Assembly (NCBI GenBank): GCA_903919545.1
Contig: CAIXIN010000176.1
Coordinates: forward strand, 1 to 42,699
Source: an uncultured bacterium
GTDB taxonomy: Bacteria; Bacillota_I; Bacilli_A; Erysipelotrichales; Erysipelotrichaceae
Direction of reading: 5' to 3'
Length of the DNA: 42,699 bases
Each line of letters begins with the position of its first letter. Position 1 is the stretch's first letter. Under the pieces are notes generated by a model, which saw nothing but the letters and a program-made list of their open reading frames with translations, did not search any database and was not told where the DNA came from. The translations under genes were made by a program, and so were the position numbers. Positions 1 through 42,699 of the stretch are shown one piece after another.

Positions 1-3000
1 GCTTTAGATGGGAGCCCTTTATGAATCAAATACAACATAATGTCATCTCTACATCCAATAACATCATCAAAAGTCGTTACCTTTGACTCAATAAGATTTT
101 TTGCGTTGTTTAACCAAACATCAGTCCCATGAGATAAGCCAGATATCTTAACGAGATCTGAAAACTTTGTTGGTCTCGTAGAGGCTAAAATCTGTCTTAC
201 AAAAGGAGTTCCGAATTCTGGTAAGCCTACAGCACCCGTAGGCTCATCATAGTTTTCTTCAGCATGAAGTGCTTTATTTGAGTTAAATAATGAAATGGTT
301 TCCATATCATTCATCGGTACTGTATCTACTGCAATTCCTGTGATTCTTTCTAGCATTTTCATCGCTGAAGGATCAACATGACCTAAGATATCTAACTTTA
401 AGACATTGTCATGAATATCTCCAAATTCAAAATGAGTCGTTAACCAATCTGCACTTAGTTTATTGGCAGGATAATTCACTGGGGTAAAATCATGAACATC
501 CATGTCTTGAGGAATAACGATGATTCCTCCTGGATGTTGACCAGAAGTTCGTTTAACACCTTCACAACCTTTCGCCAGATACGCACGATAGGCATTCTTA
601 TAAGGTGTTGTAATGTTCATTTCTTCCATATAGCCTTTAACATATCCATATGCTGTTTTTTCTGCAACAGTCGAGATGGTACCCGCTCTAAAGACATGTT
701 CAGCACCGAAAAGTACTTTCGTATAGGCATGCGCATATTCTTGATACTCAGATGAGAAATTCAAGTCAATATCTGGTACTTTATCTCCTTCAAATCCTAA
801 GAAAGTTTCAAAAGGTATATCTTGACCATCTTGTATCATCATTTCATTACACTGAGGGCATATCTTATTAGGTAGATCATAACCACTATCAACACTACCA
901 TCGGTGAAAAATTCAGAATAGTTGCATTTAGGGCAGACATAATGAGGTGGTAGTGGATTAACTTCTGTGATATTACTTAGTGTCGCTACCAATGAAGAAC
1001 CAACTGATCCTCGAGATCCAACGATATAGCCATCATCTAGTGACTTTTTAACCAATAAATGGGCGATGTAGTAAATAACCGCAAATCCGTGGGTATTGAT
1101 TGAATTCAATTCTTTTTCCAATCGATCAGAAACGATCTTAGGAAGTTGATTTCCATATTTCTTAGTCGCAGAAGCATAGACGATGGTTTGTAGATTTTCT
1201 TCAGCGTGTTCAATGCTTGGGGTATACAACTCATTTTTAATTGGGAAAACTTGTTCAATTCGATTAGCAATCAAATTAGTATTAACCACAACGATTTCAA
1301 AGGCTTTAGTTGCTCCTAAGTAAGAGAATTGATCCAGCATATCTTCAGTTGAACGGAAATATTGATCAGGTGTCTTATTATTTTGACGACGTTCAGGATT
1401 ATAGAGATAGAGTGGATGACGTCTCTTCCCTGTTCCTTTAGAATTGATATAGATATCTCTAAAGATCTTATCTGATGGATTGAGATAATGAGCATCTGAA
1501 GTAGCGACAACAGGAATGTTTAGTTTTTCAGCCGTTTCAATCAAATTTAATAAGATTGTCTTTAATCGATCTATTGAAGGTACTACACCATTATCGATCA
1601 TAGGTTGATAATTCCCTAAAGGTTGTATTTCTAGATAATCGTAGAATTTTAGCGCTTCTACAAGTTCATTTTGATTACGATTCATGGCTGTTTCAAAAAT
1701 TTCACCATTATAGCAAGCAGTCCCAATCAATAAATTCTCACGATACTTTTCAAGATCGCTTCTAATCAACCTTGGTTCAACCAGGGATTCTTCATTCTTA
1801 GCATCCGCACTCATACGTTCAGTATGCGCAATGGTCACCAATCTAAACAAATCTTTTAAACCATCCGCATTTTTCGCTAGAAGAATGACATGTTTACCAA
1901 TAGCCTTTGTATAACTGCTCTCTTTGTTTAATCCATTCAAATCATCTGTAGTAACACAAAGTCGACTTTGAGCATCTTCCAAAAGCTTTGCGAAAACATC
2001 TTTTAAAACTTCTGCATCATAATCTGCTCTATGAGCAGTTACATCATCATAATTGATCTTATAGTGTTTGGCGATAGAACCTAATTTATAGGTTCTTTTA
2101 TCATCCAAAAGTAATTTAGATAAAGCTAGAGTATCAATTACCGTATTTTCTAGTTTAGGTTTATTCGCTCTATGAAGCGCTTCATTGATGAATCCAATAT
2201 CAAAATTAGCATTATGAGCGACTAATATGGCATCTTTGAAGAATTCTAACCATTGATCGATATAAACGGATTCTTCTTGGGCATTATCGACGTCGCTTTG
2301 TTTAATATTGGTTTTTTCGATGATAAAAGGACTTAACTTAACAGGTGCTTTAACAAACATCTGCATTCTCTCTAAAATTAAACCTTGTTTAACCTTTACC
2401 GCACCAAATTCGATGATACGATCATATTGATTGGATAAACCCGATGTTTCTAAATCAAACAGGACATATTCTGAATCCATTAGATTTTGAGTCATTGGGT
2501 GAGTAACTGCGGTCAAGACATCTTCAGACATACTCATTTCACATCCATAGATCATTTTAAAACGTCGATTTGGGTATTGTTTAAGAAGCGCTTTGATTTT
2601 TCTTTGAGCTTTTGGGAAAGATTGAACTGTAAAGTGATCTGTTACCGCAAAGGCTTCATGGCCCCATTTAAATGCTTTATCCAAATAACTTTCGATATCT
2701 GCTACCCCATCCATTTCAGACATTTTTGTATGAGAATGAAGTTCTACTCTTTTCTTTTCAGTTCCATCTTCTACAAACATCCAATCATCGATCTCTTCAA
2801 ATTTCTTAACAGAGAATATGAGTTCACTTTTTGTATCAGATTTGACATCTCCAAACAATAAAAGATGTTGACCAATGGCTAAAGATGCATATTTGGCTCT
2901 TTCTTCATCCTTTTCTGCGAAAACAGTAAAGGTGATCGCATCTGATTCATCATGGACAAAGACACTTATGCGTTGAACGGTATTGCTTTTAACCATCTGG

Positions 3001-3638
3001 GTTTCGATATTGAATATGCGTCCTCGTATTTTGACATCTCTTTGACCTTCAAAAAGATCCGTAATTTTGAATATAGATACATCAGCCATAGATTTACGTT
3101 TAAAAGTATTTTGAACAGGCTCTTTCTTCTTCTCAATGATGACTTGGACATCTTCTACGTTTTGAACGATAGCCTTTTCTCTTAGTTTAACCATAGATTT
3201 AAGCACTAAACCAGATTGACTCAATTCAGTTTGAAAATCTGTAAGCTTAGAGAGTAGGATATCTTCTTTCTCATGAGATTCTACGATGAAGATAAGTGAA
3301 TTTTTCTCAACGGTAAATAGAAGTTCTTTAATGAACTCATCTTTAAAATGATGGCTTAAAGCTAAACGAATATAGGAGTTACTATCGTTGGTTTCTAAAT
3401 CATTTTCTTCTACATTGATCATTAGGTTAACTTGAGCTTTAAGTTTTTCAGAGAGTTTTGAGTTAAGTTGGGTATAAAGAGCGTAAGGTAAGGTACGTTT
3501 TAAATCTAGATTAAGTTGAAGTTTATTGGACTTTAGATCTAGTACTGGTGCTTCATACATGGAGTCAATGAAAAACTCACGCTCAAAGGTCGTAAGATTT
3601 AATTTATCAATAATCGCTAGAAATGGTTTTTTACTCAT
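1..3638 (-). CDS. polC: DNA polymerase III PolC-type alpha subunit (partial, C-terminus off the left edge)
   Basis: Replicative polymerase with built-in proofreading, typical of Firmicutes. About 1212 residues are visible of a family norm near 1440; the C-terminal part lies beyond base 1. In order I see an N-terminal and OB-fold region (to about residue 290), a PHP motif VELHSHTKMS near 294, the 3'-5' exonuclease motif YVLFDLETSG near 391 (Asp and Glu present), a zinc knuckle of CPKC and CPQC near 899-928, then the palm motif PDIDLNF near 955 and LKLDILGH near 1080. All three expected catalytic aspartates are therefore in view. The ATG at 3638 overlaps the last 8 bases of the upstream flavoprotein gene (ATGAGTAA), so the two are translationally coupled. 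No frameshift was seen. In Bacillus polC follows rseP, dxr and proS; here it follows a GltD-like gene. Confidence 0.97.
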   Translation of the reverse strand, partial: MSKKPFLAIIDKLNLTTFEREFFIDSMYEAPVLDLKSNKLQLNLDLKRTLPYALYTQLNSKLSEKLKAQVNLMINVEENDLETNDSNSYIRLALSHHFKDEFIKELLFTVEKNSLIFIVESHEKEDILLSKLTDFQTELSQSGLVLKSMVKLREKAIVQNVEDVQVIIEKKKEPVQNTFKRKSMADVSIFKITDLFEGQRDVKIRGRIFNIETQMVKSNTVQRISVFVHDESDAITFTVFAEKDEERAKYASLAIGQHLLLFGDVKSDTKSELIFSVKKFEEIDDWMFVEDGTEKKRVELHSHTKMSEMDGVADIESYLDKAFKWGHEAFAVTDHFTVQSFPKAQRKIKALLKQYPNRRFKMIYGCEMSMSEDVLTAVTHPMTQNLMDSEYVLFDLETSGLSNQYDRIIEFGAVKVKQGLILERMQMFVKAPVKLSPFIIEKTNIKQSDVDNAQEESVYIDQWLEFFKDAILVAHNANFDIGFINEALHRANKPKLENTVIDTLALSKLLLDDKRTYKLGSIAKHYKINYDDVTAHRADYDAEVLKDVFAKLLEDAQSRLCVTTDDLNGLNKESSYTKAIGKHVILLAKNADGLKDLFRLVTIAHTERMSADAKNEESLVEPRLIRSDLEKYRENLLIGTACYNGEIFETAMNRNQNELVEALKFYDYLEIQPLGNYQPMIDNGVVPSIDRLKTILLNLIETAEKLNIPVVATSDAHYLNPSDKIFRDIYINSKGTGKRRHPLYLYNPERRQNNKTPDQYFRSTEDMLDQFSYLGATKAFEIVVVNTNLIANRIEQVFPIKNELYTPSIEHAEENLQTIVYASATKKYGNQLPKIVSDRLEKELNSINTHGFAVIYYIAHLLVKKSLDDGYIVGSRGSVGSSLVATLSNITEVNPLPPHYVCPKCNYSEFFTDGSVDSGYDLPNKICPQCNEMMIQDGQDIPFETFLGFEGDKVPDIDLNFSSEYQEYAHAYTKVLFGAEHVFRAGTISTVAEKTAYGYVKGYMEEMNITTPYKNAYRAYLAKGCEGVKRTSGQHPGGIIVIPQDMDVHDFTPVNYPANKLSADWLTTHFEFGDIHDNVLKLDILGHVDPSAMKMLERITGIAVDTVPMNDMETISLFNSNKALHAEENYDEPTGAVGLPEFGTPFVRQILASTRPTKFSDLVKISGLSHGTDVWLNNAKNLIESKVTTFDDVIGCRDDIMLYLIHKGLPSK

Positions 3639-4917
3639 GGGTTAATGCAGCGATGATGGCTTTGGCTGCTCGCTTTCCTGAAGATAAGGCATGAACAACG
3701 GTTTTAGGTCCAGTAACGGCGTCCCCTGCCGCATAGACAAAGGGAACTGAACTTTCTTGTTGATCATTAACGACGATTCTATTCATCTCATCCATAACTA
3801 AACCATTGATCAATTGTTCCTGATTACCAGATCCAATGGCCAATACCAATAAATCAGTTCTGAAGTTCTCAAAACCTTCATCATCTACAATGGTACCTCG
3901 TGTATTCTCTTCAAGTTTAACCAATTTTGTTTTCTTACATAAGACTTCAAGTTGATTATGGATAGGAAAGATCTTAATAGGATCCCTTAATTCATGGATA
4001 ACGACTTTATTATCGATGATGTCATCGACTTCAATATGTCGAGCAGGCATCATAGGAATGGTTCTTCGATAAATAAGATCTACTTTTCGATTCATAAGTG
4101 CGGCACTTTTTGCGACATCCATCGCAACGTTGCCTCCACCTACGACTAAGATACTTCTTACACTAGAATAAGCTGTTTCGAATTGATCTTTGCCCTTATT
4201 AACGTTTTCTAAGAAGATATCCCAAGTAACCACTTTAGGATGATCATATCCTTCAGCTTTGGTCATATTGATTTCAGAAGACCCTACGCCTATCATTAAG
4301 GCGTCATATTTAAAGAGAATATTTTCATACACAATGCTTTTCCCTATCTCTTCATTGAGAATAAAGCTTACTCCTAATGATTTCAATTCATTAATTCTTC
4401 GATCAAGCACTTCATTAGGTAAGCGATAAGAAGGTATCCCATAACGCAATACGCCTCCTATGTCTTCATTTTTATCAAATACAGTTACTTTTAATCCAGC
4501 TTTCGCACAATCATAAGCACAGGCAAGACCTGCAGGACCACTACCTATGATCGCAACTGTACCTTGCGCTAATGCTTGAATGCTTGGTTTATTTTGATAG
4601 GTATCTGAGATGTATCGTTCTAGTTTACCAATTTGAATGGGTTTACCCAGTTTATTGAATACACAGCTTCCTTGACATTGGATCTCTTGGTAACAGACTC
4701 TTCCACAGATCTCAGAGAAATCATTGAAAGATGAGGATATTTCTTTGGCTTCTTCTCCATTACCTGTTAAAAAAGCCTGGATCATACCAGGAATATTCAT
4801 GTGGGCAACACAGCCATCGACGCAAGGTTTGTGTTTACAATTCAAACAACGCCGTGCTTCAATGACAGCATCTTCATGATTAAATCCTGTTATTTCAGGA
4901 AAATGAAGATCACTCAT
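3631..4917 (-). CDS. GltD/NfnB-like NAD(P)-dependent iron-sulfur flavoprotein
   Basis: Soluble oxidoreductase of the glutamate synthase small-subunit family, 428 residues. The N-terminus carries eight cysteines in two groups (CLNCKHKPCVDGC near 24-36 and CGRVCYQEIQCQGSC near 70-84), the pattern that binds two [4Fe-4S] clusters. An FAD-binding GSGPAGLACAYDCAKAG and IGGVLRYGIPSYRLP follow, then a NAD(P)-binding VVGGGNVAMDVAKSA and a C-terminal AAGDAVTGP FAD motif. Family members pass electrons from NAD(P)H to a partner (GltB large subunit, NfnA, or others); no partner gene is in the window, so the substrate is unknown. The ATG at 4917 shares its A with the rnc TGA stop (TGATG); an in-frame TTG one codon earlier is less likely. 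It sits coupled between rnc and polC, an unexpected place for a redox enzyme. Confidence 0.85.
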   Translation of the reverse strand: MSDLHFPEITGFNHEDAVIEARRCLNCKHKPCVDGCVAHMNIPGMIQAFLTGNGEEAKEISSSFNDFSEICGRVCYQEIQCQGSCVFNKLGKPIQIGKLERYISDTYQNKPSIQALAQGTVAIIGSGPAGLACAYDCAKAGLKVTVFDKNEDIGGVLRYGIPSYRLPNEVLDRRINELKSLGVSFILNEEIGKSIVYENILFKYDALMIGVGSSEINMTKAEGYDHPKVVTWDIFLENVNKGKDQFETAYSSVRSILVVGGGNVAMDVAKSAALMNRKVDLIYRRTIPMMPARHIEVDDIIDNKVVIHELRDPIKIFPIHNQLEVLCKKTKLVKLEENTRGTIVDDEGFENFRTDLLVLAIGSGNQEQLINGLVMDEMNRIVVNDQQESSVPFVYAAGDAVTGPKTVVHALSSGKRAAKAIIAALTHE

Positions 4918-5600
4918 CAACGTACCAATTTTTCTAAGGCTTCTTTAGCGGCTGCCTGTTCCGCTCTTTTTTTAGAGTTGCCATAACCTTTTCCAAACAT
5001 CATCTTATCGATATATACGGCCATTTCAAATCTACGCTCATGAGATGGACCACTTTCAGATACCAAGATGTATTCTATAGAACGTTTATCATCTGCTTGA
5101 ACGAATTCTTGTAGACGAGTCTTATAATCATCGTTTTGATGTTTCTCAGATAATTCAAGATGATCGATGATGCTTCTTAAGATCTCATCGATATGTTTAA
5201 ATCCAGAATCAAGATAAAGAGCACCTAAGAAAGATTCAAACATATCCGCAACGATCGATTGTTTTTCGATCCCGTTTTCACGAACTTCACCCTGACCTAA
5301 TTTTAGATATTGATTTAAACCTAATAAAAGAGCCATTTTATATAAACTGGCTTCATTCACCAAAGAGGCTCTCATCTTGGTCATTTGACCTTCTGATAAA
5401 TGAGGTTTTATCTCATAAAGGTAACGAGCACTCCATAATTGAAGCACCGCATCACCTATAAATTCCAATCGTTGATTGTCTTCTGAATCGACTTCTGGGT
5501 TCTCGTTGAGATAGGAACTATGAATAAAAGCTCTCTCAATGAGCGCTGAGTCATGGATTTTTATAGAATGCTCAGTGAGCCAATCGTTGAGGTTTTTCAT
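4917..5600 (-). CDS. rnc: Ribonuclease III
   Basis: Double-strand-specific endoribonuclease for rRNA and mRNA processing, 227 residues, a normal length. The family signature NQRLEFIGDAVLQL is at residues 42-55 and the second acidic cluster VADMFESFLGAL follows. The C-terminal third is a dsRNA-binding domain ending in the usual Ala/Lys-rich helix (KRAEQAAAKEALEKL). I place the start at the ATG at 5600 (MKNLNDW) rather than the upstream ATG at 5609, because the upstream ATG overlaps a consensus TATAAT at 5608-5613 with an extended TG. Transcription from it would start at about 5600, giving a leaderless message. recG ends at 5619 just upstream. In Bacillus rnc lies next to acpP and smc; here it directly follows recG. 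Confidence 0.96.
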   Translation of the reverse strand: MKNLNDWLTEHSIKIHDSALIERAFIHSSYLNENPEVDSEDNQRLEFIGDAVLQLWSARYLYEIKPHLSEGQMTKMRASLVNEASLYKMALLLGLNQYLKLGQGEVRENGIEKQSIVADMFESFLGALYLDSGFKHIDEILRSIIDHLELSEKHQNDDYKTRLQEFVQADDKRSIEYILVSESGPSHERRFEMAVYIDKMMFGKGYGNSKKRAEQAAAKEALEKLVR

Positions 5601-5607
5601 GATTATC

Positions 5608-5616
5608 ATTATACCA
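5608..5616 (-). promoter_or_regulatory. Extended -10 promoter of rnc
   Basis: Minus strand reads TGGTATAAT, a perfect -10 hexamer with the extended TG. Only 7 nt separate it from the ATG at 5600, so the start site should fall on or beside the start codon. No convincing -35 is seen. It lies at the recG stop codon. Confidence 0.6.
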
Positions 5617-5618
5617 TC

Positions 5619-7619
5619 TTAATCTAAAAGTTGAGTGCTGTGTTCTAGTAGACAGTCTTCGATCCAAGGAATATAGAGAGGATCCTTTTGATGGGATATC
5701 ATCATTTTCGCATCGTTAAGTGAAGTCATTAAGATGTTTTGATCTAATACCACATTAGCGATCAAAAAGCTAGGGATACCGCTTTGTTTAAGCCCAAAGA
5801 TTTCACCAGGTCCTCTTAATTCAAGATCCTTTTCAGCGATGATGAAACCATCTGTAGTCTCTAAAAGAACCTTCATACGTTCTATGGCTGTTTCTTCTTC
5901 ACTTGCGCTTAGTAAGAAACAGTAACCTTCATCTAAACCTCTACCTACTCTACCTCTAAGCTGATGAAGTTGGCTTAAACCAAAGCGATCCGCATCATAG
6001 ATGATCATCACATTGGCACTTTGAACGTTGACACCTACTTCTATGACCGTTGTGGTGACTAAGATCTGTGTTTGATTGGATGTAAAGCGTTCTAGAACCG
6101 TTTCCTTGGCTTCTGTGCTTAGTTTTCCATGTAAGACATCAATGAGTACTGAGTTACCTAAGAGCTTTCTTAAGGTCTTAGTGACAGTATTGACGTCATT
6201 TAGTTCTAACTCCCCATCACTTTCAATCGCAGGACAGACCACATAGATCTGTTGTTTCTTCTCAATGAATGAAATGATCTTAGGGATCAATGGTTTTAAG
6301 TCTAGATCTTGGATAAGTGTCGTATGAACTTGTTTCTTTGATTGATGGTATTGGTCTATGGTAGAGATCTCTAGATCTCCAAACAATACGTTCGCCATGG
6401 TTCTAGGAATAGGTGTAGCTGTCATCAATAAAAAATCTACCTTCTCACCTTTCGCACTCAAGAGTCGTCTTTGATTGACCCCAAAACGATGTTGTTCATC
6501 CGCAACCACCAAACCACAATTTTCAAATTTTACATCTTCAGAAATCAAAGCATGTGTTCCAACTAAAACATCGATCTCATGATGAGCCAATCTTTCAAGG
6601 ATCTCTTTCTTTGTTTTAGAAGTCAAAGACGCATAAATAACTTCGACTTTCATCGATGAAGGTAAATAACTTTTTAAAGTAATGAAATGTTGTTTCGCTA
6701 ATATTTCTGTAGGGACAAGTAGTGCACTTTGAAAATGCGCGAGATGAGTTGCGTAGATCGCCAAGGCCGCTATAACAGTTTTCCCACTACCGACATCCCC
6801 TTGTAGTAAACGATACATTCGTTTAGGAGATTGTAGATCATTTAATACTTCATCGAGTACTTTACCTTGAGCTGAAGTCAAAATAAATGGTAGATGAGGA
6901 ATCCATGATTCTATGACTCTACGATCAAATAGTTTCATCTTTCCAGCTTGAACTTCGATATTTTCATATCGATCATACTGTAGTTTCGTTTGAAATCTTA
7001 AGAATTCTTCATATTTAAGGGTTCTTACGGCTTGTCTCAGTTCTTCTGAACCGGTAGGTTGATGAATCCACTTAATGGCTTGTTTGATCGATAAGAGTTT
7101 GTATTTTTCTTTGAGATCTATAGGAAATTCTTGAATAAGCGCTAAATCTCTTAAAAGAAGCGCTTTCTCGATGGCTTTTTGAAGATCGCTTTGAGATAGA
7201 TCTCTATGAACACGATATACAGGATGAATCCCTAATAAGGTAGATAAGGCTTGTCCCTTATATTGAGTGACAGTGATCGAATGATCCCCTTCATATTTAC
7301 CGAAAATGGTCATAGTTGAGGTAATGTTTGATATCCAAGGCCGATTAAAAATCGTTAAATTAAACAATCCTTGCTTAGTTTGAAACATAAAACGAGATAC
7401 ACTTAATTTACCTCTAATACGGGTTGTCTTTACAGGTTGAACGATGATGCCTTCTAAACTGATACGATCCCCTTTTTTCCATAATGAAACAGGAATATCT
7501 TCAATGGTTTCATAGCGTGATGGATAATAACGCAATAAAGACTCCAATGAATCCAATTGGACCTCATGGAGTTTTTCAATCATTTTAGTGCTTAGTTTTA
7601 AGACAGATAGGTTACCCAT
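5619..7619 (-). CDS. recG: ATP-dependent DNA helicase RecG
   Basis: Branch-migration helicase that reverses stalled forks and processes Holliday junctions, 666 residues, within the family range (about 670-690). The N-terminal wedge/OB region comes first (RYYPSRYE, then an OB fold to about residue 140), followed by the SF2 motifs: Walker A GDVGSGKT, the RecG-type box ADEQHRFG, MTATPIPRT, and motif VI QLRGRVGRG. The C-terminal IAEKDLELRGPGEIFG is typical of RecG. The ATG at 7619 comes straight after the U-rich tail of a hairpin located between fakA and recG, and no ribosome binding site is visible before it. The Bacillus order yloU-fakA-recG is kept apart from the missing sdaA genes. Confidence 0.97.
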   Translation of the reverse strand: MGNLSVLKLSTKMIEKLHEVQLDSLESLLRYYPSRYETIEDIPVSLWKKGDRISLEGIIVQPVKTTRIRGKLSVSRFMFQTKQGLFNLTIFNRPWISNITSTMTIFGKYEGDHSITVTQYKGQALSTLLGIHPVYRVHRDLSQSDLQKAIEKALLLRDLALIQEFPIDLKEKYKLLSIKQAIKWIHQPTGSEELRQAVRTLKYEEFLRFQTKLQYDRYENIEVQAGKMKLFDRRVIESWIPHLPFILTSAQGKVLDEVLNDLQSPKRMYRLLQGDVGSGKTVIAALAIYATHLAHFQSALLVPTEILAKQHFITLKSYLPSSMKVEVIYASLTSKTKKEILERLAHHEIDVLVGTHALISEDVKFENCGLVVADEQHRFGVNQRRLLSAKGEKVDFLLMTATPIPRTMANVLFGDLEISTIDQYHQSKKQVHTTLIQDLDLKPLIPKIISFIEKKQQIYVVCPAIESDGELELNDVNTVTKTLRKLLGNSVLIDVLHGKLSTEAKETVLERFTSNQTQILVTTTVIEVGVNVQSANVMIIYDADRFGLSQLHQLRGRVGRGLDEGYCFLLSASEEETAIERMKVLLETTDGFIIAEKDLELRGPGEIFGLKQSGIPSFLIANVVLDQNILMTSLNDAKMMISHQKDPLYIPWIEDCLLEHSTQLLD

Positions 7620-7620
7620 A

Positions 7621-7643
7621 AAAGAAAAGGGCTAAAGCCCTTT
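7621..7643 (-). terminator. Intrinsic terminator-like hairpin after fakA
   Basis: Minus strand AAAGGGC-TTTA-GCCCTTT (7626-7643 region) followed by TCTTTTA. The fakA TAA stop is inside the stem and the T-rich tail runs into the recG ATG at 7619. It may end most asp23-fakA transcripts or act as an attenuator for recG. Confidence 0.65.
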
Positions 7644-9261
7644 ATTCAACACCGATAATATACGAATAAACCGGTTGATGTCCTAAGTGGACTTCCACTT
7701 CGCAGGCATCGAAATGCTCAGTGATGTAGGAGATCAGTTCATCCTGTTCTTCTTCATTGACATCTTCTCCAACGATGACAGTGATTAGACCATCCTCTGA
7801 AGTAACCAATTGATCCATTAAACGTTTAGCTGCTTCTGTTTTAGAAGGAACTGAAACTACAATAGATTTATTCAAGATACCCATATAATCATTGGCACTG
7901 ATGCTTACTCCATCCATATTACTATCTTTTATGGCGTAAGTAACCAAGCCTGTTTTAACGTGTTTAAAGGCTCCGGTCATTTCTTGGATGTTCTCATGTA
8001 CATCGACTTGTGGATTAAACATGACACAAGCACTTAAACCTTGAGGGATACTCTTGGTTGGGATGACATGAACATCCAGATCATCCATTAAGGACTCTGC
8101 TTGTTGAGCAGCCAAGATGATGTTTGAATTGTTAGGTAAGATAAAGATATGTTCAGCGTTGAGTTCTTTGATTGCAGCGACGAAATCTTCTGTTGCTGGA
8201 TTCATGGTTTGACCACCACTAATGACCACGTCTACTCTATATTCATTTTTAAATAATTTAGATAGACCTTCTCCAGAAGCTACAGCAATAATGCCGTATT
8301 TCTTTTTAGGTTTAGGTTCAATAGCAATCGTAGAAGCATGTTCATGCTGAAGTTGCATGTTATCAGATTTTATTTTTAAGAGTTCTCCATAAGCTTGGCC
8401 TAGATTTAAGACATCACCAGGGCTTAAGGTATGAACATGGACTTTTACGATGTCTTCATCTTGAACGACGACGATCGAATTGCCTTGTGCTTCTAATTGT
8501 TCTCTTAAATGTGCTTCTGAGAAATCAGGAAGGACTTCAGGGTTTAATCGAATGATGATTTCAGTACAGTATCCAAACTCATCATTTTCGAGTTGAGATT
8601 GGACCCCTTCTATTTCACCAGTATCTTCTTGAAGTTCAATTGAAATACCTGTTAATTCTGAAAAGAAACCTTCTAATACAACGACATATCCTGCTCCACC
8701 ACTATCAACGACACCTACTTCTTTTAAGACAGGCAATAGATTAGGAGTATTCTCAAGAGAGATCTTAGCTCTTTTGATCATATAATCTAAAACATCAATA
8801 ATGTTTTTAGCATGCTTTTGATCAACATATTGTAAAGTCTCATTTGAGCTTTCACGTAAGACAGTTAATATAGTTCCTTCAACAGGACGCATAACTGCTT
8901 TATAGGCTACTTCTGTGCCTCTTACAAAGGCCAAAGCAATATCATGAGCATCTAATTCATTTTTGCCTTCTACGCTTTGAAAGAATCCTCTAAAGATTTG
9001 AGATAAGATAACACCAGAGTTACCTCTAGCACCCATCAATAATCCTTTAGATAAAGTTTTTGCGATTTCTCCGATATGCGTACTTGGATGAGCTTGAGCT
9101 TCTTTGACACCAGCAGTGAAGGTTAAGTTCATGTTGGTACCTGTATCTCCGTCTGGGACCGGGAATACATTAAGGGCATCTATTTCACGATGGTGGTTAC
9201 TAAGATTGTTGGCTCCACTGACCAACATCGATTTGAATTTATTACCGTTGAGTTTTTCCAT
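7642..9261 (-). CDS. fakA: Fatty acid kinase catalytic subunit FakA (DAK2/YloV family)
   Basis: ATP-dependent kinase that phosphorylates fatty acids held by FakB proteins, feeding exogenous acids into phospholipid synthesis. 539 residues, close to the family's usual 550. The N-terminal DAK2 domain shows NVFPVPDGDTGTNMNLT (metal-binding aspartates), GARGNSGVILSQIFRG and VVDSGGAGYV; the C-terminal part corresponds to the regulatory DegV-like half. It lies 4 bases after asp23, the same pairing as yloU-yloV in Bacillus. No fakB is in the window. In Bacillus the nearby fapR-plsX-fabD-fabG-acpP genes lie between recG and rnc; here they are absent, which fits (but does not prove) reliance on imported fatty acids. 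Confidence 0.93.
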   Translation of the reverse strand: MEKLNGNKFKSMLVSGANNLSNHHREIDALNVFPVPDGDTGTNMNLTFTAGVKEAQAHPSTHIGEIAKTLSKGLLMGARGNSGVILSQIFRGFFQSVEGKNELDAHDIALAFVRGTEVAYKAVMRPVEGTILTVLRESSNETLQYVDQKHAKNIIDVLDYMIKRAKISLENTPNLLPVLKEVGVVDSGGAGYVVVLEGFFSELTGISIELQEDTGEIEGVQSQLENDEFGYCTEIIIRLNPEVLPDFSEAHLREQLEAQGNSIVVVQDEDIVKVHVHTLSPGDVLNLGQAYGELLKIKSDNMQLQHEHASTIAIEPKPKKKYGIIAVASGEGLSKLFKNEYRVDVVISGGQTMNPATEDFVAAIKELNAEHIFILPNNSNIILAAQQAESLMDDLDVHVIPTKSIPQGLSACVMFNPQVDVHENIQEMTGAFKHVKTGLVTYAIKDSNMDGVSISANDYMGILNKSIVVSVPSKTEAAKRLMDQLVTSEDGLITVIVGEDVNEEEQDELISYITEHFDACEVEVHLGHQPVYSYIIGVE

Positions 9262-9265
9262 AGTC

Positions 9266-9628
9266 TTATGAGATGACTCTCACTCCTTGGACATAGATAT
9301 TAACGGACTTGAATTTAACTTCCAGAGTCTTTTCAAGTACATACTTCACTTTCTTTTGGACTTCATAAACAACTTCAGTGATTTTAACACCATAGCCTAC
9401 AACGACATAAAGATCTAATTCTAATTGTTTATCTGCGCTTTCTCTGACTACGATCCCTTTAGAATAGTTTTCTTTTCCTAAGAGTTCAGCCAAGCCGTCT
9501 TTTAAAATCTTTTGTGAGGCCATACCAACAATACCATAAGATTCCGTAACAACACCGCCCGCTAATGTAGCGATGGCATCTTCGGATATTTTGATATTCC
9601 CTAAGTCGGTTTCTTTTTGTATAGACAT
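9266..9628 (-). CDS. Asp23/Gls24 family protein (YloU-like)
   Basis: Small cytoplasmic Asp23-family protein of 120 residues, linked in Gram-positive bacteria to envelope stress and commonly paired with fakA. Family features visible are GNIKISEDAIATLAGGVVTESYGIVGM at the N-terminus and the C-terminal VNIYVQGVRV. The reading frame stays open 38 codons upstream, but the start at 9628 (MSIQKE) is clearly right: it has a strong AAGGAG site 6-7 nt before it, and a promoter sits inside the longer version. First gene of the asp23-fakA unit. Confidence 0.9.
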   Translation of the reverse strand: MSIQKETDLGNIKISEDAIATLAGGVVTESYGIVGMASQKILKDGLAELLGKENYSKGIVVRESADKQLELDLYVVVGYGVKITEVVYEVQKKVKYVLEKTLEVKFKSVNIYVQGVRVIS

Positions 9629-9650
9629 AATAACGCTCCTTAGCCTATGT

Positions 9651-9679
9651 ATAATATAGCATAATCGCCTACTTGTAAA
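9651..9679 (-). promoter_or_regulatory. Promoter of asp23-fakA
   Basis: Minus strand TTTACA (9674-9679), 17-bp spacer, TATTAT (9651-9656). It sits directly after the divIB stop codon and is followed by the AAGGAG site of asp23 after about 20 nt, a normal short leader. Confidence 0.65.
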
Positions 9680-9681
9680 TA

Positions 9682-10509
9682 TTAATACGTTGGACACTCT
9701 GACTTGACTAAACTGAAACTGATGTCTGCAATTGTGAAACAACTGTTCTTTTCATTGGTCATTTTAAGCACTTGTATATACTTATCTAAGGCAGAAAGGG
9801 CTGAAAGGGGGGCAAAAATGGTGTTTCCCTCTTGCATCATCAATCTTAACTGTGCTTCATTAAAGGCTGTTCTTTCCTTATGAATCTCAGAAATATTCAC
9901 CAAAATTTCATCATTTAGTGTGCCTAAAATCAACGCTAGATCATTGATTTCATTAGCATCTTCTAAGCCTATGATTAAAGGAAGATTCATATTCAACAAG
10001 AGTCTATGCGCATCCATAGAGATAAATTCACCTTGATCACTTAGCATTATAAGACCGGTATCTAATACAAGCAAGGCTACTCCCCTTTTCTCAATAAGTT
10101 CTATTCTAATGGTGTTTTGAGTCTCTAAAGATACTTGTCCACTTAAAACCAGATCTAATTTATTTAAGCGATCTTGAAGTTCAACAAGATCTAGTTCCCA
10201 AATCGATTGTGAATTACTAAGTTGAAGTTGTTTGAGGATTTCTTGTTTGGTTAAAAGATGATTACCACTAATCTCTATTTGATTTAAAGTACTAAGCGAG
10301 GTTTTAAGGTAAAGCGTTGATAAAAGCACTAAAGTAAGAGTCAATATAAAAACACTTAAACGTTTTAACCACCGAATACGTCTTAGTTGTTTTTTAAGTT
10401 TCTTTCGCTGATTGATTAATACATCAACAGGCTCCATTTGTGGACCACTTAGTTTGATTTCTTCAGTAGAGGCGATCCGTTCAAAAGGAGTTAGACGTTC
10501 ATTGTCCAT
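9682..10509 (-). CDS. divIB: Cell division protein DivIB/FtsQ
   Basis: Bitopic septum protein of the divisome, 275 residues. A charged cytoplasmic tail (residues 1-45, RKKLKKQLRRIRWLKR) is followed by one membrane segment (about 50-68, VFILTLTLVLLSTLYL) and an extracellular POTRA-like region beginning LNQIEISGNHLLTKQEIL, then the FtsQ/DivIB beta domain with IEKRGVALLVL and GEFISMD. It starts inside the end of murG with an 11-base overlap, so both are translationally coupled. murG-divIB adjacency matches the division and cell wall clusters of many Firmicutes. The rest of that cluster (ftsA, ftsZ, murC) is not in the window. Confidence 0.9.
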   Translation of the reverse strand: MDNERLTPFERIASTEEIKLSGPQMEPVDVLINQRKKLKKQLRRIRWLKRLSVFILTLTLVLLSTLYLKTSLSTLNQIEISGNHLLTKQEILKQLQLSNSQSIWELDLVELQDRLNKLDLVLSGQVSLETQNTIRIELIEKRGVALLVLDTGLIMLSDQGEFISMDAHRLLLNMNLPLIIGLEDANEINDLALILGTLNDEILVNISEIHKERTAFNEAQLRLMMQEGNTIFAPLSALSALDKYIQVLKMTNEKNSCFTIADISFSLVKSECPTY

Positions 10510-11584
10510 GAACCAATTCCAAGATCCATTGAATCATATCTTCAGCAGCATCACCTTTGGCAAGTTTTAGACCGTTAGTATGCATCTTTTCTAACCGTTG
10601 TGGATTGTTTATTAAGCCTTGTGCACGAAGAAAAAGAGATTGAGCATTAAGATCCTTCTCTTCGATCAATTCGCTTGCGTGGGCATCAAAAAGAGCTTTA
10701 GCGTTATGATATTGATGATTGTTTGGGACATAAGGACTAGGGATGATAATGGATGGCATCCCAAAGACAGCTAATTCAGCTGCCGTCGTTGCGCCTCCTC
10801 TACAGATGATCAAATCGATTTGAGACATCAAAGCCAGTTGATCAACATAAGGCGTAATAACGATATGTTTCATCACAGGAACTTTTTGTATAAAGTCTTC
10901 ATAGTGTTTCTTCCCAGTTACATAGATTACTTGAATTTTTGCTTCACTAAATCTCATTAATGCTTCAGGTAAGATCGCATTGACAGACTCTGATCCCAAA
11001 GATCCCATAACGATCAATATCGTAGGATATTGTTTATTAAAGCCATAAGTCTTAACACAATCTATTTCAGTATGATGTTTCTTGATTTCATAAGTTCTAG
11101 GATTACCCAATAAACGTGTTTTATGTTTAGGGAATATTGAGAAGTTTGATTCATAAGCACACACGATTGCATCGACGGAACCCATCAAAACCTTATTGGC
11201 TTTCCCAACGATGGAATTTTGTTCATGTAGCATCGTTTTAATATGCAATGAATGAGCTGCCTGCATCACGGGTACACACACATAACCACCAAAGCCTATC
11301 ACGATGTCTGGTTTTCTTTCTTTTAAAAGCTGTTTCGCTAATGTTTTACTTTTAAATAAAGCCACTAGAGCACTTACTTTTGCGAAAATTGATCCATTGA
11401 AGCCTTTCGCAGGTAATCCAATAAAATCAAAGCCTAAAGCAGGAATCTCAGTGGCTTCCATACGATCATTATTTCCAACAAAAAACAATTCAACACGAGG
11501 ATCTTGATCTTTTAAAGCATGGGCTAAAGATACAGCGGGATAAATATGGCCTCCGGTTCCACCGGTTACGATACAGATTTTCAT
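10499..11584 (-). CDS. murG: UDP-GlcNAc:lipid I N-acetylglucosaminyltransferase MurG
   Basis: Membrane-associated GT28 enzyme making lipid II on the cytoplasmic face, 361 residues, a normal length. Visible motifs are the N-terminal TGGTGGHIYPAVSLA, GFGGYVCVPVMQAA, HEQNSIVGKANK, and the donor-site RGGATTAAELAVFGMPSIIIP followed by HQYHNAKAL. The ATG at 11584 has an AGGAG site 6 nt upstream. Its presence shows that the organism makes peptidoglycan, which rules out wall-less Mollicutes. It heads the murG-divIB unit and is divergent from a HAD hydrolase gene. Confidence 0.98.
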   Translation of the reverse strand: MKICIVTGGTGGHIYPAVSLAHALKDQDPRVELFFVGNNDRMEATEIPALGFDFIGLPAKGFNGSIFAKVSALVALFKSKTLAKQLLKERKPDIVIGFGGYVCVPVMQAAHSLHIKTMLHEQNSIVGKANKVLMGSVDAIVCAYESNFSIFPKHKTRLLGNPRTYEIKKHHTEIDCVKTYGFNKQYPTILIVMGSLGSESVNAILPEALMRFSEAKIQVIYVTGKKHYEDFIQKVPVMKHIVITPYVDQLALMSQIDLIICRGGATTAAELAVFGMPSIIIPSPYVPNNHQYHNAKALFDAHASELIEEKDLNAQSLFLRAQGLINNPQRLEKMHTNGLKLAKGDAAEDMIQWILELVHGQ

Positions 11585-11601
11585 AGCTTACTCCTGTGTC
11601 A

Positions 11602-11610
11602 ATTATATCA
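11602..11610 (-). promoter_or_regulatory. Extended -10 promoter of murG
   Basis: Minus strand TGATATAAT, a consensus -10 with extended TG. The start site predicted 6-7 nt downstream lies at about 11595, so the leader would be about 10 nt and consist largely of the AGGAG ribosome binding site (11591-11595). The -35 is poor. Confidence 0.6.
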
Positions 11611-11638
11611 AAACCAAGCCCAAACTTCGAGGGGATAA

Positions 11639-11647
11639 TGCTACAAT
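11639..11647 (+). promoter_or_regulatory. Extended -10 promoter of the HAD gene, probably leaderless
   Basis: Plus strand TGCTACAAT with the -10 hexamer at 11642-11647. The ATG at 11654 is 6 nt further, where transcription is expected to begin. There is no Shine-Dalgarno sequence before the ATG. Confidence 0.5.
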
Positions 11648-11653
11648 ATTGGT

Positions 11654-12313
11654 ATGATCACTTATAAATGTTTACTCTTGGATCATGATGATACCATCGT
11701 TGATTCAACTCGAACGGTTCATTTTCCTGCTTTCCTCAAAACATTGAGTACTTTAAGACCGGCTAAAACAGATCTTACTTTTGATGCTTTTATTGAAATG
11801 TGTCATGAATTAGGATTTGAGAAGATCTGTGATGAGGTCTATCATTTTGATTCTGATGAAATGAAAATAGAATATGATATTTGGAAACAATACACCAAAG
11901 CCACTATCCCTGCCCCTTTTGATGGACTCAAAGAAATCCTACAGACATACAAAGATCAAGGTGGTAAGATCGTTGTTGTTTCTCATTCAGAAAGTTCTGA
12001 AATTCGACGAGACTACATCACTCATTTCGGCTTTGAACCTGATCTTATCTTTGGTTGGGAACTGGGATCTGCCTTAAGAAAACCCAATCCTTATCCAATA
12101 ATCGAAAGTCTAGAGAAACTTCATCTTAAAAGTGAAGATTGTCTTGTTTTAGATGATATGAAACTGGGTCTAGAAATGGCTCAGTGTATGAATGTCGACT
12201 TCGCTTGTGCAGCTTGGTCTCATACCAATGAAAAAATAAGATCTCAAATGATCAAGTCATCTACTTATTATCTAGAAACTGTTCTTGATCTAAAAAAACT
12301 CATATTCAAATAA
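11654..12313 (+). CDS. HAD-family hydrolase (probable phosphatase)
   Basis: Cytoplasmic HAD-superfamily phosphohydrolase, 219 residues; substrate unknown. Motif I is LLLDHDDTIVDS (nucleophile Asp and acid Asp two residues later), motif II is VVVSHSES, the conserved Lys is in ALRKPNPYP, and motif IV is LVLDDMKLGLEMA. An alpha-helical cap lies between motifs I and II, as in the beta-phosphoglucomutase/phosphoglycolate phosphatase-like group. It is a single-gene unit on the plus strand amid minus-strand genes, with its own extended -10 promoter and a bidirectional terminator shared with ruvB. The DHDD variant of motif I differs slightly from the usual DxDGT. Confidence 0.85.
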   Translation: MITYKCLLLDHDDTIVDSTRTVHFPAFLKTLSTLRPAKTDLTFDAFIEMCHELGFEKICDEVYHFDSDEMKIEYDIWKQYTKATIPAPFDGLKEILQTYKDQGGKIVVVSHSESSEIRRDYITHFGFEPDLIFGWELGSALRKPNPYPIIESLEKLHLKSEDCLVLDDMKLGLEMAQCMNVDFACAAWSHTNEKIRSQMIKSSTYYLETVLDLKKLIFK

Positions 12314-12338
12314 AATAGCCACTGTGTAGTGGCTATTT
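12313..12338. terminator. Bidirectional terminator between the HAD gene and ruvB
   Basis: AATAGCCACT-GTGT-AGTGGCTATT forms a stem of about 10 bp with T runs on both strands (ATTTTT on plus, ATTTTATTT on minus). The ruvB TAG stop lies within the stem. It serves two convergent genes. Confidence 0.85.
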
Positions 12339-13337
12339 TTCAAATAGTGAATCTTGATGATGTATGCCTAAATGCTTATATGCCTTTTCAGTGACGACAC
12401 GGCCTCGTGGGGTTCGATTTATAAATCCAATTTGAAGTAAGTAAGGTTCATAGACATCTTCTAAAGTCATGGTTTCTTCCTGAATAGAACTGGCTAAAGC
12501 TTCTAAACCTACAGGTCCTCCTTTAAATCGTTCAATAATGCCTCTTAAGTATCTTAGGTCGACTTCATCTAGACCTAACACATCAACTTTTAATTTATCA
12601 AGAGAGCTTTTAGCGATCTCTAAAGTAATGGTGCCTTGATGATGAACTTGGGCGAAATCTCTGACCCTTCTAAACAGTCGATTGGCGACTCTAGGTGTAC
12701 CTCGACTACGTTGAGCGAGTTCTAATACAGCTCCTTCTTCTATAGGTGAACCTAATACTTTAGATGTTCTTCGTATGATCTGAGAGAGTTCTTCTACACT
12801 ATAGTAATCCAGCTTAGATACGATCCCAAAACGATCTCTTAACGGAGCCGTTAAATCACCAGCACGAGTCGTTGCGCCTACTAAGGTAAAAGGAGGCAAA
12901 TCTAAACGAATGGATCGAACGGAAGCTTCTTTACCTACTAAGATATCGATGACGTAATCTTCCATTGCTGGATAAAGGACTTCTTCGACTACTTTAGGTA
13001 AACGATGGATCTCATCGATGAATAAGACATCACCTGCTTCTAAAGTACTTAGGATAGCAGCTAAATCACCACTACGCTCGATAGAAGGTCCACTGGTGAC
13101 TTTAATATGGGTCTTAAGCTCATTGGCTAAGATATGGGCTAAGGTCGTCTTACCTAAACCAGGAGGCCCATAGAGTAAGACATGATCCAAAGCTTCATGT
13201 CTTTGATTGGCAGCCTGTATAAAAACTTTCAGGTTCTCTTTGATGTGAGTCTGACCAACATATTCATCTAAGGTAGAGGGACGTAAACTAAGTTCCTCTT
13301 CTTCTGGTTCGATTTCAGCTGAGATGATTCTTTCCAT
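12333..13337 (-). CDS. ruvB: Holliday junction branch migration helicase RuvB
   Basis: AAA+ motor of the RuvAB complex, 334 residues, a normal length. The N-terminal [11 protein letters not shown], Walker [15 protein letters not shown], Walker [11 protein letters not shown], sensor 1 [20 protein letters not shown] and the C-terminal winged helix with [23 protein letters not shown] are all present. Its ATG shares one base with the ruvA TAA stop (TAATG), so the pair is coupled. Together with RecG it gives this organism two routes for junction migration; ruvC is not seen and is absent from Firmicutes, which use RecU. Confidence 0.98.
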
Positions 13338-13912
13338 TATTTTCCTTTACGGGCTAAAAGCTGTAGAGCCAAACGCATATAAGTTTCAGTATCTAATAAA
13401 GTTTGAGCATTAAGTTCTTTTAAAATGCCTTGAAGTTCAGCATTCTTATACCCCAAAGCTTTTAATCCTTCTAAAGCATCTTTTAGTTTATCATTGATGA
13501 CTACTTCCTTATTGGCGACAGAAACAAGTTTTCCTTTAAGATCTAAAACGATTTGAGAGGCTGTTTTAGCACCTATGCCTGGCATTTGTTTAAGGGCAGC
13601 GACATCAGCTTGTTCAATGGCTAAAACCAAACGATCATAAGTAGAATAGGTCAACATCGAATTGGCAGTTTTACAACCTAAACCTTTGACACTGATCAAC
13701 TTCTCAAACAAATCCAATTCTTTTGATTCTAGAAAACCATATAGACTTTGATCATCTTCTCGTATCATATGATAGGTATACAAAAAAACAGTCTCTTTTA
13801 AGTGAACTTTTTCTGGATGATTAAAATAGACTTTATACCCAACACCTTGTGTGTCGATGGTGATGTAGTCTGGGTTAATACTAAAAATAATACCTTTGAT
13901 GAACGCAATCAT
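13337..13912 (-). CDS. ruvA: Holliday junction DNA-binding protein RuvA
   Basis: Tetrameric junction-binding partner of RuvB, 191 residues. It has the N-terminal OB fold beginning MIAFIKG, the paired helix-hairpin-helix motifs ([12 protein letters not shown] and [22 protein letters not shown]) and the C-terminal RuvB-binding domain ([11 protein letters not shown]-like [10 protein letters not shown]). The start at 13912 is set by the family N-terminus; a longer reading from 13930 is not needed. A TGTTATAAT element ends 6 nt upstream, so the transcript is probably leaderless, although an AAGGA sequence also occurs just before the ATG. It follows the obg terminator and heads ruvAB. Confidence 0.96.
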
Positions 13913-13918
13913 GTCCTT

Positions 13919-13927
13919 ATTATAACA
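13919..13927 (-). promoter_or_regulatory. Extended -10 promoter of ruvAB, probably leaderless
   Basis: Minus strand TGTTATAAT, with TATAAT at 13919-13924. The well-supported RuvA ATG at 13912 is 6 nt downstream, which coincides with the expected transcription start. It abuts the T tract of the obg terminator. Confidence 0.6.
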
Positions 13928-13930
13928 CAA

Positions 13931-13957
13931 TAAAAAACTCTGATTTTACTCAGAGTT
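13931..13957 (-). terminator. Intrinsic terminator after obg
   Basis: Minus strand AACTCTGA-GTAAAA-TCAGAGTT followed by TTTTTATT. The 8-bp perfect stem starts at the obg stop codon. It separates the rplU-obg unit from ruvAB. Confidence 0.85.
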
Positions 13958-15227
13958 AGTCTAGATAAACAAATTGTAAGTCTTTGATGTAGACGAGGTC
14001 TCCATCTTTAGCTCCAGCTTTTCTTAATGCAACATCTACGCCCAATAGTTTCAATCGACGAGCGAATCTAACGGATCCAGCATCAGATTTGATGTCAGCC
14101 ATAGCGAAGGCACGTTCGATATCATCACCTTTAAGCATCCATGTATGATCATCCATTCTTTGAATGGTAAATGGTACCTGTTCAACGAATTTATAAACCA
14201 TCTCATCTCTTTGGGTTTCATTGAGAATGAATTCTGGTGTTTCTTTTAAGAGCTTAGCAACTTCGTATAATACTGGTTGAACACCCTCTGTAATCAAAGT
14301 GATCGTCTCATATACTTTTAGATCTGGATAAGTCTCTTGGAATCGTTTGAGATTTTCTTGAGCGTGTGGTAGATCCATCTTATTCGCAACGACCACTTGA
14401 GGACGTTCCGTTAAACGGAGTTGATATTGCTTGAGCTCATCATTGATGACTCGATAATCATTGACAGGATCTCTCCCATCTTCAGCACCCATATCAACGA
14501 TATGGATCAAAACTCTACAACGCTCGATATGTCTAAGAAACATATGACCTAATCCTTTGCCTTGATGAGCACCTTCAATTAGTCCAGGTAGATCCGCTAA
14601 GACGAAAGATTCTGCGCCATTCACTTGAACGACACCTAAATTAGGCACCAAGGTCGTAAATGGATAAGCAGCGATCTCTGGGGTCGCTTTTGAGACTACC
14701 GATAGAAAAGTAGACTTCCCTACCGAAGGATAACCAATCAAACCAGCATCCGCTAAAAGTTTGAGCTCTAGTTGAAGTTCTTTTTCTTCTCCAGGTTCAC
14801 CTTTTTCACTGAAGTCAGGGGCAGGATTACGGCTGGTCTTAAAATGAAAGTTACCTCGTCCGCCTCTACCGCCTTGTGCGATGACAACTTTTTGATCTAA
14901 ACGAACCAAATCAGCGATAATAACATCGTTTTTTATGTCTTTGATGATGGTTCCAATAGGAACCCTTACGATAAAATCTGTGCCTTGTGCGCCATGGAAC
15001 TTCTTATTAGAGCCATTTCCACCGCCTGAAGCTTCGATCAATTTATTGAATCGCAAATCCAAAAGGGTCGATTTATTGGTATCGACTTCGAAAATGATGC
15101 TACCACCATCTCCTCCATCTCCTCCATAAGGTCCACCTAATGGTTCATACTTTTCACGACGAAATGAGGTCATCCCATTACCGCCCGTTCCTGCTTTAAC
15201 TTTTATTTTTACGCGATCTATAAACAT
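13956..15227 (-). CDS. obg: GTPase Obg (CgtA)
   Basis: Essential GTPase acting in 50S ribosome assembly and stress control, 423 residues. The glycine-rich Obg fold is at the N-terminus (GGNGMTSFRREKYEPLGGP and repeated GGxGG), the G domain carries G1 GYPSVGKST, G3 DLPGLIEGAHQGKGLG and G4 NKMD, and a C-terminal OCT domain ends with GDLVYIKDLQFVYLD. The ATG at 15227 follows an AAAGGA site. Its place after rplU-prp-rpmA matches the common bacterial order, but a terminator between rpmA and obg suggests reduced read-through. Confidence 0.98.
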   Translation of the reverse strand: MFIDRVKIKVKAGTGGNGMTSFRREKYEPLGGPYGGDGGDGGSIIFEVDTNKSTLLDLRFNKLIEASGGGNGSNKKFHGAQGTDFIVRVPIGTIIKDIKNDVIIADLVRLDQKVVIAQGGRGGRGNFHFKTSRNPAPDFSEKGEPGEEKELQLELKLLADAGLIGYPSVGKSTFLSVVSKATPEIAAYPFTTLVPNLGVVQVNGAESFVLADLPGLIEGAHQGKGLGHMFLRHIERCRVLIHIVDMGAEDGRDPVNDYRVINDELKQYQLRLTERPQVVVANKMDLPHAQENLKRFQETYPDLKVYETITLITEGVQPVLYEVAKLLKETPEFILNETQRDEMVYKFVEQVPFTIQRMDDHTWMLKGDDIERAFAMADIKSDAGSVRFARRLKLLGVDVALRKAGAKDGDLVYIKDLQFVYLD

Positions 15228-15233
15228 TTTTTT

Positions 15234-15262
15234 CCTTTAAAAAAATCCCTAAAGGGATTTTT
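15234..15262 (-). terminator. Hairpin terminator or attenuator between rpmA and obg
   Basis: Minus strand AAAAATCCC-TTTA-GGGATTTTT plus two more T. The stem overlaps the rpmA TAA stop. No clear promoter separates it from obg 30 bases later, so partial read-through is likely. Confidence 0.75.
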
Positions 15263-15545
15263 ATGCTTGTGGGTAGACGGAAACTTTGGTTCTGACTTTT
15301 CCTAAGCGTTCAAATTTAACCACGCCGGAAATGGTGGCAAACAAGGTATCATCCTTGCCTCTGCCAACGTTTGTACCCGGATGGATTTTTGTCCCTCTTT
15401 GACGGTAAATGATAGAACCGGCGCTTGCGTATTCGCCATCCGCTTTTTTGGCTCCGAGACGTTTGGATTCTGAGTCACGGCCGTTACGGGTAGAACCTAC
15501 CCCTTTTTTAGAAGCGAAGAGCTGAATATTTAAGATGAATTTCAT
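15261..15545 (-). CDS. rpmA: 50S ribosomal protein L27 with a cleavable N-terminal extension
   Basis: Large-subunit protein near the peptidyl transferase centre, 94 residues. The N-terminus [15 protein letters not shown] shows the Firmicutes-type extension that Prp removes after the FA of the QLFA motif, exposing the mature N-terminus. The rest ([26 protein letters not shown] and [16 protein letters not shown]) is standard L27. The start overlaps the prp stop (ATGA) and an AGGAGGT site lies within the end of prp. Confidence 0.98.
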
Positions 15546-15868
15546 AATTGCACCTCCTGTATGTGTACGTACTTGCCTTGAGTCTCCTCAAGAGTTTTTA
15601 ACTGAATTAAGACTGCTTTTAGAATGTTTTGGACATCCTTGTTTTGACCTTCTTTGACAATGATGTCAATGATAGGATCATTCCCTTTCGTTAAACTAAG
15701 CTCACAAGCATCATGGACCAGAATGTCCAAAGCGTTTAAAGCGCCGGTGGTGATACTGCTGACAGAAGCACATACAAGATCTTCTCCCTTTAGAGCAGAT
15801 TGTGCATGACCCTTAACAGTCATTCTGATGATGTGTTGATCTTTAAACGAAACAGAGATTTTGACCAT
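15542..15868 (-). CDS. prp: Ribosomal-processing cysteine protease Prp (YsxB)
   Basis: Cysteine protease that trims the N-terminal extension of L27, 108 residues. The catalytic His is in [16 protein letters not shown] and the catalytic Cys follows about ten residues later (LVCASVSSI), the usual family spacing. It lies between rplU and rpmA, as in Bacillus and Staphylococcus, and the L27 encoded next door has the matching extension, so substrate and enzyme agree. The ATG follows a GAAGG site in the end of rplU. Confidence 0.95.
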
Positions 15869-15870
15869 GA

Positions 15871-16182
15871 TTAACCTTCGATGGTTTCAATGATCAATTT
15901 GGTATACGGTTGACGGTGACCCTGTTTACGACGGGTCGAACCTTTTTTAGGCTTGTATTTGAAGATGATGATCTTCTTAGCTTTGCCTTGTTTTTCGACT
16001 TTTGCTGTGACCTTGGCGTCTTTGACATAAGGTGTTCCTACTTTGGTTGTCTTATTAGAGACGACCAATACTTTGTCAAAAGTAACGATATCGTCAGCTG
16101 ACACTTCCAATTTCTCTACGAAAATGGCCATGCCGACTTCGACTTTAAGTTGCTTTCCGCCTGTTTCGATGACTGCGTACAT
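15871..16182 (-). CDS. rplU: 50S ribosomal protein L21
   Basis: Large-subunit assembly protein binding 23S rRNA, 103 residues. It shows the typical N-terminus [17 protein letters not shown] and the C-terminal [22 protein letters not shown]. An AAGGAGG site lies about 7 nt before the ATG. First gene of rplU-prp-rpmA(-obg), preceded by a leader of about 100 nt that probably controls the unit. Confidence 0.98.
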
Positions 16183-16285
16183 GAATGTTCCTCCTTTTCT
16201 TGGTTTGAGACTCGCTAAATCGGGTGGTTTTTGAGGACACTTAAACCCTTATCATGCGGTTGCACCCCAAAAAAGGGATAACAAC
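16183..16285 (-). ncRNA. Probable L21 leader (cis-regulatory RNA of rplU)
   Basis: The 5' leader of the L21 unit, between the promoter and the AAGGAGG site. On the minus strand it has an outer TTATC/GATAA pairing enclosing a small TGC-AACC-GCA hairpin, followed by further GGGT/ACCC complementarity. Its position matches the L21 leader known from Firmicutes, which is thought to mediate feedback by a ribosomal protein. I identify it by location and self-complementarity, not by a covariance match. Confidence 0.55.
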
Positions 16286-16291
16286 GTAGTC

Positions 16292-16320
16292 AGTTTATCA
16301 CAATCGATGCCTTTCGTCAA
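16292..16320 (-). promoter_or_regulatory. Promoter of the rplU operon
   Basis: Minus strand TTGACG (16315-16320), 17-bp spacer ending in TGA, then TAAACT (16292-16297). The predicted start near 16285 gives a leader of about 100 nt. Confidence 0.7.
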
Positions 16321-16339
16321 ACAAAACAAGTAAGTTAAA

Positions 16340-17050
16340 CTAGATCCCTGCGATATAAAATAAAGCAGTTCTAATCAGAATAGGAATGAGTAATGCAGGT
16401 AATAGATTTGCGACTTTAAACTTAGATGCTCCTACCATATTGAACCCTAAAGCCATAATACATATGGAACCTACAGCAGTTAAGTCAGCAAGTAATTCTG
16501 GAGTTAAATAAGGTTGTATAAATCCAGATAATAAGGTCAATGTACCTTGATAAAGCACAACAGGAACTGCTGAGAATATAACTCCTACCCCAAAAGTAGA
16601 TGCGAAAACGATAGAAGATATGAAGTCTAGAAGTGATTTCGTGTATAAAGTGATTTCGTTGTGTTGAAGTCCTGATTCCATAGATCCAATAATGGCCATT
16701 GCACCTACCGCAAATAAAAGTGTCGCAGAAACCAAGCCTTGAGCGAAGTTGCCAGAAGCATCTTTTGAGAAACGCTTCTCTACGGCTATGCCAAATCGAT
16801 TGATGTGTCCATCAAGATCGATAAGTTCCCCGATGAAAGTACCTACCGCAATGGATACGATCAGAATCAAAAGATCAGTGGAAACAGTATTCCCATAATT
16901 GATAACGCCTTGGATTCCCAAGATGATAATGATGAGCCCTATAGCCCCAAAAAGCTTCTCACTAAAGGTTTTGATGATACTTTTTTGTAGAAATAGACCG
17001 ATGAGACCACCAAGTGCGATCGCGAGTCCATTGACAATGGTTCCGTTCAT
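16340..17050 (-). CDS. DUF554 family integral membrane protein
   Basis: Polytopic membrane protein of 236 residues with about six to seven hydrophobic segments. The family hallmark start (MNGTIVNGLAIALGGLIGLFL) and the conserved acidic GTFIGELIDLDGHINRFG are present, together with FNMVGASKFKVANLLPALL near the end. The function of the family is not established; homologues are described as possible transporters. The gene follows the tRNA methyltransferase gene by 3 bases and is the last of the string from the response regulator. No clear terminator is visible between it and rplU. Confidence 0.85.
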   Translation of the reverse strand: MNGTIVNGLAIALGGLIGLFLQKSIIKTFSEKLFGAIGLIIIILGIQGVINYGNTVSTDLLILIVSIAVGTFIGELIDLDGHINRFGIAVEKRFSKDASGNFAQGLVSATLLFAVGAMAIIGSMESGLQHNEITLYTKSLLDFISSIVFASTFGVGVIFSAVPVVLYQGTLTLLSGFIQPYLTPELLADLTAVGSICIMALGFNMVGASKFKVANLLPALLIPILIRTALFYIAGI

Positions 17051-17053
17051 AGC

Positions 17054-17689
17054 TTACCTATTAAAGATGGTGGCTTCAACCCTCATCGTTCCCTTTCCGT
17101 TTTTGACTGCTTCAACCAACACCGTTTTAGCTGGATGATCTTGACTGTGATGGATAAATGCACAGCGTTTGACCGTTAAGTGAGTTTCATGAGCTAAAAT
17201 GAGCCAATCATGAAATCGTTCAACAGGTATGATTATAACCAATCTACCCTTATCCTTCAACAGTCGATTGGAATGAATCGCTAAATCTTTCAAACTAAGA
17301 TCGATTTCAAAGCGTGCTTGAGCTTGAGTTGAACTAAAAGTATGATCATTTTTATAATAAGGCGGATTACATACAATCAAATCAAATAAAGCACTTTCGA
17401 ATGTTTGAAGTGAAATCATTTTAAACTCTAGATTATTGAGTGCGTTTAAGTTTGCGTTTGATCGAGCTAAGGTAATCGCTGAATCGTTGATATCTATCCC
17501 TATGACTTGAGCTTTTGTTTTTGTTGCGGCAACTAAACTTAAGACTCCACTGTTGCATCCCGCATCTAAGACTCGATCATTCTTACGTACGTTCATAAAC
17601 TCAGCTAAATGAACACTATCGGAAGTCATTTTAAAATCATCTTCATCTTGAATCAACTTTAAGCTACTGTTGGGTATATAATCAGTCAT
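17054..17689 (-). CDS. tRNA1(Val) A37 N6-methyltransferase (TrmN6 family)
   Basis: SAM-dependent methyltransferase, 211 residues. The SAM-binding motif I is VLDAGCNSGVLSL, motif II is VIGIDINDSAI, and the amino-methylation motif NPPYYKN near residue 110 is the N6-adenine signature typical of the YfiC/TrmN6 group. By family it should modify A37 of a valine tRNA; the tRNA target is inferred. It overlaps the sensor kinase gene by 8 bases and so belongs to the two-component string. Motif I has Cys-Asn where relatives usually have Gly-rich residues. Confidence 0.82.
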   Translation of the reverse strand: MTDYIPNSSLKLIQDEDDFKMTSDSVHLAEFMNVRKNDRVLDAGCNSGVLSLVAATKTKAQVIGIDINDSAITLARSNANLNALNNLEFKMISLQTFESALFDLIVCNPPYYKNDHTFSSTQAQARFEIDLSLKDLAIHSNRLLKDKGRLVIIIPVERFHDWLILAHETHLTVKRCAFIHHSQDHPAKTVLVEAVKNGKGTMRVEATIFNR

Positions 17690-19118
17690 GAGATTTTGTC
17701 TTTTTTGAGAAAGGTAGGTTAAACCAGAAGGTAGAGCCTTCCTTTACTTCGCTTATGACTCCAAAATCAACCCCATGACCTTTTAATATGGCATTGGCAA
17801 TGGATAAACCTAATCCAGTTCCGCCGATATTACGGGCATGATGTTTATCGATCTTATAGTATCTATCCCAAATATGAGGTAGATCTTCTTCTTTGATTCC
17901 TACCCCATGATCAGTTACTTCAAATCTAATGAATTCATCTTCCAATAGAATTTGAATGATGAGTTTATGATCTTCGCCTATGAATTTAATCGCATTGGAG
18001 ATGAAATTAAAAATGACTTGTTGGATCTTGATCTTATCACCATTTACTATGACTTTTTCAGGGGTTAAGAAATCAACTTCGATCGAGTTAGAAATGATCA
18101 AAGCATCCATTAACTTTAAAACATGATTCGTTAAAGCAACCAAATCGAAATCACTACGATTCATACTTAAGACATTGGATTGAAGTTGAGAAAGTTGGGT
18201 CATATCTTTGACTAGAGCATCGAGGTGATCTACTTCATCTAGGATAACTCCGAGATTTTCTTCCCGTTTTTCTTTATTGTTTCCAGTAAGATCACGTATC
18301 ATTTCAGCGTAAGCTTTGATCATGGTTAATGGGGTTTTGATGTCATGAGAAACATTGGCGATAAGATCTCGTCTTAACTCATCCATCTTTTTAAGTTCTT
18401 GACCTGTATGATTCAGAGTATTGGCCAATTCTGTGATCTCTTCAAATTCAGATGATTCAAAATGAACATCATAGTTTCCTTTAGCTAAACTCATGGCACT
18501 TTTCTTCATTAAAACGATTGGACTAGATAGTCTTCTAGCGATATAGAAAGCTAAAACTGTTGCCAAAAGAAAAACGAAAAATGTAACATATACAAATTGA
18601 TTGGTGATGATCGATATGGTCGAGTCGATAGGATCTAAGGGTGTATTTAAAAAAATATAATAATTCCCAAAATCACCATGGACTTCCCTACCATAAAGAA
18701 GCATGTTCTGATCGATCACTTCATTGCGTAATTTAACGATCATTTCCCCATTTGTAGAATTCTTTAAGACATCAATGTATTCTGTGATCTTAGTAGATGA
18801 AGCCAATGCTTTCTCATTGAGAACACAGCCCAAGCCTAATGAATCCACTTGATAAAGCAAGACACTTTTACTGTTATAGACAAGACCACAAACGTTCTTT
18901 TTAACGGCTTCAATTTGGATCGACATCGTAAAATTGTCTTGGATGATTCCAACTTGTACTTTATCAGCAACGGCTCTTACCTGATTGACTTTCATGTCTT
19001 GATAGGTCGCACTGAGCAACACGATCTGAAAGATCCATAACATACCTAAAATACCCAAAGTTAGGGTTATAAAATAAAACCAAGTTCGAGTACGTATGTT
19101 ATGCGAATTAAATTTCAA
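17682..19118 (-). CDS. Sensor histidine kinase (PhoR/ResE type)
   Basis: Membrane histidine kinase of 478 residues, paired with the regulator upstream. Order: membrane segment 1 (about 13-36), extracytoplasmic sensor region (37-168), membrane segment 2 (about 172-194), HAMP (195-247), HisKA with phospho-acceptor His258 in NVSHDIKTPL, then HATPase with the N box NFISNAIKF, G1 DHGVGI and G2 GGTGLGLSIANAIL. The signal sensed is unknown. The likely start is a TTG at 19118 inside the end of the regulator gene (11-base overlap); no ATG occurs before the membrane segment. A weak AGG lies upstream. Confidence 0.93.
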   Translation of the reverse strand: MKFNSHNIRTRTWFYFITLTLGILGMLWIFQIVLLSATYQDMKVNQVRAVADKVQVGIIQDNFTMSIQIEAVKKNVCGLVYNSKSVLLYQVDSLGLGCVLNEKALASSTKITEYIDVLKNSTNGEMIVKLRNEVIDQNMLLYGREVHGDFGNYYIFLNTPLDPIDSTISIITNQFVYVTFFVFLLATVLAFYIARRLSSPIVLMKKSAMSLAKGNYDVHFESSEFEEITELANTLNHTGQELKKMDELRRDLIANVSHDIKTPLTMIKAYAEMIRDLTGNNKEKREENLGVILDEVDHLDALVKDMTQLSQLQSNVLSMNRSDFDLVALTNHVLKLMDALIISNSIEVDFLTPEKVIVNGDKIKIQQVIFNFISNAIKFIGEDHKLIIQILLEDEFIRFEVTDHGVGIKEEDLPHIWDRYYKIDKHHARNIGGTGLGLSIANAILKGHGVDFGVISEVKEGSTFWFNLPFSKKTKSHD

Positions 19119-19770
19119 ACTTATAGCCTACCCCTCTAACGGTTTTTACATATTCCCGATAGTTTTTTAAACTATGTCTTAACATCTTGATATGCGTATC
19201 TACGGTACGGTCATCGCCGAAGAAAGTATAGTTCCATACTTTTTCCAGTAGGACTTCTCGTGATAAGGCAATGTTTTTGTTTTTGATTAAATAAATAAGA
19301 AGCTCAAATTCTTTAGGGGTCATATTGATACGGACATCATCGATGTAGACATTTCGGGCTGCTTCATCGATCGATAAACCCTCAAAAGATAAAATAGTAT
19401 TGGTATTGCTGACATGACGAGAGATAACGACATGGATTCTAGCCATAAGTTCTTTAGGGCTAAAAGGTTTGACCACATAATCATCCACTCCTAAATCAAA
19501 ACCCAAGAGCTTATCGTATTCTTCTTGTCGAGCCGAAAGAATGATGATAGGAACATCTTTTATTTTCTTTATTTCTCGACAGGCACTGAAACCATCGACT
19601 TTAGGCATCATAATGTCTAAAACGACCACATCATAATCATTTTCTGTGATCTTTGAGATGGCTTCTAATCCATTTTCTGCTTCGTCGACTTCGTGATTGT
19701 TGGCCAATGCATATTCTTTGACGACTTTACGAATGTTGATTTCGTCATCTACGATAAGTATCTTTGCCAT
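19108..19770 (-). CDS. OmpR-family response regulator
   Basis: DNA-binding regulator of 220 residues. The receiver domain has the acidic pair DDE at 8-10, phospho-acceptor Asp52 in VVLDIMMPK, and the conserved Lys in VVKPFSPKEL. The C-terminal winged helix (about 125-220) includes MTPKEFELLIYL, WNYTFFGDDRTVDTHIKMLR and VRGVGYKFEI. It is translated upstream of, and overlaps, its kinase gene. Its targets are unknown. A good promoter ends 11 nt before the ATG, so the leader would be very short; an AGGT lies close to the ATG but may not be fully transcribed. Confidence 0.95.
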   Translation of the reverse strand: MAKILIVDDEINIRKVVKEYALANNHEVDEAENGLEAISKITENDYDVVVLDIMMPKVDGFSACREIKKIKDVPIIILSARQEEYDKLLGFDLGVDDYVVKPFSPKELMARIHVVISRHVSNTNTILSFEGLSIDEAARNVYIDDVRINMTPKEFELLIYLIKNKNIALSREVLLEKVWNYTFFGDDRTVDTHIKMLRHSLKNYREYVKTVRGVGYKFEI

Positions 19771-19781
19771 GTTTTACCTCG

Positions 19782-19809
19782 TTTATAGTGTAATCACTAA
19801 ATGTGTCAA
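19782..19809 (-). promoter_or_regulatory. Promoter of the two-component unit
   Basis: Minus strand TTGACA (19804-19809), 16-bp spacer, TATAAA (19782-19787). It lies between dnaE and the regulator gene. Predicted start at about 19775, leaving only about 5 nt of leader. Confidence 0.65.
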
Positions 19810-19818
19810 TAATTTGGG

Positions 19819-22800
19819 TTATTCTGCTTTATCTAATAATTCAATCTTTTTTATGAATAAACTTCCTTCTTCTTCACAGTATCCTTCTATCATAACAAAT
19901 ATTCCTTTGATTAACTTATCACTCAAGCCATTATAGAGATTAGGCATCAAGACCCCACTACATTCACTGGATTCATCACTGAGACTTAAGAAAGCCATGA
20001 GATCACCTTTCTTAGTGCGATGTTGCTTGATTCCCTTGATCATACAAATAAGCTTTACATGGCTCTTATTGGGTTGTAGAGAAAGGATATTGCTGGTGAT
20101 CTGATATTGTTGTTTGATGTGGAATAAAGGATGATCACTGAGATAGAAACCTAAGACCAACTTCTCTCTTTCAGCTTTTTCCAAAGGATTCTCTTTGATT
20201 TTCAAAATCTCTGGAGTCATAACTAAACCTAAGTCGATTCGAGTCTGATCCTTGCCTTCAATCTTAACCAGATCTGCATATTGGTATGCTTCATCTAAAG
20301 AAGCTAATAGAGATTTACGATTATAACCAAACTCATCGAATGAACCCGCATCGATCAATGCTTCTACACTGGCTCTAGAAAACCGATGGGTATTGATACG
20401 GGCTACAAAGTCATGGAAACTTGTAAATAGACCCAATTCTCTTTCATTGAGGATCTCTCGACAAGCAGCTCCTCCTACACTGCGAATAAGAAGAAGTGGT
20501 AAGCGAATGCCTTTAGAGGATAACTCATAGACCTCAGTCGATTCATTGATCGAAGGAGGTAAAATCGATACGCCATGTCCTTTCGCTTCTTCTAGATATT
20601 GGCTTGTTTTTTGTTCACCACCAATAACTGAACTTAATAATGCCGCATAAAACATACTAGGATAATTGGCTTTTAAATAAGCCATTTGATATGAAATCAT
20701 CGCATAAGCGACTGAATGAGATTTATTGAATCCATAATTTGCGAATTTGAAGATCAACTCATACAGTTCAACTGCAAGGTCTTGAGTTCTTCCCTTCTGT
20801 AGACATCCATCTATGAATTCTTGTTTTAAACTTAAGAGCTTCTCTGGATCTTTCTTACTCATGGCTTTTCTTAATAGATCGGCTTTGCCTAAAGTAAAAC
20901 CTGCCATTTTTTGTGCAACCTGCATGATTTGTTCCTGATAGATCAAGATTCCATAAGTATCTTCAACGATGGGTTTAAGTTCAGGATGTAGATAATGAAT
21001 GGATGAGGCATTTTCTTTGGCTTTTATGTAAGCAGGGATATTCTCCATAGGACCAGGTCTAAACAAGGCTATGGTCGCTACGATGTCTTCAAAACGAGTG
21101 GCTTTCATTTGTCTTAAGAGATTCTTCATCCCATCAGATTCAAGTTGAAAGATACCTACAGTATCGACTTTTCGACAAAGTTCTAAAGTCTTAGGATCAT
21201 CAAGGGGTATCTTAAGTATTTCAAGATCGATATTGTGATGTTTCTTGATCAATTTAACGACTTGATCGATGATGGTTAGATTACGTAACCCTAAAAAATC
21301 CATTTTAATAAGACCTAAAGCTTCTAGATATTCCATTGTGTATTGGGTAGAAACCATATCAGATTCAACTTGAATCAAAGGAACGATCTCAGAAAGATCG
21401 ACCCCAGACATAACCACTCCAGCAGCGTGAGTTGAGATATGACGAGGTAACCCTTCTAAACCCAAAGCAATCTGAAATAGCTTAGTATATCTAAGATCAG
21501 AATCTATCAAATTATTAAATCGAACATTTGATTCATAAGCTTCTTTTAAAGTAATCTTAATCGCAAAAGGAATGGCTTTTGATAAGGTGTCTAATTCTCG
21601 AACTGAAATATCCATGACCCTTCCTACATCACGCAAAACTTGTTTAGCCGCTAAAGTTCCAAAGGTTGAAATATGAGCGACATGCGTATTCCCATATTTC
21701 GCACAAACATAACGTATGACTTCATCACGACGATCATCCGGAAAATCTGTATCGATATCTGGCATAGAAATACGCTCTGGATTTAAAAAACGTTCAAACA
21801 AAAGATTAAATTTTAAAGGATCGACATGGGTTATTCCTAAACAATAAGCCACAAGTGATCCGGCTGCGCTTCCTCTTCCTGGCCCAACATAGATTCCACT
21901 TTTCTTCGCGTAAAGAATAAAATCCCATACGATCAAGAAATAATCTTCATAATGCATCGATACGATGATGTCTAACTCTTCTTTTAAGCGTTGTTTATAA
22001 ACACTTGGGATCTTAATACCACATCGTTTGGTTAAACCTTGTAGACACAATTGGGTTAAATATTGTGCCGTTGATGTTCCACTAGGGGTCTCAAAACGAG
22101 GCAGAGCAGTCTTATTTTGAATGAAACTTACTTGACAACGATCTGCGATAAAATCTGTATTAATAAGATCTTGAGGATCATATAGATCCTTCATTTCTAC
22201 AGGATCCAACATATATCGATAAGGCATCTTTAATAAGCGCTCATCTTTGAGATTCATTTGTAGATCGATGGCTCTTAATACACGATAGATCTCCTCATCG
22301 TCACTACCCGCATAATAAACTTGATGTAGCGCTACACTTTTGATTGTAGTTTTTGAGATTAATTTCTTAATGGATGTATTTGTTTTTTGATAAAAAGCAC
22401 TCTCTTGTTTGGTGATCCCTATCCATAAGAAAGGCAGAGTCATTGATAAGTCTTGAATGATATCCTGTAGAGCGTTTGTATCTTCCCTTAAGAAAGAAGG
22501 CTCAAACAAAGCATTTACACTAGGAAGTATAAAGAATACATCTTCTTTCGCTAAAACAAGGTCTTGGATATGAAGTGGTGTTTTACTTGTATTTAGTTGA
22601 CTTGAAAACTTGATTAGCCAACGATAACCATTGTTATTTTTAGCTAAACATACGATATTACAAGTTGTTTCTTGGTAAAGTAGATCTAATTCAACACCAA
22701 TAATGGGATGAAGTCCTTCTTTTTGAGCTTCCAACATAAATTCAGGCACTGCAGACATGCTTAAACGATCTGTCAACGCAACAGATGTATAACCCAATGA

Positions 22801-22884
22801 TTTCGCTTGCTGTACCAGTTGCGGTATACCCATGGTACCTTGAAGCAGTGAGTAGGCACTGCGAACCATCAAATGAGTGCTCAT
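19819..22884 (-). CDS. dnaE: DNA polymerase III alpha subunit DnaE
   Basis: Second C-family polymerase. In Firmicutes DnaE extends primers and hands over to PolC. 1021 residues from the ATG at 22884, somewhat shorter than Bacillus DnaE. The N-terminal PHP region starts HLMVRSAYSLLQG; palm motifs PDIDTDFPDDRRDEV and IKMDFLGLRNLT carry the catalytic aspartates; PGRGSAAGSLVAY, GIFQLESDGM and FNKSHSVAYAMISYQ are standard. The tandem HhH region and an OB fold (HRTKKGDLMAFLSLSDES) are near the end. I prefer 22884 over 22905 because it matches the family N-terminus and the earlier ATG overlaps the -10 element. Metal-binding His residues of the PHP start motif are largely replaced. Confidence 0.96.
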   Translation of the reverse strand: MSTHLMVRSAYSLLQGTMGIPQLVQQAKSLGYTSVALTDRLSMSAVPEFMLEAQKEGLHPIIGVELDLLYQETTCNIVCLAKNNNGYRWLIKFSSQLNTSKTPLHIQDLVLAKEDVFFILPSVNALFEPSFLREDTNALQDIIQDLSMTLPFLWIGITKQESAFYQKTNTSIKKLISKTTIKSVALHQVYYAGSDDEEIYRVLRAIDLQMNLKDERLLKMPYRYMLDPVEMKDLYDPQDLINTDFIADRCQVSFIQNKTALPRFETPSGTSTAQYLTQLCLQGLTKRCGIKIPSVYKQRLKEELDIIVSMHYEDYFLIVWDFILYAKKSGIYVGPGRGSAAGSLVAYCLGITHVDPLKFNLLFERFLNPERISMPDIDTDFPDDRRDEVIRYVCAKYGNTHVAHISTFGTLAAKQVLRDVGRVMDISVRELDTLSKAIPFAIKITLKEAYESNVRFNNLIDSDLRYTKLFQIALGLEGLPRHISTHAAGVVMSGVDLSEIVPLIQVESDMVSTQYTMEYLEALGLIKMDFLGLRNLTIIDQVVKLIKKHHNIDLEILKIPLDDPKTLELCRKVDTVGIFQLESDGMKNLLRQMKATRFEDIVATIALFRPGPMENIPAYIKAKENASSIHYLHPELKPIVEDTYGILIYQEQIMQVAQKMAGFTLGKADLLRKAMSKKDPEKLLSLKQEFIDGCLQKGRTQDLAVELYELIFKFANYGFNKSHSVAYAMISYQMAYLKANYPSMFYAALLSSVIGGEQKTSQYLEEAKGHGVSILPPSINESTEVYELSSKGIRLPLLLIRSVGGAACREILNERELGLFTSFHDFVARINTHRFSRASVEALIDAGSFDEFGYNRKSLLASLDEAYQYADLVKIEGKDQTRIDLGLVMTPEILKIKENPLEKAEREKLVLGFYLSDHPLFHIKQQYQITSNILSLQPNKSHVKLICMIKGIKQHRTKKGDLMAFLSLSDESSECSGVLMPNLYNGLSDKLIKGIFVMIEGYCEEEGSLFIKKIELLDKAE

Positions 22885-22896
22885 AAACGTACTCTC

Positions 22897-22902
22897 ATTA
22901 TA
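22897..22902 (-). promoter_or_regulatory. -10 element of the dnaE promoter
   Basis: Minus strand TATAAT, 12 nt before the chosen ATG at 22884, just beyond the terminator of the preceding unit. The predicted leader is about 6 nt and no Shine-Dalgarno sequence is visible. The -35 is weak. Confidence 0.5.
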
Positions 22903-22910
22903 CATTAGTC

Positions 22911-22940
22911 ATCAAAAAAAAGAACAGTTTAACTGTTCTT
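22911..22940 (-). terminator. Intrinsic terminator ending the smc-to-membrane-protein unit
   Basis: Minus strand AAGAACAG-TTAAA-CTGTTCTT followed by TTTTTT. The 8-bp perfect stem begins at the stop codon of the unknown membrane protein. It isolates dnaE from the unit upstream. Confidence 0.9.
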
Positions 22941-24591
22941 AGTAATCGTAGGCACTATTGTCGAAAGTAATCGCTGGTATAGTTTTTTCTGTGCTCTCAT
23001 AGTAATGAATGTTTACAGTATCCCCAACCTGAGTTAATACAGTTTCTGGACTTAAATCAAATGGAACTACATACAAATGAGTATCCCCTTCTAATGTGAT
23101 GTAATACTGTGTATCCCCACCACTGATCGCAGAAGCAATCTTCGTTACGACTCCACTGACTGATTTCTCTAATTCAACAGCGGACTCTAAGATTCCAGCA
23201 GCGATTAATTTCTTAATGTAATCTGCTTTGGCTTCAACCAAGGTGGTTCCTACCCCAACGACAGAATAATCAGTAACAGAAACCAAGGCAAACATCTTTA
23301 CTAAACCTTCTTGATCTTTTAAAGACATAAAGTAACTAGGTTCACCTTCTACATTCAATAAAACTGGGAAAGTAGAAACATAACCTAAATGTTGAACAGC
23401 ACCTTGAGCTGAGCTCATCGCTGAGCTTTCATCTGCACCACCTACACGATAGAAATAGGCTGCTTTTGTTTTGAGATTGATAAGCGAGAATCCTACGATG
23501 GATTGATCTGCACCAGCTGAAGTCATCCCAGAAAATACATAGGTTTGACCTTCGATAGAAATATAGTTAAATCCATCCGTTGTTTGAATGACATCTTTAC
23601 GTCCAAAGATCGTATTGAACCAACCATGGACATAATAGCCCCAATTATCGACTTGGAACCAAGCCAAACTAACAGGTTGTACACGATCTACCCATGATGG
23701 GATGGATGCTAAATCGTATTTATTCATTTCTCCAGTAACTGAGTCAACAACGATGACCCCTTGAGCGTCCCATCCACTAAAGAAACCAATCTTAGGCTCA
23801 ATGATGGATATAACATAATAAGGATGACCAGAATTATCGATCTCAAATGAGAAATCATCGAGGATTTCCGTTCTATAGGTAAAGCGAACATGTCTAAGAA
23901 GGTCTTGGTCGAAGAAAGCGGACGGTGAATAGATCATTCCTTTATCCAAGGTGACTAAAGACACATCATTGACATCTCTAACGTTGACTTTGACATATCC
24001 AGGAATGCCTTCACCTTTATTCTCAAACCATTTAAAAAGGTCTTGATAATCTAATGGAGATACACGGTATACATTGTCTAATACACTGATAAGGGTATAG
24101 TCTAGGTTGATATTGTATTGTGAGCCTAATCCTTGGATCTTGCCCATTTGTTTATCACCTAGTTGCTTAGCGGTTTCATAATCAACGATAGGTATTTTAT
24201 CATAGCTCACTAAATTGAAATCATCAGAGAAGTTACCTGATTCAGTCAGATTGATTTGATTTCTAAAAGCATCTGCGTTCAAGATTTCAGATCCTAATAA
24301 TGACATCACGATGACAAATCCAACAATTACTCCAGCTACTGTTAATGATCCAAATGCGAATTTCGTAAACTTACCAGTAAAGAAAACACTTAAGAAGGCA
24401 AACAAACCAAAATAGAAAGCAAAAAGGAATAATGTTTCTATGGAATGGATGTTGTAAGCAGGTAAAGATAAATAGTCAGCTACTATAGCAAATATTACAG
24501 TAGCAAACAAAGACATGAGTAACCCTTTAATGGTCCCTGTCCTTTTTTTCTTCATGTTTACATAGTACGGGTTAGCTGATCTTCTGGTCAT
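22939..24591 (-). CDS. Membrane-anchored extracytoplasmic protein of unknown function
   Basis: I do not recognise a named family. From the ATG at 24591 (MTRRSANPYY) it has 550 residues. A basic N-terminus (KKKRTG) is followed by three hydrophobic segments (about 18-40, 47-70 and 75-97) and a soluble region of about 450 residues rich in beta strands and aromatic residues. The last 80 residues (SGVVTKIASAI through VGDTVNIHYYESTEKTIPAI) look like an OB-type barrel. Start choice: AGGGAG lies 7-8 nt before this ATG, whereas the upstream GTG at 24633 has no such site. It overlaps nrnA by 20 bases. Last gene of the smc-ftsY-ylxM-ackA-nrnA unit. There is no catalytic motif that I can name. Confidence 0.75.
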   Translation of the reverse strand: MTRRSANPYYVNMKKKRTGTIKGLLMSLFATVIFAIVADYLSLPAYNIHSIETLFLFAFYFGLFAFLSVFFTGKFTKFAFGSLTVAGVIVGFVIVMSLLGSEILNADAFRNQINLTESGNFSDDFNLVSYDKIPIVDYETAKQLGDKQMGKIQGLGSQYNINLDYTLISVLDNVYRVSPLDYQDLFKWFENKGEGIPGYVKVNVRDVNDVSLVTLDKGMIYSPSAFFDQDLLRHVRFTYRTEILDDFSFEIDNSGHPYYVISIIEPKIGFFSGWDAQGVIVVDSVTGEMNKYDLASIPSWVDRVQPVSLAWFQVDNWGYYVHGWFNTIFGRKDVIQTTDGFNYISIEGQTYVFSGMTSAGADQSIVGFSLINLKTKAAYFYRVGGADESSAMSSAQGAVQHLGYVSTFPVLLNVEGEPSYFMSLKDQEGLVKMFALVSVTDYSVVGVGTTLVEAKADYIKKLIAAGILESAVELEKSVSGVVTKIASAISGGDTQYYITLEGDTHLYVVPFDLSPETVLTQVGDTVNIHYYESTEKTIPAITFDNSAYDY

Positions 24592-25525
24592 GTAGTCTCC
24601 CTTTGAGGTCATGAATGACGCTCTGTATTTCACCTAAACTAAGATTCTTCACGGCTGCAGCCAATCGATGGCCACCTCCATTATACTTTATCGCTATATC
24701 ATTTATCGTTACATTTCTAGAACGGATCGAACCATTGTATAAATGCTGGTTTGGGACTTCTTGTTGAACAAAGAGGACCCATATTTCATATTCGCGGACT
24801 AATCCTAGATCATTCACATGTTCTTTGGCCATATTAGGTGTGATACCACACACTTCTGTTAACGCTTTAGTAACGATCGCATAGATCAATCCTTCATCAA
24901 CGATGGCTAAATTTCTCAATTGATTGACAAATTTAAATTCATTTTCATCGATAAGATATAACTCTTCATTGATTTTAGGTAGATCAAGATGGCTCTTAGC
25001 TAAGTAAGCTGCATTTTCTAATGTAGAATAGGTAACATTCGATGTCGAGAAATTCAGACTATCAGTCAATATTCCCATATATAAGTATTTCGCAGCCTTT
25101 GAACTGATGGCTTCATCGAGCATAAACTCTTTAATCAAACCAGCGATGACTTCAGAAGTACTAGAAGCTTCTTCGATGACGATCTGATGTTGAGCATAAG
25201 CTTCTCCTAAAGGATGATGATCGATCTTTAGGCTCATTTTAGCACTAGAGAAACGTTGATCATCGATCCTGGCTGCATTAGAAGTATCTAATATAATCGA
25301 AAGAGATGAACTGATCACACTGTCCTCAACGAGATCATAAGCTTCAAATAGTTGTGGTTTAACCCCAACATGTTTACCCAATGCATAAATAGCCTTATTG
25401 GGAAAAGTTTCTTTAAGCCATGTGACAAGACCCCATTGCGATCCTAAAGCATCAGGATCAGGATTTTGATGACGAAATACAGTGATGACGTCATATTTTT
25501 GAATCAGTTCATAAAACAAAGACAC
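24572..25525 (-). CDS. nrnA: DHH/DHHA1 phosphoesterase, NrnA-like
   Basis: Cytoplasmic Mn-dependent phosphoesterase, 317 residues. NrnA proteins degrade short oligoribonucleotides (nanoRNA) and dephosphorylate pAp. The DHH domain has RHQNPDPDALGSQ (Asp23, Asp25), ILDTSNAAR and the name-giving IDHHPLG; the C-terminal DHHA1 domain ends in YNGGGHRLAAA. Some relatives act on cyclic di-AMP products, so the exact substrate is inferred. The start is a GTG one base after the ackA stop. It overlaps the membrane protein gene downstream. Confidence 0.88.
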   Translation of the reverse strand: MSLFYELIQKYDVITVFRHQNPDPDALGSQWGLVTWLKETFPNKAIYALGKHVGVKPQLFEAYDLVEDSVISSSLSIILDTSNAARIDDQRFSSAKMSLKIDHHPLGEAYAQHQIVIEEASSTSEVIAGLIKEFMLDEAISSKAAKYLYMGILTDSLNFSTSNVTYSTLENAAYLAKSHLDLPKINEELYLIDENEFKFVNQLRNLAIVDEGLIYAIVTKALTEVCGITPNMAKEHVNDLGLVREYEIWVLFVQQEVPNQHLYNGSIRSRNVTINDIAIKYNGGGHRLAAAVKNLSLGEIQSVIHDLKGRLHDQKIS

Positions 25526-25526
25526 T

Positions 25527-26723
25527 TTAGAGGCCTAATATTCTTAATGTATCTTGAGCGATAACAAGTTCTTCATTGGTAGGTACGATCCATACCGAAG
25601 TTTTACTCTTATCATCACTTAAACAAACTTCTTTACCACGTGTTTTTAAGTTGAGTTCACGATTAAGATTGATACCCATAGCTTCGCTTACGCGATCGAT
25701 AATGGCTTCTCTTACCTTGACATCATTCTCACCTAACCCACCTGTGAATACCATTGCATCGACATGGCCTAATTGAACAAAATAACTACCAATTGTTTGA
25801 GCAACTCTATTGGCATAGAGATTACGAGTCAAGATCGCTCTAGGATTGCCCGCAGTAATCCCATTTTCAATGTCTCTGGCATCACTTGAAATACCACTGA
25901 CACCCAACATACCTGATTTTTTATTTAGAATATCAATGATGGCTTCAGCACTTTTATTCAATTTGCCCATTAAGAAGGTAATGATCGCTGGATCGATATC
26001 CCCAGAACGCGTTCCCATCATAATACCCGCTAAAGGCGTAAATCCCATCGATGTATTAACCGATAATCCACCTTTAACTGCAGCGATAGATGCCCCATTA
26101 CCTAAATGACAAGTAATGACATTGATGTCTTTTGCATCTTTATTCATGAGTTGAGCGACTCTTTGAGATACATAATAATGCGATGTCCCATGGAAACCAT
26201 AACGACGGATCTTATACCTTTCATAATATTCATAAGGAATTGGATATAGATAGATGTCGTCTTCCATGGTTTGATGGAAAGCAGTATCAAAGACAGCAAC
26301 ATGGCGTGCATTTGGTAATTCTTTCTTAAAAGCTCTAAATCCTACCAAATTGGCTGGATTGTGTAAAGGTGCCAATTCCGCTAAAGCTTCAACCGCTTTT
26401 TCAACATCCGCATCGAGTTCAACTGAAGCAGCATACACTTCGCCACCATGAACAACTCTGTGTCCTACGCCTTTGATATCTTCTAAAGAATCAACGATCT
26501 TATGTTTAATCAAGGCTTCAAGAACCAAGGCTACAGCGACTTTATGATCTGGGATAGATTGGGTAAAGGTTACTTTCTCTCCATTGAATTTTATTGTGAA
26601 TACACCGTCGGATAATCCAATACGTTCAATAATTCCACTGGTTAAGACCGTTTCTTCAGGCATAACGAACAATTGAAACTTAAGCGAACTGCTTCCTGCA
26701 TTTACTGAGATAATTTTTGTCAT
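25527..26723 (-). CDS. ackA: Acetate kinase
   Basis: Makes ATP and acetate from acetyl phosphate and ADP, 398 residues, a normal length. Signature 1 is ISVNAGSSSLKFQLF at the N-terminus, signature 2 is MGFTPLAGIMMGTRSGDIDP, and GFHGTSHYYVSQR, HLGNGASI and VFTGGLGEN are also present. It suggests fermentative energy metabolism. The partner pta is not in the window. It starts within the end of ylxM (ATGA overlap), an unusual neighbour, since ffh normally follows ylxM. Confidence 0.98.
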   Translation of the reverse strand: MTKIISVNAGSSSLKFQLFVMPEETVLTSGIIERIGLSDGVFTIKFNGEKVTFTQSIPDHKVAVALVLEALIKHKIVDSLEDIKGVGHRVVHGGEVYAASVELDADVEKAVEALAELAPLHNPANLVGFRAFKKELPNARHVAVFDTAFHQTMEDDIYLYPIPYEYYERYKIRRYGFHGTSHYYVSQRVAQLMNKDAKDINVITCHLGNGASIAAVKGGLSVNTSMGFTPLAGIMMGTRSGDIDPAIITFLMGKLNKSAEAIIDILNKKSGMLGVSGISSDARDIENGITAGNPRAILTRNLYANRVAQTIGSYFVQLGHVDAMVFTGGLGENDVKVREAIIDRVSEAMGINLNRELNLKTRGKEVCLSDDKSKTSVWIVPTNEELVIAQDTLRILGL

Positions 26724-27046
26724 TTGGGCTCCTTTTGATCCAAATCGTCTATATTTTGGGCGATTTGAGTGACGATATCGTTATTTAGTGCACGTAAGGC
26801 ATCGATTTGAGTCTTACGTAATAGGTATTTTTCAACCAGATGTAATTTGGATTCATATTCTTCTAGTAATTGTTCAACACGTTTAAGGCTCTCATGAACT
26901 GCTGCTCGACTATTTTGAGTATGATCTGTTATTTCCGACAAAGAGAGATCTTCATAGAAATGAAGTTCTGCGGTAGATCGTTGATGATCAGTCAATAACT
27001 CTTTATAAAAGTCTAAGAGATAATTCATTCGATCTGTTTTGATCAT
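26720..27046 (-). CDS. ylxM: YlxM/UPF0122 family SRP-associated protein
   Basis: Small helix-turn-helix protein, 108 residues, associated with the signal recognition particle in Firmicutes. It has the family pattern MNYLLDFYKELLTDHQ, YYEDLSLSEIT-like HFYEDLSLSEITDHTQNSRAAVHESLKR, and a C-terminal amphipathic helix. It overlaps ftsY by 4 bases upstream and ackA by 4 bases downstream, so all three are coupled. ffh, its usual next gene, is absent from the window. Confidence 0.9.
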   Translation of the reverse strand: MIKTDRMNYLLDFYKELLTDHQRSTAELHFYEDLSLSEITDHTQNSRAAVHESLKRVEQLLEEYESKLHLVEKYLLRKTQIDALRALNNDIVTQIAQNIDDLDQKEPK

Positions 27047-27990
27047 GTGAGTTCCTTAATGATGCTGTAGATGAAGGCATCAGGATCAAATTCAACGAGA
27101 TCATCTAATTTTTCTCCTAATCCAATATAAGGAATAGGAAGATCTAGCTTTTGACTTAGTGCAACCAAGATACCACCTTTAGCAGTACCATCCAGTTTAG
27201 TACATAAGATCCCATTAATGTTGATCAACGCTTTAAAGCTTTCCGCTTGTTTTAGTGCATGTTGACCTGTAGAACCATCTAATACCATCCATGTAAATTC
27301 AGGTGGTGATCCGTGTATCTTGGTAATGACACGATTGATCTTCGATAACTCTTCCATCAAGTTGACTTTGTTTTGTAGTCTTCCAGCGGTATCAATCAAT
27401 ACGATGTCTGTGTAGTGCTCTTGGGCATAACGTAAGCCATCGACGACGACACTACTGGGATCCGCATTTTCTTTACCAGAAATACACGGGATATCTAAAC
27501 GGTCACTCCATGTTTGAAGTTGTTGAACGGCTGCAGCTCTAAAAGTATCTGCAGCAATCATGACGACCGATTTGCCTTGGGCTTTGAAAGAATGGGCTAA
27601 TTTCGCAACGGTGGTTGTTTTTCCTGAACCATTGATCCCAACGATTAAAAATACATTGGTTCCTTCTTTCAAAGTGAGCTCATACGATTTGAAGGATTCA
27701 CGCATTAACTGGGTTAATCCTTCGATTAATTCCTCTGTTTGTGTAAGAGAAAGGTTTTTTGCTTGTTTTTTTAGATCTCGAATCAATTGAGAAGCGCATT
27801 CTACCCCAAGATCACTTTTTAATAGTACATCATTGATTTGGGCATATACCTTTTCATCGATAAGCGGCGATCCTTTTAATAGGATCTTTAGTTTAGAGCC
27901 AAAACCGACTTGAGTTCTTTCAAAACCACTCACATATTGATCTGTTGTTTTTGGTTTTAGTCGATTTTTTAAAGCACTGAAGAAACTCAT
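27043..27990 (-). CDS. ftsY: Signal recognition particle receptor FtsY
   Basis: SRP receptor GTPase that docks ribosome-SRP complexes at the membrane, 315 residues. Only the short N domain and the G domain are present, without a long acidic A domain, as in many Firmicutes. GTPase motifs: G1 GINGSGKTTTVAKLA, GADTFRAAA-like AADTFRAAAVQQLQ, DTAGRLQNKVNLMEEL, and TKLDGTAKGG with GLGEKLDDL near the end. It overlaps smc by 4 bases upstream and ylxM by 4 downstream. The smc-ftsY-ylxM order is as in Bacillus. Confidence 0.98.
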   Translation of the reverse strand: MSFFSALKNRLKPKTTDQYVSGFERTQVGFGSKLKILLKGSPLIDEKVYAQINDVLLKSDLGVECASQLIRDLKKQAKNLSLTQTEELIEGLTQLMRESFKSYELTLKEGTNVFLIVGINGSGKTTTVAKLAHSFKAQGKSVVMIAADTFRAAAVQQLQTWSDRLDIPCISGKENADPSSVVVDGLRYAQEHYTDIVLIDTAGRLQNKVNLMEELSKINRVITKIHGSPPEFTWMVLDGSTGQHALKQAESFKALININGILCTKLDGTAKGGILVALSQKLDLPIPYIGLGEKLDDLVEFDPDAFIYSIIKELT

Positions 27991-30914
27991 GATTTAACTT
28001 CCTCTTCGATCATCTTGACAGCTTCTGTCAATTTGACCTTCAACATCTGACTGACTCCAGAATTCCCCATCGTGACTCCGTATAAGAGATCACATTGGGC
28101 CATCGTACCCGGTCTATGGGTAACGACAAGAAACTGAGTCTCACGACTGAATTGTTTAAGATAACGCGCAAAGCGATCAACATTGGATTGATCCAAAGCG
28201 GCTTCAATTTCATCAAAGATGCACATTGGAACATGTCTTGCCTTTAAGATCGCAAACAAAACACTGATGGCGATCAGACTCTTTTCGCCCCCAGAGAATA
28301 AACGTATGTTTTTGATTGCTTTGCCTGGTGGTTGGACATGGATATCGATCCCTGAATTCAGTTTATCGTTAGGATCTTCTAAAGTTAAAGAAGCTGTGCC
28401 TCCCCCAAACATGGTTGAGAATACTCCAGGTAGTTCCTTATTTATCTTATCCATCATCGCACTGAATTGAGTAACCATGACTTCATCGAGTTCAGCGATA
28501 AGTTTTAAAATCTTATCTCTGCTTTCAGAGAGTTCATCATATTGTTTCTTTATGAATTCATATCGAGTATTGACCTCATCGAACTCCGCAGGCGCATCCA
28601 TATTAACGTTGCCTAGATTTTCAATATCTTGTCTTAAGGTCTTAACTTCTTCCTTAGCCAATTCAATATCGCTTTCTTTATGCGTTTGTAAGGCAAACTC
28701 ATAGGTCAATTGATATTCTTGGCTCAAACGAACCATTAAATTTTCGATGTTGGTTGAATTGCGAGCCAATTCCAATTCAATATCTCGCTTTTGGATCTGT
28801 AAAGTATTGAGTTCACGACGTTGTTGACGCATTTGTTGATCTTTGCGTTCACTTTCAGTCCCTACTTTTAATCGTGATTCTCGATGTGTTCTGAGTTGAA
28901 GATTGATACTATCACGAGCGGAATAGGCTTTATTCAATAAGGTAATTAAATCATCTTCAGGAGTTTCTTGGGTTGATCCATTAGGGATCAAGGTATTAAG
29001 ATCACTCTTTAATCGATCAAACTTAGCACGTTTCGCATCCAGTACTGGTTCAAGTGAAGCCATAGCGATACGTTTATCAACCAACTGGATCTCATTTTCA
29101 GTTTTCTTGATGGCCATTTCTTGTTGAAGTTGTTGACGCGATTGTAAAAGTTGATAACTAGATGCCACTTGCGTACTTAATTCATTAAATTCTTTGAGTA
29201 AGGTTAAAGGAGAGCCTGTGTCTTTTTGTTTACCACCGGTCATCGATCCACCTTTATGAATGACATCGCCTTCCAAGGTAACCAGTTTATAACCATAATT
29301 TAGTAAAGACGCCAAATGATTCCCAACTTCTAGATCCTCAACCACTAAAACATTGTTTAAAAGTGCCATACTGACAGGTTTAAATTTATCTTGAGTTTCG
29401 ATGAAGGCACTTGCGACACCTAGATAACCTTTGGTATTTTGACAAATAACTTCGTCTTCTTTACGTAATCCACGACTTTGAAGAACCGTCATTGGTAAGA
29501 AGGTCGCTCTACCTGATTCATTTTTCTTTAAGAATCCAATCGCATGACGGGCTGAACTTTCATCTTTGGTGATGATGTTAAACATAGCCCCACCTAATGC
29601 CACACTGATGGCTTCTTCATAACCACTAAAAGGTGTCAAGAGTTGAGATACAACTCCATAAACACCCGCTAAACTCTGTTGGGCATTTAAAACTGCTTGA
29701 ACCCCTGCTTGAGTCATAAAAGGTCTTGCTTGTAAGTTTTTAACAACTTCTAGTCTATTTCTTAAACGTTGAGTAACGACTGTACTTTCATCAACCAAAG
29801 CGTTTTGATCGATCAATTGACGATTAAGTTCTAGATTATGGTTGTTTAAGGATTCCATATCTAAAACCAAGGCATCATAACGTTGTTGACGATCCTCATA
29901 CTCTTGTTTAGCTTCTTGTAAAAGTTGTCTTAACTCAACGCCTCTTTGTTCAGAATTCCCAACTTCAACCGTATATTTACGTTTTTCATCGATTTCGATC
30001 TTACGTGTTTCTAATGTTTGAATCTCATTGATCAGTTTTAATAGATCAGTTTGAGCTTCATGGATCAAATGATCCAACTGATGAAGTTCTGACTTAGCCA
30101 ACATCGTAGAATTCTCATTGATTTGAATAGAAGCCTCTAAAACTGCTTCTTTGGATTGTAAGTTAAAGAGCTCTTTATTGGCGTCTTCATCGAGTTTCTT
30201 AAATCGAGAAATCATCGTCGTTAAGACAGCGATTTCGATTTCTTGTAGACGTTGTTTCTTTTCCGCATAAATGACGGCTTTTTGGGCAGCTTTTTTTAAG
30301 GGTAAGACCTGTTTTTGTAATTCTAAAAAGATATCGTTCATACGTTCAAGATTAGATTGAGTATGTTCAAGTTTATTTAAGGCTTCTTTTTTTCTTTTCT
30401 TATATTTAGATACACCTGCAGCTTCTTCGAAGACACTACGTAATTCTTCAGGTTTAGCTTCAGCGAATTCTGTGATGGATCCTTGAGATATGATACTCAA
30501 AGAGTCTCTTCCAATTCCACTGTCCATCGTTAAATCTAAGATATCTTTTAAACGACAAGGCGCTTTGTTGATGAGGTATTCCCCTTCAGCATTTTCTCTA
30601 TGTAAACGTCGCGTGATTTCAACTTCATCATAAGGCAATTCAAAAATCCGTTCTGTGTTGTCAAAAACTAACGTGACTTCCGCCAAGTTAACCTTACGTC
30701 TGGATTCACTTCCGGTGAAAATAACATCGGTCATATTGGAACCACGCAAAGACTTTACGCTTTGCTCGCCCAAGACCCATCTGATCGCATCAGTGATGTT
30801 GCTTTTCCCACAACCATTTGGTCCAACGATACCGCTGATGTTACTGTCAAAGGTAATGTTGACTTTATCCGCAAATGATTTAAATCCTTGGATTTCAATA
30901 CGCTTTAAAAACAC
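27987..30914 (-). CDS. smc: Chromosome segregation ATPase SMC, short-armed
   Basis: Condensin ATPase, 975 residues, against about 1186 in Bacillus. Walker A GPNGCGKSNITDAIRWVLGEQS begins at residue 31; the N-terminal coil runs from about 170 to 410; the hinge is about 415-558 (GVYGVVSQLL to GGSMTGGK); the C-terminal coil from about 560 to 800; then the signature LFSGGEKSLIAIS near 871 and Walker B CIFDEIEAALD near 900. The heads and hinge are complete, so the missing length comes from the coiled-coil arms (about 90-100 residues each). The start is a GTG with a GGAGG site 6-7 nt upstream. First gene of a six-gene coupled unit. Confidence 0.96.
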   Translation of the reverse strand: MFLKRIEIQGFKSFADKVNITFDSNISGIVGPNGCGKSNITDAIRWVLGEQSVKSLRGSNMTDVIFTGSESRRKVNLAEVTLVFDNTERIFELPYDEVEITRRLHRENAEGEYLINKAPCRLKDILDLTMDSGIGRDSLSIISQGSITEFAEAKPEELRSVFEEAAGVSKYKKRKKEALNKLEHTQSNLERMNDIFLELQKQVLPLKKAAQKAVIYAEKKQRLQEIEIAVLTTMISRFKKLDEDANKELFNLQSKEAVLEASIQINENSTMLAKSELHQLDHLIHEAQTDLLKLINEIQTLETRKIEIDEKRKYTVEVGNSEQRGVELRQLLQEAKQEYEDRQQRYDALVLDMESLNNHNLELNRQLIDQNALVDESTVVTQRLRNRLEVVKNLQARPFMTQAGVQAVLNAQQSLAGVYGVVSQLLTPFSGYEEAISVALGGAMFNIITKDESSARHAIGFLKKNESGRATFLPMTVLQSRGLRKEDEVICQNTKGYLGVASAFIETQDKFKPVSMALLNNVLVVEDLEVGNHLASLLNYGYKLVTLEGDVIHKGGSMTGGKQKDTGSPLTLLKEFNELSTQVASSYQLLQSRQQLQQEMAIKKTENEIQLVDKRIAMASLEPVLDAKRAKFDRLKSDLNTLIPNGSTQETPEDDLITLLNKAYSARDSINLQLRTHRESRLKVGTESERKDQQMRQQRRELNTLQIQKRDIELELARNSTNIENLMVRLSQEYQLTYEFALQTHKESDIELAKEEVKTLRQDIENLGNVNMDAPAEFDEVNTRYEFIKKQYDELSESRDKILKLIAELDEVMVTQFSAMMDKINKELPGVFSTMFGGGTASLTLEDPNDKLNSGIDIHVQPPGKAIKNIRLFSGGEKSLIAISVLFAILKARHVPMCIFDEIEAALDQSNVDRFARYLKQFSRETQFLVVTHRPGTMAQCDLLYGVTMGNSGVSQMLKVKLTEAVKMIEEEVKS

Positions 30915-30939
30915 GGCGGTCCTCCATTGTCATTAGATA

Positions 30940-30945
30940 ATTATA
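30940..30945 (-). promoter_or_regulatory. -10 element of the smc operon promoter
   Basis: Minus strand TATAAT about 25 nt before the GTG start of smc, leaving a leader of about 20 nt with the GGAGG site at 30921-30925. The -35 region is T-rich but not a good match. Confidence 0.45.
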
Positions 30946-30982
30946 GCTTATAGAAGCACAAAAAAGAAGAGCTTTGGTGCAC

Positions 30983-31579
30983 TTACAGTTTTATTTTACA
31001 GTGGATGACTTTCCCAAGGATTCGAATGGGTTTGGTTTCACATTCTTCCTGAGTATAGATCATGGCTTGATACTTAGGATTTTCTGGTTTAAGGATCAAT
31101 TTATCTTCTTCATAAAAGACTCGTTTTATGGTTGCTTCTTCACCAACCAAGATAACTGCGATGGATCCATTTTCTACTTGATCTTGACGATGGACATAGA
31201 CTAGATCTTCAGGATAGATTCTCGCATTGATCATAGAATCACCTATGACTTCTAAATAGAAGTTTTCTTCTAAAGAACCTTCTTTTTCATCGACATATTC
31301 TAATCCTTTAAATTCTTGAGAAGCATATCGAAGAGGACCTCCTCTTACAGTTCCTAAGATAGGTATCGCTACTCTACGTTCAGTGCTCATCAACTCTTCA
31401 ACCGATATATGATAAAAATCAGCCAGTTGAGTCAAGATCTTAGTGGGTGGTAAAGATGAGCCATCTTCCCACTTCTGGATCGTGGTAAAGGATTTATATC
31501 CAAAATGAAAAGACAGATCTTGTTGAGATAGACCTCGTTCTTTTCTAAGTTGTTTTAGTTTTTCGTGCAAGCTGATCAT
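30983..31579 (-). CDS. LexA-like XRE/S24 repressor with self-cleavage fold
   Basis: Repressor of 198 residues. The N-terminal XRE-type helix-turn-helix (about 4-64: LKQLRKERGLSQQDLSFHFG) is joined to an S24 peptidase domain with nucleophile Ser115 in VIGDSM and general base Lys152 in EEATIKRVF, the LexA/HdiR dyad. Relatives are cleaved on RecA-ssDNA signalling, which inactivates them. The position equivalent to the LexA Ala-Gly bond reads Gly80-Gly81 (GTVRGGPL), an uncommon variant. I start at 31579 (MISLHEK), since a perfect promoter overlaps the longer reading from 31618. It is divergent from dinB and shares an operator region with it. Not true LexA: the DNA-binding half is XRE-type rather than winged helix. 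Confidence 0.88.
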   Translation of the reverse strand: MISLHEKLKQLRKERGLSQQDLSFHFGYKSFTTIQKWEDGSSLPPTKILTQLADFYHISVEELMSTERRVAIPILGTVRGGPLRYASQEFKGLEYVDEKEGSLEENFYLEVIGDSMINARIYPEDLVYVHRQDQVENGSIAVILVGEEATIKRVFYEEDKLILKPENPKYQAMIYTQEECETKPIRILGKVIHCKIKL

Positions 31580-31589
31580 GACAGAATCT

Positions 31590-31618
31590 ATTATAAATGA
31601 AACTTGAATAATTTTCAA
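31590..31618 (-). promoter_or_regulatory. Autoregulated promoter of the S24 repressor
   Basis: Minus strand TTGAAA (31613-31618), 17-bp spacer, TATAAT (31590-31595). Operator 1 covers the -35 and part of the spacer. The ATG at 31579 is 10 nt after the -10, so the leader would be only about 3-4 nt. Confidence 0.75.
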
Positions 31619-31620
31619 GT
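31602..31620. promoter_or_regulatory. Operator 1, ACTTGAA-N5-TTCAAGT palindrome
   Basis: Plus strand ACTTGAATAATTTTCAAGT, 7-bp perfect arms around a 5-bp AT core. It overlaps the repressor's own -35 element. It differs from operator 2 at one core base. The repressor is the likely ligand (inference from position and symmetry). Confidence 0.75.
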
Positions 31621-31625
31621 AGTAC

Positions 31626-31654
31626 TTGATACTTGAATTATTTTCAAGTAAAAT
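31626..31654 (+). promoter_or_regulatory. Promoter of the dinB operon
   Basis: TTGATA (31626-31631), 17-bp spacer, TAAAAT (31649-31654). Operator 2 fills the spacer exactly, touching both hexamers. An AGGAGA ribosome binding site (31663-31668) and a run of seven C precede the ATG at 31676. Confidence 0.78.
31631..31649. promoter_or_regulatory. Operator 2, ACTTGAA-N5-TTCAAGT palindrome
   Basis: Plus strand ACTTGAATTATTTTCAAGT with the same 7-bp arms as operator 1; centres are 29 bp apart. It lies between the -35 and -10 of the dinB promoter. An extra half-site (ACTTGAT) sits between the two operators at 31624-31630. Confidence 0.78.
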
Positions 31655-31675
31655 AAAGGTATAGGAGACCCCCCC

Positions 31676-32923
31676 ATGGACAGAGTCATATTACATTGCG
31701 ATTTGAATAGTTTCTATGCCTCAGTGGAATGTTTGCATCATCCAGAATACCGCAATGTCCCTATGGCGGTAGGTGGTGATGTTGAGAAACGTCACGGCAT
31801 CATCTTAGCGAAGAATCAATTGGCCAAGAAAGCAGGTGTTACCACAGGCGAAGCTTTGTGGCAAGCTTTACAGAAATGTCCTGATCTCATTCTGGTAAAA
31901 CCTAATTTTTCTCACTATCTACGTTTTTCGAGAATGGTGAGAGCCATTTATGCAGATTATAGTGATAAGATCGAATCATTTGGAATCGATGAAGTCTGGA
32001 TCGATGTTACCGAAAGCATCCATCTTTTTGGGACTCCTAAAGCTATAGCGGATACCATTAGAGAACGAGTAAAACTTGAATTAGGGGTAACCATCTCTGT
32101 AGGAGTTAGTTTCAATAAAGTCTTTGCGAAACTGGGCTCTGATTATAAGAAACCAGATGCAACCACCGAAATCACTCGCGAAAATATGAGAGAGATCGTT
32201 TGGCCTCTTCCTATAGAAGATCTGCTTTATGTCGGTAGAGCCACCACTCAGAAGTTACATTTACTTGGGATCTATACCATTGGTGATTGTGCAACAACAG
32301 AAGTCGCTGTATTGAAACGTCGTTTAGGTAAATGGGGAGAGGTTTTATGGCGTTTCGCTAATGGAGAAGAAAACAGTGTTGTTTCTGTCCAACACTACGA
32401 GCCTTTGGTTAAGTCGATTGGGAATTCTACGACCTGTCCTCGCGATCTACGGTCGCTTCAAGATGTGAAGATTGTAACCTATATCTTAGCGGAAAGTGTC
32501 GCTGCTCGTTTAAAAGAAGCCCATTTAATGGCCGGCGTGATCAGTATTGGGGTCAGAGATATCCATCTCAAAGGTTTTACTCGTCAAATCAAACTGAGCC
32601 AAGCCACCCATCTTAGCGATGATATCGCTCAAGCAGCGATGGGACTCTTCGATAAAAACGTTGACTTCACGACGCCTTTACGCAGTATCGGTGTCAAAGC
32701 AAGCGATCTTAGTGTGATGGAACTTCCGGTTCAATTGGATCTCTTCACTGATCAAGTTGCCCATCAAAGAGCACTTAACCTCGAAAATACCATCGATGTG
32801 ATTCGCGAACGCTATGGATTCAACAGTGTTCAGCGCTTGATGATGAAAGAGGATCCCCTACTCTCTCAATTCAATCCCAAACAGGATCATGTCATCTTTC
32901 CAGAATCATACTTTAAAGGATAA
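31676..32923 (+). CDS. dinB: Y-family translesion DNA polymerase (DinB/Pol IV type)
   Basis: Error-prone lesion-bypass polymerase, 415 residues. The N-terminal LHCDLNSFYASVE carries the first metal Asp and the steric gate; SFGIDEVWIDVT carries the Asp-Glu pair; helix-hairpin-helix and little-finger domains follow. PVQLDLFTD near residue 355 is a clear beta-clamp-binding motif. Bacillus-type UvrX would be an alternative, but the N-terminal motif fits clostridial Pol IV better. The gene is divergent from the S24 repressor and has an operator inside its promoter, so it should be induced by DNA damage. It is followed 5 bases later by a small gene and then by an SRAP gene, in one unit. Confidence 0.93.
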   Translation: MDRVILHCDLNSFYASVECLHHPEYRNVPMAVGGDVEKRHGIILAKNQLAKKAGVTTGEALWQALQKCPDLILVKPNFSHYLRFSRMVRAIYADYSDKIESFGIDEVWIDVTESIHLFGTPKAIADTIRERVKLELGVTISVGVSFNKVFAKLGSDYKKPDATTEITRENMREIVWPLPIEDLLYVGRATTQKLHLLGIYTIGDCATTEVAVLKRRLGKWGEVLWRFANGEENSVVSVQHYEPLVKSIGNSTTCPRDLRSLQDVKIVTYILAESVAARLKEAHLMAGVISIGVRDIHLKGFTRQIKLSQATHLSDDIAQAAMGLFDKNVDFTTPLRSIGVKASDLSVMELPVQLDLFTDQVAHQRALNLENTIDVIRERYGFNSVQRLMMKEDPLLSQFNPKQDHVIFPESYFKG

Positions 32924-32928
32924 CCACT

Positions 32929-33177
32929 ATGGCAAAAAAAATATATGTCGATGTCATCTTACAACATAGCAAAGAAGGGCAGATCAGACCATTGGCCATC
33001 GTATGGGCGAATGGTGTAAAATATACGATAGATAAGATCACTCAGGTCACACGCGCTGCATCTACGATTGCAGGAGGAACTGGGATTCGTTATACCTGTT
33101 ATATCCAAGGACAAGCACGCTATCTTTTTTTAGAAGAAGACCGTTGGTTTATTGAAAGCAAAGGACAAGGAGTTTGA
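32929..33177 (+). CDS. Small protein of unknown function in the dinB operon
   Basis: 82 residues, no family that I can name with confidence. It appears all-beta: IYVDVILQHSKEGQIRPLAIVW, NGVKYTIDKITQV, RYTCYIQGQARYLFLEEDRWFIES, with no membrane segment or cysteine pair. In outline it resembles the short beta proteins (DUF6504-like) encoded next to Y-family polymerases in other phyla, but this rests on general shape only. An AAAGGA site in the end of dinB precedes its ATG. It lies between dinB and the SRAP gene, with gaps of 5 and 1 bases, so a role in lesion bypass or its control is a reasonable inference. Confidence 0.8.
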   Translation: MAKKIYVDVILQHSKEGQIRPLAIVWANGVKYTIDKITQVTRAASTIAGGTGIRYTCYIQGQARYLFLEEDRWFIESKGQGV

Positions 33178-33178
33178 T

Positions 33179-33757
33179 ATGTGTGGAAGATACCTATTTA
33201 AACAAAACGACGATGAAGAACTACATGATTGGATCCAACAACTCAATCTAAGCGATACTCACGATCTTTCATTAGGAGAAGTCTTCCCTTCTCAGAAAAC
33301 GATTGTCCTGAGTGCTCCAGGCACCCCAATGATCATGCGTTGGGGACTTAAAAAATGGGATGACAAAGGCCTAATCATCAACGCTCGTAGCGAAAGTGTT
33401 AAAGACTCCCCTTTCTTCAAGGAACATCTTAACTATCGACGTTGTTTGATCAAAGCGGATGCTTTCTTTGAATGGGATAAAAATAAACAAAAGAATCTAG
33501 TCTCTGATCCATCTTCAAAACCTCTTTATATGGCAGGTCTTTATGATGACAGTACCGAGATTCCTACCTTTGCGATCTTAACGGATGAAGCTGAAGGAGA
33601 TTTTAGAAAAATACATACTCGTGTTCCATTGTTTATCCCAGAAGCTTATCTTCAGAGATACATCGATGATGGGGCCAGTTTACTTGAAGATTTCAGAAAT
33701 TTAAAACAAATCGACTTGATTTACGAAAGCCAAGCCGCACAAATTTCCTTGTTTTAA
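33179..33757 (+). CDS. SRAP/YedK (HMCES-like) abasic-site crosslinking protein
   Basis: Protein of 192 residues that forms a covalent thiazolidine link with abasic sites in single-stranded DNA, shielding them from cleavage. The start is set by chemistry: catalytic Cys must be residue 2, and MCGRYLF begins at 33179. The longer frame from 33152 would bury it. Other key features are NARSES, the active-site Glu in DAFFEW, and His in RKIHTRVPLFI. The more usual HDRMP reads HTRVP here. An AAGGAG site lies 6-7 nt before the ATG, one base after the previous stop. With dinB it forms a DNA-damage tolerance unit. Confidence 0.93.
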   Translation: MCGRYLFKQNDDEELHDWIQQLNLSDTHDLSLGEVFPSQKTIVLSAPGTPMIMRWGLKKWDDKGLIINARSESVKDSPFFKEHLNYRRCLIKADAFFEWDKNKQKNLVSDPSSKPLYMAGLYDDSTEIPTFAILTDEAEGDFRKIHTRVPLFIPEAYLQRYIDDGASLLEDFRNLKQIDLIYESQAAQISLF

Positions 33758-33784
33758 TGAAAATCACCTTGATTTTTGTGCTTG

Positions 33785-33793
33785 TGGTAAAAT
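33785..33793 (+). promoter_or_regulatory. Extended -10 promoter of the secreted-protein pair, probably leaderless
   Basis: TGGTAAAAT with the hexamer at 33788-33793; the ATG at 33801 is 7 nt further, where transcription should begin. No Shine-Dalgarno sequence is present. A TTGATT upstream (33770-33775) is too close for a standard -35. Confidence 0.55.
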
Positions 33794-33800
33794 AATAGTA

Positions 33801-34745
33801 ATGAGAAACAACAAAGCCATTAGTAAAATCGTATTTAAACTCAGCATGATTACTGTTTTGACTGTATCACTTTTAAGTTTGGGTTTTTATGTAAGAGGAT
33901 TGATTGAAAACATTAAAGTTGATCCTGATCCAGAACCAGAGCAAACCTACACCGTTACACTCAACGACTATAAAGTCTATCAATTTATGGATGTCCAATA
34001 TGATTTCATTATGGCCAATGTTACAATCACCAGTAATAAAGCCCTGAATCTATCTCAAAATCCATACACCAGTTCAGAAAACATCAATCTAGCAAATACA
34101 TCAGAATATACCACCTACTTACAAAACCAAGGATTTGATTTAAAATGTCCATTACCTGAGTCCTCAACTGAATTGACCCAAACCGCATGTTTGTTTATTC
34201 CAGTCGTTAATCGATCATTAAATGAATTGATCCTCAAAGTCTCAATCGATCGAATCTACAACTTGTCTTTCAATTTAAATGAGATCTCGCATGCGGGAAC
34301 TCGCGAAATGTTAGGTGTTGAAAATCAATTGCCTGACTACACAGCCACCATCATCGATAAAAGTCTTGTAAGTGTTCATTCATTTTATACCCTCAAAGAA
34401 AACGGGGACCATGATGAAGTCGTTTTTAGTTCTCAAACCCAGATTTTCGGATTCCAAGTTACTTTAGAAAACAATACAACTGTTCCACTAAATATAGAAA
34501 GTGCCTATATTATTATTGATGGGAAAGGTACATTCCAATCTGTTGATTCAAGTTATTTAAATGATGAATACATCCCAATGATTGGACTAGAATTCACTGG
34601 AATGAAAACTGCCTATTTGTTTATGGATATTACAGATGAGACCATTGATCTCTATAGTTTACAAAATGAGACAATTCATGTGTTTATAAAAGTCAGTACA
34701 AACAATTCCTTTATTGAGATTGTATTTCTTGGTGATACACAGTGA
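33801..34745 (+). CDS. Signal-anchored extracellular protein of unknown function
   Basis: 314 residues; no recognised family. A basic N-terminus (MRNNKAISK) and one hydrophobic segment (about 12-33, SMITVLTVSLLSLGFYVRGL) anchor or export it, followed by a Pro/Asp/Glu linker (DPDPEPEQ) and about 270 residues of beta-rich sequence with many Asn, Thr and Ser. There are two cysteines near residues 114 and 129 (FDLKCPLP, TACLFIP). The stop codon overlaps the GTG start of the large hydrolase gene (GTGA), so both are made together, and the two proteins probably work on the same surface structure. No dockerin, cohesin or sortase signal was seen. Confidence 0.8.
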   Translation: MRNNKAISKIVFKLSMITVLTVSLLSLGFYVRGLIENIKVDPDPEPEQTYTVTLNDYKVYQFMDVQYDFIMANVTITSNKALNLSQNPYTSSENINLANTSEYTTYLQNQGFDLKCPLPESSTELTQTACLFIPVVNRSLNELILKVSIDRIYNLSFNLNEISHAGTREMLGVENQLPDYTATIIDKSLVSVHSFYTLKENGDHDEVVFSSQTQIFGFQVTLENNTTVPLNIESAYIIIDGKGTFQSVDSSYLNDEYIPMIGLEFTGMKTAYLFMDITDETIDLYSLQNETIHVFIKVSTNNSFIEIVFLGDTQ

Positions 34746-37700
34746 GAAAATACGTAGTTTCACTTCTACTAGTGATCAATATCATTTTGCCCAATCCAAA
34801 AGCAATAAAAGTAAATGCTTTAGATTGTTCGCCAAACAATTTTTCTGTTGATATCGTCGATGGTGTAAATGCGAATCTAAATATAGGATGTTTTGTTTTA
34901 TCTGAGAATGGCTATACATCCGCTTTGGAGGTGTTTGAAGCCAAAAAAACCGAGTTATTGAATTCAAACGATGTCATTAAACCGAATGTAACTATATCGA
35001 TTACCTATAGTGGTGATAACCCTGTAACAGCTTTAGTTGAAAGTGGTTACTCAAAAATTATTCAAGCAGATAGAGCTATGGCATACTCTCAACCATACTA
35101 TAGTGATACTGATGGCACCATGAACATATATACTTCTGGTTCATTATCTACAGCATATACATATATGAATGCTAGAAATCCCCTTTTCTATTTTTCCACT
35201 TTCAAAAGAACCACCCTTGTTGACAAAAATGATCCAAGTTTAACAATATCAAGTTTTTCTGTTGAAATATCTGTTAATGGAGCTAAAGGCTTTGTTAAAG
35301 CATCGGAAGTCCAATTTGTTCCGTTAGTATATGTCGAGAAAAAATTATATTTTACTAAATATGATTTCTATAATCCAGATCCTAACAATCCATTACTAAA
35401 ATTTCAAACTAAAACAATAATACCAAAACAAACTTACTACACAGTTGTTGATGTAGATAATGTTATTAATCGTTATGGAACTTATTCTCAACCTATACAT
35501 CAATTATCTCAAATTGTTACTTTAGCAAATTCATCTACTTCAACGTTTCCTATAGGAAAAGCTCCAGAATGGTTACCAGTTGGTACCTATTATAGTCAAG
35601 ATGGAATAACTTTTTACTATGATATAGATCTTAAAAAACCGATTTATTATCCAAACACGACCGTTATTGCTCACTATTACAACTACTATGCGTATAATAA
35701 TTTGCGCTCAAAAACGCAATACTCCTATAGTGATTTAGATGCTTATTTAGCTTACTATATTAGTGTAAATCCAAGAGCAGATTTGGCCCCAAGTATGCTA
35801 TTTAATAACAATCAAATACTAATAAATTCGCAGGATATTTACGGTGTTAATGCGGTATATATACTTGCTTTAGCTGGTCAGGAGAGTAGTTTTGCTAGAA
35901 ACTACAAAGCACAAAACCAAGCTAACTTTACCCCTTATGCAAATCAAATAGTCAAAAATGCGACTACATTGGAACCGATTAACTATACTGTAACTACTTA
36001 CTGTAAGTACTTTCCATCAAATTCATTTAAATCTCTTTCAAGTGGTGTTATAAAAACCTATTCCTGTACTGATGCTATTTTGCCTCTTGGTTCATCAATT
36101 ATACTAGACTTGACACTCGAATCACCAATCAATCTGAGTGTTGATCATTTCTGCAAAATTTATACAGGTGATTACGATAAATATGCAGATGAGATTAATG
36201 TTATCCATTATTGTAAAGGTTTGAACAATCTTTTCGGAATTGGTGTTTATGATGATGGCTCTAGTCCAGGAAACGGATTCGCTTCTACTCAAGCTTGTGT
36301 TGATTACTTAAATGGGTCTTTATTAAGAGGTTATTTCAACTATCAAAACTATAAATTTTACGCGACAAATATTGGCAATAAAGGCGCTAGCATAAATACT
36401 AAATATGCTTCTGATCCATGGTGGAGCACAGGAGTAATAAGATATGCATATTATATTGATAGATATCTTGGATTTCACGATTACAATTCTAATATTATCG
36501 GTATTAAAGATCCAGTGAGCAGTGTTTCTGGAAAAGTATATAAAGATAAAGAACTTACAACATTATTGTACGAAATACCAACTAGAGCTATGAATTATCC
36601 ATTCTTAGTACTAGAAGGTATGATGGTAAACGGCAAATTAATATATAAGATTCAAACAACAAATCCAATAAACGACGATGGTTCAGTGAATGTTTCAACG
36701 AGTTCTGCGAATATTGCATATAATTTTGAGAAATCTATTGGTTATATAGAAGCCAATCAAATTACAGAATATATTTCAAGTTTCATTACAGGAGTTACAA
36801 ATAATGGATTATATAATGTCGATAAGCAAATCTTTTTCAATAATGGGAGTGCTCAATTAAACGGTGAATCTATAGTGTCTGGTTATAATGTTACCCAAGA
36901 AGGTTCTTATTCACTTGTGGCAACAAGTTTGACAGGTGCTAGACAAACTATTGTGTTTACCATCGATAAAACAGCCCCAATTATCACGCTAAATAATTAC
37001 AATAAACAACCTACAAATCAAAACATTATCGTAACTGCAACCGTAAATGAAGGACTACTAGACACTGATACTATAACATTTACAGAAAATGGTTCTTTCA
37101 TATTCAAAGCTACAGATGAAGCTGGCAATGTATCAGAAAGAACTGTCACCATCGATAACATTGATTTGATTCCGCCAACCATTACCATTGAAGATTTTGA
37201 CAATACTACAATAAGTGCTACTGATATCATCGTAAATGCTCAAACAAATGAAGGAACTCTTAACACTGACTCATATACCTTTATGAGAAATGGTTCATAT
37301 ACATTTACTGCGACAGATCTCGCAGGAAATGTAAGTTCAAAGCTAGTTACCGTTAGCAATATTGTGAAACCTGTATTATTGTCATATGACAGTGAACTGA
37401 TTGGTGGCAAATTAGAAGCCAATATTAGCTCAATACCAGTTGTTTCTGGTTCTACTGTTTATTCTACAGATCAAGTATCATTTATTGTAACTCTGAATTC
37501 CAAGTATCATGTCTATAAATGGAACTTCAATTTAGAATCATTAAATACTCGATTAACCACTCTAACCTTAGATTATCCCTATTTAGATACAAATGTTAGT
37601 TTAGAGTTTTATATGGAAGCAGATCTAAACGACGATGCTAAGGTCACTACAACCGACTTGGTTCAACTAAGAAGATACATTGCTGGTTTAGATACTCCAA

Positions 37701-37798
37701 ATGAAAAGGCCGTACTGTCCGCCGATGTTAATAATGATGGCAAAGTCAGTACGACCGATTTAGTTAAAATCAGAAGAATGTTGGCTGGACTAGAGTAG
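34742..37798 (+). CDS. Secreted GH73-like glucosaminidase with Ig-like repeats and C-terminal dockerin
   Basis: 1018 residues, probably exported (signal peptide about 1-26). Order: SH3-like region (about 112-195), a hydrolase domain (about 330-580), another SH3-like region (597-675), three Ig-like repeats (about 698-743, 745-806, 811-874), then a type I dockerin (961-1018). The hydrolase shows the GH73 signatures AGQESSFARN (likely acid Glu381), NNLFGIGVYD (495-504) and YASDPWW (555-561). About 100 residues with four Cys (421, 442, 471, 491) are inserted between the first two. Dockerin calcium loops start at D961 and D995. By family it cuts GlcNAc-containing wall glycan. It begins with GTG, coupled to the gene upstream. 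Base use is more AT-rich than in neighbours. Confidence 0.85.
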   Translation: MRKYVVSLLLVINIILPNPKAIKVNALDCSPNNFSVDIVDGVNANLNIGCFVLSENGYTSALEVFEAKKTELLNSNDVIKPNVTISITYSGDNPVTALVESGYSKIIQADRAMAYSQPYYSDTDGTMNIYTSGSLSTAYTYMNARNPLFYFSTFKRTTLVDKNDPSLTISSFSVEISVNGAKGFVKASEVQFVPLVYVEKKLYFTKYDFYNPDPNNPLLKFQTKTIIPKQTYYTVVDVDNVINRYGTYSQPIHQLSQIVTLANSSTSTFPIGKAPEWLPVGTYYSQDGITFYYDIDLKKPIYYPNTTVIAHYYNYYAYNNLRSKTQYSYSDLDAYLAYYISVNPRADLAPSMLFNNNQILINSQDIYGVNAVYILALAGQESSFARNYKAQNQANFTPYANQIVKNATTLEPINYTVTTYCKYFPSNSFKSLSSGVIKTYSCTDAILPLGSSIILDLTLESPINLSVDHFCKIYTGDYDKYADEINVIHYCKGLNNLFGIGVYDDGSSPGNGFASTQACVDYLNGSLLRGYFNYQNYKFYATNIGNKGASINTKYASDPWWSTGVIRYAYYIDRYLGFHDYNSNIIGIKDPVSSVSGKVYKDKELTTLLYEIPTRAMNYPFLVLEGMMVNGKLIYKIQTTNPINDDGSVNVSTSSANIAYNFEKSIGYIEANQITEYISSFITGVTNNGLYNVDKQIFFNNGSAQLNGESIVSGYNVTQEGSYSLVATSLTGARQTIVFTIDKTAPIITLNNYNKQPTNQNIIVTATVNEGLLDTDTITFTENGSFIFKATDEAGNVSERTVTIDNIDLIPPTITIEDFDNTTISATDIIVNAQTNEGTLNTDSYTFMRNGSYTFTATDLAGNVSSKLVTVSNIVKPVLLSYDSELIGGKLEANISSIPVVSGSTVYSTDQVSFIVTLNSKYHVYKWNFNLESLNTRLTTLTLDYPYLDTNVSLEFYMEADLNDDAKVTTTDLVQLRRYIAGLDTPNEKAVLSADVNNDGKVSTTDLVKIRRMLAGLE

Positions 37799-38830
37799 TT
37801 TTCCTAAATCTTGCCAGGTAGCCAATACCATTAGTAGAATCATAACAAGAGCACTTCCATACATCAAAGCCAATTCAAATTTCTTATTGATTGGTTTTTT
37901 TATGATCATTTCAACCAGGATGAGAAACACTCTACCACCATCTAGAATTGGAAGAGGTAATAAGTTAAAGACCCCTACATTTAATGACAAGATCGCTGTT
38001 AAGTAAATCATATTGAGTAAACCATAGCTTGCTTGTGTCTGAGTGACCTCTATGATCCCTAAGGGACCGCTCACCGATTGTAAACCAACACCTGTTAATA
38101 ACTTACCTATCAATAAGAACATGCCGTAGATCGTGCCTATCATGGTATTGAAGGCATATCCAATACCTTCAAAAAGATTAATAGTTACTTTCTCTGAAGG
38201 AGGTAACATGACCCCTAAGAAATATCGTTGATTCTCTTCATCATAAACTGGAGTAACTGATATTGTTAGTTCTGTCGTTCCTCTTAAAAGTGTAAACGTG
38301 ATTTCATTGTGGTAGAGCTGAGTATAAGTAATCACATCATCAAAATTCTTTGGGATAATGGAAGATCCATCCACGAAAGTCATTTTTAAGATCTTATCAT
38401 CCAATTGTAAACCTGCTGCTTCAGCAGGTGAATTTTCAACTACTCCCGCAATCACCGCTTTTGGTGATTGATAGATATATCCTAAGTTCCAATTGATTCC
38501 AACAAAGAGTACAAACGCTAAAATAAAATTCATAAAGATGCCTGACAGCATAATGATGATTCGTTGATATTTCTTTATGCCTAATAGTGTTCTTTCATAA
38601 GGGACTTCAACATCTATCATTGCTTCCCCTGCCATATTGACAAAACCACCAAAAGGAAACAATCTTAAATTGTATGAGGTTTCTTTTCTTTTAAATCCCC
38701 AGATTTTAGGACCCATACCCAATGAAAATTCCTGACAATAGACATTAAAAAGTTTAGCACTCGCTAAATGTCCTATCTCATGAACCATGATGATTACGCT
38801 TAAGATGAGCAATGTGTATAGTATAGACAT
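37790..38830 (-). CDS. rseP: Site-2 intramembrane zinc protease RseP (RasP)
   Basis: Multi-pass membrane metalloprotease, 346 residues, which cuts anti-sigma factors and leftover signal peptides. The zinc motif HEIGH is at 17-21 in the first membrane helix, a PDZ domain lies at about 120-200 (GVVENSPAEAAGLQLDDKI), and the third zinc ligand is in LLPLPILDGGRV. An AAGGAG site lies 6-7 nt upstream. Its last 9 bases overlap the end of the convergent dockerin protein gene. In Bacillus dxr precedes it and proS-polC follow; neither dxr nor proS is here. Confidence 0.96.
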   Translation of the reverse strand: MSILYTLLILSVIIMVHEIGHLASAKLFNVYCQEFSLGMGPKIWGFKRKETSYNLRLFPFGGFVNMAGEAMIDVEVPYERTLLGIKKYQRIIIMLSGIFMNFILAFVLFVGINWNLGYIYQSPKAVIAGVVENSPAEAAGLQLDDKILKMTFVDGSSIIPKNFDDVITYTQLYHNEITFTLLRGTTELTISVTPVYDEENQRYFLGVMLPPSEKVTINLFEGIGYAFNTMIGTIYGMFLLIGKLLTGVGLQSVSGPLGIIEVTQTQASYGLLNMIYLTAILSLNVGVFNLLPLPILDGGRVFLILVEMIIKKPINKKFELALMYGSALVMILLMVLATWQDLGKLL

Positions 38831-38860
38831 GATTTACTCCTTAGTTCTTTATGAAGACAT

Positions 38861-38866
38861 ATAATA
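38861..38866 (-). promoter_or_regulatory. Probable -10 element of rseP
   Basis: Minus strand TATTAT, about 30 nt upstream of the ATG, in the roughly 100-bp gap after cdsA. A TGTTAA lies 17 bp further upstream. Nothing else was identified in this gap. Confidence 0.35.
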
Positions 38867-38929
38867 CAACGATTTAGTTTAAGTTAACATTAAGATGAAT
38901 AATAAGAACATCTCAATTACCTTCTACTT

Positions 38930-39706
38930 CTAGAATACTTGAAATAATAGTGTTATAAAAATATAAAAGAAAATTAAATTAAACACCAAACTATCAATAC
39001 GATCCAATACACCCCCATGGGCTGGGAATATACTTCCAAAGTCTTTAATTTTGAAATGTCTCTTGATATCACTAAAAGCTAAATCTCCAATTTGTCCTAT
39101 GATAGGAAATATAATAGACATGATGATAATGATGCCTAAATCAAAACCTTTAACCATAAAAAAGGCAAATATAAATCCTCCGATGGAGCCAAATAACCAA
39201 CCTCCAATAGAACCTTCTACAGTTTTCTTAGGTGAAATTCTCTCATTTAATTTTGTTTTCCCAAAATAGAATCCACAAAAATAGGCTGCAGTATCCGTCA
39301 AATAGGTAGATATCAATAAGAAAATCATCATATTAGTTCCAAATTCTTCAAAGACCAATAATATGGATTTAAGTGTCCCAGTAAAAATCAAGATCATCGT
39401 AATAATGTATCCAAGATCTGATGGAGAAAACCAAGGATTAAGGATAGAAATCAAATAGAAAATCATAATCAATCCCAATAAACTAATAAAGAGAAACTGA
39501 TCTTCAACTTGAGATAAACCTAAAACGACACCAATCAAAAGAATAAACAACCATTTAGGCCACTCTTTTTCTTTTATGGCATATGTTTCATAAACTCCTA
39601 CCAAAATAAAACCAGATATAACAAGATATCTTAAAACACCACCCTTAATAAAGGTCGCTAAAACAACGAAAGCAATCAGTAATCCAGTAATGATTCTTTG
39701 TTTCAT
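38930..39706 (-). CDS. cdsA: Phosphatidate cytidylyltransferase CdsA
   Basis: Makes CDP-diacylglycerol for phospholipid synthesis, 258 residues with about eight hydrophobic segments. The family signature is complete near the C-terminus: SDIKRHFKIKDFGSIFPAHGG followed by VLDRIDSL, and SPKKTVEGSIGGW is also present. It starts within the end of uppS (ATGA overlap) with a GGAGGT site in that gene. The position in uppS-cdsA-(dxr)-rseP is standard except for the missing dxr. Confidence 0.97.
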   Translation of the reverse strand: MKQRIITGLLIAFVVLATFIKGGVLRYLVISGFILVGVYETYAIKEKEWPKWLFILLIGVVLGLSQVEDQFLFISLLGLIMIFYLISILNPWFSPSDLGYIITMILIFTGTLKSILLVFEEFGTNMMIFLLISTYLTDTAAYFCGFYFGKTKLNERISPKKTVEGSIGGWLFGSIGGFIFAFFMVKGFDLGIIIIMSIIFPIIGQIGDLAFSDIKRHFKIKDFGSIFPAHGGVLDRIDSLVFNLIFFYIFITLLFQVF

Positions 39707-40404
39707 ACCAAACCTCCAAAACGTCTTTCTCTACTTAGTCCTACTTTTAATAAGTCTTTGAATTCTTCAACACTTAATTCTGGCCATGCAGTCATCGTAA
39801 AAACCAACTCAGAATAAGCTAATTGCCATAAAAGGAAATTAGATAAACGTTGTTCACCAGATGTCCGAATACAGAGATCTACAGGTGGATAATCCTTCGT
39901 CATAAGGAATTGTTCAAAATTATCTTCTGTTAAAGGTCCTTTCATCGAACCATTCATTACTGCGATTTGGTACTTTTTTGCAGCCTCAACAATTTCTGTT
40001 CTGCCACCATAATTCATTGCAAATACAAGGATCATTCCCGTATTATGCGAAGTCTCGTCTATCGCATTTATTAAAACTTTTTTAGTATTTTCAGGAAAAG
40101 GAGCTAAATCACCTATGGTTTCTATCCTAATGTTTTTATCCATCAATTCTTTTAGATATTTACTAAAAAATATTGCGGGTAATTGCATCAAATACTCTAC
40201 TTCTTGAAGTGGCCTCTTCCAATTCTCAGTCGAAAAAGCATACAAAGTCAATACTTTAATGCCTTCATCGTTAGCCGCCATAGAAATTTCACGAACTTTT
40301 TCTACACCATGAAAGTGACCAAACGTACGTTCTTGGTTCTGTTTCTTAGCCCAACGGCCATTACCATCCATGATGATGGCAACATGATTCAATGAAGGGG
40401 TCAT
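39703..40404 (-). CDS. uppS: Undecaprenyl diphosphate synthase (isoprenyl transferase)
   Basis: Cis-prenyltransferase making the C55 carrier for wall polymers, 233 residues. The N-terminal HVAIIMDGNGRWA contains catalytic Asp13; GVEKVREI, TLYAFSTENWKRP, MNYGGRTEIVEAA and CIRTSGEQRLSNFLLWQLAYSE follow, and the C-terminal RERRFGGL is typical. A strong AAGGAG site precedes the ATG. It fits with murG in the same window, since lipid II is built on this carrier. Confidence 0.98.
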   Translation of the reverse strand: MTPSLNHVAIIMDGNGRWAKKQNQERTFGHFHGVEKVREISMAANDEGIKVLTLYAFSTENWKRPLQEVEYLMQLPAIFFSKYLKELMDKNIRIETIGDLAPFPENTKKVLINAIDETSHNTGMILVFAMNYGGRTEIVEAAKKYQIAVMNGSMKGPLTEDNFEQFLMTKDYPPVDLCIRTSGEQRLSNFLLWQLAYSELVFTMTAWPELSVEEFKDLLKVGLSRERRFGGLV

Positions 40405-40422
40405 TTTTCTCCTTAAGAAAGA

Positions 40423-40441
40423 AGCTCACTTGTGGTGAGCT
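40423..40441 (-). terminator. Weak hairpin between frr and uppS
   Basis: Minus strand AGCTCAC-CACAA-GTGAGCT with a 7-bp perfect stem, followed by TCTTTCTT rather than a pure T run. The frr TAG stop lies in the stem. More likely an attenuator or mRNA-processing structure than a full stop. Confidence 0.5.
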
Positions 40442-40985
40442 AAACAGTCATTATGTCTTTTTCTTTATCTTTAACTATGCCTTCGATTTTCTTAATATGT
40501 TCATCTGTTAATTTTTGAACTTTTTCTAAAGCTTCTTTTTCTCGATCTTCTGTTAATGTATCATCTTTTTTAATGGCATCATTGACATCACGACGTACAT
40601 TACGGATAGAAACTTTAGCTTCTTCAGCATGTTTATCAACTACTTTAGTAATTTCTTTACGGGTTTGTTCAGTAAGGGCAGGAACATTAATACGTACAAC
40701 TGTCCCATCATTCATAGGATTCATACCAATGTTTGCCGCCTGAATAGCATGTTCAATCAGTTTAAGTAAACTTGGATCATAAGGTTTAATGACCAATTGT
40801 TTACCTTCAACGACCTGTATACTACCGACTTGGCTTAAAGGTGTAGGTGCTCCATAATAATCAACGTGGATATCTTCCAGTTGTTTTGGATTCGCACGAC
40901 CTGTACGTACCGTACTTAAATGATGTTCAAATTTCTCGATAACTTTCTTCATCTCTAAAGTTGCTTTGTCTAAATGTTGTTTCAT
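40440..40985 (-). CDS. frr: Ribosome recycling factor
   Basis: Splits post-termination ribosomes together with EF-G, 181 residues (family about 185). It shows the expected [57 protein letters not shown] and the C-terminal long helix with [17 protein letters not shown]. It starts in the last bases of pyrH (ATGA overlap), and its AAGGAGG site is inside pyrH. It is part of the conserved tsf-pyrH-frr-uppS order. Confidence 0.98.
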
Positions 40986-41698
40986 ACATTTTCCTCCTTG
41001 CAGACGATGGTCCCGACATGTTCGCCGAGTACCGCTTTCTTAATGTTACCCTTCTCATTCATAGAGAAGACAATCAAATCCAATCCATTATCTTTGCACA
41101 TTGCAATGGCTGTTTGATCCATAACATTTAAGTTGTTTCTTATAATATCATTATAACCTAAACGGTCATATTTGACGGCATTTTTATTCTTATTTGGATC
41201 ATCATTATAGACGCCATCAGTTCCGTTTTTAGCCATAAGGATAACATCAGCTTTTATTTCAGATGCGCGAAGTGCCGCTGTTGTATCGGTAGAGAAATAT
41301 GGACTACCTGTACCTGCTGCAAATATTACGACTCGTCCTTTTTCAAGATGACGAATGGCTCTTCTTACGATGAATGGTTCAGCAATCTTACTCATCTCAA
41401 TGGCTGTTTGGATTCTGGTTTCTATCCCATGTTTTTCAAATACACCCTGAATTGCAATAGCATTGATCACTGTACCTAACATTCCCATGTAATCGGCTTG
41501 AATACGATCAATCCCCATTTGTTCGGCGAATTTACCACGAATAAAGTTTCCTCCACCTACAACAATGGCTACTTGAACACCTAAGGCTGTAACCTCTTTA
41601 ACTTCTTCCGCTATTCTGACTAAAACAGCTGGATTTAAACCATTCTGTTGTCCTGCTAAAGCTTCCCCACTTAATTTAAGTAAGACTCTTTTATACAT
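40982..41698 (-). CDS. pyrH: Uridylate kinase
   Basis: Phosphorylates UMP to UDP in pyrimidine nucleotide synthesis; hexameric amino acid kinase fold, 238 residues. Visible features are the N-terminal [59 protein letters not shown] and GVYNDDP. The start at 41698 is preferred over an in-frame GTG at 41722, because AAGGAG lies 7 nt before it and inside the longer version. It follows tsf after a hairpin. Confidence 0.98.
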
Positions 41699-41710
41699 GG
41701 TGTTCTCCTT

Positions 41711-41736
41711 ATAAAAGGACACAAAATGTGCCCTTT
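41711..41736 (-). terminator. Hairpin between tsf and pyrH
   Basis: Minus strand AAAGGGCACA-TTT-TGTGTCCTTT, a 10-bp stem with one G-T pair, followed by TATAAGG, so the T tract is poor. It lies just before the pyrH AAGGAG site and may reduce or tune read-through from rpsB-tsf. Confidence 0.55.
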
Positions 41737-41741
41737 AGTTT

Positions 41742-42632
41742 TTATTTACCAAACGTCTGATTCATCACTTCTTCAGCAAAATTATCTTCTCTTTTTTCAA
41801 TGCCTTCTCCAACTTGATAACGAACAAAATTCAATACTTCAGTTTTTGCAGCGTCGAGTACTTTTTGTACTTTGATGTCTTGGTCTTTGAAGAACAATTG
41901 ATCTACTAAACTGGTTTCTTGTAATACTTTGCTCAATCTACCTTCTAAGATGCCATTGAGGACATTCTCAGGTTTAGTAGACATAGCTGGATCATTCTTA
42001 ATGATTTCCTTTTGAATGTTACGTTCGTGATCAACAAACTCAACAGGCATATGTTTGCGTGAAATATAACCAGGGTTCATGGATGCAACTTGCATAGCCA
42101 TATCTTTTCCAACTTCAGCATTTTCTGTTGCTTTCAATTTAACAATAACGGAAATCTTACCACCCATATGGATGTAAGATCCAAAGATTTCATCATCATT
42201 TTTTGATAAGACTTCGAAACGTCTAAGACTGATCTTTTCACCGATGGTGAAGGTTGCTTCAGCAACATGATCAGCAATGGATTTTCCATCGATAACTAAG
42301 GCCAAAGCTTCTTCTAATGACTTAACATCAGCATCAACTAAAGTGGTGGCTAAGTTATTTAATAGGGCTAAGAATTGTTCGTTTTTAGCAACGAAGTCGG
42401 TTTCTGAATTGAGTTCAATGACAACGGCATGGTTTCCCTTGACGACGGCCTTGGTCAACCCTTCTGCAGCAATACGATCCGCTTTTTTAGCAGCTTTCGC
42501 AATGCCTTTTTCTCTCAACCAATCAATGGCTTTATTTAATTCTCCATTGGTTTCTTCAAGTGCTTTCTTACAATCCATCATCCCTGCGCCAGTTTTATCG
42601 CGTAGTTCTTTGACTTGACTTGCTGTAATCAT
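41742..42632 (-). CDS. tsf: Elongation factor Ts
   Basis: Guanine nucleotide exchange factor for EF-Tu, 296 residues, a normal length. The N-terminal UBA-like domain has VKELRDKTGAGMMDCKKALEE, and ELNSETDFVAKNE is the core signature; AMQVASMNPGYISR is also typical. A GGAG site in the end of rpsB precedes the ATG by about 9 nt. rpsB-tsf is the universal order. Confidence 0.98.
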   Translation of the reverse strand: MITASQVKELRDKTGAGMMDCKKALEETNGELNKAIDWLREKGIAKAAKKADRIAAEGLTKAVVKGNHAVVIELNSETDFVAKNEQFLALLNNLATTLVDADVKSLEEALALVIDGKSIADHVAEATFTIGEKISLRRFEVLSKNDDEIFGSYIHMGGKISVIVKLKATENAEVGKDMAMQVASMNPGYISRKHMPVEFVDHERNIQKEIIKNDPAMSTKPENVLNGILEGRLSKVLQETSLVDQLFFKDQDIKVQKVLDAAKTEVLNFVRYQVGEGIEKREDNFAEEVMNQTFGK

Positions 42633-42635
42633 AAC

Positions 42636-42699
42636 TTATTCTCCATCCTTCACATCAGCTTTTTTTGCTCTTGGTTTTTTAGCAACTACTTCTTGTGCA
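42636..42699 (-). CDS. rpsB: 30S ribosomal protein S2, last 20 codons (partial)
   Basis: The open frame running in from the right edge ends at the TAA at 42636-42638 and reads AQEVVAKKPRAKKADVKDGE. A Lys/Ala-rich tail ending a few bases before tsf is what the C-terminus of S2 looks like in many Firmicutes. The identity rests on gene order, since the conserved part of S2 is outside the window. Confidence 0.7.
   Translation of the reverse strand, partial: AQEVVAKKPRAKKADVKDGE

Follow-up and report, generated by a model that had tools for sequence, protein, structure and literature searches.

Cohesin-dockerin pairs are known as the Lego pieces of complexes that digest external polymers. In cellulosomal type I pairs, such as those of Clostridium thermocellum, a dockerin with two calcium loops and symmetric halves is matched by a cohesin from the second domain family. 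An earlier survey of non-cellulosomal cohesins and dockerins (Peer et al., 2009) is cited in PMC2930009, and mucin-degrading cohesin-dockerin systems are also known (PMC12997984). Among the non-cellulosomal examples are the cohesins that Clostridium perfringens carries in its glycoside hydrolases of families 33 and 84 (2VO8, 2JH2, 2W1N). ScaE of Ruminococcus flavefaciens is a surface anchor with a single cohesin (PMC2930009), and R. bromii has proteins that join other modules with autolysin domains (PMC5814915). On the enzyme side, the GH73 protein LytB of Streptococcus pneumoniae (4Q2W, 7PJ3) separates daughter cells and is held to the wall by choline-binding repeats; its catalytic glutamate and three aromatic pocket residues have been named (PMC4929436).

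The locus analyzed here brings a LytB-like hydrolase and a dockerin together in one protein. The window, by which we mean the whole 42,699-nucleotide stretch of DNA that was analyzed, comes from an 80% complete draft genome (G000) of a walled, gut-type Firmicute of the Erysipelotrichaceae, with Erysipelotrichaceae MAGs as its closest named relatives. Because the genome encodes three penicillin-binding transpeptidases, the host has a cell wall, and a wall-less, Mollicute-like host is ruled out. The hydrolase gene (Table 1) is surrounded by envelope genes. The ORF begins with GTG, at a start codon that overlaps the preceding gene's stop codon, so that the two share 4 bases; this upstream gene stays beside the GH73 gene throughout the genus, and its product matched no Pfam family. 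On the other side, tail to tail with the hydrolase gene, lies a gene for an RseP-like protease, which adjoins the GH73 gene in G001, G002, and G006 as well. Behind its signal peptide, the encoded protein has a LytB-like N-terminal part with the GH73 module; a pair of Ig-like repeats follows, then a further stretch, and the dockerin ends the chain.

Table 1. Features of the hydrolase gene and its neighbors, in window coordinates, with the evidence for each.
Feature	Position	Strand	Evidence
Upstream gene for a 314-aa protein with a single TM at the N-terminus and an extracellular region	33801..34745	+	ORF list, Pfam
Dockerin-bearing LytB-like GH73 protein, 1018 aa	34742..37798	+	ORF list, Pfam, family profile
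Signal peptide, about residues 1-26	34742..34819	+	Sequence, by eye
WW-like motif YYSQDGITFY, residues 283-292	35588..35617	+	A1, LytB profile alignment
GH73 catalytic region, about residues 320-580	35699..36481	+	PF01832 359-426; LytB 491-577; profile E 9e-36
Catalytic Glu381 (LytB Glu564)	35882..35884	+	Invariant in A1, profile alignment, PMC4929436
Extra segment of ~52 aa, residues 428-480, between Glu381 and NLFG	36023..36181	+	Alignment, by eye
Phe498 of NLFG (LytB Phe580)	36233..36235	+	A1, profile alignment, PMC4929436
Pocket residue Tyr555 (LytB Tyr633)	36404-36406	+	A1, profile alignment, PMC4929436
Pocket residue Trp561 (LytB Trp639)	36422-36424	+	A1, profile alignment, PMC4929436
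Ig-like repeat 1, about residues 746-805	36977..37156	+	Tandem similarity; Pfam weak
Ig-like repeat 2, about residues 809-870	37166..37351	+	Big_13 E 0.04; tandem similarity
Type I dockerin, residues 958-1018	37613..37795	+	PF00404
Dockerin calcium loop 1, D961-D972	37622..37657	+	Sequence, alignment
Dockerin calcium loop 2, D995-D1006	37724..37759	+	Sequence, alignment
RseP-like M50 site-2 protease, convergent	37790..38830	-	Pfam

Like LytB, the protein has a GH73 module preceded by a WW-like element, and its four active-site residues are those of LytB. The sequence-only reading had pointed to GH73 signatures, and these were borne out at the level of the family, the single sequence lying under the Pfam cut-off (PF01832, residues 359-426, 22.1 bits against 30.2). 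This low score is probably due to long insertions between the catalytic glutamate and the NLFG motif; a six-frame search of the window gene with PF01832 gave no match, and an Erysipelothrix homologue (L165) exceeds the cut-off at 66.4 bits. A profile from an alignment of the window protein with eight homologues (A1, nine sequences) found S. pneumoniae LytB (7PJ3) as its best PDB match, with an E-value of 9e-36, and also matched Autolysin E (4PI7, E 7e-12). The residues E381, F498, Y555, and W561 are invariant in A1 and align with the named LytB residues Glu564, Phe580, Tyr633, and Trp639. The WW-like motif, as YYS.DG..FY, is also invariant in A1 and aligns well with the WW region of LytB (YYSxDGIxFY). 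From these similarities we infer that the product is a secreted endo-beta-N-acetylglucosaminidase of the LytB type, its enzyme activity being predicted from sequence.

The window protein differs from LytB in carrying a dockerin instead of choline-binding repeats and in adding an inserted loop near the active site as well as the Ig-like repeats. In A1, the insertion between E381 and NLFG is found genus-wide and other genera do without it. The extra segment of about 52 residues is missing from the nearest orthologue (G001) and looks like a diverged tandem duplication. The Ig-like repeats proposed earlier are present as two copies in tandem, plain by eye, with weak Pfam support (E 0.04). For the SH3-like regions proposed in the same reading, Pfam gave no match in the window protein up to E 1, and profile alignment to the LytB SH3b was insignificant.

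The dockerin had been described as a complete two-loop domain with repeats at D961 and D995, and both positions are right. Pfam places it at residues 960-1014 (PF00404, E 6e-11, 42.7 bits against a cut-off of 22.9), and a phmmer search of the PDB with the window protein retrieved cellulosomal dockerins, the best at E 8e-8. Each of the 12-residue calcium loops is complete (D961-L-N-D-D-A-K-V-T-T-T-D972 and D995-V-N-N-D-G-K-V-S-T-T-D1006) and satisfies the F-hand pattern D1, N/D3, D5, D12, through D961-N963-D965-D972 in the first loop and D995-N997-D999-D1006 in the second. The two halves of the domain are symmetric. No other dockerin exceeds the cut-off in the approximately 80% complete genome; a second candidate (C18), from a 439-aa Lcl_C protein, comprised half a motif, fell under it, and was rejected. 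A scan of IMG/VR with the prophage dockerin gave no match.

The sequence-only reading had also predicted a cohesin-bearing scaffold on the cell surface and had suggested looking for cohesins in the genome. One cohesin is present (PF00963, G000:C142:5128-5412), at 24.6 bits narrowly over the cut-off of 24.1; PF00963 was missing from the hmmscan result for the full-length protein, although the six-frame search matched. The protein, of 550 aa, is built as a surface anchor: it starts with a signal peptide, the cohesin spans about residues 30-160, and a pair of Cadherin-like domains leads to a C-terminal TM helix followed by a basic tail, RRPRKLKR. A profile of 11 related anchor N-domains (A2) had 16 matches in the PDB, all of them cohesins (best E 5e-5). 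The AlphaFold model made for an orthologous anchor, L163, as distinct from the window genome's own copy, superimposes on cohesins with a Z-score of up to 15.6 (rmsd 2.0 Å over 125 residues). Its closest fold is the C. perfringens cohesin 2VO8, and cohesins occupy ranks 1 to 25 of its structural matches. Because the gene order Rieske-type protein, cohesin protein, GAPDH recurs in G001 and G002, G000:C142 is not a stray contig; the cohesin gene precedes GAPDH in G006 as well.

The predicted partner thus exists as a membrane-anchored cohesin protein, but not as a scaffold, since it has a single cohesin and no multi-cohesin protein was found in the draft genome. The further prediction of an assembled multi-enzyme complex is not supported by the same draft, in which one cohesin and one full dockerin were found. 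A cellulosome has a scaffoldin with several cohesins plus several dockerin enzymes, a combination not found in this 80% complete genome. The locus shares with cellulosomal type I pairs the two domain families, the two calcium loops, and the symmetric dockerin halves, but it pairs one enzyme with one single-cohesin membrane anchor, and the enzyme probably acts on peptidoglycan of the cell that makes it. Like the C. perfringens proteins it is non-cellulosomal; their cohesin lies within a secreted glycosidase, whereas here it forms the tip of a non-catalytic, C-terminally membrane-anchored protein. ScaE likewise presents a single cohesin on a surface anchor, but it is attached by sortase (LPXTG) and carries an entire cellulosome, in contrast to a TM helix and a wall hydrolase here.

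The pairing of hydrolase and anchor is clearest in relatives, where dockerin-GH73 protein and cohesin are encoded in one operon, in agreement with the earlier expectation of a cohesin-bearing partner. An anchor gene lies directly 3' of the dockerin-GH73 gene in 38 of the 42 cases with a readable 3' neighbor, starting within about 20 bases or overlapping. The four exceptions are from the window's genus, where the cohesin is at another locus. None of 52 dockerin-less GH73 genes is followed by an anchor gene; many precede a gene for another membrane protein (a PASTA protein in one examined case). The Fisher P of 4e-22 for this contrast is descriptive only, as the sequences are related and 20 loci had been picked for their dockerins. 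Three loci in which an anchor gene appeared to follow a GH73 gene without a dockerin call (L180, L184, L204) turned out by eye to have C-terminal dockerins. Among 98 genomes, 15 have a cohesin over the cut-off and every one of these has a dockerin, compared to 36 of the 83 others; cohesin matches in genomes of other families, often within large open frames, were excluded from the anchors. Enzyme and membrane anchor appear to be neighboring genes across the whole order Erysipelotrichales.

Dockerin and cohesin occur together in four species of the window's genus; four others lack both and keep the GH73 gene minus its dockerin. In the dockerin-less G003, G004, and G005, the gene adjoining rseP encodes a large protein, which in G005 has seven PASTA repeats. 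Since the species with dockerin and cohesin form one clade in a DinB tree, which covers seven of the eight, they represent one event rather than four, and the co-occurrence fits a single gain or loss. In G014 and G042 the hydrolase gene has DinB and SRAP genes nearby, like its counterpart in the window, and the next gene on its 3' side encodes the cohesin protein; because they combine the window's neighbors with the linked pair, the cohesin gene has probably moved away in the window's genus.

We propose that the hydrolase is secreted and that its C-terminal dockerin would clasp, with calcium, the single cohesin of the membrane-anchored G000:C142 protein. So clasped, the enzyme would stay at the envelope of the cell that makes it and would most likely cut septal peptidoglycan there, in daughter-cell separation or wall remodeling. 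We consider it very likely that the hydrolase has a dedicated cohesin-dockerin tether, with predicted physical binding and calcium dependence; separation or remodeling of the cell's own wall, with a putative septal role, is the probable purpose of that tether. The explanation that we favor as a whole, with reasonable confidence, is a cohesin-tethered hydrolase for separating the cell's own wall, because LytB is the nearest characterized enzyme, the pair is linked to ftsZ in four genera, and the window's genome has three transpeptidases. In these four genera, all other than the window's (G013, G044, G049, G056), the hydrolase and anchor genes immediately precede an FtsA-like gene, with a weak PilM_2 match only, and ftsZ, identified by Pfam in G013 and by sequence only in the other three. 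The sequence-only reading had left the purpose of action on peptidoglycan or a related glycan between division, predation, and host mucus; LytB homology and the ftsZ linkage in relatives agree with peptidoglycan and division, and predation and mucus are less likely.

Given that dockerin-tagged subtilisins lie beside the cohesin in two sister species and that mucin-degrading cohesin-dockerin systems are known, the main rival is a real tether whose enzyme acts on foreign glycans (bacterial walls, chitin-like polymers, or mucin) for feeding or predation. The subtilisins could serve degradation, several related genomes have cohesins inside open frames of 1000-2800 aa, and non-cellulosomal systems of gut Firmicutes do act on host glycans (PMC12997984), so that the locus could be likened to the C. 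perfringens cohesin/dockerin glycosidases and the Limousia mucinolysome. However, the closest solved homologue is a cell-separation enzyme, the pair adjoins ftsZ in four genera, and the GH73 gene sits in a housekeeping neighborhood genus-wide, even without the dockerin, which makes action on foreign glycans unlikely. The subtilisin gene adjoins the cohesin gene in G001 and G006, and the dockerin that it encodes (TTDLVxLRRxLAGLE) is almost identical to the one on the GH73 protein. Both points would suit a small mixed complex, in which GH73 and subtilisin dockerins compete for one cohesin on a mini-scaffold loaded according to expression. A cohesin binds one dockerin at a time, though, and the window's genome, about 80% complete, has a single dockerin over the cut-off, so we regard this arrangement as rather doubtful. 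It is highly unlikely that the dockerin is a leftover or binds a partner other than the G000:C142 cohesin: EF-hand pairs resembling dockerins are also found in proteins that have no known cohesin partner, and the cohesin gene is unlinked in the window's genus, but all ligand residues are intact, the halves are symmetric, and anchor gene and dockerin segregate together.

For the favored own-wall hydrolase, we found no report in the CC-licensed PMC literature of a separation hydrolase that carries a dockerin and is matched by a membrane cohesin of its own. On our best reading, tethering such an enzyme is a non-cellulosomal use of the pair without precedent found in that literature. In many genera, beside ftsZ in some, the clasp otherwise known from digestion of external polymers seems to keep a hydrolase for cell separation on the surface of the cell that makes it.

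Two types of anchor are found in the order. The first domain is a cohesin in G014, G040, G042, many named Erysipelotrichaceae MAGs, and two Eubacteriaceae MAGs; in the loci sampled from the order's second family, and in some of the first, an Ig-like domain of about 95 aa takes its place. Anchors with the Ig-like domain continue with the same kind of Cadherin-like domain and a C-terminal TM helix. By sequence the Ig-like anchor domain shows no link to the cohesin (hhalign, 20 columns) and no significant match in the PDB. In the model of one such anchor (L191), the N-domain has a pLDDT of about 90 and matches Ig-like domains at Z-scores of about 10 and the cohesin 2VO8 at 9.0; it is Ig-like, and may be a divergent cohesin.

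The dockerins differ with the anchor. At position 13, counted from the loop start, the 28 halves paired with cohesins all have L, I, or M, whereas 32 of the 38 others have Y, and position 18 is mostly R in the former and N in the latter, giving the motifs DLVxLxR with cohesin anchors and DYVxIKNHIMG with Ig-like anchors. A swap of the dockerin receptor within the order, with the Ig-like domain as a non-cohesin dockerin receptor, is a tentative reading to which we give slightly less than even weight; such a receptor, if true, would be newer than the cohesin tether itself. The specificity of the proposed tether is readable from sequence and testable with two small purified domains, and the natural pairs of cohesin or Ig-like receptor with matching dockerin lend themselves to studying change of receptor specificity. 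At the recognition positions, the two halves of a dockerin are 84% identical within a protein, compared to 41% between proteins with the same anchor type and 18% between proteins with different types. The within-protein identity exceeds that in every one of 10,000 within-class shuffles, as expected of two interchangeable dockerin faces on one receptor.

In a group of relatives, the gene 3' of the dockerin-GH73 gene encodes an anchor whose N-domain is Ig-like rather than a cohesin. The dockerins paired with these anchors show corresponding changes, and the Ig-like N-domains are candidate dockerin receptors of a non-cohesin type. PASTA-domain proteins encoded beside dockerin-less GH73 genes possibly represent other means of retaining the same hydrolase.

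Genomic features around the hydrolase, anchor and cohesin genes (L-numbers, stretches of relatives' or the window's genomes; L096 is G002:C79, offset 20000)
Feature	Location	Strand	Context
Ig-like anchor genes	L110-L126, L165, L180-L191		3' of dockerin-GH73
PASTA-domain protein	L155 12600-14447		adjoins dockerin-less GH73 gene
PASTA-domain protein	L100 4191-6131		adjoins dockerin-less GH73 gene
Dockerin-tagged subtilisin-like protease	L093 4894-7815	-	adjoins cohesin gene, sister species
Dockerin-tagged subtilisin-like protease	L099 4020-7004	+	adjoins cohesin gene, second sister species
Two adjoining ORFs resembling an insertion-sequence transposase pair	L090 1513-2732		near cohesin gene, window's genome
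Extra segment, ~52 residues	window 36023-36181		near GH73 active site
Single-TM protein, 314 aa, no Pfam family	window 33801-34745		upstream of hydrolase gene
Prophage tail/antireceptor protein	L096 4913-7417		dockerin-like segment in C-terminal part
Prophage dockerin protein, 82 aa	L096 7431-7679		immediately after tail/antireceptor gene

The protease gene is missing at the corresponding place in the window's genome, as are the transposase-like ORFs in the relative G001. The extra segment of the window hydrolase, absent from its nearest orthologue, looks like a diverged tandem duplication. The single-TM protein gene lies upstream of the hydrolase throughout the window's genus, and G014 and G015 carry genes at a similar position.

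Dockerin-like sequences also occur in a prophage of the sister species G002. The segment in the tail/antireceptor protein scores 21.0 bits, slightly below the Pfam cut-off, and the 82-aa protein combines a hydrophobic N-terminus with a full dockerin (E 6e-14). The host's surface cohesin might serve as a docking site for this dockerin or be masked by it. A search for relatives of the prophage dockerin in IMG/VR found none; there were two phage matches, both weak.
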